Shown here: positions 1 through 64,000 of the stretch, one piece after another
How positions within the stretch are numbered: the stretch's first letter is position 1
Layout of the letters: each line of letters starts with the position of its first letter
Assembly (NCBI RefSeq): GCF_004310425.1
Contig: NZ_SIUB01000001.1
Coordinates: forward strand, 620,001 to 684,000
Direction of reading: 5' to 3'
DNA from: Hansschlegelia quercus
GTDB lineage: Bacteria; Pseudomonadota; Alphaproteobacteria; Rhizobiales; Methylopilaceae
DNA: 64,000 nucleotides
Position numbers and translations under genes: made by a program
Notes under the pieces: model-generated
Told to the model about the DNA's origin: nothing
The model's input: only the letters and a program-made list of their open reading frames with translations
Databases searched by the model: none

Positions 1-1009
1 CCCAGGAGCAGATAAGGCGGGCCATGACCTCTCGGGGCCGGCCCCCGCGCGCGGGCGTCACGCAGTCGCTTTCCCACACGTAGTAGTGCGCGCCGCGGTC
101 CTGCAGGCCTTGATGGATCTCCGCAGGTAGCCAGACGAAGACCTCGTTGGCCTCCACCGGAAAAGCCAGATCAAGGCCCCGCGCGGCGACGCCCAGCGTC
201 AGCCGCGCGGCCTGCGCGTTGGCGCGGGCGGCGAGCTCCAGCCAAAGTCCGTTTTCCAGCAGGCCAAGCGCCTGGGCCGCGATGAAGCGGCTCTTCGACC
301 AGAGGTGCCCGCCCCGCTTGCGGCGCTCCGCCAGTCCCTCGATCAGCTCCGGCGCGAACAGGACGATCGCCTCGGCCGCCATCGCGCCATTCTTGGTGAA
401 GCCGAGCGACAGCGCGTCGACGCCCGCCTTCCACGTCAGCGCGGCGGGCGTCTCGCGTGTCGAGACGACGGCATTGGCGAAGCGCGCGCCGTCCATATGG
501 ACACGCATGCCATGTTCACGGGCGATCCCGAAGAGCTCCGTGATTTGGTCCGCCCGGTAGACCGTGCCCGCTTCGGTCGCCTGGCTGAGCGTCAGCGAGG
601 CCGGTCGGACATGAGTGGGCGGCGTCCAAAAGTTCTTAGCGAGGATGTCGGCGAGTGCCCCGGCGTCGATGCGCCCGTCGGCGCCTGCGACGCCGACCAT
701 CTTCGCGCCGTTGGTGAAGAATTCCGGGGCCCCGCACTCATCGTGCATGACGTGCGCCTCATGGTGGGCGAGCGCGGCGCCCCATGGGGGCGTCATCTGA
801 GCGAGCGCCAGCGCGTTCGCCGCCGTGCCCGTCGTGACCAGGAAGACGCCGACCTCGTGTTCGAAGATTTCGGCCAGCAGCGCCTCGACGCGCGCGGTCG
901 TCTCGTCCTTGCCGTAAGGCGTGGCGGCGCCCTCATTCACCCGCGCAAGCGCTTCGATCACCGCAGGATGGGCGGGCGCGATATTGTCGCTCGCGAGATT
1001 CAAGGACAT
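1..1009 (-). CDS. Threonine aldolase / beta-eliminating lyase family protein (3' end outside window)
   Basis: A minus-strand frame opens with ATG at 1009 (protein begins MSLNLASDNIAPAHPAV) and stays open to the window edge, so the C-terminus is missing. AAAGGAG lies about nine bases upstream of the start. Family features seen are the N-terminal SDN segment, TGTAANALAL, the HHEAHVMHDECGAPEF stretch, the HMDGARFANA segment and SLGFTKNGAM, whose Lys is the expected pyridoxal-phosphate Schiff-base residue. This fits low-specificity L-threonine aldolases, fold-type I PLP enzymes that cleave threonine to glycine and acetaldehyde. At least 336 codons are present, close to full family length. It is divergent from gltB. 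A related beta-eliminating lyase cannot be excluded on substrate grounds. Confidence 0.85.
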   Translation of the reverse strand, partial: MSLNLASDNIAPAHPAVIEALARVNEGAATPYGKDETTARVEALLAEIFEHEVGVFLVTTGTAANALALAQMTPPWGAALAHHEAHVMHDECGAPEFFTNGAKMVGVAGADGRIDAGALADILAKNFWTPPTHVRPASLTLSQATEAGTVYRADQITELFGIAREHGMRVHMDGARFANAVVSTRETPAALTWKAGVDALSLGFTKNGAMAAEAIVLFAPELIEGLAERRKRGGHLWSKSRFIAAQALGLLENGLWLELAARANAQAARLTLGVAARGLDLAFPVEANEVFVWLPAEIHQGLQDRGAHYYVWESDCVTPARGGRPREVMARLICSW

Positions 1010-1311
1010 GGGAGAACGCTCCTTTCAGGCGCGCTTGGCGACGCCGCCGTGATACACACCAGCTTCGGACGGGCCAAATGGCCAAGGCCCCAAAAGCGCC
1101 TCAAAGGTTGACGCGCGCGCTTTACCGGCCGACCCTTTTCTGATACTGCCATCCGCAGATAGGACAGCAAGACTGTCCATTTGTTGACGTGACGCGGTTC
1201 TGAAAATTTCGATCGGCGGCAGAGCGGTACGGGACAAGGGTCCGCGCCGCTCCGAAGCGCGCCGCGAGACCTCTTGGATGCCGCGCGCCGGCCTCATCAT
1301 GGAGCGGACCC
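1010..1311. other. Intergenic region between divergent aldolase-like gene and gltB
   Basis: About 300 bases with no convincing gene. Open frames crossing it are high-GC shadows without family similarity. It must hold both divergent promoters. A TTGACG hexamer at 1184-1189 is a possible -35 element for gltB, but no good -10 follows at 17 bases. GGAGCGGACC lies just before the gltB ATG as a probable ribosome-binding site. No riboswitch-like fold was recognised. Confidence 0.4.
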
Positions 1312-4300
1312 ATGACGAAGATTGAGAACGAGCTGCCCGCCCGCATCCGCGTGACCGATCCCGGCATGCCGGAGGCGCAGGGCCTCTACGACCCGCGGCA
1401 CGAGAAAGATTCGTGCGGCGTGGGCTTCGTCGTGGACATGAAGGGCCGCAAGAGCCACGCGATCGTCGAGCACGGCGTCAAGATCCTCGAGAATCTCGAG
1501 CATCGCGGCGCGGTGGGCGCCGATCCGCGCGCCGGCGACGGCGCCGGCATGCTCGTCCAGATCCCACACAGGTTCTTCGCGGCGGAAGCCGAGCGGCTCG
1601 GCTTCTCGCTGCCGGAGCCCGGCCTCTACGCCGTCGGCCATGTCTTCATTCCACGCGACGAGGGCATGGTCTCGCGCGTGAAGGAAGCGTTCGAGCGGGC
1701 CATCGCGAGCGAGGGCCAGACCTTGCTCGGCTGGCGCGAGGTGCCGACCGACAATTCCTCGCTCGGCGAGAGCGTGAAGCCAACCGAGCCCGCGCAGTGG
1801 CAGGTGTTCGTCGGGCGTTCGGCTTCGATCGAAAGCGAGGACGATTTCGAGCGTCGGCTGTTCATCCTGCGCAAGGTCGTCTCGAACGAGATCTACGGCG
1901 CCGATCCGCGCGGCTCGACCTATTACCCGGTGTCGCTGTCCTGCCGGACCATCGTCTACAAGGGCATGTTCCTCGCCGACCAGCTCGCGGCCTACTACCC
2001 CGACCTGAAGGACGAGCGGTTCGAGAGCGCGCTCGCGCTCGTGCACCAGCGCTTCTCGACCAACACGTTCCCGACGTGGTCGCTCAGCCACCCCTACCGG
2101 ATGGTCGCCCATAACGGCGAGATCAACACGCTACGCGGCAACGTCAACTGGATGGCGGCGCGGCAGGCGTCGGTCGACAGCGAGCTCTACGGCAACGACA
2201 TCTCGAAGCTCTGGCCGATCTCCTACGAGGGCCAGTCCGACACCGCATGCCTGGACAATGCGCTCGAATTCCTCGTGCAGGGCGGCTACTCGCTGACCCA
2301 TGCGGTGATGATGCTCGTGCCCGAGGCCTGGGCCGGCAACCCGCTGATGGATGAGCAGCGCCGCGCCTTCTACGAGTACCACGCCGCCATGATGGAGCCG
2401 TGGGACGGTCCGGCCGCGATCGCCTTCACCGACGGCCGGCAGATAGGCGCGACGCTCGACCGCAACGGCCTGCGCCCCGCCCGCTGGTTCCAGACCGACG
2501 ACGACCTCGTCGTGATGGCGTCCGAGATGGGCGTGCTGACGGTTCCGGAGGAGAAGATCATCCGGAAGTGGCGGCTGCAGCCCGGCCGCATGCTGCTGAT
2601 CGACCTCGAGCAGGGCCGCATCGTCTCCGACGAGGAGATCAAGGCGGAGCTTTCGGCCGCGAACCCCTACAAGGAATGGCTGAAGCGGACCCAGCTCGTC
2701 CTTGAGGACCTGCCGGACGCGCCGGCGCCGCGGACGCGCGCCAGCCAGCCCAGCCTGATCGATCGCCAGCAGGCCTTCGGCTATACGCAGGAAGACGTGA
2801 AGCTGCTGCTGACGCCGATGGCGACGACGGGGCAGGAAGCGACCGGCTCGATGGGCACCGACACGCCGCTGTCGGCGCTCTCGACGCGGTCGAAGATGCT
2901 CTACACCTACTTCAAGCAGAACTTCGCGCAGGTCACGAACCCGCCGATTGACCCGATCCGCGAGGAGCTCGTCATGAGCCTCGTGTCGTTCATCGGGCCG
3001 CGGCCGAACCTGTTCGACCTCGACGGCACGTCGAAGAAGAAGCGTCTCGAGGTGCGCCAGCCGATCCTCACCAACGAGGATCTGGAGAAGATCCGCGCGA
3101 TCGACGATTTGGCCGAGAGCCACTTCCAGACCCGCACGCTGGACACCACCTACCCGGCCGAAAAGGGCGCCGCCGGCATGGCGGACGCCATCGACCGGCT
3201 GTGCGAGCGCGCTGAAGCCGCGGTTCATGGCGGCTTCAACATCGTCGTGCTGTCGGACCGGCTGGTCTCGCGCGGCCGCATTGCGATTCCCGCGGCGCTC
3301 GCCTGCGCGGCCGTCCACCACAACCTCATCCGCAAGGGCCTGAGGACGTCGGTCGGCCTCGTCGTCGAAAGCGGCGAGCCGCGCGAGGTGCACCATTTCG
3401 CGGTGCTCGCCGGCTACGGCGCGGAGGCGATCAACCCCTACCTCGCCTTCGAAACGCTGGAGTCGATGCACCAGGCGCTCGACTTCCCCGAGCGTGTCGA
3501 CGCGACCGAGGTGCGCACGCGCTACATCAAGTCGATCGGCAAGGGCCTGCTCAAGGTCATGTCCAAGATGGGCATCTCGACCTACCAGTCCTATTGCGGC
3601 GCGCAGATCTTCGACGCGGTCGGGCTGTCCACCGAGTTCGTCGACAAGTTCTTCACCGGGACCGCGACCCCGGTCGGCGGCGTTGGCCTCGCCGAGATCG
3701 CCGAGGAGACGGTCCGCCGCCACATGCTCGCCTTCGCGGACGTGCCTGTGCTCCGCACCGCGCTCGACGTCGGCGGCGAGTACGCCTACCGCATCCGTGG
3801 AGAGGAGCACGCCTGGACGCCGGAATCGGTCGCAGGCCTGCAGCACGCGGTGCGCGAACGCTCTTTCGCCAAGTATGAGGACTTCGCCCGCGACGTGAAC
3901 GAGCAGGCCGAGCGCCTGCTGACGTTGCGCGGCCTGTTCCGCATCAAGACGGCGAGCGAGGGCGGCAAGGGCGCCGTCGCGCTCGACGACGTGGAGCCAG
4001 CGTCCGAGATCGTGAAGCGGTTCGTCACCGGGGCGATGTCGTTCGGCTCGATCTCACGCGAGGCGCACGAGACGCTCGCGATCGCGATGAACCGGATCGG
4101 CGGCAAGTCGAACACCGGCGAGGGCGGCGAGGAGCCGGAGCGCTTCCTGCCGCTTGCGAACGGCGACTCGAAGCGCTCGTCGATCAAGCAGGTGGCGTCG
4201 GGCCGCTTCGGCGTCACCACCGAATACCTCGTCAACGCCGACATGATCCAGATCAAGGTGGCGCAGGGCGCGAAGCCCGGCGAAGGCGGTCAGTTGCCCG

Positions 4301-5994
4301 GCCACAAGGTCGACGCTTCGATCGCGAAGGTCCGGCGCTCGACGCCGGGCGTCGGCCTGATCTCGCCGCCGCCGCACCACGACATCTACTCGATCGAGGA
4401 TCTGGCGCAGCTCATCTACGACCTGAAGAACGTCAATCCCGAAGCCGACATCTCGGTGAAGCTGGTCTCGGAGGTCGGCGTCGGCACGGTCGCGGCGGGC
4501 GTCGCCAAGGCGCGCGCGGACCACATCACGATCTCCGGCTTCGAAGGCGGCACGGGCGCGAGCCCCCTGACCTCGCTGAAGCACGCCGGCGGGCCGTGGG
4601 AGACAGGTCTCGCCGAGACGCAGCAGACGCTCGTGATGAACCGGCTTCGCGGCCGCGTGCGCCTGCAGGTCGACGGGGGGCTGAGGACGGGCCGCGACGT
4701 CGTGGTCGGCGCGCTGCTCGGCGCCGACGAGTTCGGCTTCTCGACCGCGCCGCTGATCGCCGCCGGCTGCCTGATGATGCGCAAGTGCCACCTGAACACC
4801 TGCCCCGTCGGAATCGCGACGCAGGACCCGGTTCTGCGCAAGCGCTTCAAGGGCACGCCCGAGAACGTCATCGACTACCTGTTCTTCGTGGCCGAGGAAG
4901 TCCGCCTGCTGTTGGCGGAGATGGGCTTCACGAAGCTGGAGGACATCGTCGGGCGGTCCGACCTGCTCGACAAGCGTCAGGCCGTCGCGCACTGGAAGGC
5001 GCAGGGGCTCGACTTCACCAAGCTGTTCGCAAAGCCCGTCCCCGGCGCCGGCGTCGCGATCCGTCACGCCGAGGTTCAGGACCATCACCTCGGTCAGGTG
5101 CTGGACCGCGACCTCATCCAGGCGGCTCTGCCGGCGATCGAGACCGGCGAGCCGGTCGTGATCGAGCGGCAGATCATCAGCCGCAACCGTTCGGCGGGCG
5201 CCATGCTCTCCGGCGCGGTCGCGATGAAGCACGGCTCGGGCGGCCTGCCGGACGACACGATCACCGTGAAGCTGACTGGCACCGCCGGCCAGAGCTTCGG
5301 CGCGTTCCTCGCCGCGGGCGTCACCTTCGACCTGACGGGCGAAGCCAACGACTATGTCGGCAAAGGGCTTTCGGGCGGGCGCATCATCGTGCGGCCGGCG
5401 GCCAATTCCGGCATCGTCGCTGAGGATTCGATCATCGTCGGCAACACCGTGCTCTACGGCGCGATCGAGGGCGAGTGCTACTTCCGCGGCGTCGCGGGCG
5501 AGCGCTTCGCGGTCCGCAATTCCGGCGCCGTCGCGGTCGTCGAGGGCGCCGGCGACCATGGCTGCGAATACATGACCGGCGGCGTGGTGGTGGTGCTCGG
5601 CAAGACCGGGCGCAACTTCGCGGCCGGCATGTCGGGCGGCGTCGCCTACGTGCTGGACGAGGCCGGCGACTTCGCCGCGCGCTGCAACCTCTCGATGGTC
5701 GACCTCGAGCCGGTGCCTGAGGAGGAGGAGCTTCTGGAAGAGCTCCACCATTCCGGCGGCGACCTCGAGTTCAAGGGCCGCATCCATGTCGACCCTGACA
5801 TGACGCGGCACGATGAGGACCGGCTGAAGCAGTTGATCTCGGCGCATCACGTTCACACCGAGTCCGCCCGCGCCAAGCAGATCCTCGACGACTGGGCGTC
5901 CTACCGGAACAAGTTCGTCAAGGTGATGCCGCTCGAGTACCGCCGCGCGCTCCGCGAGATGGAGAAGGCACGGACGTTGCAGGCGGCCGAGTGA
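1312..5994 (+). CDS. gltB: Glutamate synthase (NADPH) large subunit
   Basis: 1560 residues, the usual length for bacterial GltB. GltB hydrolyses glutamine in its N-terminal amidotransferase domain and passes ammonia to the FMN/3Fe-4S synthase domain, where 2-oxoglutarate becomes glutamate. Cys35 in DSCGVGF is the expected N-terminal nucleophile, so a propeptide of about 34 residues would be removed on maturation. The glutaminase segment carries [10 protein letters not shown] and HNGEINT. The FMN domain carries [16 protein letters not shown] and [10 protein letters not shown]. The 3Fe-4S cysteines are Cys1153, Cys1159 and Cys1164 in the [12 protein letters not shown] region. The glycine-rich C-terminal beta-helix (GXXG repeats) is present. 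gltD follows after about 175 bases, so the two probably form an operon. Confidence 0.98.
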
Positions 5995-6168
5995 TCGGCG
6001 CGCGGCGACTGGCGCCATCGTCCCGGACGGCATAAGAGGCCGTTCAGGACTGTCAGAACGGGTCTAAAAACGCGAGCTTTTCCGCTTCCCCTCAGCCTCG
6101 ACGGCCAAGGCGGCGAGAGGGTTCGCGCCATTTATGTGAGTGAGGCCTCCGCAGGAGGAGACCAATCG

Positions 6169-7593
6169 ATGGGCAAGGTCACAGGGTTTCTCGAGATCGA
6201 GCGGCAGGAGGCGCGGTATCAGCCGGCTTCCGACCGCATTCGTCACTTTCGGGAGTTCACGCTTCCGCTGTCCGAAGGCGAGGTGGCCAAGCAGGCCGCG
6301 CGCTGCATGGATTGCGGCATCCCGTTCTGCCATGGGCCGCAGGGCTGCCCTGTCCACAACCAGATCCCGGACTGGAACGACCTCGTCTATTCCGACGATT
6401 GGCAGGAGGCCTCGCGCAACCTGCACTCGACCAACAACTTCCCGGAATTCACCGGGCGCATCTGCCCCGCGCCTTGCGAAGAAGCGTGCACGCTGAATCT
6501 CGAGAACGTGCCGGTCGCGATCAAGACGATCGAGCAGGCGATCGCCGACAAGGCGTGGTCGAATGGCTGGGTGGTTCCTGAGCCGCCGGACGAGAAGACC
6601 GGCAAGTCGGTTGCGATCATCGGCTCCGGCCCCGCGGGTCTCGCGGCCGCGCAGCAACTCGCCCGTGCAGGCCACGACGTCCACGTCTATGAGCGCGAGC
6701 CGAAAGCCGGCGGCCTGCTCCGCTACGGCATCCCGGACTTCAAGATGGAGAAGAGCCACATCGACCGCCGCGTGGTGCAGATGGAGGGCGAAGGCGTCCA
6801 GTTCCGCTACGGCGTGAATGTCGGCAAGGACGTCCAGTTCGCCGAGCTCGTCGACGGCTACGACGCCGTGCTGTTCGCCGGCGGCTCCGAAGATCCGCGC
6901 GATCCGAAGCTGCCGGGCCAGGAGCTTCAGGGCGTTCACAACGCCATGCCGTTCCTCGTCCAGCAGAACCGCCGCGTGGGCTTCGAAAACGCGATCCCCG
7001 AGACGCCGGTCGAGGCCGGCGGCAAGCATGTCGTGGTCATCGGCGGCGGCGACACGGCCTCCGACTGCGTCGGCACCTCGTTCCGCCAGGGCGCGATCAG
7101 CGTCACCCAGCTCGACATTCGGCCCGTCCCGCCGAAGATCGAGGACAAGCTGATGACCTGGCCTTACTGGCCGACGAAGTTCCGCACCTCATCAAGCCAG
7201 GCGGAGGGCGCCGATCGCGAGTTCTCGGCCGTCACGCTCGGCATCGAGGGCAAGAACGGCAAGGTCGTCGGCGTGAAATGCGCCCGCGGCGACGCCAAGC
7301 GTCAGCCGATCCCCGGCACGGAGTTCATCCTCAAGGCCGATCTCGTCTTCATCGCGCTGGGATTCCAGGGCCCCGTGAAGGAGGGTCTGGTCGAGCAGTC
7401 CGGGGTCGCGCTCGACAAGCGCGGCAACGTGCTGGCCGACGAGCAGAATTACGTGACCTCGAACCCCAAGGTGTTCGCCGCCGGCGACATGCGCCGGGGC
7501 CAGTCGCTCGTCGTCTGGGCGATCCGGGAAGGCCGCCAGGCCGCGCAAGCGATCGACGTCTTCCTGACAGGCGCGTCTACCCTGCCGAGATAA
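6169..7593 (+). CDS. gltD: Glutamate synthase small subunit
   Basis: 474 residues from ATG 6169 ([13 protein letters not shown]), chosen because AGGAGGAG ends eight bases upstream and because family members start this way; a GTG at 6136 would add 11 residues. GltD takes electrons from NADPH through FAD and 4Fe-4S centres to GltB. The N-terminal cysteine clusters are visible (CMDCGIPFC from Cys46, then CPAPCEEAC). Two dinucleotide-binding loops follow: [12 protein letters not shown] for FAD and [11 protein letters not shown] for NADPH, and [17 protein letters not shown] near the end is the FAD-contacting motif. It lies downstream of gltB on the same strand. Confidence 0.97.
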
Positions 7594-7620
7594 GGCGGGG
7601 CGACGCGGCCGCCGCCAGTT

Positions 7621-9051
7621 TCAGGGCTTCGCAGGGTCTTCCGGCGCTGCAGCGCCCTGCGCCGCGGGTTTCTCGGCGCCCGGCCATTTGTAATCGTCAA
7701 GCCGCCCCGGTGCGCCGTCCTGGGCCTCGCCCTTGACCAGCACGCGCTCGGCCTCGGGCGAGGCGTCGCGGGCGGGCACGGCAAGCGCCGCCGCCGCGAG
7801 CGCGCCGTTCTCGGCGCGGCGGGGGGCGGTAAGCACGACCAGCGGGCTCGCCAGCCGCCTCGGGCGCTCCGCGGCCGGCGCGGTGGCGTCCTGAGGATCG
7901 CCTTCCGGAGAAACCGCGCCCGCGATCGCGTCCGCTTGCGGCGCGGCTGGCTTGTAGACCTTGCGGATCTCCCGCTCGACGTAATGCGCGAGCTTGCGCG
8001 AGCCCTCGGCCGTAAACCGCACGCCGTCGTCGAGCCGGAGCCGTCCGATCTGGCCGTCGAGCTGCGGCCCCTCGGCCTCGAACGCGCCGTCCTCGTCGAC
8101 GAAGCCTTCCCAGACGTCAACATAGACGCCGCCCGCAGCCTCCACGCGGTCTCTCGTCAGGACGTTCAGCGCGGTGTGGTCAGCGTTGGCGTCATCGCTG
8201 TCGCTCGGCGCGAGCCCGACCCAGTAGACCGGAACCTTGTGCTCCGTGAATACGGCGAGCAGCGCGTCGACCCGCTCGACATAGCGTTTCCTCCAAGCCT
8301 CCGAGAGTGGCTGCGCGGTGGATCCGTCCTGGAACGGCTGGCGGTCGTTCACGCCGACGTCGACCACGGCATAGGCGACCGGGCCGGCGGCGAGCGCCTT
8401 CTTTGCGGCGTCGACGAAGTCGAAATAATCCGCGCGCACCAGCCCGCCATTCGGCTTCACGAAGGAACGCACGGCCACATCAGGCGCATCCGAAAAAGCC
8501 GAGGCAAGACCGTCCGCGAGTCCTTCAGCGATCGCGTCGCCGAAGACCGCCACAACAGTCGTGGGAGCCGTGATCGCGGGCTCGGCCGGCAGCGCTATGA
8601 CGTTCGGCGGTAGAGGCGGCGGCGTGCGTGCTTGGTCGGGCGCGGCTCTGCGCCGGGTCGGCCGCGGCGCGGGCCGGATTTCGACTGCGCCCGGATCGCG
8701 CCGTGCGCCCCAGCCGTCCGCGGATGAGTCGTCGTCGCGGGCGCCGCCGCCGAAGAGCCGCTGCAGGAAGCCGCCGAAGCCGGAAGACCGCTGACGCTCC
8801 GCCAGAGGCGGAATGCGTCGGCTTTCGCGATAGTCCGGACTTGGCGCGGCGCGGCGACGTTCGTACGCGATCTCACGGTCGCCGTAGGCCGGATCCTGCC
8901 GGTAGCGCCGCGGCCGCTCGGGAGGCGGCGCGTCATAGTCGTAGCGCCGGTAGTAGTCCTGGGCGCCGACGTCCGCGCGCATGGCGTCCGCGACGAACAG
9001 CGCCGACAAGGCGGCGAGCGCGAGAAGCGCATGGCGGGCGGGCCGTCTCAT
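7621..9051 (-). CDS. SGNH/GDSL-hydrolase-fold protein (DUF459 type), probably secreted
   Basis: 476 residues. The N-terminus (MRRPARHALLALAALSALFVADA) looks like a signal peptide or anchor, followed by an Arg/Pro/Tyr-rich linker to about residue 150. Residues about 160-370 form an SGNH-like domain as in DUF459 proteins of Rhizobiales, usually presumed to act on periplasmic substrates. Block I reads VFGDAIAEGL, with Ala173 where GDSL hydrolases have the serine nucleophile. The GxND block is kept (Gly234, Asn236, Asp237). The terminal block reads DDGVRFTAEG, with Arg345 at the usual His position. An enzymatic role is therefore doubtful. The C-terminal 100 residues are low-complexity. It converges with gltD. 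Family assignment is from motif order; function unknown. Confidence 0.75.
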   Translation of the reverse strand: MRRPARHALLALAALSALFVADAMRADVGAQDYYRRYDYDAPPPERPRRYRQDPAYGDREIAYERRRAAPSPDYRESRRIPPLAERQRSSGFGGFLQRLFGGGARDDDSSADGWGARRDPGAVEIRPAPRPTRRRAAPDQARTPPPLPPNVIALPAEPAITAPTTVVAVFGDAIAEGLADGLASAFSDAPDVAVRSFVKPNGGLVRADYFDFVDAAKKALAAGPVAYAVVDVGVNDRQPFQDGSTAQPLSEAWRKRYVERVDALLAVFTEHKVPVYWVGLAPSDSDDANADHTALNVLTRDRVEAAGGVYVDVWEGFVDEDGAFEAEGPQLDGQIGRLRLDDGVRFTAEGSRKLAHYVEREIRKVYKPAAPQADAIAGAVSPEGDPQDATAPAAERPRRLASPLVVLTAPRRAENGALAAAALAVPARDASPEAERVLVKGEAQDGAPGRLDDYKWPGAEKPAAQGAAAPEDPAKP

Positions 9052-9111
9052 GGCCGGCAGGCTACCACCCTTGGCCGGCGGCCGCCAACGCCAGCCCCGA
9101 ACCGGCCGTGC

Positions 9112-10248
9112 TCAGCGCGCCGCGCGGAGCCTCCGCAGCAGCGAGACGCCGGCATAGCCGTCAGGCGCGAGGCCCTGGGCCTGCTGATAGGACATGATCG
9201 CGTCCCGGGTCGCGGGTCCGATCTTGCCGTCGGGCTCGCCGATGGAGAAGCCCTTGCGGGCGAGCAGCGCCTGCAGCTCCATCCGCCCGGGCTGATCGAG
9301 CGGCTTGTCGTGGTTCGGCCATTCGGTCGCAAACGCGCCGCCGCCGCGCAAGCGATCGGCGAGATGGCCGACGGCGAGCGCGTAGCTGTCGGCGTTGTTG
9401 TAGCGCTTGATGACCTGGAAGTTCCTGGTGAGCATGAAGGTGGGGCCTTCCGGGCCGCCCGGCGCGAAGCGCTTCGCCGCCGCCGCGGGCAGCGCGCCGC
9501 CGCCGACGCGACGCGTCGTGCCCGGCGCGACCTCGTAGCCCCAGCTCACGCCGTTCTGCCAGCCGTGCTTGCGGAGGTAGTTGGCGGTCGAGGCCAGCGC
9601 GTCGGGAACCGAGGTCCAGATGTCGCGCTTGCCGTCGCCGTCGCCATCGGCTGCATAGACCTTGTAGCTCGTCGGCATGAACTGGGTGTGGCCCATCGCG
9701 CCCGCCCAGGAGCCGATCATCTTCTCCGGCGTAATGTCGCCGTGCTGGACGATCTGAAGCGCGGCGATCAGCTCCTTGCGGAAGAACTCCGGCCGGCGCT
9801 GTTGGCAGCAGGCGAGCGTCGCCAGCGCCTCGATGACGTTGTGGCCGCCCATGCTGTCGCCGTAGTTCGTCTCCATCCCCCACACCGCCAGTACGACGTA
9901 ACGGTCCACGCCGTAGGTGCGCTCGACGCTAGCCAGCGTGTCCGCCCATTGGCGGTAATCGTCGCGGCCGGCCTGGATCCGCGTGTCGCTGACGCGGGTG
10001 TCGATGTACTGCGCCATCGTCTGCTTAAATTCAGGCTGGTACTGCGACTTCTCGATCGCCTCGCGGTCGACCGTCAGGCCGCGGAAGGCGCGGTCGAACG
10101 TCGCGCCGCTGACGCCTGCGCGCATCGCGTCAGGTTTCAGCCGCGCGACGAAGGCGTCGAAGCGGGCGTCGGCCTGAGCGGCGGCCGAGGCTGAGATCGC
10201 GATCGCGAGCCCGAGCGCTGCGGCGTTGAAGAGTGGCGACAGCTTCAT
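9112..10248 (-). CDS. Lytic murein transglycosylase, MltB-like, with C-terminal peptidoglycan-binding domain
   Basis: 378 residues from ATG 10248, preceded by GGAGA about eight bases upstream; the open frame extends further 5' but without family similarity. Residues 1-27 form a signal peptide ([19 protein letters not shown], then AQADA), and there is no lipobox Cys. The SLT_2 catalytic domain follows with Glu126 in [14 protein letters not shown] as the expected catalytic acid and [13 protein letters not shown] downstream. The last 60 residues ([11 protein letters not shown], then [13 protein letters not shown]) are a PG_binding_1 repeat. MltB enzymes cleave the MurNAc-GlcNAc bond in the periplasm to give 1,6-anhydroMurNAc. 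It is divergent from galU. Confidence 0.93.
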
Positions 10249-10465
10249 GGCGTCGTCTCCGTGTCGGCGCGAAGCTGCGCCTTGCCCGCTTTCGCGGATG
10301 AGCTTGGGCGCCAATGATACGCGCGGGCGTTTGCATCGGGTTAACCACGATCCCGGCGCCGCATTGTCGCGGGGTGCTTTACGGACGGGGTCGGGCGCGC
10401 CACCTTGGCCGCCTCCCCTCCCGGCGGCGGCGTTCGTCCGGCCGCGACTCCCATCCGGAGCCTTT

Positions 10466-11344
10466 ATGTCCCGTCCGATTCGCAAGGCTGTTTTCCCTGT
10501 CGCCGGTCTCGGCACGCGCTTCCTGCCGGCTACCAAGGCGGTGCCGAAGGAGATGCTGACGGTCGTCGACAAGCCCGTCATCCAGCATGTCGTGGACGAG
10601 GCGAAAGCCGCTGGCATCGAACATTTCATCTTCGTCACGGGCCGTAACAAGGCCGTGATCGAGGATCATTTCGACAAGGCCTACGAACTCGACGACACGC
10701 TCCAGCGCCGCGGCAAGAAGGAAGCGATGGAGATCCTGAAGGCCCAGCTTCCGGGCGCCGGGCAGACCAGTTTCACCCGCCAGCAGGAGCCGCTTGGCCT
10801 CGGCCACGCCGTATGGTGCGCGCGCGACATCGTCGGCGACGAGCCGTTCGCGCTGCTTCTGCCCGACATGCTGCACCAGGCGCCGCGCGGCGCGCTCGCC
10901 GAGATGATCGACGTCTACAACGAAGCGGGCGGCGGCAACGTCGTCGCGGTGTACGAGGTGCCGGAGGAGCAGACCAACCAGTACGGCATCGTCGGGCGCG
11001 GCGAGGCGGTCGGTAAGGGCTTCAAGATGACCTCGATGGTCGAGAAGCCGAAGCTCGGCACGGCGGAGTCAAACCTCGCGATCTCCGGTCGCTACATCCT
11101 GCAGCCCGAGATTTTCGGCCTGCTGGCTCGCCAAGAGCCGGGCGCCGGCGGCGAGATCCAGCTGACCGATTCCATGCTCGCCTTGAAGGATGCGCAGCCG
11201 TTCTCCGGATACGTCTTCGAAGGGCCTGTCTACGACACTGGTTCGAAGCTCGGCTTCCTCACCGCAAACGTCGCTTACGCGCTCGCCCGCGACGAACTGA
11301 AGGGCGACTTCCGCGCGGAGATCGAGAAGCTGCTGAAGGCGTGA
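10466..11344 (+). CDS. galU: UTP--glucose-1-phosphate uridylyltransferase
   Basis: 292 residues from ATG 10466 ([19 protein letters not shown]). The nucleotide-binding signature [20 protein letters not shown] is intact, as are [11 protein letters not shown], the [14 protein letters not shown] uridine/sugar segment and the [10 protein letters not shown] segment near the C-terminus. GalU makes UDP-glucose from UTP and glucose-1-phosphate for exopolysaccharide, LPS and glucan synthesis. About 217 bases separate it from the divergent transglycosylase gene; they contain GGTTAACC but no clear promoter. It converges with the EamA transporter gene seven bases downstream. Confidence 0.97.
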
Positions 11345-11351
11345 GGCGCGC

Positions 11352-12311
11352 CTAAAGCGGCGCGACGTCCGGCGTCGCCGTCTTGCGCGGCCTATCCCGC
11401 TTCAGCGCATAAAGCCCTGAAGCCACGATCAGCGCAGCGCCGACCAGGGCCAGCGAATCGGGGCGGTCGCCCCAGACGGCGTAGCCGAGGATCAGCGAGC
11501 CAAGAATCACGCTGTAGCGGAACGGCCCGACGACGCTCATGTCGCCCAGTCTGAAGGCCAGCACGATCGTCATGTTGCAGGCGACGACGAGGATTGCGGC
11601 AAAGGCGATGTAGCCGGCCTCGAGAGCCGTCGGCATGACCCAGGCCGCCGGATGCGTCGCGCCGAGGCCGGCGCCGAGCGCCGTGACCGTGAGCGTCGCG
11701 CCGAGCGTCACCACCATCGACGGCGCCTGGTCCGGGATGCGCCGCGTGACAAGGTCGCGCACCGCCATAATGAAGGCCGCGAGCAGCGCCAGCGCCGCAT
11801 AGAAGTTGACGCCCGAGGCGGAAGGCTTGGCGACCAGCAGCACGCCGACGAAGCCGACGCCGATCGCCGTCCACCGGCGCCAACCCACGCTCTGCCAGCC
11901 AAGCAGAACGGCGAGGCCGGTGATGAGCAGCGGGGTCGCCTGGATGATGCTGGTGAATTCGGCGAGCCCGAGCCCCGACAGCGCCGTGATGTAGATCAGG
12001 CAGCAGACGGCCTCGAGCGCCGAGCGCAGCACGACGAGCGGGTGCGTGACCAAGCCGAGCCTCTTCCGCTGTCCGAACGCAACCACGGCGAAGAGCGCCA
12101 GCACGATCGAGAGCGGTCCGCGCAGCGCCATGATCTCGTGAATCGGCACGCGGGCGGAAGCGAGCTTGATGACCGTGTCGTTGGCCACCTGGAAGCCCAT
12201 CCCCAGCACCATCGCGAGCACGCCGCGGGTGGTGGCGTCGAGCCCCTGCTGACGCGGAACAAGGTCGAGATCAGTGGCGGACATCGGATCGGCAGGCTTC
12301 TTGAAGGTCAT
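11352..12311 (-). CDS. DMT-superfamily (EamA) transporter
   Basis: 319 residues with ten predicted transmembrane segments arranged as two EamA repeats. The first repeat begins around GVLAMVLGMGFQVANDTVIKLAS and the second around NFYAALALLAAFIMAVRDLVTRR. Such proteins are inner-membrane exporters or permeases for small metabolites such as amino acids or cofactors; the substrate cannot be read from sequence. Either ATG 12311 or ATG 12284 (MSATDLDLVP) could be the start, since neither has a strong ribosome-binding site. It converges with galU and lies downstream of the outer-membrane barrel gene on the same strand, after about 90 bases containing a TTAA-rich stretch. Confidence 0.88.
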   Translation of the reverse strand: MTFKKPADPMSATDLDLVPRQQGLDATTRGVLAMVLGMGFQVANDTVIKLASARVPIHEIMALRGPLSIVLALFAVVAFGQRKRLGLVTHPLVVLRSALEAVCCLIYITALSGLGLAEFTSIIQATPLLITGLAVLLGWQSVGWRRWTAIGVGFVGVLLVAKPSASGVNFYAALALLAAFIMAVRDLVTRRIPDQAPSMVVTLGATLTVTALGAGLGATHPAAWVMPTALEAGYIAFAAILVVACNMTIVLAFRLGDMSVVGPFRYSVILGSLILGYAVWGDRPDSLALVGAALIVASGLYALKRDRPRKTATPDVAPL

Positions 12312-12401
12312 CGGCAGGTAGGCGCTTACCTAACCGAGACCGGTTAACAAGCGTTAGCTATTCACGGTCTTGACGCGCATGGCCGTCATGCAATCGGCGC
12401 G

Positions 12402-13859
12402 TCAGCGGCGGAGGCGAAGGCCGACTTCGACGATCGACGCCTTGTAGTCTTCCCCGGCTTCCGAGCTGTTCAGGCGCTCGTGCGAGACGCTGCTGATCAA
12501 CGACAACGAGCGGCTGAGGCGGTATTCGGTTTCGAGCGCCAAGGTCACGCCGTCGTCGATGCGGCCGATGCCGCGGTAGCGCGAGCGTTCGTAATCGGCC
12601 CGCGCGGTCACGATGAAGTTGCGGCGCAGGCGATGTTCGACCGCAAGCCCGAAGCTGCGAACGAGCACGCCGCCGGAGCCTGCAAGCGTCGTCTCCTGCA
12701 GGGCCGTTTTGGCGCTGCCGGTCACCGTCGTGAGCGCGCTCGGCGACCAGATCACCGCGCCGTCGATCAGCAGGCCGTCCGTGTCCTTGAGCTCCTTTTC
12801 GTTCGGGCGCTGGCGGCCATAGCCGACGGCGAGTTCGCCGGTGATGAGCCGGGCGGCCTCGAAGGTCGCGCCAACGCGCGCGGCGTACCCGTCGGAGCCT
12901 AGCCTGCGGCCGTCGTCGCCAGTCCTGAGGTCATAGTCACGCGTGTCGATCGCGACCTCGGCGAAGGGCTGGAGCATCGGCGACAGATCGTAGGCGCCGC
13001 GCAGCCTCAGTTCGTAGGCGTTGTAGATGCGGTCGCCATTGTCGCGGATCGTGCCGTCGCGCAGCTTCGAGTCGTTGAAGAGGTAGCGGTCGGCGAGGCC
13101 TTCGAGCTTGAAGCTCAGCCGGTTGAAGGTCTGGGATACGCCGAGCGTGCCGCCGAACGATTTCTGGATCTCATCGCCCTTGAGGCCGGTGGGGGTGTCC
13201 GGATCGCCGGGCCGTGACGTCGTGACGGAGGCGCGCGCCTCGCTCAGAAGCTGCGTGCGCTCGGTGACGTCGAGCCGGCCGTCCACGACAGCCGAGCCCT
13301 GCGGCTCGTAGCCGGTCCGCTCACTGTCGGTGAAGCGACGCATCTGGCCGTCGACCCGGACCGCCACCTCGTGGCGCTCCCAATCGGAAACGGCGTCGAG
13401 CCCGCCGCGTAGGCGGTAGAACGCCGATCCCTTGCCGCCCTTATCAAGCCGGTCGGGATTGCTGTCGTAGCCCCCTCCCGCCTCAATCGTGGGCCTGAGA
13501 ACGAAGGCGCCGGCGCGGACGCCGAGCGGAGCGTAAGGATCATCGGCGGGGAAGCCCGGCAGCCGCGGCAGACGCCGCCTCAGAGAGCCGGAGCGCGCCG
13601 ATAGCGGATCGCTGGCCAGCGGCCGGAGGGCTCCGTCAGTTGCGAAATCGCCCGCCCGGTCGACGCCGTAATCGCCGCCCGCGAGCGGCGCCTGCTCCTG
13701 CTGATCGACGCCGTAGTCGCCGCCGGCCAGGTTGCGGCCATCCAGCCGGCGCAGCGGCTCCTCGGCCGCCTCCGGCGCGGCCGTCTGGCCGAAGGCCGCA
13801 CCGGCGCTGATCGTGGCCGCAGTGACGAGCGAGCATGTGAGGGCGCGGCGGCGGGACAT
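12402..13859 (-). CDS. Outer-membrane beta-barrel protein (putative)
   Basis: 485 residues. A signal peptide (MSRRRALTCSLVTAATISAGAAFGQTAAP) is followed by a region with two copies of LAGGDYGVD about 16 residues apart (near residues 45-70). From about residue 120 the sequence alternates amphipathic strands with short turns (for example FKLEGLADRYLF, VAIDTRDYDLRTG, NFIVTARADYERSRY), and ends EVGLRLRR, a beta-barrel-like terminus. This matches the alphaproteobacterial outer-membrane beta-barrel families (BBP2-like). The role is unknown. It is divergent from kdsD; the 180-base gap contains two direct copies of ATGGTTAA but no clear promoter. Confidence 0.75.
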   Translation of the reverse strand: MSRRRALTCSLVTAATISAGAAFGQTAAPEAAEEPLRRLDGRNLAGGDYGVDQQEQAPLAGGDYGVDRAGDFATDGALRPLASDPLSARSGSLRRRLPRLPGFPADDPYAPLGVRAGAFVLRPTIEAGGGYDSNPDRLDKGGKGSAFYRLRGGLDAVSDWERHEVAVRVDGQMRRFTDSERTGYEPQGSAVVDGRLDVTERTQLLSEARASVTTSRPGDPDTPTGLKGDEIQKSFGGTLGVSQTFNRLSFKLEGLADRYLFNDSKLRDGTIRDNGDRIYNAYELRLRGAYDLSPMLQPFAEVAIDTRDYDLRTGDDGRRLGSDGYAARVGATFEAARLITGELAVGYGRQRPNEKELKDTDGLLIDGAVIWSPSALTTVTGSAKTALQETTLAGSGGVLVRSFGLAVEHRLRRNFIVTARADYERSRYRGIGRIDDGVTLALETEYRLSRSLSLISSVSHERLNSSEAGEDYKASIVEVGLRLRR

Positions 13860-14042
13860 GGCTTCCTGTGGCCGCAGGCGAGCGCTTCTCGCGCCTTCGC
13901 GGTATGGTTAACGACGATGAAACGGGGATGGTTAAGAAAGCCTTGACCCTGCGCGACGCGCGCGCATGCGCCTCGGCCGCGAAAGTGCTAAAGTGCGCCC
14001 GCGTGCGATCTCTGCGCAGGCGCTTTTGGAGAAGTCAGGTCG

Positions 14043-15071
14043 TTGGTCAGTTTACTCCGCTCGTCGCTCCCGTCGGAGCCCCTCGACGTCGTCTCCGCAG
14101 GCGCAGCAGCCGCGGCCGTAGCGTCCGCCAGCCGAACCATGGAGATCGAGACCGCCGCGCTCGAAGCCCTGCGCGCGGCTCTCGATGACGAGCTCGGCGC
14201 GGCCTTCGCCAAGGCCGTCGCGCGGCTCGCCAACGCCACCGGGCGCATCATCGTCAGCGGCATGGGCAAGAGCGGCCATGTCGGCCGCAAGATCGCCGCG
14301 ACCTTCGCGTCGACCGGAACGCCGTCCTTCTTCGTGCATCCCGCCGAGGCCAGCCACGGCGACCTCGGGATGATCACGCCCGACGACGTGGTGCTGGCGC
14401 TCTCCTGGTCGGGCGAGACGGCTGAGCTTCGCGACCTCCTGAACTATTCCCGCCGCTTTCGCGTGGCGGTCGTCGCGGTCACCTCAAACGCGGCGAGCGC
14501 GCTCGGCCAGTCGGCCGACATCGTGCTCCTGCTGCCGAAGGCGGCCGAGGCCTGCCCTCACGGGCTCGCGCCGACCTCTTCGACCACGATGCAGCTCGCG
14601 ATCGGCGACGCGCTCGCGGTCGCCCTGCTCGAAAGCCGAAAGTTCACGCCCGGCGACTTCCAGCGGTTCCATCCCGGCGGCAAGCTCGGCGCGGTGCTCA
14701 CCTTCGTGCGCGACGCCATGCATGTCGGCGACATGGTTCCTCTTGCGCCGCTCGGCACGCCGATGTCGGAGGCGCTGATCGAGATGTCGCGCAAGAGCTT
14801 CGGCTGCGTCGGCGTGGTGGATGGCGATGGCGCATTGGTCGGCATCGTGACGGACGGCGACCTCCGCCGCCACATGGGCCCGAACCTCACGACCATGCCC
14901 GTCGAGGCGGTCATGACGAAGAGCCCGAAGGTCATCTCCCCCGACGATCTCGCCGCGAGCGCGCTCAGCGAGCTTCAGGGGCGCGCCATCACGGCGCTGT
15001 TCGTGGTCGAGGACGCCAAGCCCGTCGGCCTGGTGCACATCCACCAGCTGCTGAAGCTCGGCTTGGCCTGA
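14043..15071 (+). CDS. kdsD: Arabinose-5-phosphate isomerase, KpsF/GutQ family
   Basis: 342 residues from TTG 14043, which has GGAGAAG about ten bases upstream; ATG 14139 (MEIETAALEAL) is an in-frame alternative giving about 310 residues, nearer the usual family start. The SIS domain contains ISGMGKSGHVGRKIAATFASTG and HPAEASHGDLGM, and the ALSWSGETAEL phosphosugar loop. Two CBS domains occupy about residues 220-340 (IVTDGDLRRHM; LVHIHQLLKLG). The enzyme interconverts D-ribulose-5-phosphate and D-arabinose-5-phosphate, the first step to Kdo for lipopolysaccharide. CBS domains usually provide regulatory ligand binding. It precedes the MotA/MotB-like pair on the same strand. Confidence 0.93.
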   Translation: MVSLLRSSLPSEPLDVVSAGAAAAAVASASRTMEIETAALEALRAALDDELGAAFAKAVARLANATGRIIVSGMGKSGHVGRKIAATFASTGTPSFFVHPAEASHGDLGMITPDDVVLALSWSGETAELRDLLNYSRRFRVAVVAVTSNAASALGQSADIVLLLPKAAEACPHGLAPTSSTTMQLAIGDALAVALLESRKFTPGDFQRFHPGGKLGAVLTFVRDAMHVGDMVPLAPLGTPMSEALIEMSRKSFGCVGVVDGDGALVGIVTDGDLRRHMGPNLTTMPVEAVMTKSPKVISPDDLAASALSELQGRAITALFVVEDAKPVGLVHIHQLLKLGLA

Positions 15072-15195
15072 ACGGCGCTCTCTCCGTCTCGGCGGAAAGA
15101 ACCCGGTAGAGCCGTCCTTCACGTCGCCTTAACCGCAAATCTTCACCATCCGAACCGTCGAAAGGCGCACGCCTCATTGCGCCCGGGGAACGGAC

Positions 15196-15963
15196 ATGGA
15201 TTTCGCGACCATCATCGGCTTCGTCGGCGGCATCGGCGTCCTAAGCTTCCTCATCCATGAGGGCGGCGGACTGGAGCGCTATTACTCCGAGCACGCCGTG
15301 ATCGTGATCTTCGGCGGCTCGATCACCGCGACGCTCATCCGCTTCGAGCTCGGCGCATTTCTGTCCGCGTTTCCGACGGCCTTGAAGACCGTCTTCATGG
15401 GCCATCACAGCAATCCGCGCGAGCTGATCGCCGAGATCGCCGAGATGGCGCAGATCGTGCGCAAGTCGGGGCCTGTCGGCCTCGACAAGGCTGATCCGAA
15501 AGACAAGTTCCTGGCCAAGGGCGTGCGCTACCTCGCCGACGGTTTCGACGAGAATTTCATCCGCGAGACGCTCGAGAAGGAGCGCGACCTCAACCTTCAT
15601 CGCGTCGAGATGGCCGGCAAGGTGTTCCGCGGCATCGGCGACTGCGCGCCGGCCTTCGGCATGATCGGCACGCTGATCGGCATGGTGCAGATGTTCGCCG
15701 AGATGTCGGATCCGTCGAAGCTCGGCGTGTTCATGGCCATCGCGCTGCTCGCGACGCTCTATGGCGCGGTCGTCGGCAACTTCTTCTTCCTGCCGATCGC
15801 AGACAAGCTCGCCATCAAGTTCGCTCATGACGAACTGAACCAGACGCTGGTCATCGACGGCGTGCTGAGCCTCAGGCAGGGCAAGAGCCCCGCGGTCGTC
15901 AAGGAGATGCTGCTCGCCTACCTGCCGGAGAAGCACAGAGAAGCGCTGGCCGAGGCCGCCTGA
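15196..15963 (+). CDS. MotA/PomA-like stator channel protein
   Basis: 255 residues with four transmembrane segments: ATIIGFVGGIGVLSFLI, AVIVIFGGSITATLI, PAFGMIGTLIGMVQMF and VFMAIALLATLYGAVVGNFFF. The cytoplasmic loop between helices 2 and 3 carries the MotA-type charged stretch (EIAEMAQIVRKSGPVGLDKA and the ETLEKERDL region). MotA-family proteins form the ion channel of rotary or energising complexes with a MotB-type partner, whose gene follows with a one-base TGATG overlap. No flagellar genes surround it. The assignment to MotA/PomA rather than TolQ/ExbB rests on length and helix layout. Confidence 0.88.
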   Translation: MDFATIIGFVGGIGVLSFLIHEGGGLERYYSEHAVIVIFGGSITATLIRFELGAFLSAFPTALKTVFMGHHSNPRELIAEIAEMAQIVRKSGPVGLDKADPKDKFLAKGVRYLADGFDENFIRETLEKERDLNLHRVEMAGKVFRGIGDCAPAFGMIGTLIGMVQMFAEMSDPSKLGVFMAIALLATLYGAVVGNFFFLPIADKLAIKFAHDELNQTLVIDGVLSLRQGKSPAVVKEMLLAYLPEKHREALAEAA

Positions 15964-16778
15964 TGGCGCGGAAGAAGAAGCACGGCGACCATGGGGGCGG
16001 CCATGGCTGGTTCGTCACCTTCGCCGACCTGATGGGCCTGCTGATGGCCTTCTTCGTCGTCCTCGTCGCCTTCTCGACGCAGGACAAGAAGAAGATGGCG
16101 ATCGTCGCAGGTTCGATGCGCGAGGCGTTCGGCACCCAGAAAGAGATCATCGCCGACGGCATGATCGACATCGGCGGCCTGCCGTCGCGGACCGAGCTTC
16201 TCAACAACAGCGCGCGCACGCCCGAGGAGACCTCGAACGTCGCAGGCCCGCTGTCGACCAATCGCGCAGACACCGCGATAGCGGCGCGTGGATACGCCCG
16301 CGCGGCGGCGACGCTGCGTCAGGCCCTGCGCTCCATGCCGGAGATATCGGAGGCGTCGAACCAGATCATGGTGGAGGATTCCTCCGAAGGCGTCGCGATC
16401 TCGCTGGTCGACCAGGATGGCCGCTCGATGTTCCTTGCAGGCTCCGCGACGCCCTCGCAGCGCATCGTCGACGCGCTGACGGCGGTCGCCCCGACGCTGC
16501 GCACCCTGAGCTACCCGATCTCGATCACCGGCCACACCGCGGCCGGCGTCTCGGAGGCCGGCGAAACGGATTCCTGGCGGCTGTCCGCCGCGCGCGCGAG
16601 CGCCGTGCGCGGCCTGCTCGCCTCCAGCGGCGTGCCGGAAGACCGCTTCGCCTCGGTTCAGGGGAAGGCCGCGACCGACCCGATGTTCCCCGACGCGCCA
16701 CAGATTGCGGCCAACCGCCGGGTCACGATCTCGTTGACCGCCGCTCCCGGCGCGATCCCGATGGACCTTCGCCCCTGA
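15963..16778 (+). CDS. MotB/OmpA-domain stator partner protein
   Basis: 271 residues, translationally coupled to the MotA-like gene (TGATG). A basic, His-rich N-terminus (MARKKKHGDHGGGHGW) precedes one transmembrane helix, FVTFADLMGLLMAFFVVLVAFST, whose Asp22 is the expected ion-binding residue of MotB proteins. A linker to about residue 140 is followed by an OmpA_C-like peptidoglycan-binding domain with ITGHTAAG, LSAARASAVRGLL and NRRVTISL. It would anchor the stator to the cell wall. The pair may power flagellar rotation from outside the flagellar cluster or energise another envelope machine; sequence alone does not decide. Confidence 0.88.
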   Translation: MARKKKHGDHGGGHGWFVTFADLMGLLMAFFVVLVAFSTQDKKKMAIVAGSMREAFGTQKEIIADGMIDIGGLPSRTELLNNSARTPEETSNVAGPLSTNRADTAIAARGYARAAATLRQALRSMPEISEASNQIMVEDSSEGVAISLVDQDGRSMFLAGSATPSQRIVDALTAVAPTLRTLSYPISITGHTAAGVSEAGETDSWRLSAARASAVRGLLASSGVPEDRFASVQGKAATDPMFPDAPQIAANRRVTISLTAAPGAIPMDLRP

Positions 16779-16795
16779 ACGGCTAGATTGCCGGC

Positions 16796-18232
16796 GTGAT
16801 CGCAATCCGGAATCGCAGGGCGCTGCTCGCAGGCGCCAGTTCAGCCGCCGCGCTCCTCGCTTTGCTGCTGCTCCTGCCCCCGCCGGGCGGCCACGTCGAA
16901 GGGCGGACGCTGTCGCTCGGCTGGACGCTGCCGCTCGTCGGCCTGCTCGGCTCCATTGCGATCCTGCCGCTCGCGGGTCCGCATTTCTGGCATCACCACC
17001 ACGGCAAGGTCGCGGCCTTCTGGGCGCTCGTATTGCTCGTGCCGTTCGCCATCGTCGAGGGGCCGGCCGAGGTCGCCGGCGAAGTCGTGCACGCCGCGGC
17101 GTTAGAATACGTGCCGTTCGTGATCCTGCTGTTCTCGCTGTTCACCGTGTCCGGCGGGCTGCTTGTCCGCGGAGCGCTGAAGGGAAGCCCTGAGGTCAAC
17201 GTCGCTCTGCTCGCGATCGGCGCGCTGCTGGCGAGCGTCATCGGCACGACAGGCGCCTCGATGGTGCTCATCCGCCCGCTGATCCGCGCGAATGTCGACC
17301 GCCGGCGCAACGTCCATATCGTGGTGTTCTTCATCTTCATCGTCTCGAACGTCGGAGGCTCGCTGACGCCGCTCGGCGATCCTCCTCTGTTCCTCGGCTT
17401 CCTTCAGGGCGTTACGTTCTTCTGGACGACCACCCATCTCTGGCGTGAGACCGCCCTCGTCCTCGGCCTGCTGCTCGGGATCTTCTATCTACTCGACCGC
17501 TGGTTCTACTCTCGCGAGGAGCGGCCGCGGATGATCGATCCAACGCCGGCCGCGCCGCTCGGGTTGGAAGGACTGCAGAATCTTCCGCTGCTCGCAGGCG
17601 TCGTCGGGGCGATCCTGATGAGCGGGATCTGGGATCCCGGCATAAATGTGGATCTCTACGGCGCGCATGTGCCACTGCAGGCGGTCCTGCGCGACGTCAT
17701 CCTGGTCGTGCTGGCGCTGATCTCGCTGAAGATCACGCCGTGGCCGCTGCGCGAGCGCAACGGCTTCGACTGGGAGCCGATCCGAGAAGTCGCCAAGCTC
17801 TTCGCGGCGATCTTCGTAACGCTCATTCCGGCCCTGCTGATCCTGAAGGCCGGACCCGACGGCCCCGCGGCGCCCCTGATCGCGCTCGTCTCCAACCACG
17901 CCGGCGCTCCGGCCCCCGCCGCGTATTTCTGGGCGACGGGCCTGCTGTCGGCCGTGCTCGACAACGCGCCGACCTATCTCGTCTTCTTCAATCTCGCTGG
18001 CGGAGACGCGGGCCTGCTGATGAGCGAGCGTGCCGACACGCTGGCGGCGATCTCCGCCGGCGCGGTATTCATGGGCGCGCTCACCTATATAGGCAACGCG
18101 CCCAACTTCATGGTGCTGGCGATCGCCCGCAACCGCGGCCTCGCGATGCCGAGCTTCTTCGGCTACATGGCCTGGTCCTGCGGAATCCTGCTGCCCTGCT
18201 TCGCGCTGGTGACGTGGCTGTTCTTCGTCTAG
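16796..18232 (+). CDS. NhaD/CitMHS-type sodium:proton antiporter or ion transporter
   Basis: 478 residues from GTG 16796, 18 bases after the MotB-like stop. About a dozen hydrophobic segments are visible. NVGGSLTPLGDPPLFLGFLQG, preceded by IGTTGASMVLIRPLI, is characteristic of the ion transporter superfamily members annotated as NhaD or UIT-type antiporters. The second repeat contains LSAVLDNAPTYLVFFNLAGG and GALTYIGNAPNFMV. These are inner-membrane secondary transporters exchanging Na+ or organic anions for protons. Its closeness to the stator pair on the same strand is notable if those stators use Na+, but no functional link is shown. Confidence 0.85.
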   Translation: MIAIRNRRALLAGASSAAALLALLLLLPPPGGHVEGRTLSLGWTLPLVGLLGSIAILPLAGPHFWHHHHGKVAAFWALVLLVPFAIVEGPAEVAGEVVHAAALEYVPFVILLFSLFTVSGGLLVRGALKGSPEVNVALLAIGALLASVIGTTGASMVLIRPLIRANVDRRRNVHIVVFFIFIVSNVGGSLTPLGDPPLFLGFLQGVTFFWTTTHLWRETALVLGLLLGIFYLLDRWFYSREERPRMIDPTPAAPLGLEGLQNLPLLAGVVGAILMSGIWDPGINVDLYGAHVPLQAVLRDVILVVLALISLKITPWPLRERNGFDWEPIREVAKLFAAIFVTLIPALLILKAGPDGPAAPLIALVSNHAGAPAPAAYFWATGLLSAVLDNAPTYLVFFNLAGGDAGLLMSERADTLAAISAGAVFMGALTYIGNAPNFMVLAIARNRGLAMPSFFGYMAWSCGILLPCFALVTWLFFV

Positions 18233-18245
18233 CGCCGAGGGCGCT
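18231..18245. terminator. Short hairpin between convergent genes
   Basis: AGCGCC, loop GAG, GGCGCT gives a perfect six-base stem followed by TTATTC. It sits exactly between the ends of the convergent antiporter and PEPCK-like genes and could terminate either transcript. The stem is short and the T-run weak, so the call is tentative. Confidence 0.3.
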
Positions 18246-19681
18246 TATTCCGCGGCCTCTCTGAACGGCGCTTCGTCGTCCTCGGCCGCGTCCTGCGCGG
18301 AGAGGCCGAGGCGCTCGGCCGCGGTTTCGAACTCGGCCTTCAGCTCGCGCGCCGCCGCCAGGAAAGCGCGCTTGTCGCCCCACGCTTTACGCGGCTGGAA
18401 CAGCAGCGGGTCGACGTCCGGAACGTCAACCGGAACCTCGAAGCCGAACATCTTGCTGGCGCGGCGCTCCAGACCGTCGAGCGCGCCGGAGCGGGCCGCG
18501 GCGACCAGCGCACGCGTCGCCTCCAGCGGCACACGGGTCTCGTCCGAAGCGGGGCCGACCCAGCCGGTGTTCACGAGCCAACAGCGGACGTCCTGCTCCG
18601 CGATCAGGCGGCCGAGCGTCTCGCCATAGGCGTCGAGATCCTCGGCAGCGCCGAAACCCGGATCGAACGTCGCCTGCGGGCCCTCCGACGAGACTTCCGG
18701 CCCGTAGCCTAGGAGCATGAAGCGGACCGCGCCTTCGACGTCGAGCCGCGCGATCGGCGGCAACACGCCGAACGCGTCGCGGGCGAGGATGAAGAGATCG
18801 GACGGTCGCAGCGCGCCGGAGGCGAGCGGCGTCGCAAGCGTTCCCTCGCTCTGCGGCTCGCGAGTGTCCGGATCGAGCGACGCATTCTCCACGACCGAGC
18901 CGAAACCCCATTGCGGAGTGATCCCGGCCTGCGCTGCGGGTTTGTCGACGCCGGAAAGCCCCTGCATCGACCAGCCGACGACGCCTTCGGTCAGCCCGTC
19001 TGGACCGACTAGGCTCGACTTGCCGGAGCCCTCGGCGCCCACAATCAGCGCGACTGCCGCGCCGTCGGTGACCGCGGCGTTGAGCCGAATCTCGTCTCCC
19101 GAAGGCGCCTCGACGCCGACGACGGCGTCCGCGATCGCTTTGACCAGCGCTGACGCCGACGCGCCGCCGCCAGACAGAACGATTCCGCGTTCGGCATCGA
19201 TCGCGACGAATGGGCCGCTGACTCCATGGCTCGCGGCGTCTGGACGGAACGAGGGAAGATCGAGCACCGTCAGCGCCGGGATGAACTGCTCGAGTTGAGC
19301 GCGATCCGAACGCTCGAACGACGACGCGGCGAACAGGGCGCGCCAGGCGTGCTCGGCGAAGACGCGCAAGGGCGTGCGCCGGTCGCCGGCGTGGAGGTCC
19401 TGCGCGAACAGCTCGCGGCCGGCGGCATGATCCGCCATGTCGGCGCGGAGCGCATCGAAACCGTCACTGCTGAGGCCGTCTTCGGCGACCCGCAGGATCG
19501 TCGCAGGGATGGTGACGCTCTCTCCGACCAGCGCGCCGGCGGCGCTCAGCTGCGCCTCTCCGCGCCGCACCGCGCGCTCGATCAGCGCGGGCGCGCCGAA
19601 GTTCCAGCTGACGCCCGACAACCGCTCCAGCCCGAAAGCCTCGACGCCATGCGCCGCGTTCCAAATCCCGGTCTGCCGCAC
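18245..19681 (-). CDS. PEPCK (ATP-type)-like protein lacking most catalytic residues
   Basis: 478 residues from GTG 19681, chosen because GGGAGG lies nine bases upstream and because RQTGIWNAAHG matches the usual PckA N-terminus. The PckA framework is clear: LVNTGWVG (residues 369-376), RDAFGVLPPIARL (301-313), VENASLD and EATRALV. Yet the OAA-binding HTGRSPKDKF segment is replaced (GESVTIPATIL, 53-63), the MHCSAN His by RLNAAV (199-204), the metal-binding GDDEHGW by TEGVVGWS (231-238), and NFEGGCYAK is gone. The P-loop survives in altered form (GAEGSGKSS, Lys221). It occupies the position of pckA beside chvI-chvG-hprK in rhizobia. PEP carboxykinase activity is unlikely; a binding or regulatory role is inference. 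The frame is intact, so it is not a simple pseudogene. Confidence 0.85.
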   Translation of the reverse strand: MRQTGIWNAAHGVEAFGLERLSGVSWNFGAPALIERAVRRGEAQLSAAGALVGESVTIPATILRVAEDGLSSDGFDALRADMADHAAGRELFAQDLHAGDRRTPLRVFAEHAWRALFAASSFERSDRAQLEQFIPALTVLDLPSFRPDAASHGVSGPFVAIDAERGIVLSGGGASASALVKAIADAVVGVEAPSGDEIRLNAAVTDGAAVALIVGAEGSGKSSLVGPDGLTEGVVGWSMQGLSGVDKPAAQAGITPQWGFGSVVENASLDPDTREPQSEGTLATPLASGALRPSDLFILARDAFGVLPPIARLDVEGAVRFMLLGYGPEVSSEGPQATFDPGFGAAEDLDAYGETLGRLIAEQDVRCWLVNTGWVGPASDETRVPLEATRALVAAARSGALDGLERRASKMFGFEVPVDVPDVDPLLFQPRKAWGDKRAFLAAARELKAEFETAAERLGLSAQDAAEDDEAPFREAAE

Positions 19682-19854
19682 GATGGCGATCCTCCCGCTT
19701 TGTGTCGCGTCCGGTTCGTCCCGCCGGAGCGGGCATGACGGTTTGAAGACCAATCAGCCAAAAACGACCGTAACGTGACGCGCGCCGAACGCCGCTTCCG
19801 CGAACCCGTACGGGAAGAATCGTCGGGATAAGCTGTGGAGAAGTGGCGTCGCGT

Positions 19855-20592
19855 TCAGCCGCGCGCCTTCGCCACAAGCGCCACCAGCGCTTTCCGCACC
19901 TCGCCCGCGTTCGTCACCGGTTCGGGGAACGGCAAGTAGAGCGCACGGCCGGCAAGCCCGATCTCGCAACCGAGCGGATCGCAGCCTTCAAAGCGCCAGT
20001 CGCCGTCCTCCGCGCCCAGCAACTTCGTAGCGTAGAGCCTGGTCGCGTCGGCATGGTCTTCGTTCATGTGCTCGACGATGCCGGCCTCCGCTTCGAAAAG
20101 CTTCTCGGCGCCGCCCGTTTCAGTGCGCAGTTCGGCCCAGTCCAGATCGACGATGCGGCCGAAGCCGGCCACGAGATGCGCGCCTTCCGGCTCCAGCCGC
20201 TGCATGCGGAAGTCGCCGAAGTCGAAATACATCGCGGAGTCCGGCTGCCGCGCGAGCCAGCGCGCCCTCCTGGCTTCCTTGTCGACCTCGACCGTGCGGC
20301 CGAACAGCGTGACGCGGGGATGGGCGAGCGGGTCGCCCGCGCCGATATCCGCCGCCAATACGCTCGCTTCCGGAGACGCCGAGAGGTTTCGCGTGTGGCG
20401 GGCGAGGTTTGAAACCAGCATCAGCGGCGCGCCGTCCTCGTCGGACGCGACGCCGACCAGCGAGACGTAAGGCCTGCCGCCGTCGCTGTCCCTCGTCGCG
20501 AGGCTGGCTCGCCGGGCGGAGCGAAGCAGGCCGCGCGCAGAGACGACTGGATCGAATTCGGACGTGGCGACGGGCGCCTCAACTTCGGTCAT
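19855..20592 (-). CDS. HugZ-family / pyridoxamine-phosphate-oxidase-like haem protein
   Basis: 245 residues. The N-terminal half is a split-barrel flavin-binding fold (RGLLRSARRASLATRDSDGGRPYVSLVGVA, LMLVSNLARHTRNL, RVTLFGRTVEVD). The C-terminal part contains EAGIVEHMNEDHADATRLYATKLLG, typical of the DUF2470 domain found in HugZ haem-utilisation proteins. HugZ-type proteins bind haem and can act as haem oxygenases, but many members are uncharacterised. It lies between the PEPCK-like gene (same strand, downstream) and chvI (divergent). Function beyond family membership is not claimed. Confidence 0.85.
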   Translation of the reverse strand: MTEVEAPVATSEFDPVVSARGLLRSARRASLATRDSDGGRPYVSLVGVASDEDGAPLMLVSNLARHTRNLSASPEASVLAADIGAGDPLAHPRVTLFGRTVEVDKEARRARWLARQPDSAMYFDFGDFRMQRLEPEGAHLVAGFGRIVDLDWAELRTETGGAEKLFEAEAGIVEHMNEDHADATRLYATKLLGAEDGDWRFEGCDPLGCEIGLAGRALYLPFPEPVTNAGEVRKALVALVAKARG

Positions 20593-20696
20593 GCGCGTGA
20601 ATTCCTTGAAGATCTTGGAACGATAGAGTGCCGGTCACATTTAAGCCACGGGATCACGGTTCATCGGCCGAACTCTGTGATATACAAGAAGGCGCC

Positions 20697-21404
20697 ATGC
20701 CGACGATCGCCCTGGTCGATGACGACCGCAACATCCTGACCTCAGTCTCCATCGCGTTGGAGGCCGAAGGCTACCGGATCCAGACCTACAACGACGGCGC
20801 CGCCGCCCTCGATGGCTTGCGCGCCGCGCCGCCGGACCTCGCGATCTTCGACATCAAGATGCCCCGCATGGACGGCATGGAGCTGCTGCGCAGGCTTCGT
20901 CAGAAGTCCGAACTCCCAGTGATCTTCCTGACGTCCAAGGACGAGGAGATCGACGAACTGTTCGGCCTGAAGATGGGCGCGGACGATTTCATCCGGAAGC
21001 CATTCTCCCAGCGCCTGCTGGTCGAGCGCGTCAAGGCCGTGCTGCGTCGGGCCGCCGCCAAGGAGGTCCCGGTCCCCGGGGCCGCCAAGGGCGTCGATTC
21101 GAAGGCCATCGAGCGGGGCCAGCTGATGATGGACCCCGAGCGTCACACCTGCACCTGGAAGGGCGAGCAGGTGACGCTCACCGTCACCGAGTTCCTCATC
21201 CTGCAGGCGCTCGCCATGCGGCCCGGCGTCGTGAAGAGCCGCAACGCCCTGATGGACGCGGCCTATGACGACCAAGTCTATGTCGACGACCGCACGATCG
21301 ACAGCCACATCAAGCGGCTCCGCAAGAAGTTCAAGTCGAGCGACGACGACTTCGACATGATCGAGACGCTGTACGGCGTCGGCTACCGCTTCAAGGAGAT
21401 CTGA
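20697..21404 (+). CDS. chvI: Response regulator ChvI (OmpR family)
   Basis: 235 residues from ATG 20697 ([22 protein letters not shown]); the frame extends upstream without similarity. The receiver domain has the acidic pocket VDDD and Asp52 in [11 protein letters not shown] as phosphoacceptor, with LTSKDEE and KPFSQRLL supplying the Thr/Ser and Lys. The C-terminal winged-helix domain includes [29 protein letters not shown] and [10 protein letters not shown]. ChvI with ChvG controls the envelope/acid-stress programme in Rhizobiales. It is followed 37 bases later by chvG, and divergent from the HugZ-like gene. The roughly 100-base shared upstream region is relatively AT-rich. Confidence 0.96.
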
Positions 21405-21441
21405 GCGGGGGGAACATCTCCCGCTCTCTTCCGGTCATCTC

Positions 21442-23229
21442 ATGAGCGTCGAAGCCGAGCGGGCGGACGATATCGTCCAGGCCGATACCGAGGAGGACGC
21501 CGCCCGCGAACCGTTGGGCGTGCGGCTGAGGCGGAGCCTTACTGCGCTCCGGCAGCTCGGCTTCTCCAGCCTCACCCGCCGCATCCTCGTGCTGAACCTC
21601 GCGGGTCTCGTCGCGCTGGTGTCGGGCATTCTCTACCTCAACCAGTTCCGAGCGGGTCTGACCGACGCGCGCCTGCAGAGCCTGTTGATCCAGGGCGAGA
21701 TCATCGCCGGCGCGATCGCCTCTTCGGCCACCGCCGACACCAACCAGCTCTATGTCGATCCCAACAAGTTGATGGAGCTTCAGGCCGGGCAGACGGCGGC
21801 CCCCGGCGAAGAAAGCCTCCAAAGCCTCGAATTCCCGATCAATCCCGAGAAGATCGCGCCGGTCCTGCGCCGGCTCGTGACGCCGACCCGCACCCGGGCG
21901 CGCATCTACGACCGCGAGGGCGCGCTGCTGCTCGATTCCCGCTCGCTCTACGCGCGCGGCGACATCCTGCGGTTCGACTTGCCGCCGCCGCGCCGGCAGG
22001 ACGACAGCATGATCGGCGGCCTCGTACGCACTGTGAAGGGTTGGTTCCGCCGCACCGACCTGCCGCTCTACGCCGAACTCGGCGCAGCCAACGGCCGCGG
22101 CTATCCGGAAGTCACCAAGGCGCTCTCCGGCGCGCCGAACAGCATCGTGCGCGTGAACGAAGGCGGCGAGATCATCGTCTCCGTCGCGGTCCCGATCCAG
22201 CGCTTCCGCGCGGTCACCGGCGTGCTGCTGCTCTCGACGCAAGGCGGCGACATCGACGCCATCGTGCAGGCCGAGCGCTACGCCATCATGCGCGTGTTCC
22301 TCGTCGCGGCGGCCGTCATGGTCGTGCTGTCGCTGCTGCTCGCGAGCACCATCGCGGGGCCTGTGCGCAAGCTCGCTGACGGCGCCGTGCGCGTCCGGCA
22401 CCGCTACAAGCACCGCGAGGAGATCCCGGACTTCACGCGGCGGTCGGACGAGATCGGCCACCTGTCCGGCGCGCTCCGCGACATGACCAGCGCGCTCTAT
22501 GCCCGGATCGAGGCGATCGAGCGGTTCGCCGCCGACGTCGCCCATGAGCTCAAGAACCCGCTCACCTCGCTCCGCTCTGCGGTCGAGACCCTGCCGCTCG
22601 CCAAGACCGAGCAGTCCAAGGCGCGGTTGCTCGAGGTGATCGAGCATGACGTTCGGCGGCTCGACCGGCTGATCAGCGACATCTCGGACGCGAGCCGCCT
22701 CGACGCGGAGCTTCAGCGGCAGGACGCCGAGCCGATCGACGTCGTGACTTTGCTCTCCACCGTGCTCGACATGCAGAACGGCGCGCCGCGCGATGGCGGC
22801 GTCACGGTCGAGCTCAAGGTCGCGGACGCTGCGAGAGGGCGCGACGCCTATCTCGTGCTCGGCAACGATTCGCGGCTGGCCCAGGTCGTCACCAACCTCG
22901 TCGACAACGCCCGCTCCTTCTCTCCGCCGGGGGCGGTGGTGAAGGTCACCTGCCGACGCTCGCGGGGATTCGTCGAGATCGTGGTGGACGACGTCGGGCC
23001 GGGGATACGGCCGGATGCGATCGAGAAAATCTTCGAGCGTTTCTACACCGATCGCCCCGAGCAGGGCTTTGGCCAGAACTCCGGCCTCGGCCTGTCGATC
23101 TCGAAGCAGATCGTGGAATCGCAGGGCGGCGTCATTCGCGCGGAAAACCGCAGCGAGATCGGGCCGGACGGCGAGCCGATCATAAAGGGCGCGCGCTTCA
23201 CGGTCCGGCTGAAGGCCGCGCTCACATGA
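21442..23229 (+). CDS. chvG: Sensor histidine kinase ChvG
   Basis: 595 residues from ATG 21442. There are two transmembrane segments (ILVLNLAGLVALVSGILYL and VFLVAAAVMVVLSLLLASTIAG) flanking a periplasmic sensor of about 230 residues, as in ChvG/ExoS. A HAMP segment follows, then the H-box DVAHELKNPLTSLRSAVETL with His368, and the ATP-binding N (NLVDNARSF), G1 (DDVGPGI) and G2 (GLGLSISKQIVESQGG) boxes. ChvG senses envelope or acid stress and phosphorylates ChvI. The gene ends in an ATGA overlap with hprK, so the two are likely translationally coupled. Confidence 0.96.
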   Translation: MSVEAERADDIVQADTEEDAAREPLGVRLRRSLTALRQLGFSSLTRRILVLNLAGLVALVSGILYLNQFRAGLTDARLQSLLIQGEIIAGAIASSATADTNQLYVDPNKLMELQAGQTAAPGEESLQSLEFPINPEKIAPVLRRLVTPTRTRARIYDREGALLLDSRSLYARGDILRFDLPPPRRQDDSMIGGLVRTVKGWFRRTDLPLYAELGAANGRGYPEVTKALSGAPNSIVRVNEGGEIIVSVAVPIQRFRAVTGVLLLSTQGGDIDAIVQAERYAIMRVFLVAAAVMVVLSLLLASTIAGPVRKLADGAVRVRHRYKHREEIPDFTRRSDEIGHLSGALRDMTSALYARIEAIERFAADVAHELKNPLTSLRSAVETLPLAKTEQSKARLLEVIEHDVRRLDRLISDISDASRLDAELQRQDAEPIDVVTLLSTVLDMQNGAPRDGGVTVELKVADAARGRDAYLVLGNDSRLAQVVTNLVDNARSFSPPGAVVKVTCRRSRGFVEIVVDDVGPGIRPDAIEKIFERFYTDRPEQGFGQNSGLGLSISKQIVESQGGVIRAENRSEIGPDGEPIIKGARFTVRLKAALT

Positions 23230-23807
23230 TCGCAGGGCCCAGCATCCACGCCAATTGCGTGCTCCTCGGCGAGGCTGGCGTGCTGATCAGGGGCGCGCCC
23301 GGCGCGGGCAAGTCGTCGCTGTCGGAAATCCTTGTCGCCGCGGCGGAGCCGCGAGGACAGTTCGCCCGGCTGGTCGCCGATGACCGCACGCTGCTGGAGC
23401 GCGCCAGCGGCCGGTTGGTCGCCTCCGCTCCCGCAGCCCTTGCTGGATTGATCGAACGGCGAGGCTACGGGATCGTCAAAATCCCTTATGCGGAGGCCGC
23501 GATCGTGCGTCTCGTGGTGGATATCGAGGACGATCTGGCCCGAATGCCTACCGCAGAGGCGAAAGAAGTTCAGATCGAGGGCATCGCCTTGCCGCGGATT
23601 GCCGCGCCCAAAGGCGAGGCGAATCAGGCGATCGGCCTTGTTTTTGGCGCCCTTGAGAGCTTTTGGCGCCGTTGCTGTGTCCGCTCCCCTCTTGCGTTCG
23701 CGGCGCAACATGGAAAACTCATGCTTTCGGCGCCGGTATGCGCCAACCTGTGGGAAGACGTTCGCCACGATGGCGGCGAGCGAAGTCCCCGACCCGGAGC
23801 GCAATGA
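23226..23807 (+). CDS. hprK: HPr kinase/phosphorylase, short alphaproteobacterial type
   Basis: 193 residues beginning at the ATGA overlap with chvG. It carries the HprK catalytic core only, as in Rhizobiales: IHANCVLLGEAGVLIRGAPGAGKSS with P-loop Lys29, RLVADDRTLLE, and AGLIERRGYGIVKIPY. HprK phosphorylates HPr on the regulatory serine and removes that phosphate, coupling PTS state to ChvIG-regulated functions. Family members I recall are about 150 residues; here about 40 additional residues rich in Cys/Arg/Gly (from FWRRCCVRSPL on) extend the C-terminus. Whether this tail is real or reflects an old frame change near 23650-23700 is open. Confidence 0.9.
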   Translation: MIAGPSIHANCVLLGEAGVLIRGAPGAGKSSLSEILVAAAEPRGQFARLVADDRTLLERASGRLVASAPAALAGLIERRGYGIVKIPYAEAAIVRLVVDIEDDLARMPTAEAKEVQIEGIALPRIAAPKGEANQAIGLVFGALESFWRRCCVRSPLAFAAQHGKLMLSAPVCANLWEDVRHDGGERSPRPGAQ

Positions 23808-23825
23808 GTTTTGCGCGGAGACTGC

Positions 23826-24227
23826 ATGATAGGCCTGGTCCTCGTCACCCATGGGCGTCTCGCCTGTGAGTTTCGCGCCGCTCTCGAACACGTGGTCGGC
23901 CCGCAGAACCAAATTGCGACCGTCACGATCGATCCCGAGGACGACATGGAGCTCCGACGTGGCGACATCATCGCCGCGGTGCGGGACGTCGATACCGGAG
24001 ACGGCGTCGCGGTGCTTACCGATATGTTCGGCGGCACCCCATCAAATCTTGCGATCTCATGCATGGACGGCCGGAAGGTCGAGGTCATAGCCGGCATCAA
24101 CCTTCCGATGCTGATCAAGCTCGCAAGCGTGCGCGGAGACCTTCCGCTCGACGTCGCGGTCGTTCAGGCTCAGGACGCCGGACGCAAATACATCAACGTC
24201 GCGAGCCGCGTTCTGTCGGGCAAGTAA
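23826..24227 (+). CDS. PTS EIIA component, mannose/fructose family
   Basis: 133 residues from ATG 23826 with GGAG five bases upstream. The N-terminus MIGLVLVTHGRLACEF carries His9, the phosphorylated residue of EIIA(Man) proteins, and LTDMFGGTPSNLA is the family signature. In alphaproteobacteria that lack sugar PTS permeases, this EIIA and HPr form a regulatory phosphorelay (PTS-Ntr) fed by EI-Ntr rather than a transport system. It lies 18 bases after hprK and about 50 bases before the HPr gene, consistent with one transcript from chvI onward. No EIIB, EIIC or EIID gene is nearby. Confidence 0.95.
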   Translation: MIGLVLVTHGRLACEFRAALEHVVGPQNQIATVTIDPEDDMELRRGDIIAAVRDVDTGDGVAVLTDMFGGTPSNLAISCMDGRKVEVIAGINLPMLIKLASVRGDLPLDVAVVQAQDAGRKYINVASRVLSGK

Positions 24228-24278
24228 CGCAGGCGCCAACAATAACCGCGCGGAACGCGGGACTGGGAGACCTCAAGG

Positions 24279-24566
24279 GTGGAGTCCGGGCAGGGTTCGG
24301 TCGCGCGCGAGCTCGCGATCGTCAATAAGCGCGGGCTTCACGCCCGGGCTTCCGCAAAATTCGTGCAGACGGTCGAACGCTTCGGCGCGACGATCCGGGT
24401 CAGCCGCAACGGCGAGACCGTCGGCGGCTCCTCGATCATGGGTCTGATGATGCTGGCCGCCGGCAAAGGCACCACAATCCATGTCGAAGCCGAAGGCGCC
24501 GACGCCGAAGAGGCGATTGCGGCGCTGACTGCGCTTGTCGAGAATCGTTTCGGGGAAGAAGAGTAG
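24279..24566 (+). CDS. ptsH: Phosphocarrier protein HPr
   Basis: 95 residues from GTG 24279, with GGGAGA about nine bases upstream. His21 in NKRGLHARASAKFV is the EI-phosphorylated residue. Ser52 in GGSSIMGLMMLAAGKG is the residue HprK would modify, so both regulatory sites are present. It is the last gene of the chvI-chvG-hprK-EIIA-HPr block. A weak GATCC/GGATC hairpin just after the stop and an inverted-repeat element further on may end the transcript. Confidence 0.96.
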   Translation: MESGQGSVARELAIVNKRGLHARASAKFVQTVERFGATIRVSRNGETVGGSSIMGLMMLAAGKGTTIHVEAEGADAEEAIAALTALVENRFGEEE

Positions 24567-24599
24567 CGATCCGCAAAGGATCTATTCGCGGAAAGGGCG

Positions 24600-24702
24600 C
24601 GTCATCCCGGCCGAGCGGAGCGGGAGCCGTGATCGTCCTCAGAATAAGACGCGACTTCTTGCAAACGATCCCGGATCGGCCTTGCGGCCGTCCGGGATGA
24701 CG
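24600..24702. repeat. REP-like intergenic element with 11-base inverted termini
   Basis: CGTCATCCCGG at 24600-24610 is the exact reverse complement of CCGGGATGACG at 24692-24702, and an inner CCCGGAT/GGCCTTGCGGCC stretch allows more pairing. The 100-base unit fills the gap between the HPr gene and the convergent Tim44-domain gene. Similar GTCATCCCGG-bordered palindromic repeats are common between genes in Rhizobiales. A related fragment (CATGCCCGC-TCCG-GCGGGAC on the minus strand) lies near 19723-19740. It may act as a bidirectional terminator or simply be a dispersed repeat. Confidence 0.6.
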
Positions 24703-24729
24703 TTCTTCGCCGACGACGCGGAGCCCCGC

Positions 24730-25737
24730 TTAAGCCGCCTGCTGGATCGCCGAGAGCAGCCAGTTCCCGCCGCGCGAGCGCACGAAGGTCCACATCTCCG
24801 CGGCCTCCGTCGGCCGGCTCTGGTCGCCATCGACGACGCGGCCGCTCGCCCGGTCCTCCGTCACGTCGATCAAGCCGTAGCGCATCGCCACGGTCGCGTA
24901 GTCGCGCGCGCCTTCGCGCCAAGCTTCCGCAAGGTCGCCCTGCAGCAGCTTGACGTCGGTGACGCGGTTGACGACGCCGCGGCTCGCATCGTCCGCGAGA
25001 TCCTCGGCGAAATCCTGCACCACCTCAGGCGTCGCAAGCCCACGCATCCGCTCTATGTCCTGAGCGGACCAAGCGGCCTGCACTTCGCCGAGCCTGGCCT
25101 CGAAGACGTCGAAGTCCTGCTTCTCGAGCGTCAGGGGCTCGCTCGCAGGCTGACCGCCGCCGAATCCGAAATTGCGCCCAAAGCCGGAGCCGCCAAGGCC
25201 CGCGCCCTGCGCCGGCTCGTTGTCGCGGTTGAGGCTGTAGGGCGAAGGGCCGCCGACCGCCGCCGGCTGCTCACCAGCCCTGCGGCGCGCGAACCAGCCC
25301 ATGACGAGGCGCACGACCAGGAAGATCAGCGCGCCCTGGATGAGCAGGCCGAACAGCGAGGACAGCGAGCCGAGACCGCCGAACAGACCGGAGCCCGACA
25401 GCAGGCCGAACAGGCCCGCGCCGAGCAGCCCGCCCATCAGGCCGGCGCCGAGACCACCGCCGAACAGGCCGCCACGACGCGGGGCCTGCTGGGCCGCCGC
25501 GTTATTGCCGAAGGAGGGCCCGGGCTGCGCCGTGGTCGAGCGCTGCATCGGGGCCGCTCCCGGCATGGTCGCGGTCGGCGGCGGCGCGGAGAAGGTCCTT
25601 GTCCCGCGACTGCCGAAGCTGCCGCCTCTGCCCGCCCGCGCATCCGCATCGACCGGCGCGAAGGTCGCGCCGATGAGAAGGGCCGCCGCAGCAATGCTGG
25701 CGCAGCGTTTCAGGGCATTGGCGCTTACGCGCTTCAT
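24730..25737 (-). CDS. Tim44-like domain membrane protein
   Basis: 335 residues from ATG 25737 (MKRVSANALKRC), with GGAG six bases upstream; earlier in-frame ATGs lack such a site. A signal peptide or anchor is followed by a Gly/Leu-rich hydrophobic stretch (about 95-140, LFGGGLGAGLMGGLLGAGLF and LIQGALIFLVVRLVMGWF). The C-terminal half (from LEKQDFDVFEARLGEVQAAW) is the Tim44-like NTF2-fold domain, ending LSAIQQAA. Bacterial Tim44-like proteins (TimA-type) are inner-membrane associated, and their role is poorly defined. It converges with the HPr gene. Confidence 0.85.
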   Translation of the reverse strand: MKRVSANALKRCASIAAAALLIGATFAPVDADARAGRGGSFGSRGTRTFSAPPPTATMPGAAPMQRSTTAQPGPSFGNNAAAQQAPRRGGLFGGGLGAGLMGGLLGAGLFGLLSGSGLFGGLGSLSSLFGLLIQGALIFLVVRLVMGWFARRRAGEQPAAVGGPSPYSLNRDNEPAQGAGLGGSGFGRNFGFGGGQPASEPLTLEKQDFDVFEARLGEVQAAWSAQDIERMRGLATPEVVQDFAEDLADDASRGVVNRVTDVKLLQGDLAEAWREGARDYATVAMRYGLIDVTEDRASGRVVDGDQSRPTEAAEMWTFVRSRGGNWLLSAIQQAA

Positions 25738-26119
25738 CGCAGTCTCCACCATCGTCAACCGCAGTTGCGGCCGCTCGAGCACAGATGGTTATGGGTGGCC
25801 TGCGCTCCAATAGCCCGACACATCATGCGAAACTAAGCTCACGTTTTATTTATCGCGGCGTGAGAGTTCACGATCGAAGCCTGCAGATCATGATCCACGC
25901 CCGAAGTACGGCGAAATACCTCGCTGCCGTGTCTTGGCGATAAACTGCGGGAGTCATGATCGGGCTCCCGGAAGCGGCAAGGTCTCTGGCTGCTGCAAGT
26001 AGGCCGCTCGGCTCTCCGCCGCCCTGCTTCCGCCACGCTGCGGCCTAAATGTCACGGCCGCGGCGAACTGCCTCACGACGGCATTTCAGGCTCGGCCTCG
26101 ACGCCATCCGGCCTTAAGC
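25738..26119. other. Intergenic region with no recognised gene
   Basis: About 380 bases between divergent genes, somewhat less GC-rich than its surroundings, especially 25820-25950. A small inverted repeat CTCACG (25838-25843) / CGTGAG (25859-25864) flanks an AT-rich TTTTATTTAT core. Two TCATGATC-like words occur near 25890 and 25953. It should hold the promoter of the Tim44-domain gene and of the small secreted protein gene. No open frame here resembles a known family. Confidence 0.4.
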
Positions 26120-26605
26120 ATGGTCGCTATGGGGACGATCCGGCGGATTCGCCGACATCAGCAGGCCTTGATCGTTGGCGCGGCGCTCTGCGGAGCAGCC
26201 ATGTCCACCTTTGCGCAGGCCGAGAGCTTCAGCGTGGGCGCTCTCACGGCCGCTCGCGCGCAGCTTTTCGTTCCGACGGATTCGCTGGCGGCGCTGCCGC
26301 TGCTGCCGGAAAGTGAAGCGACATTCGATCGTCCGGCGGCCGCCCTTGACGCTGGCGCCGTCGCGGTTGCGGTCCGCGCCGACACCGAACGGCTGGCCGC
26401 TCCGGCGCAGGAGTCAGAGACAGTCGCCGCAACTGCCCACGAGGCGCCGATCGAGCGGCGGATCACACTGGTCTTCGCGCGCTTCGAGGAGACGGACGCC
26501 GCCGCCGCTTCGAACCGGGCGCAGAACGATTTCGCGGCGGCCGCGCGGCGCTGGACGCCGGCGGTGTCATCGATGCTCATCGCCCTCGCGCTTCCGGTGC
26601 GCTGA
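26120..26605 (+). CDS. Hypothetical secreted protein
   Basis: 161 residues, no family recognised. The N-terminus is basic then hydrophobic ([36 protein letters not shown]), a good signal peptide with likely cleavage after AQA. The rest is Ala-rich, mildly acidic and low in complexity; a C-terminal hydrophobic end ([13 protein letters not shown]) could associate with membranes. There is no clear ribosome-binding site before ATG 26120; ATG 26129 is an alternative. The opposite strand is also open across this interval, so coding status is uncertain, but only this frame shows a recognisable targeting signal. Confidence 0.45.
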
Positions 26606-26699
26606 GCGGCACAGCCTTCTTTCACTGCATCATCGACTTGGCGGGCCTGATCCCGCGGCGACAGGGCGCGTCGTCAACGCGCGCCACGTCCCATGCGGT

Positions 26700-26719
26700 A
26701 CATAAAGACTTCTTTATGT
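26700..26719. promoter_or_regulatory. AT-rich palindrome upstream of ahcY, candidate SahR-type operator
   Basis: Perfect nine-base arms ACATAAAGA and TCTTTATGT separated by CT, in a region otherwise near 65% GC, about 90 bases before the ahcY start. A further TCTTTATTG overlaps the right arm. SahR, an ArsR-family S-adenosylhomocysteine-responsive regulator, is reported to control ahcY in several proteobacterial groups. That this exact word is its alphaproteobacterial site is my recollection, not verified. It is the clearest operator-like sequence in the window. Confidence 0.55.
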
Positions 26720-26808
26720 CTTTATTGAACCGGACCAAGCGGCGTGTTAGGCGTCCCGCAGACAGGGCGCTCCTCTTTCCGCGCCTACTCCATTTCGAGG
26801 ATCGCCCG

Positions 26809-28215
26809 ATGAGCAACACCGACTACGTCGTCAAGGACATCTCCCTCGCCGATTGGGGCCGCAAGGAGCTCGCAATCGCCGAAACCGAGATGCCGGGCCT
26901 GATGTCGGTCCGCGAGGAATACGGCCCGTCGCAGCCGCTGAAAGGCGCGCGCATCGCCGGCTCGCTCCACATGACGATCCAGACGGCGATGCTGATCGAG
27001 ACGCTGAAGGCGCTCGGCGCCGACGTCCGCTGGGCCTCGTGCAATATCTACTCGACCCAGGACCACGCCGCGGCCGCTATCGCCGCGACCGGCACCCCCG
27101 TCTTCGCCGTGAAGGGCGAGACGCTGGAGGAGTACTGGGATTACACGCACCGCATCTTCGAGTGGGCCGATGGCGGCACCCCGAACATGATCCTCGACGA
27201 CGGCGGCGACGCGACGCTGCTGCTCCACCTCGGCAAGCGCGCGGAAGCCGGCGACGTCGCCTTCCTCGACGGCGCCACCAATGAGGAGGAAGAGGTCCTC
27301 TTCGCCGCGATCAAGAAGCGGATCTCGCCGAACACCGGCTGGTACACGAAGAACGCCGACGCCATCAAAGGCGTCACGGAGGAGACCACCACCGGCGTCC
27401 ACCGTCTTTACGATCTCGCGAAAAAGGGCGAGCTGCTGTTCCCGGCGATCAACGTCAATGACAGCGTGACCAAGTCGAAATTCGACAACCTCTATGGCTG
27501 CCGCGAATCGCTGGTGGACGCGATCCGCCGTGGCACGGACGTCATGATGGCCGGCAAGGTCGCGATGGTTGCGGGCTTCGGCGACGTCGGCAAGGGCTCC
27601 GCCGCCTCGCTCCGCCAGGCCGGCTGCCGCGTGATGGTGTCCGAGGTCGATCCGATCTGCGCGCTCCAGGCCGCGATGGAGGGCTACGAGGTCACGACCA
27701 TGGAGGACGCGACCAAGCGCGCCGACATCTTCGTCACCGCGACCGGCAATGTCGACGTCATCACCGTCGATCACATGCGCGAGATGAAGGACCGGGCGAT
27801 CGTCTGCAACATCGGCCACTTCGACAGCGAGATCCAGATCGGCGCGCTGAAGAACTTCAAGTGGGACAACGTCAAGCCGCAGGTCGACGAGGTCGAATTC
27901 CCGGACGGCAAGCGCATCATCGTGCTGTCGGAAGGCCGTCTCGTGAACCTCGGCAACGCCACCGGCCACCCGTCCTTCGTGATGTCGGCGTCCTTCACGA
28001 ACCAGACGCTCGCGCAGATCGAGCTCTGGGCGAACAACAAGGACGGCAAATACGAGAACCAGGTCTACGTGCTGCCGAAGAAGCTCGACGAGAAGGTCGC
28101 GGCCCTGCACCTCGCCAAGATCGGCGTGAAGCTGTCGAAGCTGTCGGACAAGCAGTCGAGCTATATCGGCGTCCCGCAGGCGGGCCCGTTCAAGCCCGAG
28201 ACCTACCGGTACTAA
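26809..28215 (+). CDS. ahcY: Adenosylhomocysteinase
   Basis: 468 residues from ATG 26809 ([20 protein letters not shown]), with GAGGA eight bases upstream; the frame extends further 5' without similarity. It splits S-adenosylhomocysteine to homocysteine and adenosine, using tightly bound NAD. Visible motifs are [49 protein letters not shown], the Rossmann loop [10 protein letters not shown] and the C-terminal [28 protein letters not shown] segment (shown here only as family evidence in parts: [15 protein letters not shown]). The insertion loop typical of the longer bacterial form is present. It lies between a candidate operator and two strong terminator hairpins, so it is probably monocistronic. 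Confidence 0.98.
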
Positions 28216-28223
28216 TGCGCCAC

Positions 28224-28286
28224 GGGCGCCGATCTTTCGGCGCCCTTCCGCCCCCCGGACGCCGATTTTCGGCGTCCGTTCTTGTT
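28224..28286 (+). terminator. Tandem terminator hairpins after ahcY
   Basis: Two perfect hairpins follow the ahcY stop. The first is GGGCGCCGA-TCTT-TCGGCGCCC (28224-28245). The second is CGGACGCCG-ATTTT-CGGCGTCCG (28256-28278), followed by TTCTTGTT, a typical intrinsic terminator. They separate ahcY from divL. Confidence 0.85.
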
Positions 28287-28416
28287 CCGGACTCTTAGGC
28301 CGGAGCCCCGCGTCGAGTACCTTGAAAGTGATTCGGGGGAGCGCACGGATGTCCGACGCGCTCGGGGCGCGCGCGCGGCGGACAAGCTCCCTCGAAATCG
28401 TCGACGGGGGCTTTGA

Positions 28417-30864
28417 ATGTCGGTACGGCCGCGGCGCTTCGCCGCTTATCTGACGGTTGCGGCGTCCGCCGCATTCGCCGTCCTGCCTGCCGAAAGCGCC
28501 AGCGCGGCGGCCATCAACGCGCACGAGACCGCTGCGCTGTCGCTGTTTCTCGGCGCGGTGTTCGTCGCCGTCGCGACCTCGATCATGCTGCTGCGGACGC
28601 GCAGCCGGGCCGCAGACAAGGAGGCCGCGGGCGCCACCGAGATCGCCGACCTCAAGCGCAAGCTCGACCTTGCCGAAACGCTCGCCGCGAGCGACGCGCA
28701 GACCACCATCGTGTGGCGCGCGGGCGAAGCGCGGCCCGAGGTCGTCGGCGACCCGCGCGCTTTGCCCGGCGCGCCTGCAGGCGCCCGCCTGCTTGCGCTC
28801 GGAAGCTGGCTCGAGCCCGAATCCGCCGCCGCCGCCGAAACCCGCATCGAGGCGTTGCGCCGGCGTGGCGAGCCGTTCCGTCTGATGCTCCGCACCCGCG
28901 AAGGCGGCCATGTCGAGGCGGACGGGCGTCCTGTCGGCGCCGCCGTCACCGTCCGCCTGCGCGACGTCTCAGGCGAGCGGCTCGCGCGCGCCGAGGTCGA
29001 GCAGCACGCGACGGAGCTCGCGGCGGCCCTCGCCCGCTTCACGGCTCTCGCTGAGACGCTGACCCAGCCGGTGTGGATGCGCGACGAACACGGCCGCCTC
29101 GTTTACGCCAACGAAGCCTACGCCCGCGCGGTCGAAGCCCCGGACGGCGCGACCGCCGCCGAGAACGGCGCGGAATTTCTCGAACAGGCCGAGCGCGCCG
29201 CAGCGCGCCAGGCGCTCGACGCCGGCCACGTGTTCCGCAGGCGCACGCCCGCCGTGTTCGCCGGCGCCCGGCGTATCTTCGACGTCGTCGAGGCCCCTGC
29301 CCCACACGGCTCAGCCGCGATCGCGACCGATGTCTCCGAGCTCGAGGACGTCCGAGCCGATCTTTCCCGGCAGATGGACGCCCACCGCCGGACGCTGGAC
29401 GAACTGACGACCGCGGTCGCGATCTTCTCGGCCGATGGCGGTCTGGTGTTTCACAACAGCGCCTTCCGCCAGCTTTGGTCGCTCGATCCGGCCTTCCTCG
29501 AGACACAGCCGTCAGACCCGACCATCCTCGACCGGCTGCGCGCGGAGCGGAAGCTGCCCGAACAGGCGGACTTCCGGACCTGGAAGGCCACGCTCCACGA
29601 GGCCTATCGGGCGCTCGAAGCGCGCGAGCATTGGTGGCACCTGCCGGACGGGCGGACGGTCCGCGTCGTCGCGGCACCGAACCCGAAAGGCGGCGTCACC
29701 TATCTGTTCGACGACGTCACCGAGCGTCTTGCGCTCGAAAGCCGGTTCAACGCGCTGACCAAGGTCCAGCGCGAGACCATCGACCACCTCAAGGAGGCGG
29801 TCGCCGTGTTCGGCTCGGACGGCAGGCTCCGCCTCCACAACCCCGCCTTCGAGACGCTGTGGCGGCTCGACCCGACGACGCTCGGCGACCGGCCGCACGC
29901 CGAGGACGTCCTCAACGCCTGCCGCGCCGATCCGCGCGACGCCGAGCTCTGGACGCGCCTGAAGACCGCAACGACGGCGATGCCGGACGAGCGCAAGCCG
30001 CTCGCGGTGCGGATCGAGCGCGCCAAAGGCGGCGTCGTCGACGTCGTGACCCTGCCGCTGCCGGACGGCGGAACGCTCGTCACCTTCACCGACGTCACCG
30101 CGAGCGTGCAGATCGAGCGGGCGCTACGCGAGCGGGCCGAAGCGGTCGAGGCTGCGGTGAGGCTCAAGAACGAGTTCACAAGCCACGTCTCCTACGAATT
30201 GCGCTCGCCGCTCACCAACATCATCGGCTTCGGCCAGCTGCTCGGCGATCCCCGGCTCGGCGCGCTGTCCCCGAAGCAGCGGGAATATGTCGACCACATC
30301 CTTCAGTCCTCTTCCGCGCTGCTCGCGATCATCAACGACATCCTCGACCTCACGACGATAGACGCCGGCGCGATGGCGCTCGATCTGGAGCATGTGAACG
30401 CGCGCCAGACGATCGAGGCGGCCGTCGAGGGCGTGCGAGACCGCCTCTCGGAAGCGGGGCTCGGGCTCGAGATCGAGTGCGGCCCGCGCGTCGGCGAGTT
30501 CATCGCGGACGGTAAGCGGGTGCGGCAGGTGCTGTTCAACCTGCTGTCCAACGCGATCGGCTTCTCGCGGCCGGGATACGCGATCACCGTCAGCGCCAAG
30601 CGCACCAAGGATGCAATGGTTTTCAAGGTCGTGGACAGGGGCGTCGGCATCCAGCCCGATCACCTCGATACGGTGTTCGACCGCTTCGAGAGCCGCACCG
30701 AAGGCGGCCGCCATCGCGGCGTCGGCCTCGGCCTTTCGATCGCGCGCTCACTTGTCGAGCTCCATGGGGGTAATGTGTCTCTCACGTCCATCATCGGAGA
30801 GGGCACCACCGTGACCTGCACCTTCCCGCTTCGGCGGCTCGACGCCGAGGCCGCCGCCGAATGA
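28417..30864 (+). CDS. divL: DivL-type PAS sensor kinase with Tyr in place of the phosphoacceptor His
   Basis: 815 residues. One N-terminal transmembrane segment (ALSLFLGAVFVAVATSIMLL) is followed by three PAS-like units starting near FTALAETLTQPVWMRDE, LDELTTAVAIFSADGG and IDHLKEAVAVFGSDGR. The dimerisation helix reads SHVSYELRSPLTNIIGFGQLL, where Tyr593 (codon at 30193) replaces the conserved His. The ATPase domain is intact: NLLSNAIGFS, VVDRGVGI, GVGLGLSIARSLVELHGG. Caulobacter DivL has the same His-to-Tyr change and works with DivK, CckA and CtrA in cell-cycle and polarity control. The gene order after it (tsaE-amgK, murU) supports the assignment. The stop overlaps the next start (ATGA). 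Confidence 0.9.
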   Translation: MSVRPRRFAAYLTVAASAAFAVLPAESASAAAINAHETAALSLFLGAVFVAVATSIMLLRTRSRAADKEAAGATEIADLKRKLDLAETLAASDAQTTIVWRAGEARPEVVGDPRALPGAPAGARLLALGSWLEPESAAAAETRIEALRRRGEPFRLMLRTREGGHVEADGRPVGAAVTVRLRDVSGERLARAEVEQHATELAAALARFTALAETLTQPVWMRDEHGRLVYANEAYARAVEAPDGATAAENGAEFLEQAERAAARQALDAGHVFRRRTPAVFAGARRIFDVVEAPAPHGSAAIATDVSELEDVRADLSRQMDAHRRTLDELTTAVAIFSADGGLVFHNSAFRQLWSLDPAFLETQPSDPTILDRLRAERKLPEQADFRTWKATLHEAYRALEAREHWWHLPDGRTVRVVAAPNPKGGVTYLFDDVTERLALESRFNALTKVQRETIDHLKEAVAVFGSDGRLRLHNPAFETLWRLDPTTLGDRPHAEDVLNACRADPRDAELWTRLKTATTAMPDERKPLAVRIERAKGGVVDVVTLPLPDGGTLVTFTDVTASVQIERALRERAEAVEAAVRLKNEFTSHVSYELRSPLTNIIGFGQLLGDPRLGALSPKQREYVDHILQSSSALLAIINDILDLTTIDAGAMALDLEHVNARQTIEAAVEGVRDRLSEAGLGLEIECGPRVGEFIADGKRVRQVLFNLLSNAIGFSRPGYAITVSAKRTKDAMVFKVVDRGVGIQPDHLDTVFDRFESRTEGGRHRGVGLGLSIARSLVELHGGNVSLTSIIGEGTTVTCTFPLRRLDAEAAAE

Positions 30865-32447
30865 GGGGGCCGGCCTACATGACCCGCACGGCCCCGGCCG
30901 CGGAAACCTCGAAGGAGCCGCGCTGGGAGCTGACGCTGGCGGACGAGACGGAGACGGCGGCGCTCGCGGGGGTCATCGCCCGGACGCTCAAGGCCGGCGA
31001 CCTCATGCTGCTCTCGGGCGAACTCGGCGCGGGCAAGACCACCTTCGCCCGCGCGCTGGTGCGCGCCCGCGCCGGCGATCCGGATCTCGAGGCGCCGAGC
31101 CCGACCTTCACGCTGCTGCAGACCTACGATCTGGCCGGAGGCCCGGTCGTCCACGCGGACCTCTACCGGCTGTCCGGGCCGGATGAGCTCGAAGAGCTCG
31201 GTTGGGACGAGGCCGGCGACGACGCGATCGTGCTCGTCGAGTGGCCCGACCGGCTCGGGCCGGACCTGCCGCCGGACCGCCTGGAGCTCACGCTCGACGC
31301 CGGCGACGGCGACGGCGCCCGCCGGGCGACTCTCATCGGCCACGGCGCCTTTGCGCCCCGCCTCGTGCGCCTGCGCGACAAGCGCCGATTTCTGGACGAA
31401 GCCGGATGGGCGGACGCCGCGCACGCCCACATCCAGGGCGACGCCTCGGGCCGCATCTACGAGCGCCTGACGCGCGCCGGCCGCACCGCTATCCTGATGG
31501 ACGCGCCGGCGCGCGCGCCCTCCCCGCCGTTGAGGGACGGCAAGCCTTATTCCGTGCTCGCCAAGCTCGCGACCGACGTCAAACCTTTCGTGGCGATGGC
31601 GGACGGGTTGCGAGCGCTCGGCTATGGCGCGCCGGAGATTTACGCCTCCGACCTCAAGACCGGCTTCCTGCTGGTCGAGGATCTCGGCATGGAGCCGGTC
31701 GTTGCGGGAGGCCCGATCGCGAACCGCTACGAGACCGCGGTCGATTTGCTCGCCGACCTTCATTCGCGCGCGCTGCCGATCGAATTGCCTGTCGGCGCGG
31801 AGGTCTACCGACCGCCGTTCTACGACAGCTCCGCCTTCCTCGTGGAATGCGACCTCCTCAACGACTGGTATCTTCCCGAGGCGACAGGCGCCGCGCCGCA
31901 GGCGGAAGCCCGCGCCGAGTTCGCGGCGCTGTGGGCGGCCGCGCTGGAGCCGGTGCTGGCGGAGAAGCTGACCTGGACGCTGCGCGACTACCATTCGCCC
32001 AACCTCACCTGGCGCGGCGAGGAAGACGGGCTGAAGCGGCTCGGCCTGCTGGACTTCCAGGACGCGGCGCTCGGGCCGCCTGCCTACGACGTGGTCTCGC
32101 TGCTTCAGGACGCCCGCGTCGACGTCGGCGAAGAGCTCGAGATCGCGCTCGCCGCCCGCTACATCGCTGCGCGCCGCAAGGCCGATCCCGCGTTCGACCC
32201 AAAACTGTTCGCGCGCGCCTACGCGACCATGGGAGCTCAGCGGGCCACCAAGATCCTCGGCATCTTCGTCCGTCTGGCCCGTCGCGACGGCAAGCCCGGC
32301 TATCTCGCGAACATCCCCCGGGTGCAGCGGGCGCTCGCCGCCAACCTCGCGCATCCCGACCTTGCGGAGCTCGCGGCGTGGTACGACGCGCACCTCAGCC
32401 CGAGCGCCGCCCCGGAGCCCGGCCCGGCGGAGGCCGCTCAGACGTGA
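30861..32447 (+). CDS. tsaE: TsaE-like ATPase fused to AmgK-type sugar kinase
   Basis: 528 residues in one frame; starts in an ATGA overlap with divL (ATG 30879 is an alternative). Residues about 20-165 are TsaE: GELGAGKTTFARAL with P-loop Lys59, SPTFTLLQTYD, HADLYRL and VLVEWPDRL. TsaE is the ATPase partner of the t6A37 tRNA modification complex. Residues about 195-505 form an aminoglycoside-phosphotransferase-like kinase (LVEDLGMEPV, LRDYHSPNLTW, LLDFQDAALGPPAYDV) as in AmgK, the anomeric MurNAc/GlcNAc kinase of peptidoglycan recycling. murU follows directly with a GTGA overlap, which fits AmgK-MurU. The fusion of two unrelated activities is seen in Rhizobiales. Confidence 0.92.
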   Translation: MRGPAYMTRTAPAAETSKEPRWELTLADETETAALAGVIARTLKAGDLMLLSGELGAGKTTFARALVRARAGDPDLEAPSPTFTLLQTYDLAGGPVVHADLYRLSGPDELEELGWDEAGDDAIVLVEWPDRLGPDLPPDRLELTLDAGDGDGARRATLIGHGAFAPRLVRLRDKRRFLDEAGWADAAHAHIQGDASGRIYERLTRAGRTAILMDAPARAPSPPLRDGKPYSVLAKLATDVKPFVAMADGLRALGYGAPEIYASDLKTGFLLVEDLGMEPVVAGGPIANRYETAVDLLADLHSRALPIELPVGAEVYRPPFYDSSAFLVECDLLNDWYLPEATGAAPQAEARAEFAALWAAALEPVLAEKLTWTLRDYHSPNLTWRGEEDGLKRLGLLDFQDAALGPPAYDVVSLLQDARVDVGEELEIALAARYIAARRKADPAFDPKLFARAYATMGAQRATKILGIFVRLARRDGKPGYLANIPRVQRALAANLAHPDLAELAAWYDAHLSPSAAPEPGPAEAAQT

Positions 32448-33163
32448 CGGGGATCACCGACGCAATGGTGCTCGCGGCGGGGCTCGGCACGCGGATGCGG
32501 CCGATCACCGACACCCGCCCGAAACCTCTGGTCGAGGTCGGCGGCCGCACGCTCCTGGATTATGGGCTGGATCAGCTGGAGAAGGCCGGCGTCCCGCGCG
32601 CCGTCGTCAACGTCCATCACCATGCCGACCAGATGGAGGCGTATCTGCGGGATCGCCGCGCGCCTGTCGTGACGATCTCCGACGAGCGAGAGCGGCTGAT
32701 GGATTCAGGCGGCGGCGTCGCCAAGGCGTTGCCGCTGCTGAACGGCGACGCCTTCCTGATCCTCAACGCCGACACGTTCTGGATCGACGGGGCGAGCTCC
32801 AATCTGGAGCGGATGATCGCCTTTTGGGACCCGACGCGCATGGATGCGCTGCTGCTGGTCGCGGCGCTCACCGCAAGCGTCGGCTATGACGGCGCAGGCG
32901 ATTTCAGCTTCGCGACCGACGGCAGGCTCGCGCGCCGCGGCGAGCGCCAGGTGACGCCCTTCGCCTATGCCGGCGCCGCGATCATGCCGCGCGCGGCCTT
33001 CGACGGAGCCGGCGACGAACCGTTCTCGCTGAACCGGCTGTGGAACAAGGCGATCGAGCGCGAGCGCCTGTTCGGCTGGCGTCTCGACGGCCTGTGGCTC
33101 CATGTCGGTACGCCGCGCGCGGTCGCGGAAGCCGAAGAAGCGATCATGGCCTCGGCGATCTGA
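32444..33163 (+). CDS. murU: MurU-type nucleotidyltransferase (N-acetylmuramate alpha-1-phosphate uridylyltransferase)
   Basis: 239 residues from GTG 32444 in a GTGA overlap with the preceding gene; ATG 32465 (MVLAAGLGTRM) is an alternative. The nucleotidyltransferase signature AMVLAAGLGTRMRPITDTRPKP (in parts: LAAGLGTRMRP, KPLVEVGG) is followed by VNVHHHADQMEAYL, LMDSGGGVAKAL, LILNADTFW and HVGTPRAVAEAEEA. With the kinase domain encoded upstream it would convert MurNAc to UDP-MurNAc, bypassing de novo synthesis in cell-wall recycling. Function is inferred from gene pairing and family; related sugar-phosphate nucleotidyltransferases look similar. Confidence 0.88.
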   Translation: MTGITDAMVLAAGLGTRMRPITDTRPKPLVEVGGRTLLDYGLDQLEKAGVPRAVVNVHHHADQMEAYLRDRRAPVVTISDERERLMDSGGGVAKALPLLNGDAFLILNADTFWIDGASSNLERMIAFWDPTRMDALLLVAALTASVGYDGAGDFSFATDGRLARRGERQVTPFAYAGAAIMPRAAFDGAGDEPFSLNRLWNKAIERERLFGWRLDGLWLHVGTPRAVAEAEEAIMASAI

Positions 33164-33176
33164 CGGGAGCGGCGCT

Positions 33177-33683
33177 CTACGCTCGCCGGCGCCGGACCAG
33201 CACGTAGCCCACGAGCGCCGCGACGCCGACGAAGAACACGATGTTGAACCACGGAATGACCGTGTCCGCCGGATCCCAGCGGCGCACCGAGACCGCGTTC
33301 GGGAACATCGAGAACCAGGTCAGCCGCCAGCCATATTTCGTGACCAGCGCCACCCCGTGCTCGGCTGCGATCGACGAGGCGACCGCCTGCACGTCCGCGC
33401 TGTTGAACTTGAGGTAGGGCGGCAAGCCCCAGCCGGTGTCTTCGTTGCGGAAGACGTGCGGCTTCTTGGTCTCCGGATCCTCGGCGTAAATGTAATAGAC
33501 GTCGCGGCTCGTCGTGGTGCGCTCGCCGCCCTCGATCGGCTTTCCGGACTGGGCGTCGACGCGGCGCACGTCGGTGTTGACGATGCGCACCACGTCATGG
33601 CGCGGCAGCACGTAGTGCAGGAAGGCGCCGACCGGCAACAGCAGCACGACGAGGAAGGCGAGGACGAGACGCAGTCGGGACAT
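33177..33683 (-). CDS. DUF1523-family membrane protein
   Basis: 168 residues from ATG 33683 (MSRLRLVLAFLVVLLLPVGAF); ATG 33719 would add 12 residues. Two transmembrane helices, one at each end (LVLAFLVVLLLPVGAFLHYVL and WFNIVFFVGVAALVGYVLV), flank a periplasmic region with HDVVRIVNTDVRR, SRDVYYIYAEDP, VFRNEDTGWGLPPYLKFNSADVQ and KYGWRLTWFSMFPN. The latter motifs are characteristic of the DUF1523 family. The function of the family is not known to me. It converges with murU and is downstream of the Kef-type gene on the same strand. Confidence 0.85.
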   Translation of the reverse strand: MSRLRLVLAFLVVLLLPVGAFLHYVLPRHDVVRIVNTDVRRVDAQSGKPIEGGERTTTSRDVYYIYAEDPETKKPHVFRNEDTGWGLPPYLKFNSADVQAVASSIAAEHGVALVTKYGWRLTWFSMFPNAVSVRRWDPADTVIPWFNIVFFVGVAALVGYVLVRRRRA

Positions 33684-33742
33684 GGGGTTTTGGGGCTCGC
33701 GGACGGGACAGACGCTCATATAGGGCGCATCGGCCTCCTGCC

Positions 33743-35572
33743 CTATTCCGCAGGCTGAGCGGCGGCGACCTTCTCCGGCGTCGCGTCCAGCATCTCGCCC
33801 TTCCGCCGGGGCTGAGACAGCGGCTCAGGCACCGGCCGGTTGGTGTAGGAGAGATGGCGGCCGCCGGTGATGCCCTCGACGCGCTGGATCTCCAGACGCT
33901 GGGCGTCGCGTTTGCGGATGTCGGCCTCGATCTCGGCGGCGCGCTCTGGATCGACGCCGACCGTCTCCAGCGTCAGCCGGCCGATCCTCAGCGCGCTTTC
34001 GAACGTCTCACGCACCACGTTCTCGACGCCCGCGCCATAAAGATCGAGGGCGTGGCCGCGATCATAGGCCTTCACCACGAGGGCGGTCAGCGGGAAGCTG
34101 GTCTGCACCAGATCGACGATGCGCCTTGTGGCGTCGAGATTGTCGACGCAGACGACGACGGCGCGCGCTTCGTCCGCCTTCACCGCGCGCAGCACGTCGA
34201 GCCGCGAGCCGTCGCCGTAATAGACCTTGAAGCCGAACTTCGCCGCCTGCTCGACGCGCTCGGGATTGGCGTCGATAAGCGTGGTTTCGACCCCTTCCGC
34301 GAGCAGGAGCTGCGCCGCGATCTGGCCGACACGACCGAAGCCGATCACGAGCACCTGGCCTTTGGCGTCGGAGAAGTCCTCCACGGGCTCGGCGGTCGGC
34401 GCGACGGTTCGGTCGGCATAGCGCTCGACCACCAGAGCGAGCGCCGGCGCGGCGACGAGGCTCAGCGCCGCGAGCGCCGCGAGCAGGCTCGCCATGCGCG
34501 CGTCGATCAGCCCTTCCGTCGCCGACAGCGGGATCAACACGAAGGCGAACTCGCCGGCCGCCGCAAGCAGGGCGCCGATCCTAAGCGCATAGGGCAGCGG
34601 CGATCCGAACAGCCGGGCGACGCCTGCCGCGATCGCCAGCTTCAGCGCGAGATAGGCGATCACGCCGAAAAGCAGCAGCGCCCAATTCTCGACGACGACC
34701 TTGAGGTCGATCGTCATGCCGATGCCCATGAAGAACAGCGCGATCAGCAGGCCGCGGAACGGCTCGATGCCGGCTTCGAGCTCCAGCCGGTAGGACGAGC
34801 CGGCGAGCAGCACGCCGGCGAGGAATGCGCCCATCGCCATCGAGAGGCCGGCGGCGTGCGCGATCTCGGCCGCGCCGAGCACGACGAGCAGCGCCGCGGC
34901 CGTCATCACCTCGCGCGCGCCGACGCCTGCCAGCAGGCGGAACATCGGGTTGAGCAGATAACGGCCTGCGAACACGATCCCGGCGATGGCGCCTGCGCCG
35001 ATACCGGCCGAGATCAGCCCCTGCGTCCAATTCGCCGCGTGGGCCCCGTCGCCAAGCATCGGGATTAAGGCGAGCGCAGGCACCACGGCGAGATCCTGCG
35101 CCAGCAGCACCGAGAAGGTCTTCTCGCCATAGGGCCGGTTCAGGTGCCCGCGCTCCTGCAGGATCTGCAGCGCCATAGCGGTGCCCGAAAAGGCGAGCGC
35201 CACGCCTGCTGCAAGGGCCGCCGGCGGCGTGAGCCCCAGAAGCCAGCCGATGGCGGCGAAGACGGCGCTCGTCAGCGCGATCTGCAGCCCGCCCAAGCCC
35301 ACGACGAGGCGGCGGAGCGCGATCAGCCGTTCGAGCCGAAGCTCAAGCCCGATCAGGAACAGCAGCATGACGACGCCGAGCTCGGCGACCTGCAGCACGG
35401 CTTCCGGATCCTGGATGAAGCCGAGCGCCGCCGGACCGATGACAAGGCCCGCTGCGAGATAGCCGACCGCAACGCCGAGCCCGAGCCGGCGCGCAAGCGG
35501 GCCCGCGACGACCGCCGCGACGAGGAAGACGAGCGGGCCGATCAGCGGCCCTGCGCCCGCTCCATGCTCCAT
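33743..35572 (-). CDS. CPA2-family (Kef-type) cation:proton antiporter with TrkA-N domain
   Basis: 609 residues. About twelve N-terminal transmembrane segments include GLVIGPAALGF, LGVVMLLFLIGLEL and ALAFSGTAMALQIL, LLAQDLAVVPALALIPML, and AAGEFAFVLIPLS, all typical of Kef/CPA2 exchangers. A cytoplasmic TrkA-N (RCK) domain follows from about residue 400, with GQVLVIGFGRVGQIAAQLLL and VVVCVDNLDATRRIV; this domain binds NAD(H) or related ligands to gate the transporter. KefB/KefC export K+ in exchange for H+ during electrophile stress, but glutathione dependence cannot be shown here. No ancillary KefF/KefG gene is adjacent. Confidence 0.93.
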   Translation of the reverse strand: MEHGAGAGPLIGPLVFLVAAVVAGPLARRLGLGVAVGYLAAGLVIGPAALGFIQDPEAVLQVAELGVVMLLFLIGLELRLERLIALRRLVVGLGGLQIALTSAVFAAIGWLLGLTPPAALAAGVALAFSGTAMALQILQERGHLNRPYGEKTFSVLLAQDLAVVPALALIPMLGDGAHAANWTQGLISAGIGAGAIAGIVFAGRYLLNPMFRLLAGVGAREVMTAAALLVVLGAAEIAHAAGLSMAMGAFLAGVLLAGSSYRLELEAGIEPFRGLLIALFFMGIGMTIDLKVVVENWALLLFGVIAYLALKLAIAAGVARLFGSPLPYALRIGALLAAAGEFAFVLIPLSATEGLIDARMASLLAALAALSLVAAPALALVVERYADRTVAPTAEPVEDFSDAKGQVLVIGFGRVGQIAAQLLLAEGVETTLIDANPERVEQAAKFGFKVYYGDGSRLDVLRAVKADEARAVVVCVDNLDATRRIVDLVQTSFPLTALVVKAYDRGHALDLYGAGVENVVRETFESALRIGRLTLETVGVDPERAAEIEADIRKRDAQRLEIQRVEGITGGRHLSYTNRPVPEPLSQPRRKGEMLDATPEKVAAAQPAE

Positions 35573-35732
35573 GCGAAACCCCCAAGCGCTAAGGCGCGCA
35601 TCTGGCCCGAGCGCAGGGCCTGGGGCAACCCGCGGAGACGAAACTCTGTTTCTTCAAAACGCACGCTGGAAACGCGCCGGCCGCCGTCATGCTAGGTTGG
35701 CGGAACCTTCACCCGATTCCGCTCGACGCCCC

Positions 35733-37508
35733 ATGCCCGTCCGCCTGCTCTCAGACACGGTCGCGAACCGGATCGCCGCCGGCGAGGTGGTCGAGCGGCC
35801 GGCCTCCGTCGTGAAGGAGCTCGCCGAGAACGCGCTCGACGCCGGCGCCGCGCGCATCGAAATCGTGCTGGAGGGCGGCGGCGCGCGGCTGATCCGTGTG
35901 GTCGACGACGGCATTGGCATGGGACGAGAGGACCTTGCGCTCGCCGTCGAGCGCTTCGCCACCTCAAAGATCACCTCCGACGCCGACCTCGCCGGCGTCG
36001 CCACCATGGGCTTCCGCGGCGAGGCCCTGCCCTCGATCGGCGCGGTGGCGCGGATGACGATCCAGACCCGGCTCGCCGACGCTCCCCATGGCTGGCGCCT
36101 CACCGTCGAAGGCGGCGCGAAGAGCGAGCCGGAGCCGGCGGCCCTGCCGCGCGGTACGCGGATCGATGTCCGCGACCTGTTCTTCGCGACGCCGGCGCGC
36201 GCCAAATTCCTGAAGTCGGAGCGCGCTGAGGCCCAGGCGGCAGCGGAGGTCGTGAAGCGCCTCGCGCTCGCGACGCCTGATGTCGACTGGACGCTCGTGG
36301 TGGAGGAGCGGACGCTGCGCTTTCCGGCCGTGAGCGTGGAGAACCGTACCGAGCGGCTGGCGCAGGTGCTCGGCGCGGACGTCGCCGAGGCCGTGATGGC
36401 GATCTTCGGCGAACGGGGCGGCGCGCGGCTCACGGGCCACGCCGGCTTGAGCCATCTTCACCGCGCCACAGCGGGCTCGGTGCATCTCTCGGTCAACGGA
36501 CGGCCGGTGCGGGACCGGCTGCTCGTCGGCGCGCTCAAGGCCGCCTATCAGGACGTCGCGCCGCGCGACCGCTGGCCGGTCGCGGCGCTCGACGTCGCCG
36601 TCGCGACCGGCGAGGTCGACGTCAACGTGCATCCGGCGAAGGCCGAGGTGCGCTTCCGCGATCCCGGCCTGATCCGCGCGCTGGTGGTCTCGACCGTGCG
36701 GCAGGCGCTCGGCGCGGCGGGGCCGAAGCCTTACGCCGCCGGCGGCGCCGAGATCGCCCGCTTCGTCGCCCGGGGGTCCGCGCCCCCGCTTCGGCCGGCC
36801 TCGACCTGGTCTCCGCCCTCCCGCGGTTTTGGGGAGAGCGCGCAGGCGGCGTTCGCGGCCGACCTTATCGACCTCGCCCCCGCCGCAAGGATCGCCGCGG
36901 ACGAGGTCCAGCCGGACGCGCTGTCCCGCCCGCTCGGCGCCGCCAAAGCGCATCTCCACGGAACCTACGTGCTCGCCGAAACCGAAGACGGCGTGGTGCT
37001 GGTCGACGCCCACGCAGCCCATGAGCGGCTGACCTATGAGGAGCTGAAGCGGCTCCGCGCGCAATCCGGCGTGCCGCGGCAGGAGTTGCTTGTCCCCGAC
37101 GTCGTCGACCTTGAGCCCGCCGACGCCGAGCGCGTGATCGCGGCGGCGGCGGAGTTGGAAAGCCTCGGCCTCGCCGTCGAAGCCTTCGGCCCCGGCGCGG
37201 TGCTGGTGCGCGCGACGCCCGCGCCCCTCGGCCCCTGCGACGGCGCCAAGCTCGTCCGCGACGTCGCGGAGACGCTGGCCGAAGGCGCCGCCGACACGAC
37301 CCCGATGGCGCGGAAGCTCGACCTCATTCTGGCGACCATCGCCTGCCACGGCTCGGTCCGCGCGGGCCGCGGGCTCAAGCCCGACGAGATGAACGCCCTG
37401 CTCCGCGCGATCGAAGCCGAACCGGCCGCCTCCACCTGCAATCATGGCCGCCCGACCTTCGTGAAGCTAACGACGGCCGATCTGGAGAAGCTGTTCGGGC
37501 GGCGTTGA
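35733..37508 (+). CDS. mutL: DNA mismatch repair protein MutL
   Basis: 591 residues from ATG 35733 (MPVRLLSDTVANRIAAGEVV). The GHKL ATPase motifs are ELAENALDAGA, VVDDGIGM and GFRGEALPSI, followed by the transducer domain (VNGRPVRDR, VNVHPAKAEVRF). After a linker of about 60 residues, the C-terminal dimerisation domain carries DAHAAHERLTYEEL (a variant of the DQHA-x2-E-x4-E endonuclease motif), IACHGSVRAG and CNHGRPTF. These metal-binding motifs indicate an endonuclease-type MutL, as expected in bacteria without MutH. The 160-base upstream gap separates it from the divergent antiporter gene. Confidence 0.97.
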   Translation: MPVRLLSDTVANRIAAGEVVERPASVVKELAENALDAGAARIEIVLEGGGARLIRVVDDGIGMGREDLALAVERFATSKITSDADLAGVATMGFRGEALPSIGAVARMTIQTRLADAPHGWRLTVEGGAKSEPEPAALPRGTRIDVRDLFFATPARAKFLKSERAEAQAAAEVVKRLALATPDVDWTLVVEERTLRFPAVSVENRTERLAQVLGADVAEAVMAIFGERGGARLTGHAGLSHLHRATAGSVHLSVNGRPVRDRLLVGALKAAYQDVAPRDRWPVAALDVAVATGEVDVNVHPAKAEVRFRDPGLIRALVVSTVRQALGAAGPKPYAAGGAEIARFVARGSAPPLRPASTWSPPSRGFGESAQAAFAADLIDLAPAARIAADEVQPDALSRPLGAAKAHLHGTYVLAETEDGVVLVDAHAAHERLTYEELKRLRAQSGVPRQELLVPDVVDLEPADAERVIAAAAELESLGLAVEAFGPGAVLVRATPAPLGPCDGAKLVRDVAETLAEGAADTTPMARKLDLILATIACHGSVRAGRGLKPDEMNALLRAIEAEPAASTCNHGRPTFVKLTTADLEKLFGRR

Positions 37509-37550
37509 AAGCAAGCATTCTCCTCAACCGAACATTTACGGGATTGGAGG

Positions 37551-38849
37551 ATGCTCAAGGCTGACAAAGCCATGACGCCGCCGCTCGCTCCAACGCTCCT
37601 CGACGCCGATCGGACGTCGGATGACGCCGCGTCGTTCGCGGCGCTGATCGCCTGTCCGATCGTGCTGATCGATCTCGCCGCCACGCCCCGAGCATGGCTG
37701 AACCCTTCCGCCTGCGCGCTCTTCGGCAACGCCTATCAGAGCGAAGGTTACGCTCCTCTCACCTCGGTGGTGGGCGAGGAGGCCTCGATGGCGCTTGCCG
37801 CGTTCGGCCGTGACCTGCCGGCAAACGGCGTCGGCGCGCGCATTTCGCTCGACTGTCACGCCGCCGGCGGCCCGCTTCGCCTGCGCTTCGAGCTTGCGCG
37901 GCGAGGGTCCGATCAGATCGTCGCGACTGTCCGCGCGGAGGATGGCGACGTATCCTCCGCCGACGAGCTCTCGCGTCTCTACGCCGCGCTGCAGGCCCTG
38001 CCGGTGGGCGTCGAGCTGTTCGACGCCGACTTCAACGCGCTGTTCTACAACCGGAAGTCGGACGAGCTGTTCGACTACGAAGCGAGCGCGGTCCCGAACC
38101 ACGACGATTGGTGGATCCTCGCCTTTCCCGAGGCCGCAGCGCGCAGAGAAGCGTTCGAGCAATGGCGGCGCACGATCGCGGCCGCCCGACTCGATCCAAG
38201 CCGCTCGCATCTCGCGGAATGGACCGTGACCTGCCGCGACGGCGCCGTCCGGACCATCCAGTTCTTCTACCGCTTTCTCGGCGACCGCTATCTCCTTGTC
38301 CTCTGGGACGTGACCGAGCAGCGCCGGCTCGAAGCCGAACTTCGCGCGACGGCGTCGACCGACAGCCTAACGGGCCTTTTCAACCGCAGAGCTTTCGTCG
38401 AGCGGGCGGACGCTGCGGTCGCGGCCTCGCGATCCACGCAGGCGCCGCTTTCCGTGCTGATGATCGACATCGATCACTTCAAGGCGATCAACGACCGCTT
38501 CGGCCACGCCGTCGGCGACCAGGTGCTCAAGACGGTCGCGCAGCGCGCGAGCGAGGGGTTGCGGCGCGAGGACGTGTTCGCGCGGCTCGGCGGGGAGGAG
38601 TTCGCGGTTCTCCTGCCCGGCGCAGACAGGGCGCAGGCGACGATGATCGCCAGCCGGCTGCACGCGGCCATTTCGAACGCGCCGATGACCGTCAACGGGC
38701 ATACGATCGGCGTGACGGTCAGCGTCGGCGGCGCGATGCTTCGCGGAAGCGACCTGGACGCCGACGTGCTGGTCGACCGCGCCGATGGCGGTCTCTATGC
38801 GGCCAAGGCCAATGGCCGCAATCGGATCGAGTTCGAAGAGGCCGCCTGA
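37551..38849 (+). CDS. Diguanylate cyclase with PAS-like sensor region
   Basis: 432 residues from ATG 37551 (ATG 37572, MTPPLAPTLL, is an alternative). There are no transmembrane segments. Two PAS-like regions precede the cyclase: one near residues 30-130 and one near 145-270 (LYAALQALPVGVELFDADFNALFYN, TIQFFYRFLGDRYLLVLWDVTEQ). The GGDEF domain begins TDSLTGLFNRRAF, contains DIDHFKAINDRFGHAVGD and the catalytic GGEEF. RRED lies five residues before GGEEF and forms the RxxD inhibitory site. The product is therefore predicted to make c-di-GMP with product feedback. It lies alone between mutL and the convergent rsmD gene. Confidence 0.93.
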   Translation: MLKADKAMTPPLAPTLLDADRTSDDAASFAALIACPIVLIDLAATPRAWLNPSACALFGNAYQSEGYAPLTSVVGEEASMALAAFGRDLPANGVGARISLDCHAAGGPLRLRFELARRGSDQIVATVRAEDGDVSSADELSRLYAALQALPVGVELFDADFNALFYNRKSDELFDYEASAVPNHDDWWILAFPEAAARREAFEQWRRTIAAARLDPSRSHLAEWTVTCRDGAVRTIQFFYRFLGDRYLLVLWDVTEQRRLEAELRATASTDSLTGLFNRRAFVERADAAVAASRSTQAPLSVLMIDIDHFKAINDRFGHAVGDQVLKTVAQRASEGLRREDVFARLGGEEFAVLLPGADRAQATMIASRLHAAISNAPMTVNGHTIGVTVSVGGAMLRGSDLDADVLVDRADGGLYAAKANGRNRIEFEEAA

Positions 38850-38870
38850 GGATAGCGGGGCCTCGGCCCG

Positions 38871-39431
38871 TCAACCCAGACGCAGGATGGCCACGGCGGT
38901 GTCGCCATAGGCCCGCCGCTCGAGCTCTTCGAACCCCTCCGGCGACGCGATCTCCGCTTCGGCGCTTTCTTCCCACACCGCCAGCGCGCCCGGCGCGAGC
39001 CAGCCGCCCTCGCGCGCCGAGGCGAGCGCCCGTTCCCCAAGACCCTTGCCATAAGGCGGATCGACGAAGATGAGGTTGAAAGGCCCTTGCGTGATCACCG
39101 GGCCGAGCTTCGTCGCGTCGCGGCGGAAGATCTTGGTCTGGCCGCCGAGGCCGAGCGCCTCGACGTTCTCGCGCAAGACCGCACGAGATTCCGCGCCTTC
39201 ATCTACGAACAATGCGAAGCGGGCGCCGCGCGACAGCGCCTCGAAGCCGAGCGCGCCGGTGCCTGCGAACAGGTCGAGCACGCGCGCGTCCGCCGCAGCG
39301 TCGTCATAGGCGTGCGCGAGCACGTTGAAGAGCGCCTCGCGGAGCCGGTCGCTGGTCGGGCGGATGGCGCGCGAATCCGCGCCCGGCCCCTTCAGCGCAC
39401 GGCCCTTGAACCTACCGCCGACGATCCGCAC
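38871..39431 (-). CDS. rsmD: 16S rRNA (guanine-966-N2)-methyltransferase RsmD
   Basis: 186 residues from GTG 39431 (protein begins MRIVGGRFKGRAL after Val-to-Met initiation), the normal RsmD start; the long open frame upstream is only the reverse reading of the preceding gene's repetitive tail. Motifs are RPTSDRLREALFNVL, VLDLFAGTGALGFEALSRGA (SAM-binding; in parts DLFAGTGALG) and the N-methyltransferase signature FVDPPYGKG. It methylates G966 of 16S rRNA during 30S maturation. The start overlaps the end of the pseudouridine synthase gene by about 20 bases, so the two are coupled, an order common in Rhizobiales. Confidence 0.95.
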   Translation of the reverse strand: MRIVGGRFKGRALKGPGADSRAIRPTSDRLREALFNVLAHAYDDAAADARVLDLFAGTGALGFEALSRGARFALFVDEGAESRAVLRENVEALGLGGQTKIFRRDATKLGPVITQGPFNLIFVDPPYGKGLGERALASAREGGWLAPGALAVWEESAEAEIASPEGFEELERRAYGDTAVAILRLG

Positions 39432-41496
39432 CGCCGCCCGGTCGTCCTCTGCCCCCGCCACCTGCAGGCTTTCCGCCGCCGCCAGGCCTGCCGCCAGTCG
39501 GACGACCGCCGCCCTTCGGCCCGCCCGGTTTGAACCCACCGGGCTTGAAACCGCCGGGCTTGCCGCCCGGACGGCCTGCTCCCGCAGGCCTATCGCCGCC
39601 CGGACGACCTGCCCCCGCAGGTCGATCGCCGCCTGGACGTCCAGCGCCAGCAGGCCTATCGCCGCGCGGAGGACGGCCACCGGCGCCGGCGGGGCGTTCG
39701 CCGCCTTCGCGACGGGGCGGGCGACCGCCTTCGGGCCTGCCGCCGGTCGGACGCTCGGACCTGTCGCGCTGCGGGCGATCGCCGGACGGCCGATCACGCT
39801 GCGGACGGTCGCCTGCCGGACGGAACGGACGCTCACGCGCGGCGCCCGGAGCGTCCTCGCGCCAGCGCGGCGCGGGACGGCTGGATTCGGACCGCGCCTC
39901 GGCGCCTTCGGGCCGCGCCGGCCTGTCGCCGAAGCCGCCGCGCTCGGGGCGCGGGCCACGCGCCGGGCGGTCGGCCGAGGGCGCGCGCTGCGGACGGTCG
40001 CCTCGGTCCGGACGCGGCCTGTCGCCGAAGGACGGCCGCTCGGGACGGTCGCCGCGGGGAGGCCGATCCCCGAATGAAGAACGGTTGGGCCGGTCGCCGT
40101 CGCGGCTCGGGCGGCTGGCGCCCTCGGGACGGGGACCGCGCGACGGCCTGTTTGACGTATCGGAGCGTTGCACGCGGCCCGTGAGCGGTCGGTCGCCCGA
40201 AGGCGCGCGGAACGGCCTGTCTCCACGCTCGCGCGGCGGGCCGCGGCGTTCGCCCTCGGCGCCTTCGCGGCGCGGAGCCTGCTCGGGCCTCTCGCCGCGC
40301 GCCGGCGGCCTGGCGCTGGGACGCGGCGCGCGCTCCGGCCGGCCGGCGGCGCCGAAGCGTTCGGCGGCGGCGGGATCGCGCTTGGTCACGCGCTTCGGCG
40401 CCTCGTCTCCGGCCGTGCGCGCGATGCGCTCGACGGCGACCTTGCGGCCCTTGCGATCGGCGACCGGCGCGCCGCGCTTCAGGCGCGTCTGCGGCTCTTG
40501 CTTCTCGACCGGCGCGGCGGCCTCAGGCGCCGGCATGTCGCGCGGCCGCACCAGAGGCGCGCGGCGACCGACCCGCTTCGAGGCGTCGGTCAGGCGCTCG
40601 CGGTCCTCGCGCGGCGCCTTCGGTCCCGTCTTGCCGCCGCGCCCGCCCGTGACGCGCGGGGCATCCTCGGCGCGGACCACGTCGGAGTCGAAGTCCAGCC
40701 CGGCTTCTTCGGTCAGCCGCTTTCCAAGCTGGTCGGCAAGCGTGCGCGAGCGGACCTCTTCGGCCTCGCCCTCGCCGAGATTGCCGAGTTGGAACGGCCC
40801 GAACGAAATGCGGATCAGCCGATTCACGGCGAGGCCGAGATGCTCGGCGACGCGCTTCACCTCGCGGTTCTTGCCCTCGCGCAGGCCGATCATCAGCCAG
40901 ACATTGTCGTTCTGCTGGCGCTCGACCTCGGCTTCGATCGGGCCATAGGAGAACCCGTCGATGGTGACGCCCTCTTTCAGCGCCTCGAGCTTGTCCTGGG
41001 TCACCCGGCCGAAGGCGCGCACGCGATAGCGGCGCAGCCAGCCGGTCTCGGGCAATTCGAGCACGCGCGCGAGCCCGCCGTCATTGGTCAGCAGCAGCAG
41101 GCCTTCGGTGTTGATGTCCAGCCGGCCGACGGTCATCACGCGCGGCAGGCCCGCCGGCAGGATCTCGAACACGGTCTCGCGGCCTTCGGGGTCGCGGTTG
41201 GTCGTCACGTAGCCGCGCGGTTTATGGTAGAGCCACATCCGCGTGCGCTCGCGCTCGGGAAGCGCGCGACCATCGACCTCGATGCGGTCGGAGGCGACGA
41301 CGTTGAACGCCGCGGCGTCCACCACCGCGCCGTTGACCTTGACGCGGCCTTCGCCGATCCAGACTTCGGCGTCGCGGCGCGAGCCGAGGCCTGCGCGCGC
41401 AATCGCCTTGGCGAGCCGTTCGCCGGGGCGCCGGGTCGGAGCGTCGCCGGACGCCGGCGCTTCGGCCGCGTCGTCGTGTTCGTTCTGATCTGTCAT
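39412..41496 (-). CDS. rluB: RluB/RsuA-family rRNA pseudouridine synthase with long Arg/Gly/Pro-rich tail
   Basis: 694 residues from ATG 41496 (MTDQNEHDDAAEAP). An S4 RNA-binding domain (GERLAKAIARAGLGSRRDAEVWI) precedes the RsuA-type synthase, with VGRLDINTEGLLLLTNDG holding the catalytic Asp, YHKPRGYVTT and GLREGKNREVKRV. This enzyme makes pseudouridine in 23S rRNA. From about residue 295 to the end is a 400-residue disordered tail built of GDRP, RPERP, GGRPP and GFKPGG units. Tails exist in Rhizobiales homologues, but this one is longer than the catalytic part. It may add RNA affinity (inference). The ATG is a few bases from a weak ribosome-binding site. Confidence 0.92.
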   Translation of the reverse strand: MTDQNEHDDAAEAPASGDAPTRRPGERLAKAIARAGLGSRRDAEVWIGEGRVKVNGAVVDAAAFNVVASDRIEVDGRALPERERTRMWLYHKPRGYVTTNRDPEGRETVFEILPAGLPRVMTVGRLDINTEGLLLLTNDGGLARVLELPETGWLRRYRVRAFGRVTQDKLEALKEGVTIDGFSYGPIEAEVERQQNDNVWLMIGLREGKNREVKRVAEHLGLAVNRLIRISFGPFQLGNLGEGEAEEVRSRTLADQLGKRLTEEAGLDFDSDVVRAEDAPRVTGGRGGKTGPKAPREDRERLTDASKRVGRRAPLVRPRDMPAPEAAAPVEKQEPQTRLKRGAPVADRKGRKVAVERIARTAGDEAPKRVTKRDPAAAERFGAAGRPERAPRPSARPPARGERPEQAPRREGAEGERRGPPRERGDRPFRAPSGDRPLTGRVQRSDTSNRPSRGPRPEGASRPSRDGDRPNRSSFGDRPPRGDRPERPSFGDRPRPDRGDRPQRAPSADRPARGPRPERGGFGDRPARPEGAEARSESSRPAPRWREDAPGAARERPFRPAGDRPQRDRPSGDRPQRDRSERPTGGRPEGGRPPRREGGERPAGAGGRPPRGDRPAGAGRPGGDRPAGAGRPGGDRPAGAGRPGGKPGGFKPGGFKPGGPKGGGRPTGGRPGGGGKPAGGGGRGRPGGGADRRR
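39568..39666 (-). repeat. Three tandem 33-base coding repeats in the pseudouridine synthase tail
   Basis: Units at 39568-39600, 39601-39633 and 39634-39666 encode GDRPAGAGRPG-type 11-residue repeats. The first two differ at a few bases, and the third is more diverged. Period and frame are preserved, so this is an in-frame tandem duplication prone to copy-number change. Less regular GDRP/RPQRD units continue to about 40250. Confidence 0.85.
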
Positions 41497-41562
41497 GACT
41501 TTGCCGGGTAAAACCTTGGCGGGCGATAGCATGGCGACGATGCGTTGACGAGAACGAACCCG

Positions 41563-41994
41563 ATGGAAGCGGCCCTTCAGGAGGCCCGGGCGGCCGCGGA
41601 GCGCGGGGAGACGCCCGTCGGCGCGGTCGTCGTGCGGGACGGAGAGGTGATCGCCGCGGCGGGAAATCGCACGCGCGAACTCCGGGATCCGACCGCCCAT
41701 GCCGAGGTGCTCGCGATCCGCATGGCGTGCGAGCGGGTTGCTTCGGAGCGTCTTCCCGGCTGCGATCTCTGGGTGACTCTGGAGCCCTGCCCGCTCTGCG
41801 CCGCAGCGATCTCGTTCGCGCGCATCCGCCGGCTCTATTTCGGCGCGGAGGACCCGAAGGGGGGCGCGGTCGTCTCCGGCGTCAGGCTGTTCGACCAGCC
41901 GACCTGCCACCATGCGCCGGAGGTCTATGCAGGCTTTGCGGAGCGGGAGGCCGCGGAACTGCTGCGCGCATTCTTCAGGGAGCGGCGTGACTGA
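41563..41994 (+). CDS. tadA: tRNA-specific adenosine deaminase
   Basis: 143 residues from ATG 41563 (MEAALQEARAAAERGETPVGAVVV), the usual family start; a TTG at 41545 would add six residues. The zinc site is HAE (His46, with Glu48 as proton shuttle) and PCPLC (Cys76, Cys79). TadA deaminates A34 of tRNA-Arg(ACG) to inosine. FGAEDPKGGAV and the C-terminal AELLRAFFRERR also match. It is divergent from the pseudouridine synthase gene, with starts about 65 bases apart. Confidence 0.95.
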   Translation: MEAALQEARAAAERGETPVGAVVVRDGEVIAAAGNRTRELRDPTAHAEVLAIRMACERVASERLPGCDLWVTLEPCPLCAAAISFARIRRLYFGAEDPKGGAVVSGVRLFDQPTCHHAPEVYAGFAEREAAELLRAFFRERRD

Positions 41995-42077
41995 CGGGGG
42001 CGTGAACGAACGAAATACGGCTCCCTCGCGTTGTCCGCCGACAGGGCGCCATCGCGCCAAGGAGATTGGCTAAGACA

Positions 42078-42236
42078 ATGGACCTCCTGCGCATTCTCAT
42101 CGCCATCTTCATCCCGCCGCTCGGCGTGTTCCTCCAGGTCGGCATCGGCCTGCACTTTTGGCTGAACATCCTGCTGACGCTGCTCGGCTATATCCCTGGC
42201 ATCATCCACGCGATCTGGGTGATCATCAAGAAATGA
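42078..42236 (+). CDS. YqaE/Pmp3-family small membrane protein
   Basis: 52 residues: MDLLRILIAIFIPPLGVFLQ then VGIGLHFWLNILLTLLGYIPGIIHAIWVIIKK-type sequence in two hydrophobic hairpin helices. IPPLGVFL and LTLLGYIPGIIHAIWVI are the Pmp3/YqaE signature. These tiny inner-membrane proteins are linked to membrane potential and salt or stress response in bacteria, yeast and plants; the mechanism is unclear. The stop overlaps the next start (ATGA), so it is coupled to the DUF4112 gene. AAGGAG lies about 13 bases upstream of the start, rather far. Confidence 0.9.
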   Translation: MDLLRILIAIFIPPLGVFLQVGIGLHFWLNILLTLLGYIPGIIHAIWVIIKK

Positions 42237-42616
42237 GCGCCCGCGTCGCCACCGGCTTCGCCGGCCGCATGGAGCCGAGCTCCAGAGAGCGCACGCTCGC
42301 CGACCTTGATCGGCTTGCCGACCTGCTCGACACCCGCTGGCGCATTCCCGGCACGAACTGGCGGTTCGGCGTCGATGCGTTGGCGAGCATCGTGCCGGTG
42401 GCGGGCGACATCTCGACCGCCCTCGTATCGGCCTACATGATCAAGAAGGCGCGTGACCTCGGCGCGCCTGGCCACGTGCTCGCCCGCATGGTCGGCAACG
42501 TCGCGCTCGACACCGTGGTCGGCTCGGTGCCGGTTCTCGGCACGGTGTTCGACTTCGCCTTCAAGGCGAACCGCCGCAACATGACGCTGCTGCGGAGGCA
42601 TTTCGGCCGGACGTAG
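42233..42616 (+). CDS. DUF4112-family protein
   Basis: 127 residues from ATG 42233, overlapping the YqaE stop by four bases. DRLADLLDTRWRIPGTNWRFGVDALASIVPVAGD and GNVALDTVVGSVPVLGTVFDFAFKANRRNM (given here as family evidence; key words are LDTRWRIPG, IVPVAGD, GSVPVLGTVFD and KANRRN) are the DUF4112 hallmarks. Two amphipathic or membrane-associated segments are likely. The function is unknown. Coupling with a Pmp3 protein suggests a shared membrane or stress role (inference). Confidence 0.88.
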   Translation: MSARVATGFAGRMEPSSRERTLADLDRLADLLDTRWRIPGTNWRFGVDALASIVPVAGDISTALVSAYMIKKARDLGAPGHVLARMVGNVALDTVVGSVPVLGTVFDFAFKANRRNMTLLRRHFGRT

Positions 42617-42633
42617 GTGATGCGCAGGCCCGC

Positions 42634-43470
42634 CTAGCCCCTCATCAACCGCTCGATCTCGCGCTTCGCTTCTTCACGCGCCGGCTGACTGGCGCGAAGG
42701 GCAGCGGCGCTCTTGAAGAAGTCGAGCAGCGTCACGCCGGCGACATTCGGCCGTATCAGGCTGTCGGGCGGCCGTTGCGCGATCATCGCGTCCACGATCG
42801 TCGTCTGCATGATCTGGGTCGCGCCCAGCATGGTCTCGAAGACGTTGGGCGCGCGGCCGCCGGGGACAGGCCCGCCGGTGACGTCGATCGCCATGACGAC
42901 GTCCGCGCGATCGCCGAGGAGATCGAACGGAAGCGGGTTCGTCATCGCGCCGTCGATCAGCACGCGCCCGTCGTGAGATACGGGTCGGAACATGCCGGGG
43001 ATGGCGGCTGAGGCGGCCAACGCAGGCGCAAGCGCGCCTTTATCGAGACCAATCCCGCGGCGTTCGAAGAAATCTGTCGCCGTGGCGGTGAACGGCGTCG
43101 GAAGCTCCTCGATCGTCGAGGGGATTTCGGGCGGCAGGAACGACTGGATCAGCGCCTCGCCGTCCAGAAGCATCGGATTGCGTGAGCCCGCGCCGAACAG
43201 GTCAGTAATGCGCCCGACGCGAGCGCGCATCAGCTTGGCCACGACGTCGGCGCGTCTGCGCAGCTGCCCCTCGACATGCTCGCGCAAGTCGCCGCCCGTG
43301 AGGCCTGCGGCGTAACAGGCGCCGATCAGCGCGCCGATCGACGACCCCGCGATCACGGCGGGGCGAACGCCGAGATCGTCGAACGCCGCGAGCACGTGCA
43401 GATGAGCGAGCCCGCGGGCGCCGCCTCCGCCCAGCGCCAGTCCGATCCGACGCTCGGGCGATGCGCTCAA
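42634..43470 (-). CDS. Patatin-like phospholipase family protein
   Basis: 278 residues from TTG 43470, in a TTGA overlap with the preceding hydrolase gene. The oxyanion loop LALGGGGARGLAHLHVL, the nucleophile elbow GSSIG and the catalytic Asp motif in LIDGAMTNPLP (DGA) are intact, so a Ser-Asp dyad lipid acyl hydrolase is expected. AIPGMFRPV also fits. This is the RssA/NTE-like bacterial class, cytoplasmic or membrane-associated. There is no signal peptide. The substrate is unknown. Confidence 0.92.
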   Translation of the reverse strand: MSASPERRIGLALGGGGARGLAHLHVLAAFDDLGVRPAVIAGSSIGALIGACYAAGLTGGDLREHVEGQLRRRADVVAKLMRARVGRITDLFGAGSRNPMLLDGEALIQSFLPPEIPSTIEELPTPFTATATDFFERRGIGLDKGALAPALAASAAIPGMFRPVSHDGRVLIDGAMTNPLPFDLLGDRADVVMAIDVTGGPVPGGRAPNVFETMLGATQIMQTTIVDAMIAQRPPDSLIRPNVAGVTLLDFFKSAAALRASQPAREEAKREIERLMRG

Positions 43471-44374
43471 GCGGAGGCGCCCTCAAAGAACTGGAGCAAA
43501 GCTTCCGCGGTCTCCGCCGGCGCCTCTTCCGGCAGGAAGTGCCCGCAGTTCAAGCTTCGGCCTTGGACGTCGTGCGCCCAGGTTCGCCAGATCTCGAGCG
43601 GGCTGCCGATCTGGCCCGGAAATCCGCGTTCGCCCCAGAGCGCCAGCACCGGAACGTCGATCATCTTGCTGGATTCGCGGTCGCTGGCGTCATGGCTGAC
43701 GTCGACGCTCGCGCCCGCGCGATAATCCCCGCAGGTCGCCGCAATGCGGGCAGGCTCGGCGAAGAACGCGCGGTAATGCGCGAGGCTCGCCTCGTCGAAG
43801 GCCTCCAGTCCCGAGGCCGACCAGCTTGCGAGCGTCCGATCGAGATAGAGCATCGGGTCGGCGGAAATCAGCGTCTCCGGCAGCGGCGCGGCCTGCGCGA
43901 GAAACGCCCAGTGATAGGTGGAGATCGCCATCCGCGCGTCCATCGCCGCCCACATCTCGGCGGTCGGCACGATGTCGAGCACCGCGAGCCGCGTAAGCTT
44001 CCCGGGATGGTCGAGCGCGAGCCGGTAGCCGACCCGAGCGCCGCGGTCGTGGCCGGCGAGTGCGAAGCGCTCGTGACCGAGGACCTCCATCAGCCGGACG
44101 ACGTCGTTCGCCATCTCGCGCTTGGCGTAGTTCGCGCCGTGCGGCGCCGGCGGCGGCGCGGACGAGCGCCCGTAGCCTCTGAGGTCCGGCAGGATCAGCT
44201 GAAAACGGCCTGCCAACCGCGCCGCGACGCGCCGCCAGCAGGCGTGCGTCTGGGGGTAGCCGTGCAGCAGGACGAGCGGAGGACCCTCGCCGCCGATGCG
44301 GCAGAAGATCTCGATTCCGCCGCCGACATCGATGGTCCGCCTGTCGAAGCCTCGAAACAGTTCGGGCAGATCTG

Positions 44375-44378
<4 letters not shown>
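43467..44378 (-). CDS. Alpha/beta hydrolase, haloacetate-dehalogenase-like
   Basis: 303 residues from ATG 44378, in an ATGA overlap with the end of xse[30 protein letters not shown] and the nucleophile elbow [18 protein letters not shown], with Asp as nucleophile, match fluoroacetate/haloacetate dehalogenases. [11 protein letters not shown] and [12 protein letters not shown] supply the acid and His. Many such genes act as dehalogenases or as epoxide-hydrolase-like enzymes; the natural substrate is not known. It is last but one in the xseA-hydrolase-patatin run, all overlapping. Confidence 0.88.
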
Positions 44379-45856
<1,478 letters not shown>

Positions 45857-45958
45857 GAGCTGCTTTGCGGATGGCGGCGCAGCCACATTAGAGGGTTCCG
45901 CGCGCGCGCGCGAGACGCCTTCCCAATGCTATATTTAGAATAGTTGGATCAATCACTT

Positions 45959-45984
45959 ATGAAGAACTTGGAGCAGTTCTTCAT
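45959..45984. promoter_or_regulatory. Ten-base perfect inverted repeat upstream of the cupredoxin gene
   Basis: ATGAAGAACT, spacer TGGAGC, AGTTCTTCAT. It lies about 80 bases before the cupredoxin start, right after an AT-rich stretch (CTATATTTAGAATAG) that could be a -10 region. It could be an operator or a 5' leader hairpin. Nothing identifies the regulator. Confidence 0.5.
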
Positions 45985-46063
45985 CGCTCTCGGGACGTCG
46001 TCCCCGTATGGCTCGCGCCGGGATCGCCAAAGCGCGCCCGACAGGATGAGGAAACGAGCCCCC

Positions 46064-46435
46064 ATGCGTTCAATGCTTTTCGCGGCGCTTCTCGTCGCTT
46101 TCCCGCTCGCCGCCCAGGCCGCCGATCCGATCGAGATCGTCCCGGACCCCAAGGCGGCGGCCGACGTCACCGATATCGAGATCAACTCCATGGCGTTCCA
46201 GACGCCGGAGGTGAAGATCAAGTCTGGCCAGACCGTGCGCTGGACGAACAAGGAAGAGGGCATGGCGCACAACGTCCACTTCCGGAATGGCCCGGCCAAG
46301 ACCTTCGGCAAGGCCATGGGCCCGATGCTGAACGCCGGCGACGCCTATGCCGTGAAGTTCATCGAGCCCGGCACGTACAACTACATCTGCACGCCGCACT
46401 CGGCGGTGATGAAGGGCAAGGTCATCGTGGAATGA
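46064..46435 (+). CDS. Periplasmic type-1 copper protein (cupredoxin, amicyanin/pseudoazurin-like)
   Basis: 123 residues from ATG 46064 with AGGA 11 bases upstream; ATG 46046 is an in-frame alternative with a more basic N-terminus. A signal peptide (MRSMLFAALLVAFPLAAQAA) is cleaved before about residue 20. The copper ligands are His69 (AHNVHF), Cys109, His112 and Met116 in YICTPHSAVMKG. Such proteins carry single electrons in the periplasm, for example between methylamine or nitrite enzymes and cytochromes. The Cys-His and His-Met spacings differ from both amicyanin and pseudoazurin as I recall them. No partner dehydrogenase is adjacent. Confidence 0.88.
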   Translation: MRSMLFAALLVAFPLAAQAADPIEIVPDPKAAADVTDIEINSMAFQTPEVKIKSGQTVRWTNKEEGMAHNVHFRNGPAKTFGKAMGPMLNAGDAYAVKFIEPGTYNYICTPHSAVMKGKVIVE

Positions 46436-46528
46436 CCCTTCGGTCCCTGCCTGCCGCGCTATCGCCGGGAGCCATGGACCGCTAGAACGTCGCCGGACTT
46501 ACCTGTTCCCCGGGATCCGGCGGCGTTC

Positions 46529-47797
46529 ATGATCGTTCTTCTTCTGGGCTCCGGCGGACGCGAGCACGCGCTCGCCGCCTCGATCTCGCGGAGCCCGCTC
46601 CTCACCCGGCTGATTGCGACCCCGGGCAATCCCGGCATCGCCCAGCACGCGGAGCTGAAGTCCGTCGCGGCCGATGACGTCGCGGGCGTGGTCGCTCTGG
46701 CGCGGGACGAGAAGGTCGACCTCGTCGTCGTCGGGCCCGAGGCGCCGCTGGTGGCGGGCGTCGTGGACGCCCTGGCGGAAGCCGGGATCAAGGCCTTCGG
46801 GCCGACCGCCGCCGCCGCGCGGCTCGAAGGCTCCAAAGCCTTCACCAAGGAGCTCTGCGCGCGAAAGAATATCCCGACCGCCGGCTTCCGCCGCGCGCGT
46901 TCGGCCGAAGAGGGCCATGCCGCGGTCGAGGAATTCGGCGCGCCGGTCGTCGTGAAGGCGGACGGGCTCGCCGCCGGCAAGGGCGTCGTCGTCGCGAGCG
47001 AACTCGACGAGGCGCACGCCGCGGTCGACGCCATCTTCGCCGATCCCGGCGCCGAAGCGGTGGTCGAGGAATTCATGGAGGGCGAGGAGGCCAGCCTTTT
47101 CGCGCTCTGCGACGGGCGAACCGCCCTGCTCTTCGGAGACGCGCAGGATCACAAGCGCGCTTTCGACGGCGACAAGGGGCCGAACACCGGCGGCATGGGC
47201 GCCTATTCGCCCGCCCCCGCGCTCAGCCACGCGCTGATCGAACGGGCGATGGCGGAGATCGTCCGCCCGACTGTCGCCGCCATGGCGGAAGACGGCGCGC
47301 CCTTCGTCGGCTTCCTCTACGCCGGCCTGATGCTGACCTCCGACGGGCCCAAGCTCGTCGAATACAACGCCCGGTTCGGCGACCCGGAAGCGCAGGTGGT
47401 GCTGCCGCGTCTGAAGGATGACTTGCTGGAGCTGATGCTGGCGGCGGTCGACGGCAAGCTTGAAGGCCGCGAGGTCGACTTCCGCCCGGAGACCGCGCTT
47501 GCGGTGGTGATGGCCGCCAAAGGCTATCCCGCGGCGTACCAGAAGGGCTCTGAGATCCGCGGGATTGAGAAGGCCGAGAAGCGTCCGGGCGTCACCGTGT
47601 TCCACGCCGGCACGTCGATCGAGGACGGCAGACTGGTCGCGAGCGGCGGCCGCGTGCTCGCGGTCTCGGCGATCGGCGCCGACGCGTCGGAAGCGCAGAT
47701 GAACGCCTATTCCGCCGTTGACCTCATCGATTGGCCCGAAGGCTTCTGCCGCCGCGATATCGGCTGGCGCGCCGCGGCGGCGTCCGAGGAGGGATGA
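46529..47797 (+). CDS. purD: Phosphoribosylamine--glycine ligase
   Basis: 422 residues from ATG 46529 ([20 protein letters not shown]). It is an ATP-grasp enzyme joining glycine to phosphoribosylamine in purine synthesis. Visible motifs are [58 protein letters not shown] (key words QDHKRA, NTGGMG), GFLYAGLML and [18 protein letters not shown]. Length and order match the family. The stop overlaps the ATGA just before trhO, so the two are transcriptionally linked, though their functions are unrelated. Confidence 0.98.
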
Positions 47798-47799
47798 CG

Positions 47800-48567
47800 A
47801 TGCCGCTCGCCGTCGCCGCGCTCTACAAATTCGTCGCCCTGCCGGACTTCGCCGCGCTCCAGGCGCCGCTGAAAGCCATCTGTGAAGCGCTCGGCGTCAC
47901 CGGCACGCTGCTGTTGGCGCCGGAAGGGATCAACGGGACGGTGGCGGGCGACCGCGGCGCGATCGACGCCCTGCTTCTGGCGCTTCGCGACGGGCCGTTG
48001 TTCGGCGGCCGTCTCGACGATCTCGACGCCAAGCTGTCGACCGCCGAGGCGCGGCCGTTCGAGCGGCTTAAAGTGCGGCTGAAGAGGGAGATCGTGACGC
48101 TCGGCGATCCCGATGCGGCCCCGGCGCAGCGGACCGGCGCCTTCGTCGCGCCGTCGGACTGGAACGCATTGATCACGCGGGACGACGTCGTGGTGATCGA
48201 TGTCCGCAACGCGTTCGAAGTCGAGATGGGCTCATTCGAGCGCGCGATCGATCCCGGCGTCGCGCGCTTCAGCCAATTCCGGCGGTTCGCGGCTGATCGG
48301 CTTGGAGCTGCGAAGGCGAGGACCGTCGCAATGTACTGCACCGGGGGCATCCGCTGCGAGAAAGCCAGCGCGCACCTGCTGGCGCGGGGCTTCGCCGACG
48401 TCCGTCAGCTCAAGGGCGGCATCCTGAAGTACCTCGAGGACGTCAATCCGGCGCAGAGCCTGTGGCGGGGCTCGTGCTTCGTGTTCGACGCGCGCGGCGC
48501 GCTCGGCCACGGACTGGCCGAGCACAAGGCGGAGCCCGCCGCCGAGCGGGACTACCGGCCGGCGTGA
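47800..48567 (+). CDS. trhO: tRNA uridine(34) hydroxylase, rhodanese-domain protein
   Basis: 255 residues from ATG 47800, chosen over ATG 47794 because AGGAGG ends seven bases upstream of it. The N-terminal domain (AALYKFVALPDF, LLLAPEGINGTVAG) and the rhodanese domain (VVVIDVRNAFEVEMGSF, then YCTGGIRCEKASAHLLARGF with the active Cys) match TrhO/YceA. It hydroxylates uridine 34 in certain tRNAs as part of wobble modification, using O2. LKGGILKYLEDV is the family end motif. The convergent fae-like gene lies 38 bases away. Confidence 0.95.
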   Translation: MPLAVAALYKFVALPDFAALQAPLKAICEALGVTGTLLLAPEGINGTVAGDRGAIDALLLALRDGPLFGGRLDDLDAKLSTAEARPFERLKVRLKREIVTLGDPDAAPAQRTGAFVAPSDWNALITRDDVVVIDVRNAFEVEMGSFERAIDPGVARFSQFRRFAADRLGAAKARTVAMYCTGGIRCEKASAHLLARGFADVRQLKGGILKYLEDVNPAQSLWRGSCFVFDARGALGHGLAEHKAEPAAERDYRPA

Positions 48568-48605
48568 CGGTTCAGCAGGCTGAGGAGCGAAGTCCGGAAC
48601 GGACC

Positions 48606-49154
48606 TCAGACCTTCCCGTCGAGACCCATCTGGTAGTACTTGTGCGTGATCTTGTCCTGGTTCTCGAGGAGCCAGTCGATCGAGGGCTCGGCCGCCATCG
48701 CCTTGCGGATCGCCTCCAGCATGCCCTTGCGATGGATGTCGAACAGGACCTTGTGGTCGAGGTTCTCGACGTCGACGATCGTGGGCGCGAGCCAGACCGA
48801 GCAGATGATGCCGAGGTCGTTCGCCTTGTCCTTCGGGATGTAGCCCGCGCGCACCGCGTCGAGCACGCCGTTCGCGATGGCGAACTGAACCGTGCCCATC
48901 AGGATGTTCGTGTAGCGCGGATTGTCGACGGTGACCTTGGAGACGCAAAGCGTCACCGGCCGGACCATGATGTCGGTGTTGAGCAGGGCGAAGACGCGGG
49001 TGTGGCCCTTCACCTGATCGCCGGTGAGCGTCGCGAGCGCGGTCCCGACCGGGCCGTCGAGCTCGCCGATCACCACTTCCGGCTCGGCCGCGGTGCCGGG
49101 AGGGCCGCCCGCGACCAGCGCCTCGCCGGCTCTCAGGACGATGCGGTTGCTCAT
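48606..49154 (-). CDS. Formaldehyde-activating enzyme (Fae) family protein, divergent
   Basis: 182 residues from ATG 49154, with GGAG seven bases upstream. GEALV near the N-terminus, VVIGELDGPVGTA, GHTRVFALLNTDIMVRPVTLCVSKVTV (key words NTDIMVRPVTL, SKVTV) and MGTVQFAIANGVLDAVRAGYIP are the Fae fold pattern. Canonical Fae condenses formaldehyde with tetrahydromethanopterin in methylotrophs. By memory alignment, the AHIDLIIG segment reads AAEPEVVIG here, so the conserved His is Glu24. The NY-x-AT region is also changed. It may be a Fae2/Fae3-type paralogue with another role. No H4MPT genes are nearby. It suggests a methylotroph. Confidence 0.85.
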   Translation of the reverse strand: MSNRIVLRAGEALVAGGPPGTAAEPEVVIGELDGPVGTALATLTGDQVKGHTRVFALLNTDIMVRPVTLCVSKVTVDNPRYTNILMGTVQFAIANGVLDAVRAGYIPKDKANDLGIICSVWLAPTIVDVENLDHKVLFDIHRKGMLEAIRKAMAAEPSIDWLLENQDKITHKYYQMGLDGKV

Positions 49155-49194
49155 GGTCAGTCTCCGTTTCGATTGAGGCGTTCGGCGAACGCCG

Positions 49195-50082
49195 TCACCA
49201 GACGAGCTGGGGCATGACGGCGACCGGGCGGTAGTGCTGCTCGGCGAACAACGCCGCGAGCTTGTCCGCGTCCGGCGCGCCGCGGCCGAGCTCGTCGCCA
49301 TGGATGCCGTCGGCGATGAAGACGCAGTCGACGCCAGCGGCGCCGGCGCCCGCGAGATCGGTGCGCACGGCGTCGCCGATGGCGATCACCCTGTGACGCG
49401 GCACGTCACGTCCGGTGATCGCGCCGGCGACGCGGAGCGCGGCGTCGTAGATCGGGCCGTACGGCTTGCCTGCGAAGAACGTCTCGCCGCCGATCGACTG
49501 ATAGAGGTCGGCGAGCGCGCCGGCGCACCACCATCGCTGGTCGCCGACCTGGACGACGAGATCAGGGTTCGCGCAGATCATCGGCCGGTCGAGCGCCTTC
49601 AGACGCTCAAGCTGGTCGCGGTAATCCTCGGGGATCTCGGTCTGGTCGTCGACGAGGCCGGTCACCACGACAATCGGCGCCTCCTCGGGGCCGACGCGCT
49701 CGATGCGCTCGTCGCCGAACAAAGGCAGGTCGCGGGTCGGGCCGATATGATGCACGCGCCGTGCGCCGCGCTCGGCCAGCATGTAGCGGGCGACGTCGCC
49801 CGACGTCACGACCGCGTCCCAGGCGCTGCGCGGCACGCCTTTATCGTCGAGATGCTCAATGACCCATTCCGACGGCTTCGGCGCGTTCGAGACCAGCACC
49901 ACGACGCCGCCCTTGGCGCGGAAGCGGCCGAGCGCGTCAGCCGCCGCCGCATGGGCCGAGACGCCGTCATGCAGCACGCCCCAGACGTCGCACAGGACGA
50001 CGTCGTAGAGCGGCGCCAGCGCGGCGAAGCCGGGATAGACGCTCGAAGGCGCGAGAGCGGCGTCTGTGTCGGAGGAGAACAT
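49195..50082 (-). CDS. HAD-superfamily hydrolase (TIGR01459 type, NagD-like)
   Basis: 295 residues. The nucleophile motif VVLCDVWGVLHDG is followed by VLVSNAPKP, the cap domain, and the C-terminal AGKPYGPIYDAAL and VIAIGDAVRTDLAGAGAAGVDCVFIADG (metal-binding Asp; key words IGDAVRTDL). Members act as phosphatases of unknown substrate; TIGR01459 is widespread in alphaproteobacteria. It lies 40 bases upstream of the fae-like gene on the same strand, and next to the EAL gene. Confidence 0.92.
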   Translation of the reverse strand: MFSSDTDAALAPSSVYPGFAALAPLYDVVLCDVWGVLHDGVSAHAAAADALGRFRAKGGVVVLVSNAPKPSEWVIEHLDDKGVPRSAWDAVVTSGDVARYMLAERGARRVHHIGPTRDLPLFGDERIERVGPEEAPIVVVTGLVDDQTEIPEDYRDQLERLKALDRPMICANPDLVVQVGDQRWWCAGALADLYQSIGGETFFAGKPYGPIYDAALRVAGAITGRDVPRHRVIAIGDAVRTDLAGAGAAGVDCVFIADGIHGDELGRGAPDADKLAALFAEQHYRPVAVMPQLVW

Positions 50083-50156
50083 CGCGGCTTCGGCTAAGCG
50101 GCCGGGCCGCCTAGGTCAAGCCTCACGCCTGAATTTCCAGCGGCTCGGCCCGCGCG

Positions 50157-51695
50157 TCAGCGCGCCGCGGCCGAGCGTTGCGCGACGCGGCGAGGATGCG
50201 CGTGCGCCGCCACGGGCGCCGTCTCCAGTTGCGCGCCGGACTGCGGACGCACCGGGCGCGCGCCGCCGAACAGGAAGCCCTGGCCGGCCTTCACGTCCAT
50301 GTCGAGCAGCTCCGGCACCGTCCGCTCCTCCTCGACATGGGTGGCGATCAGGTCGATCCCGTGGCGGGCCATCAGGCCGGAGAGATCGGCGGGATGGATC
50401 GAGGCCCCCTTGGCGCTTTCGGCGTCGAGCAGCTTGTCGGCGCCGACCTTCACGAAGCGCACGCCGAAATTCGCAAGCTCCCGCGGCTCGAACTTCACGT
50501 GCTCCGCGCGGTCGATCGACAGGCGCACGCCACGCTCGAGGAACCGGCCGAGCGCCGTCCGCTCTGCGGCGCCGAAACGCTGGAAAGCCTTGTGCCCGAA
50601 CTCGAGCACAAGCAGACGGGCGACCTCCGAGCGGTCCTCCACGATGCGGGCGATCTCGTCGAGCGCCGCTTTGTCCTCGAGCGTCTCCGGCGCGATGTTG
50701 ACGAAGACCGTGCCCGTGCGCCCGCTCGCCGCGAGCCGCAGCGCGACGCCCGCCGCCTGCTCCGCGACGGCGCTGTCGATGCGCCCGGCAAGACCTTCGG
50801 CGGCCGCCTGCGACAGGAAGGAACGGGCCTCGAGCTCCGCGTCGCCCTCGCTCATGCGGACGAGCGCTTCGTAGTGCAGCGTGCGCCTGCTCGGCAGAGC
50901 GACGATCGGCTGAAGGTGGATGCCGATGCGGTTGTCGCGGAGCGCCCGCTCGAAGCGCTTGCGGATTCCGAGATCCGGCGCAGGCGCGGCGACAGGCGCG
51001 ATCGGCGCCATCTCCTCCTCCGGGTCGAGCAATTCGTGCTCGAAGGCCTCTCGGATCGGCGGCGAAGGCGGGCGCACGACGGGCGCGGACTTCGCCGCCC
51101 GTTTCGGCGAACGCTTCGCGGCGGGCGTTTCCGGCGCGGGCGGCGGATCGAGGATTGGCTCCGGCGCCGCGGCGACGGCTATTTCCGGAACGACCGGAAC
51201 GTCGTACGCCGGCTTCGGCATGACGGGCGGGGCGGCGGTGCGAGGAGCCGCGCTCGGCGTCGATGGCCGCGCCATAGCCGACCCCGAATGCGCCGCGATC
51301 TCGTTCTTGGCGAAGCGGACGTCGTGGGCCGCGACTTCCTTGGCGAGCGACGTCACCAGCCCGCCGAGCGCGGCGAGCTCCTCCACGATCGGCCGGGTAG
51401 CGGCGCGGGCGCGTTCGCCGCCGGCCGCGTCCAAGGTCGCGATGCGCGCCTCCATCGTGGTCAGCCGGCTCTGCAGATCGGTGACCACGCGGTCGAGGTC
51501 GTCGAGGCGGCCGTCATCCTGGGACGGCGATCGCGCGAAGGCGAGCTGCATCAGCGCCATCAGAGCGAGCGCGCCGAAGCCGCACAGCATCGCGCCGCCC
51601 AGCGAGAGGCCCAGACCGAAGAAAGCGATCACGCCCACGCACGCCGCGCTCACCGCCATCGCGACGGCGACGAAGAACGCGGTGAGTTTCGTCAT
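50157..51695 (-). CDS. Degenerate EAL-domain protein with two transmembrane helices, TipF-like
   Basis: 512 residues from ATG 51695; upstream in-frame sequence to 51788 lacks support. Two transmembrane helices (KLTAFFVAVAMAVSAACVGVIAF and MLCGFGALALMALMQLAFA) are followed by a coiled coil (LDDLDRVVTDLQSRLTTMEARI), a Pro/Ala linker and an EAL-like domain from about residue 250. YEALVR keeps the EAL word, but the DDFG metal motif is replaced (SIDRAEHVKF), AEGVE reads ATHVEE, and the TE motif is changed. Phosphodiesterase activity is unlikely; c-di-GMP binding is possible. The layout matches Caulobacter TipF, a flagellar assembly factor. It is divergent from the HMA gene. Confidence 0.78.
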   Translation of the reverse strand: MTKLTAFFVAVAMAVSAACVGVIAFFGLGLSLGGAMLCGFGALALMALMQLAFARSPSQDDGRLDDLDRVVTDLQSRLTTMEARIATLDAAGGERARAATRPIVEELAALGGLVTSLAKEVAAHDVRFAKNEIAAHSGSAMARPSTPSAAPRTAAPPVMPKPAYDVPVVPEIAVAAAPEPILDPPPAPETPAAKRSPKRAAKSAPVVRPPSPPIREAFEHELLDPEEEMAPIAPVAAPAPDLGIRKRFERALRDNRIGIHLQPIVALPSRRTLHYEALVRMSEGDAELEARSFLSQAAAEGLAGRIDSAVAEQAAGVALRLAASGRTGTVFVNIAPETLEDKAALDEIARIVEDRSEVARLLVLEFGHKAFQRFGAAERTALGRFLERGVRLSIDRAEHVKFEPRELANFGVRFVKVGADKLLDAESAKGASIHPADLSGLMARHGIDLIATHVEEERTVPELLDMDVKAGQGFLFGGARPVRPQSGAQLETAPVAAHAHPRRVAQRSAAAR

Positions 51696-51817
51696 GTCTT
51701 TCGGACCCGGGAGAACGTGCGCGCCCAGATCATCCACGATTCGCGAAAGGAGAGCCAACCTCTCGAAATCTTCGGAAGGCCTCTCCACATCTTTCGGAGC
51801 AGTCGAAGGGAGACGAA

Positions 51818-52021
51818 ATGGTCACGCTGGAAGTTTCGGGAATGGTCTGCGACGGCTGCGCGAAGGCGGTGACGCGCGCGATCGAGGCGCATGATCCTTC
51901 TGCGAAGGTTGTCGTCGCGCGCGACGCCGGCCGGGTGACGGCGGACACCGCGCTCTCGCCCGAAGCGGCCGCGGCGGCGGTCTCCGAGGCTGGATACGAG
52001 GCGAAGCCGCTCTCGCCATAA
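51818..52021 (+). CDS. Heavy-metal-associated (HMA) domain protein, copper-chaperone-like
   Basis: 67 residues from ATG 51818, with AGGGAG about six bases upstream. One HMA ferredoxin-like domain: MVTLEVSGMVCDGCAKAVTRAI, with Cys11 and Cys14 in GMVCDGC, and EAGYEAKPLSP at the end. It resembles CopZ-type cytosolic copper chaperones but could bind other soft metals. No P-type ATPase is adjacent. It is divergent from the EAL gene and precedes the NtrC-type regulator by about 60 bases. Confidence 0.9.
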   Translation: MVTLEVSGMVCDGCAKAVTRAIEAHDPSAKVVVARDAGRVTADTALSPEAAAAAVSEAGYEAKPLSP

Positions 52022-52108
52022 GCGCCCGATCATCTTTCGTTTACCCTGTTCCCCCAAGCTCTGCGGGACATTGGCGATGTGCGCGCCGCGTCCTTTCAGG
52101 CTGGATTC

Positions 52109-53485
<1,377 letters not shown>

Positions 53486-53561
53486 CGTCCCTCCCCCATC
53501 CTTGACGTCGCCGTCCCCTTCTGGTCAGCGTCCCGCGCTTTCACGGGGCCCGAGGCGGCTG

Positions 53562-54683
53562 ATGACTGAAGAGTTCGATCTTGCCGTCGTCGGCGCCGGC
53601 GCGCTGGGCCTCGCCCATGCGCTCGCCGCGGCGCGTCTTGGCAAGCGCGTCGTCGTGTTCGACCGCGACGCACGCGCGAACGGCGCCTCCGTGCAGATGA
53701 CCGGCCTCGTCACCGTCGCCGGCCATGCCCGAGGCGCCTGGGCCAGGCGGGCCAAGCGCTCGCGCGACCTGTGGGCGGAGGTCTGCGCCGAGGCCGGAAT
53801 CCGCATTGAGCACGAGGGGCTCGCGATCGTCGCGCGCCGCCCTGAGGCCGCGACTGCGCTCGAAGCCTACGCCGCGACCGACCCGGCGCCGGGCTCCGCC
53901 TTCTACAAGCCGGACGACGCCCACGCCCTGTTCCCGCAGTTCCGCGGCGACATCGCCGGCGTGTTCTGGAGCCCCGACGAACTGCGGGTCGAGCCGAAGA
54001 GCGCGATCCCGCGCATCGCCGGCTGGCTCGAGGAGACCCACCGCGTGGCCTTCCGCTGGGAGACCGCGGTCTCGGGCTTCCATGAGGGCGTGGTCGCCAC
54101 CTCGCGCGGCCCCGTCGCGGCGAAGGCGCTCGTGGTCTGCCCGGGAAGCGACTTCCACACGCTCTACGGCGACCGTCTGGCTTCCGCGAGCCTGATCCGC
54201 GCCAAGGCGCAGATGCTGCGCATCCGCTACGAAGAGGGTTTCGAGCTTCCGGGCGCCGTCGCGACCGACCTCGGCGTGCCGCGCATGCCCGGCCTCGAAG
54301 GCCTGGACGGCGTCGACGCGCTGCGGAGCAGGCTGGAGATCGAGCAGCCTGACCATATGCGCCACGGGATCGTGCTGATCGCGGCCCAGTCCGCCGACGG
54401 CACGGTGGTCGTCGGCGCTAGCCGCAAGCTCGACGCCGCGCCGGACGCGATCCAGTCTCAGGCGGTCGACGACCTCATCCTCGACGAACTCGCCGCCGTG
54501 TTCGGACGGCGCCCCAAGACCATCGTCTCGCGCTGGATCGGGACCTACGCCTACTCCAGCGACCGGCCGCTGGTGGTCGAGGCGCCGGAGGCGAACGTGC
54601 GCGTCGTGGTCGCCGCGTCCGGCGCTGGCGCGAGCGCCGCCTTCGCCATCGGCGAGGAGACGGTGGCGGACCTCTTCGGCTGA
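53562..54683 (+). CDS. FAD-dependent oxidoreductase (TIGR03364 type)
   Basis: 373 residues from ATG 53562 (MTEEFDLAVVGAGALGLAHALAAARLGKRVVVFDRD) with GAGG about eight bases upstream. The N-terminus is a DAO-type FAD-binding fold (GAGALGLAHA). Later parts include ALVVCPGSDFHTLYGDRL, VVVGASRKLD and the FAD-contacting end VVVAASGAGASAAFAIGEETVADLF. This class has been noted next to phosphonate-degradation genes, but no such genes are here. The substrate is unknown. It lies between the NtrC-type regulator and hisS, all on the plus strand. Confidence 0.85.
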   Translation: MTEEFDLAVVGAGALGLAHALAAARLGKRVVVFDRDARANGASVQMTGLVTVAGHARGAWARRAKRSRDLWAEVCAEAGIRIEHEGLAIVARRPEAATALEAYAATDPAPGSAFYKPDDAHALFPQFRGDIAGVFWSPDELRVEPKSAIPRIAGWLEETHRVAFRWETAVSGFHEGVVATSRGPVAAKALVVCPGSDFHTLYGDRLASASLIRAKAQMLRIRYEEGFELPGAVATDLGVPRMPGLEGLDGVDALRSRLEIEQPDHMRHGIVLIAAQSADGTVVVGASRKLDAAPDAIQSQAVDDLILDELAAVFGRRPKTIVSRWIGTYAYSSDRPLVVEAPEANVRVVVAASGAGASAAFAIGEETVADLFG

Positions 54684-54765
54684 AGGCCCGTCCCCAGGGG
54701 TGTCGTTTCGGCCGGAAAAGCTCTAGGAGCAGGCCTCAAAGCCTCTTCCGGATTTCAAAGCCTCG

Positions 54766-56349
54766 ATGACCCGCCGTGCCGACCTCACTTCCGCCCGCCT
54801 GCCCCGCGGTTTCGCCGACCGTGGCCAGACGGAACTCGCCGCCACCCGCGCGATGACGGACAAAATCCGCGAGACCTACGAGCTCTGGGGTTTCGAGGCG
54901 TTGGAGACGCCGTTCTTCGAATACACCGACGCGCTCGGCAAGTTCCTGCCCGATCAGGACCGCCCCAATGCCGGCGTTTTCTCGCTCAAGGACGACGACG
55001 ACCAGTGGATGTCGCTGCGCTACGATTTGACGGCGCCGCTCGCCCGCCACGTGGCGGAGAACTTCCAGAAGCTCGCTAAGCCCTATCGCAGCTACCGCTT
55101 CGGCCCCGTGTTCCGCAACGAGAAGCCCGGCCCCGGCCGCTTCCGCCAGTTCCTGCAGTTCGACGCCGACATCGTGGGCGCGGCCAGCGTCTCGGCCGAC
55201 GCCGAGATGTGCATGATGATGGCGGACACGTTGGACGCGCTGGGCCTGCGCGGAAAATACGTCATCAAGGTCAACAACCGGAAGATCCTCGACGGCGTCA
55301 TGGAGGCGATCGGCCTCGGCGGCGAGGAGAACGCCGGCCGGCGTCTGACGGTGCTGCGGGCGATCGACAAGCTGGATCGCTTGGGGGCGGAGGGCGTGCG
55401 CGCCCTGCTGGGTCAGGGAAGGAAGGACGATAGCGGTGACTTCACAAAAGGCGCCGGGCTAACGCCGGACAGTATTGATACGGTTTTAAGTTTCCTGCTC
55501 GTTCAGAGCGGCGCACTAACGCCACTCCAAGACGTGACGAATATGGCCCCCGCCCAGAGGTCGGAAGGCGACGTGATGACGTTTAAAACGCCAGAGGGGT
55601 CGCCATCATATTTTGTCGAGAGCAATCAGGGGATCGTCGACAGTTTACGAGTTTTATTTGCGGACAATCCGACTTCCCGCGAAGGCATCGACGAACTGGC
55701 TCAGATCGCTGCGCTTGCTGAAGCCTCAGGCTACAAGAGAGATCGCGTCCGCTTAGACCCTTCCGTGGTCCGCGGCCTGGAATACTACACCGGCCCAGTC
55801 TTCGAGGCCGAGCTCACCTTCACCGTCCACGACGACGAAGGCCGTCCGATCCAGTTCGGCTCGGTCGGCGGCGGCGGGCGCTATGACGGGCTGGTCGGCC
55901 GCTTCATGGCCGAGGACGTGCCCGCCACCGGCTTCTCGATCGGCGTCTCCCGCCTGCAGGCCGCGCTCCGCGCGCTGAAGGGCGAGGAGGAGAAAGCGAC
56001 CGGCCCGGTCGTGGTGTTGGTGCTCGACCGAGACCACATCGGCGCCTCGATGGCGCAGGCGGCGAAGCTCCGGGCGGGAGGGATCGCGGCGGAGGTCTAT
56101 CTCGGCTCGTCCGGCATGAAGGCGCAGATGAAATACGCCGACCGCCGGAAGAGCCCCTGCGTCGTCATCCAGGGCTCCGACGAGCGCGAGAAGGGCGAGG
56201 TCACGCTGAAGGACCTCGTCGAGGGCGCCAAGGCCGCCGCAGCGATCACTGAACGCGCCGAATGGACCGAGAGCCGTCCGGCGCAGGTGACCGTGCCGGA
56301 ACACCGGCTGGTCGAGGAAGTGAAGGCGATCCTCGCCCGGCGCGACTAG
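54766..56349 (+). CDS. hisS: Histidyl-tRNA synthetase
   Basis: 527 residues, class II synthetase. Motifs are [41 protein letters not shown] (key words [16 protein letters not shown]), [14 protein letters not shown] and [13 protein letters not shown]. The C-terminal anticodon-binding domain follows ([12 protein letters not shown]). It charges tRNA-His. Residues about 226-325 (bases 55441-55740), which include the alphaproteobacterial insertion region, have about 54% GC by hand count against about 70% immediately before. Codons such as TTA, AGT and TTT are frequent there. hisZ and hisG, often next in Rhizobiales, are absent. Confidence 0.96.
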
Positions 56350-56363
56350 CGCTCCGCGCGACC

Positions 56364-57542
56364 TCAGGCGATCTGCTTGCCCGTCCAGGTTCGGACCATC
56401 GCCGCGTCGCCCGCCTTGCCGTCGGCGGGGTCCACGAAGCGGAAGCCGTTGCGGCCGGAGGCCTTGGCGGCGTAGAGCGCTTCGTCGCCGCGCGTGAGCA
56501 GCACGCCGAGGCTGTCGCCGTCCTTGCGCGCGAGCGCGATGCCGATGCTGACGCCGATCCTCAGGTCCCGGCCGTCGATCCTGAAAGGCATTCCGAGCGC
56601 CCGGACCATGCGGCGGGCGAGCATCTCCGCGGCGGCGGGACCAGCGATGTCCGTCTGCACGACCACGAACTCGTCCCCGCCCAGCCGGATCGCAGCGTCG
56701 CCGGGGCGTAGCAGGCCCGTCAGACGACCGGCGACCGCCGTCAGCAGCGCGTCGCCCGTCGGGTGTCCGTAGACGTCGTTGACCGGCTTGAACCGGTCGA
56801 GATCGAGACAATGGATGGCGACCATCGTCCCGGAATCTCCGATCTTGAGGATCGCGGCGTCGACGAAATCCTGAAGCGCCGTACGGTTCAGCAGCCCGGT
56901 CAGCGGATCACGCCTCGCGAGCGCCGCCACCTGCTGCCGGCTCGCGATCAGGGTAAGCGCGGTCCGGTAGCCATAGGCGATTGTCTCGAAGCTCGCGAAC
57001 AGGAAGAACAACAGGAAAGCGCCGAGGATCACGCTCTCCTGCCCGCCGCGCCAGAACAGCGCGCCGATGATAGGCAGCGCAGCGGCCGCGATGCTCGGAA
57101 CGCAGATCCAGGGACGGATGCAGATGCGCGTTACCTGCCCCGCGCAATAGCCGCTGAGAAGGGCGACGGACATCAGCTCGAGCTCAGCCGAATGGATGGC
57201 GAAGGTTCTCGCCCCTAGCGCGCCAAGGCAAAGGCCGAAGGCGACGTTGCAGAGGCCGTAGGCCCATTCCCAACGGCGCGCTGCAGCCGGCGTCAGCGCG
57301 CGCTGGCGTCCGCTGCCGCGAAACAGACCGGTCAGAAGGAGACGCAGAAGCGCCGCGCTTGCGCCTGCGAAGGTGAGCCCGACGATGACGGGGTCGCTGC
57401 CCCTGGACATCGCTGTCAGCCCGACGCCGATATAGGCGCCGCCGATCAGCCCGATCGGCAGGATCGCCGAATAGAGGATCTGGACGAGTTCGACATGAAC
57501 CTGCGGGGATGGCGCCGCCGCGCGTTGCCTCTTCTCCACCAC
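56364..57542 (-). CDS. Membrane-bound diguanylate cyclase
   Basis: 392 residues from GTG 57542 with AGAGGA just upstream. About five to six transmembrane segments occupy residues 20-195 (LYSAILPIGLIGGAYIGVGL; ELMSVALLSGYCAGQV; VILGAFLLFFLFASFETIAYG). The GGDEF domain starts RRDPLTGLLNRTALQ, contains CLDLDRFKPVNDVYGHPTGD and the catalytic GGDEF. RPGD lies five residues before it and forms the I-site for product inhibition. It would make c-di-GMP in response to a membrane signal. It converges with hisS. Confidence 0.94.
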   Translation of the reverse strand: MVEKRQRAAAPSPQVHVELVQILYSAILPIGLIGGAYIGVGLTAMSRGSDPVIVGLTFAGASAALLRLLLTGLFRGSGRQRALTPAAARRWEWAYGLCNVAFGLCLGALGARTFAIHSAELELMSVALLSGYCAGQVTRICIRPWICVPSIAAAALPIIGALFWRGGQESVILGAFLLFFLFASFETIAYGYRTALTLIASRQQVAALARRDPLTGLLNRTALQDFVDAAILKIGDSGTMVAIHCLDLDRFKPVNDVYGHPTGDALLTAVAGRLTGLLRPGDAAIRLGGDEFVVVQTDIAGPAAAEMLARRMVRALGMPFRIDGRDLRIGVSIGIALARKDGDSLGVLLTRGDEALYAAKASGRNGFRFVDPADGKAGDAAMVRTWTGKQIA

Positions 57543-57757
57543 GATCCTCTGGACTGCCTCTCGAATGCCGGTGGTCTAGTTACGCGCGCGACGTGCAAAC
57601 AATACCCGAGCACCCCCGAAGGAGTTCGAGACAGGCTTAATCAGTCCTTAGCGGGCCCGGAGCGCGGGCGCCCTGGCGAAAGCGACGAGAAGGAGCAGGA
57701 CAGCGAGACGTCATCGACGCCATCGCATCGCCATGTCGCATCCCCATATACGCGGCC

Positions 57758-59605
57758 ATGTTCCGCTTTTTCGAATCCCTCATCGACCCGACGGCGACGC
57801 CGGAGCGGCCGGAGCCTCCGGCGTCGCTCGGGGCGTTCTACTGGCACTTCCTGCGGCAGGCGAAGGCGCTGTTCGGAGGGCTGCTCGTCGCGGGGCTCTG
57901 CCTCGCGCTCGCCGACGCCTCTGTGCCGTATTTCGTCGGGCGGATCGTGACGCTCGTCACCTCGACCCGCCAGGATCAGCTGCTGGTCGTCGGCTGGCCG
58001 ATCCTCGCCGGCCTCGTCGCGATCCTACTCGTGTTCCGTCCCGCCGTGCTGTTCATGCGCGGGCTGATCGCGAACCAGGCGATCGGTCCGGGCTTCTCCA
58101 ACCTCGTGCGCTGGCAGTCGCACTTCCACGTCTCGCGCCAGTCCTGGAGCTTCTTCCAGAACGATTTCGCCGGCCGCATCGCGAACAAGGTGATGCAGAC
58201 CGGGCCGGCCTTGCGCGAAAGCGTGGTCCAGACCGTCGAGGCGATCTGGTACATCGCGGTCTATGGCACGAGCGCGCTGCTGCTGCTCGGCTCCGCCGAC
58301 CCGCGGCTCGCGATCCCGCTGGTAATCTGGTTCGTCGGCTACGCGACGCTGCTGCGCTGGTTCGTGCCGCGCATGCGCGACCGCTCGCGCGCTGCGTCAG
58401 AAATGCGCTCGGTGCTGACCGGCCGCATCGTCGACACCTACACCAACATCCTGACAGTCAAACTGTTCGCCCGCGCGCGCGACGAAGACACCTATGTCGG
58501 CGAAGCCATGGACGGGCTTATGGACAAGTTCCAGGGCCAGTTCCGGCTGGTCACGATCTTCGCCGTCGCGCTTCAGCTGCTGAACGCCACGCTGGTCGCG
58601 GCGGTCACCATCTCCGCCGTCTGGCTCGCCTCGCGCGGCGCGGTCAGCGTCGGCTCGGTCGCGATGGCGGTGCCGCTGTCCTGGCAGGTGGTCTCGATGT
58701 CAGGCTGGGTCGCCTTCCAGGTCTCGGCGATCTTCGAGAATGTCGGCGTCGTGCAGGAGGGGCTGGCGACCATCGCAAAGCCCCTGCAGTTGCCGGACTC
58801 CAAGGGCGCCACCGCGATCGTCGCCCCGCGCGGCGACATCCGCTTCGAGCGCGTCTCGTTCGGCTACGGCACGGGCCGGCCGGTGATCGACGACTTCTCG
58901 CTCCACGTCCGCCCAGGCGAGAAGATCGGCCTCGTCGGGCGCTCCGGCGCGGGCAAGTCGACGCTTGCGAACCTGCTGCTGCGCTTCTTCGAGCCGGAGG
59001 ACGGCAAGATCCTGATCGACGGAGCCGACATCGCGACCGCGACCCAGGAGAGCCTTCGCGCACAGATTTCGGTGGTGACGCAGGACACCTCGCTGCTGCA
59101 CCGCTCGATCCGCGACAACATCGCCTATGGCCGGCCGGACGCCCCGCTCGAGGAGATCATCGCCGCGGCCAAGCGCGCCGAGGCGCACGAGTTCATCCTT
59201 GGACTTGTCGACCTCCACGGCCGGCGGGGCTACGACGCCCATGTCGGCGAGCGCGGCGTGAAGCTTTCCGGCGGCCAGCGTCAGCGCGTCGCGATCGCCC
59301 GCGTGGTGCTGAAGGACGCGCCGATCCTCGTGCTCGACGAGGCGACCTCGGCGCTCGACTCGGAGGTCGAGGCGGCTATCCAGGCGAGTCTCGACCGGCT
59401 GATGGCGGGCAAGACGGTGATCGCGGTGGCGCACCGGCTGTCGACCATCGCGCGCATGGACCGCCTGATCATCCTCGACCGCGGCCGCATCGTCGAAGAG
59501 GGCCCGCACGCCGAACTGATCGCGCGCAACGGGCTCTACGCCAGCCTGTGGCGGCGGCAGTCCGGCGGGTTTCTCGAGGAAGGCGTGAGCGAGGCGGCGG
59601 AGTAG
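57758..59605 (+). CDS. ABC exporter with fused permease and ATPase
   Basis: 615 residues. The N-terminal type-I exporter permease has six helices (FGGLLVAGLCLALADASVPYFVG; VVGWPILAGLVAILLVF; AIWYIAVYGTSALLLLG; FAVALQLLNATLVAAVTIS). The nucleotide-binding domain carries Walker A GRSGAGKST, signature LSGGQRQR, Walker B ILVLDEATSALDS and the H-loop AHRLST. This is the MsbA/Rv1819-like or multidrug exporter class (lipid, drug or siderophore substrates); the cargo cannot be inferred. The NBD has the standard catalytic Glu (DEATS). An upstream 215-base gap has no gene. Confidence 0.94.
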   Translation: MFRFFESLIDPTATPERPEPPASLGAFYWHFLRQAKALFGGLLVAGLCLALADASVPYFVGRIVTLVTSTRQDQLLVVGWPILAGLVAILLVFRPAVLFMRGLIANQAIGPGFSNLVRWQSHFHVSRQSWSFFQNDFAGRIANKVMQTGPALRESVVQTVEAIWYIAVYGTSALLLLGSADPRLAIPLVIWFVGYATLLRWFVPRMRDRSRAASEMRSVLTGRIVDTYTNILTVKLFARARDEDTYVGEAMDGLMDKFQGQFRLVTIFAVALQLLNATLVAAVTISAVWLASRGAVSVGSVAMAVPLSWQVVSMSGWVAFQVSAIFENVGVVQEGLATIAKPLQLPDSKGATAIVAPRGDIRFERVSFGYGTGRPVIDDFSLHVRPGEKIGLVGRSGAGKSTLANLLLRFFEPEDGKILIDGADIATATQESLRAQISVVTQDTSLLHRSIRDNIAYGRPDAPLEEIIAAAKRAEAHEFILGLVDLHGRRGYDAHVGERGVKLSGGQRQRVAIARVVLKDAPILVLDEATSALDSEVEAAIQASLDRLMAGKTVIAVAHRLSTIARMDRLIILDRGRIVEEGPHAELIARNGLYASLWRRQSGGFLEEGVSEAAE

Positions 59606-59641
59606 CTTCGCGCTTTCGCCACGGCGCCTTACGCTACCCGC

Positions 59642-60520
59642 ATGATCACCCTGCCCGACAGCTTCCGCGTCCTTCGCCCCCATCCCAACGTGCTCGCCTT
59701 CTACGACGGGCGCGTGGCCGGCCGGCGGCTCTATTCGCCCGAGCCGAACTGGATCGACGACGGTGCCTATGAGCTCGGCATCGCGAGCTACGCGATCGTC
59801 TCCGGCGATCAAGCGCTGGTCTACGACACCCACATCAGCCTGGCGCACGCCCGCGCGGTGCGCGAAGCCCTGGCCGCGGAAGGCGCGACCAAGCTGACGA
59901 TCGTGCTCAGCCACTGGCATGACGACCACATCGCCGGCAACGAGGTCTTCGCCGATTGCGACATCCTCTCGAACCGGCTGACGGCCGAGATCCTCGCTGA
60001 AAAGCGCGAGCACATCGAGAGCATGAGCCCGCCGATCAAGCCTCTGGTCCTGCCGACCAAGACCTTTGACGGCGAGACGACGCTGAGCGTCGGCGACCTC
60101 GAGGTTGAGCTGAAGCAGTTCGAGATCCACAGTTCGGACGAGACGCTGATGCTGTTCGACGGCCTGCTGTTCGCGGGCGACGCGCTGGAGGACACCTGCA
60201 CCTATGTCTCCGAGCCCGAACGGCTGGCCGCGCATCTCGTTGATCTCGCGCGGCTGAAGACATCGAAGTTCGACCGCATTCTGCCGAACCACGGCGCCCC
60301 CGAGATCATCGAGGCCGGCGGTTACAACGCCGGGTTGATCGACGCGACGGAGTCCTATGTGCGCGCCCTCATGTCGCTGACATCAGACGACCCGCGCGCG
60401 ACGCTTTCGCTGAAGGCGTTCATCGCCGACGATCTGGCGGCCGGCCGGGCGGTTTACTTCGGCCCTTACGAGACGGTGCATCGGAACAACGTGAAGCAGG
60501 TGCTCGCGCTGGCGTCGTAA
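59642..60520 (+). CDS. Metallo-beta-lactamase-fold hydrolase
   Basis: 292 residues from ATG 59642 (MITLPDSFRVLRPHPNVLAFYDG). The metal-binding HxHxDH motif is present as SHWHDDHIAGNEVF, with LLFAGDALEDTC and ILPNHGAPEII providing further metal ligands. It is probably a cytoplasmic di-zinc hydrolase of glyoxalase-II-like or unknown specificity. It follows the ABC exporter by 36 bases on the same strand, possibly the same transcript. It converges with glyS. Confidence 0.9.
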   Translation: MITLPDSFRVLRPHPNVLAFYDGRVAGRRLYSPEPNWIDDGAYELGIASYAIVSGDQALVYDTHISLAHARAVREALAAEGATKLTIVLSHWHDDHIAGNEVFADCDILSNRLTAEILAEKREHIESMSPPIKPLVLPTKTFDGETTLSVGDLEVELKQFEIHSSDETLMLFDGLLFAGDALEDTCTYVSEPERLAAHLVDLARLKTSKFDRILPNHGAPEIIEAGGYNAGLIDATESYVRALMSLTSDDPRATLSLKAFIADDLAAGRAVYFGPYETVHRNNVKQVLALAS

Positions 60521-60568
60521 AGGCAAGCGCCAAGCGCGGGCATGCCAGCGTCGTTCACGCCGCAACCA

Positions 60569-62692
60569 TTACCCCGCGATGCGGTCGAAATCCGCCACCG
60601 TGCGAACCGCACGCCGCAGCCGCGCCAGCAGCCGCAGGCGGTTCAAGCGAAGCTCCGGCTCCGGGGAATTGACCATGATGGCGTTGAAGAACGCATCCAC
60701 CGACGCACGGAGTTTCGCGAGCGCCGCAGTGGCGCCAGCGAAGTCTTCGCTCTGCAGCGCGGAGGCCGCCGCCGGCTCCGCAGCGTCGAGCGCGGCGGAC
60801 AGAGCGGCCTCGGCAGGCTCGTTCAGTAAGCCCGCGTCCGGCGCGCCCTCAAAAGTCCCGGCGCCATCCTTCTTCTCCTCAGCCCGCAGAATGTTCGCGG
60901 CGCGCTTGTAGCCAGCTAAGAGGTTCTTGCCGTCTTCCGTTTCGAGCAGTTTTCCAAGCGCCTCGACGCCCCGAACAATCAGCAGCAGGTCATCATTGGC
61001 TTCAGGGCCGCCTCGGGCGCCAAGCGCAGCGTCCACGAGATCATGCCGAGCGCCCTGCTCGCGGAGCTGGACCTTGAGGCGGTCGATGAGGAAGGCCAGG
61101 AGATCCCCAGCGATTGACCCGTTGAGGGTCGAAGAGAGCCGCAACCGCAGCCCGTTCTCCAGCACGATCCGCACGACGCCCAGCGCCGCACGCCGCAGCG
61201 CATACGGGTCCTTGCTCCCCGTCGGCTTCTCGTCGATCGCCCAGAAGCCGACCAGCGTGTCGATCTTGTCGGCGAGCGCGACCGCAACGGAGACAGGAGC
61301 CGCGGGGATGCGATCCGACGGCCCCTGCGGCTTGTAGTGTTCCTCGATCGCCGCGCAGACTTCCGGGTCGAGCGCTTCGGCCGTCGCGTAATAGCGCCCC
61401 ATTAGGCCCTGAAGCTCGGGGAACTCGCCGACCATTTCGGTGACGAGGTCCGCCTTGGCGAGCCGGGCGGCAGTTTCAGCCTTGTCGGCGTCGGCCCCGA
61501 CCAGCGGGGCGAGCTCCCGCGCCAGCCACGTGATGCGCTCCACGCGCTCGAACTGCGTGCCGAGTTTTTCGTGGAAGGTGATCGACTTCAGCTTCTCCAG
61601 CCGGTCTTCGAGCGTCTTCTTCTTGTCCGTCTCCCAGAAGAAGCGGGCGTCGGACAGCCGTGCGCGCACCACGCGCTCGTTTCCGTGGACGATGGCGGAC
61701 CCGCCGTCCGCGGCCTCGAGGTTCGCGACCAGGATGAAGCGGTTCGCGAGCGCGCCCCCTCCCCCTTGCGGGACAGGATCGCGCGTCGCGGGCGCGCCAA
61801 AACCATCATCGACCGTAACGCCCGGCGGCTTCCGCAGCACGAAGCATTTCTGGTTCGCGCGGATGGTGGCGCGGATGACCTCGTCTGGAACCTCGAGAAA
61901 TTCCTCCTCGAAGCTCCCCATCAGCACGATTGGCCATTCGACGAGGCCCGCGACCTCCTCCACCAGCGCCTCGTCCTCGACGAGTTCGAGGTTCTGCGCC
62001 TGAGCCAGCGTGCGCGCGTCGGCGCGGATGATGTCGCGGCGGCGCTCGGCGTCGAGCACGACATGCGCCTTCTCAAGGTTCGCGACATAGTCGTCGAACC
62101 GCTTCACCCGGAAGTCCGCCGGCGCGTGCACGCGGTGGCCGCGAGTGACGTCGCCCGAGACGACCCCGTCTATCTCGAAGCGGATGATTTCCGGCTCCTC
62201 GTCGGGGCTCGCGAAGGTCGCGACGATCGAGTGCAGCGGCCGCACCCAGCGGAGCGAGCCGGAACCCCAACGCATCGATTTCGGCCAGGGGAAGGCGCGC
62301 ACGATCTCCGGCATGATCGCCGCCACGACCTCGGTGGTCGGAGCCCCATGTTTGTGGATGCGCGCGACGTAGAAATCGCCCTTGAGGTCGGCCTGCACCA
62401 CGGCCTCGTCGATCGAAGCGAGGCCGGCAGCCTTGAGGAAGCCTTCGAGCGCCTTCTCCGGCGCGCCGATGCGCGGGCCTTTTCGCTCCTCGTACCGGTC
62501 CGGCTGCCGGGCCGCGAGCCCGCCGACGACCAGCGCGAGCCGCCGCGGCGTCGTGAAGGCCTTTGCGCCCTCATAGGTCAGCCCGCGCTCCACCAGCGCG
62601 TCTGCAACGAGCCGGCGCAGATCGTCCGCCGCCTTGGCCTGCATGCGGGCGGGAATCTCTTCGGAGAAGAGTTCGAGAAGAAGGTCGGGCAT
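60569..62692 (-). CDS. glyS: Glycyl-tRNA synthetase beta subunit
   Basis: 707 residues, ending IAG. It begins [25 protein letters not shown], the usual start. With GlyQ it forms the alpha2beta2 enzyme charging tRNA-Gly. Conserved segments include [20 protein letters not shown] (key words GPRIGAP), [16 protein letters not shown]-like [29 protein letters not shown] and [24 protein letters not shown]. The C-terminal anticodon-binding domain follows. Its ATG comes immediately after the VapC stop codon (TGA directly followed by ATG), so it is translated in an operon behind the toxin gene. Confidence 0.97.
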
Positions 62693-63130
62693 TCAGAGCG
62701 GCTCGATGTCGATGATGTCGGCGAAGCGCCGGAAGTCGGATGGATTGAACGTCGCCAGACGCCTCACTCCATGAGTGATCATCGTGGCGACGATATTCGC
62801 GTCATGGATCTGCTTGCCTGAAACGCGATAGGCTGCGACCAGGTCAATCAACCGGTCCATCACGGCGGCGCCGTTAGCGAGCACCTCAAATTCGGCTCGA
62901 AAGGTCGCGATGCGGATTGCGGCCGTGGATGGGTCAAGCGCAGGCCCTTCCGCCTGAGGTCGCGTCACCGCCCCGTAGTATTCTCTTAGAACCTGCTGGC
63001 TCAAACAGGCCTTTAGACCGCGGTCTCCAACGCTCGCGAGTAAGCTCACTGCGGAAGCGTGAAACGGCGACCTCAATTGGTTGGCGTAGACGAGAACGTT
63101 TGTGTCGATAAAGATGCTGTCAGCGGCCAT
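62693..63130 (-). CDS. vapC: PIN-domain ribonuclease, VapC-type toxin
   Basis: 145 residues from ATG 63130. PIN-domain acidic residues are seen: Asp9 in IFIDTNVLVYA, Glu in LREYYGAVTRP, Asp in IHDANIVATMI and Asp in ATFNPSDF. VapC proteins cleave RNA, often tRNA or rRNA, and are held in check by VapB. It overlaps the antitoxin gene by 11 bases upstream and abuts glyS downstream (TGA-ATG), inside the glyQ-glyS interval. GC by hand count is about 60%, a little lower than nearby genes, consistent with insertion. Confidence 0.88.
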   Translation of the reverse strand: MAADSIFIDTNVLVYANQLRSPFHASAVSLLASVGDRGLKACLSQQVLREYYGAVTRPQAEGPALDPSTAAIRIATFRAEFEVLANGAAVMDRLIDLVAAYRVSGKQIHDANIVATMITHGVRRLATFNPSDFRRFADIIDIEPL

Positions 63131-63338
63131 CGTCGCCGTACATGTCTTCGCGGCGAAGCGAGATGCTTCCGTCCCACGGCCCGTCATCGATCGGGAAGCG
63201 GCTCATATCGAACGGCTTCGGCGTCTCCGCCGTGTCGATAACAATCACCGCCTCGTGCTCGCCTGAAGGCACGGAAGCCGGCAGCTTCGCTTCGAGGCGG
63301 CCGTCGACGATCTGGACGCGGGTCTTGACGGTGAGCAT
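63120..63338 (-). CDS. VapB-like antitoxin partner
   Basis: 72 residues from ATG 63338: MLTVKTRVQIVDGRLEAKLP, then a SGEHEAVIVI strand and a C-terminal PFDMSRFPIDDGPWDGSISLRREDMYGDDG region. The small size, N-terminal beta-rich part and the 11-base overlap with a PIN-toxin gene are typical of antitoxins. The C-terminal acidic tail would wrap the toxin's active site. The family (VapB, MazE-like or other) cannot be settled from sequence. It lies 39 bases after the glyQ stop. Confidence 0.75.
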   Translation of the reverse strand: MLTVKTRVQIVDGRLEAKLPASVPSGEHEAVIVIDTAETPKPFDMSRFPIDDGPWDGSISLRREDMYGDDGR

Positions 63339-63377
63339 GGCGGGTTCTCTCGCGGGCGTGCGGCCGTTGGCGTCACT

Positions 63378-64000
63378 CTAACACGCCGCGGCGACCCCGC
63401 CGGCTTCGGTCTTCAGCCAGGCCGCGCCGCAGCCTTTGGCGAGTTCGCGGACACGGAGGATGTAGCTCTGGCGCTCGGTCACCGAGATCACGCCGCGGGC
63501 GTCGAGCAGGTTGAAGGCGTGGCTCGCCTTGATCGCCTGGTCGTAGGCCGGCATCGCCATTTCGTGGCGGCCGTCCTTGTCGCCGGCGGAGAGCAGCGCG
63601 TGGCATTCCTTTTCGGCGTCCTGAAAATGGCGCTTCAGCAGCTCGACGTCGGCGTGTTCGAAGTTGAAGCGGGAATATTCCTGCTCGGCTTGCCGGAACA
63701 CGTCGCCATAGGTGATCTTCTCATCGCCTTCGCGGCCGTTGAAGTTCAGGTCGAAACCGCGGTCGACGCCCTGGATGTACATGGCGAGGCGCTCCAGCCC
63801 GTAGGTCAGCTCGCCGGAGACCGGGTTGCAGTCGACGCCCGCGACCTGCTGGAAGTAAGTGAACTGCGACACTTCCATGCCGTCGCACCAGCACTCCCAG
63901 CCGAGGCCCCACGCGCCGAGCGTCGGGCTTTCCCAATCGTCCTCGACGAAGCGCACGTCATGCACGTTGGGGTCGAGGCCGATCGCTTTCAGGCTGTCGA
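63378..64000 (-). CDS. glyQ: Glycyl-tRNA synthetase alpha subunit (5' end outside window)
   Basis: Partial: the frame is open to the window edge and ends with TAG at 63378. Conserved GlyQ segments are [25 protein letters not shown] (key words [19 protein letters not shown]), [28 protein letters not shown] and [19 protein letters not shown]. It provides the class II catalytic domain that activates glycine; the beta subunit is encoded by glyS about 690 bases further along. The gap between them holds the toxin-antitoxin pair. Confidence 0.96.

Follow-up and report, generated by a model that had tools for sequence, protein, structure and literature searches.

Many of the pseudoenzymes known so far derive from a duplicate gene, and HPr kinase/phosphorylase shares the fold of phosphoenolpyruvate carboxykinase (PEPCK). 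In alphaproteobacteria the gene for ATP-dependent PEPCK, pckA, lies divergent from chvI-chvG-hprK-ptsM-ptsO, according to the available part of PMC2937029. The pckA gene of Brucella abortus is described, in the accessible text of PMC9491525, as a premature-stop pseudogene and a direct BvrR target. We found no description of a pseudo-PEPCK in the literature searched, which included few subscription papers, and the words carboxykinase and PEPCK are absent from the main text of PMC10211241, a review that deals with nucleotide-binding pseudokinases and pseudoenzymes. The one paper listed as mentioning both PEPCK and pseudoenzymes is a review of phosphoglycerate kinase.

We analysed a 64,000-nucleotide stretch of DNA from Hansschlegelia quercus (contig NZ_SIUB01000001.1, positions 620,001 to 684,000; hereafter the window), which encodes a 478-aa orthologue of ATP-dependent PEPCK (PckA; PF01293; E. 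coli and Thermus structures 1ayl and 1j3b/1xkv). The protein resembles that enzyme in its orthologous gene, its locus and its predicted full-length fold, and it has the Walker A motif, NTGW and the equivalents of R449 and T455; it differs in lacking the substrate loop and the Mn site, and PEPCK activity is not expected of it. Like the pseudoenzymes in the available text of PMC10211241, it has lost catalytic residues, has an open frame under selection and has partly kept its ATP pocket. Unlike those, it has no active paralogue that we could find in its genome: a single orthologue has been eroded, and this in two genera. As in B. abortus (accessible text of PMC9491525), PckA was lost beside a ChvIG-type operon at the same locus, but the Brucella gene has a premature stop, whereas the frame in the window remains open and under constraint. 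The gene for HPr kinase/phosphorylase lies at a distance of 3.5 kb. No sequence match ties the window protein to that family: Pfam listed four matches for it at an E-value of up to 1, and Hpr_kinase_C was not one of them. The initial annotation pointed to the shared fold and proposed a ligand sensor for the ChvIG or PTS-Ntr system; the fold is no evidence for such a role.

Judged by its sequence, the window gene is very probably a PEPCK orthologue without catalytic residues that has been kept by selection. In this genome the sole PEPCK copy that we found has lost its active site and is still kept, a second genus has done the same, and intermediates are alive. This makes a natural experiment that separates PckA catalysis from any other activity the protein may have, and perhaps gives a reason for the position of pckA beside ChvIG and PTS-Ntr.

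Gene call, copy number and neighbourhood

The window protein matched Pfam PEPCK_ATP over profile positions 65-463 (7.4e-49, 167.1 bits against a cut-off of 26.5) and fell short of the NCBIfam PEPCK model cut-offs (best 263.7 bits vs 806). Since eroded proteins exceed the Pfam cut-off, metabolic models may wrongly assign PEPCK to such species. A search of the genome for a canonical pckA, a check suggested in the initial annotation, found none elsewhere: apart from the window gene, PF01293 matched nothing in the 3.58-Mb genome (assembly rated 100% complete), and GTP-PEPCK gave no match there or in 18 relatives. These profile searches rejected a second pckA elsewhere in the window genome. A scan of the genome collection with the window protein alone as query found no relative. 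In three congeners (G006, G009, which is Methylopila capsulata, and G011) the pck frame opens just three codons ahead of this GTG, so that translation cannot begin any earlier in those three.

An antisense gene as the source of the constraint described below is unlikely, as the third codon position of the sense frame was the most variable in the five pairs counted. The opposing frame that was read in the window gene contains stops; in Ancylobacter the directly opposing frame has stops in 7/12 pck genes and is open in 5/12. In G090 (L136 8964-11285, +) an open frame of 773 aa runs antisense to pck and hugZ and is probably a high-G+C by-product.

The gene order at the locus is CitMHS_2 transporter, pck, HutZ/DUF2470, chvI, chvG, hprK, EIIA-Man and HPr (Table 1). 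Adjacency to ChvIG/PTS is common to canonical pckA and is missing in G006, G009 and G011 (L043, L039 and L045), where no other gene of the locus set was found within 19.5 kb around pckA. Across the genus hprK (23226-23807) diverges much faster than its neighbours, at 45-54% identity. Its co-decay with pck was considered and rejected: it is that far from the window's hprK in all nine congeners compared, canonical ones included, so its divergence is not linked to pck erosion.

Table 1. Coordinates of the pck locus in the window
Feature	Position	Strand	Remarks
CitMHS_2 membrane transporter	16796..18232	+	Tail to tail with pck
Pseudo-PckA, 478 aa	18245..19681	-	GTG start at 19681, stop at 18245; orthologues at the same position in most congeners and in Ancylobacter
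RVPLEATR (residues 383-390)	18512..18535	-	Equivalents of ATP-binding R449 and T455
NTGW (residues 371-374)	18560..18571	-	From alignment
P-loop GAEGSGKS (residues 215-222)	19016..19039	-	Walker A consensus retained
Deletion point of GRSPKDKF substrate loop, between Ser55 and Val56	19514..19519	-	From alignment
N-terminal 50 residues	19532..19681	-	Conserved in eroded proteins
Ribosome-binding site GGGAGG	19691..19696	-	Just upstream of the GTG start
28-nt upstream element	19752..19779	-	70 nt before the start codon; presumed promoter or operator
HutZ/PNPOx-DUF2470 protein	19855..20592	-	Upstream of pck, same orientation
Response regulator, taken as ChvI	20628..21404	+	Position beside chvG
ChvG-type sensor kinase	21442..23229	+	
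HPr kinase (C-terminal domain family)	23226..23807	+	
EIIA-Man-like PTS protein	23811..24227	+	
HPr/NPr	24279..24566	+	
433-aa ORF after HPr	24535-25836		No Pfam/NCBIfam match under the thresholds applied; nine congeners have it at 40-52% identity

The 28-nt element upstream of pck scored 170 vs a maximum of 143 in 30 shuffles. It was present 53-71 nt before the start in 8/9 congeners compared, a comparison that left out G006, G009 and G011. The distance was 68-71 nt in the three eroded genes and in 5/7 canonical congeners and 53 nt in G004, and G003 gave no good match. Transcription of the eroded gene is probably retained. The element is possibly a promoter or a ChvI site.

Graded erosion in two genera

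Residues are numbered as in E. coli PckA and were compared with a reference set of 24 canonical proteins. We take R65, Y207, K213, H232, D269 and R333 to be the oxaloacetate/PEP and Mn residues; the roles behind the substrate/Mn and ATP sets, with K288 as an ATP ligand and R333 in substrate binding, are likewise our assumption. The alignment bore out the main reading of the initial annotation, a PEPCK-fold protein without most catalytic residues at the pckA-chvIG-hprK-PTS locus. The GRSPKDKF loop is gone, as are the active-site Tyr and His (Y207, H232), the DD pair (D269 missing, D268 replaced by Glu) and the NFEGGCYAK segment with K288; R65, K212 and R333 are missing too. The loss is less complete than had been claimed, as a Lys still aligns with K213, and five of the six oxaloacetate/PEP and Mn residues are lost. 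The P-loop is indeed changed in its x positions, but it still fits Walker A. Displacement of catalytic residues was not seen in the alignments, the K213-aligned Lys being the only one left in the window protein. PDB titles record crystal structures of the E. coli enzyme with mutations at R65, Y207, K212, K213, K254 and D269.

An AlphaFold model of the window protein, built from 48 sequences, had a mean pLDDT of 76.8 and a pTM of 0.58. The canonical H. zhihuaiae protein (G001), run as a control with the same alignment set, reached 89.5 and 0.89. By title, the 35 best PDB matches of the window model were ATP-type PEPCK structures or models (TM 0.64-0.70), and the TM-score against the Thermus enzyme was 0.68-0.70 over 502-508 columns. 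The model thus predicts a PEPCK fold over the full length, in line with the initial annotation. The middle is the uncertain part (pLDDT 44-79 for residues 181-290).

Thirteen genomes of the genus were compared. Ten have a canonical pckA and three an eroded one, all frames being open. PF01293 scores at the same locus form a graded series: 591 bits in H. beijingensis DSM 25481 (G002), a milder version of the erosion, 349 in the intermediate G005 and 152 in the window genome (G000). Relative to G000, the CitMHS, HugZ, ChvI, ChvG, EIIA and HPr proteins of G002 and G005 are 72-95% identical, hprK 51-54%, EpsL 62-69% and the ORF at 24535 48-49%, and their pck products are 40% and 47% identical. The three eroded genomes cluster in each of two trees. 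Neighbour genes give their clade an ultrafast bootstrap of 85 and the pair of G000 and G005 one of 77; with pck both groupings reach 100. G008 (L051), recorded as Chelatococcus sambhunathii S14, falls in the Methylopila/Hansschlegelia genus and is probably misnamed.

We then consider the order, in a sample of 397 genomes judged by the best E-value per genome among the matches listed. By this measure 315 genomes had a PEPCK match and 82 had none, and most genomes elsewhere in the sample either scored high or lacked a match. Among six genomes with low or intermediate scores that were looked up, G090 carried an eroded pck at this locus, open over its full length; its family sample held 198 genomes, again judged by best E-value per genome among the matches listed. 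Among 12 Ancylobacter genomes sampled, G511 and G540 are canonical and ten are eroded (552 to 144 bits), with every pck frame open and synteny as in the window. The genus was taken as Ancylobacter because a plasmid of G526 is as long as NZ_CP048631.1 (Ancylobacter pratisalsi) and identical to it over the 12 kb that were compared. Across the class, 389 genomes were sampled, of which 190 had a match, and they gave no further series by best E-value among the matches listed.

The tree of pck genes puts every Ancylobacter protein in a single clade (100) that is distinct from the window lineage, and the eroded ones cluster with their own canonical relatives, so the losses in the two genera are independent. 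Taken with the retention of the protein by selection, such a separate loss in a second bacterial group suggests a hidden second job of PckA. Within Ancylobacter, the neighbour-gene DNA tree places canonical G511 with G565 and the G090 clade (97; 70 in the protein tree), which would mean several losses within the genus; the pck tree instead groups the eroded proteins without G511 (99).

Several rows were not counted as eroded PckA, being short or contig-split matches (G019, G145, G265) or split or partial ones (G401, G402, G442, G453, G469, G543). G171, G233 and G276 (628-637 bits, open) were placed in neither the canonical nor the eroded group. The low-scoring rows G482, G491, G516, G541, G550, G563, G596 and G923 were left out, G923 (two matches) and G596 being class-wide low scorers. 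Alignments A2 and A3 took in 47/80 loci. In other genera of the Ancylobacter family, G402 (L148), G401 (L149) and G543 (L150) have a canonical-type pckA match split over two frames, reflecting either an ordinary route of loss or sequencing error.

Uneven residue loss and selection on the eroded proteins

The eroded set (n=13) comprised the ten Ancylobacter proteins and the three of the window lineage. R65 was retained in 2, Y207 in 1, K212 in 1, K213 in 2, H232 in 3, S234 in 0 and D269 in 3; K213, H232 and D269 were all missing in 9/13. In the ATP pocket K254 and D268 were each retained in 12/13 and S/T255, R449 and S/T455 in 13/13. G248, G253, W273 and N440 also survive in all 13. Walker A was retained in 12/13, and G565 has lost the P-loop lysine. 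K288 was retained in one protein and is Arg in nine. R333, retained in 12/13, counts against a clean split between substrate and ATP residues.

Permutation against random invariant columns gave a retention of 0.26 vs 0.60 for the seven substrate/Mn residues at strict identity (P 0.004), and of 0.33 vs 0.63 with soft matching (P 0.009). For the eleven ATP residues retention was 0.85 vs 0.63 with soft matching, in which conservative changes are counted (P 0.008), and 0.68 at strict identity, not significantly over background (P 0.23). In these alignments the asymmetry between the two sets is clear for loss and moderate for retention. This uneven survival of the ATP pocket, the graded series and the second genus go beyond the initial annotation.

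It is scarcely credible that weak residual PEPCK activity is still the selected trait. The mildest forms lend it some ground, as G002 retains R65, Y207, H232, D269 and R333 and G456 retains R65, K213, H232, D269 and R333, and inactivity is less certain for these two. Against it stand the nine proteins without K213, H232 and D269, the window protein with only a K213-aligned Lys, and constraint that persists in a clade without R65, Y207, K212, K213, H232 and D269.

That clade (G090, G477, G553 and G573) provides the cleanest test of selection after loss. All four species lack the six residues and, by parsimony, their ancestor lacked them too. Omega was 0.219 with free branch lengths, omega=1 being worse by 139.7 lnL; seven neighbour genes gave 0.008-0.089. 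The most constrained blocks were CWLVNTGW..R449 (0.084) and the N-terminus (0.115), followed by the P-loop (0.195), and the C-terminal block was not specially constrained (0.287). Simple counting yielded higher values: the G553/G573 pair had a dN/dS of 0.376, with neighbour genes at 0.011-0.111, and four further pairs had 0.40-0.46. Over the ten eroded Ancylobacter tips omega was 0.12-0.34, each rejecting 1 by 63-380 lnL, with canonical tips at 0.073; one short stem reached 1.39, and on the stem leading to the four-species clade omega was 0.57.

For the window lineage we used a codon model written for the analysis, with branch lengths fixed from six neighbour genes and synonymous sites near saturation. 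Omega was 0.065 for the canonical background, 0.30, 0.17 and 0.13 on the G000, G005 and G002 tips, and 0.58 and 0.53 on the two stems. Setting omega to 1 cost 8 and 10 lnL on these stems and 95-229 lnL on the tips. With free branch lengths the trio gave no reliable fit (saturated), omega=1 still being 200 lnL worse; the omega of 0.045 from that fit was left unused, a branch having run to or near its bound. The first 60 codons had omegas of 0.11, 0.04 and 0.14 on the three tips vs 0.086 for the background, and codons 180-240 of G000 were the most relaxed (0.67). Eroded-tip omegas were about 1.6-5 times background. The codon models in the two genera thus agree with the proposal in the initial annotation that selection acted on the protein after the loss.

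In neutral simulations (substitutions only, 1000 runs for each tip branch) 7-9 stops arose on average, and at most 0.2% of runs stayed stop-free over a tip branch. On the G000 branch 0.3% were stop-free over half its length and about 10-12% over a tenth. The open frame is therefore beyond chance, as the initial annotation had argued, and broken orthologues with dN/dS near 1 were not seen (0/13 frames broken, omega well below 1). Slow neutral decay of a useless gene, which would account for the acceleration, the graded residue loss and the omegas above background, is accordingly very improbable, and we rejected it on the open frames, the simulation and the codon models. In addition, G553 and G573 differ at 55/43/103 first, second and third codon positions with indels of 6 and 9 nt only, and the 28-nt upstream element is retained. 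The rest of the order, with mostly a high-scoring match or none among the matches listed and split genes in G402, G543 and G401, also speaks against neutral decay. Loss of active-site residues together with purifying selection is strongly supported by these comparisons.

The same data bear on two readings in which the protein is selected for something other than nucleotide-gated action on a partner. An altered enzyme might use Mg-ATP for another reaction, acting as a kinase on small molecules or proteins, as an ATPase or in nucleotidyl transfer; some pseudokinases have taken such a course. Such an enzyme would fit the survival of Walker A, D268, R333 and R449 and the omega below neutral in the four-species clade. 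We regard it as unlikely: most eroded proteins no longer have the Mn-binding K213, H232 and D269, and the ten columns that G000, G005 and G002 have in common and that are missing from 10 congeners hold R114, D402, K410 and K432 as their only charged residues, in a comparison made column by column along the sequence.

A pure scaffold or subunit seems rather unlikely as well. Here the fold would be selected as a structural partner, nucleotide binding would be irrelevant and the P-loop would survive as part of the fold. Retention of invariant positions is in keeping with this, at 94% of 5 in the N-terminal 55 residues and 82% of 17 in the last block vs 36% of 20 around K212/K213, and so is the lost P-loop lysine of G565. 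The CWLVNTGW..R449 block, the most constrained in the four-species clade, argues against it, since it presumably borders the adenine site.

Possible roles and metabolic setting

The pseudo-PEPCK is probably an ATP-binding switch or partner protein, and we lean towards one that acts by binding a nucleotide and thereby affecting a partner. A vertically inherited, single-copy pckA would have been converted to a pseudoenzyme once another route to PEP (malic enzyme and PPDK, C1 assimilation) made PEPCK chemistry dispensable. The oxaloacetate/PEP and Mn site would then have been dismantled stepwise, selection retaining a folded protein and, in particular, the N-terminal part, the NTGW-R449 region and a large share of the Mg-ATP pocket. 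Such a protein might bind Mg-ATP (or ADP), undergo PEPCK domain closure without chemistry and act in a regulatory role on a partner, perhaps one encoded by a neighbour (ChvIG, HprK, EIIA-Man or HPr). The partner role may have existed in PckA beside catalysis and been exposed once catalysis was lost. Position is what suggests a link of the pseudo-PckA to ChvIG or PTS-Ntr.

A wider proposal, which we offer tentatively and think doubtful, is that PckA of Hyphomicrobiales has a long-standing nucleotide-gated regulatory role coupled to the adjacent ChvIG/PTS-Ntr. Methylotrophic or autotrophic lineages that have a different source of PEP would repeatedly have lost its catalytic half, leaving dedicated ATP-sensing pseudo-PEPCKs in the enzyme's place and not beside it. 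That pckA is not beside chvIG in three congeners lowers the odds of such coupling.

Malic enzyme and PPDK together can make PEP, and PEPC consumes it. Both enzymes of this bypass are intact in the window genome, PPDK, PEPC and malic enzyme are present in 13/13 genomes of the genus, and PPDK is present in 12/12 Ancylobacter; both genera are, we assume, methylotrophs or autotrophs. With PEP available through malic enzyme and PPDK, a pseudo-PEPCK would be tolerated, which makes the dispensability of PEPCK put forward in the initial annotation plausible. It does not explain the loss, as congeners with canonical PckA have the same enzymes: the bypass permits loss. In Chenggangzhangella methanolivorans (G007; L035, L053) the PPDK, PEPC and malic enzyme matches are in pieces, probably through sequencing errors.
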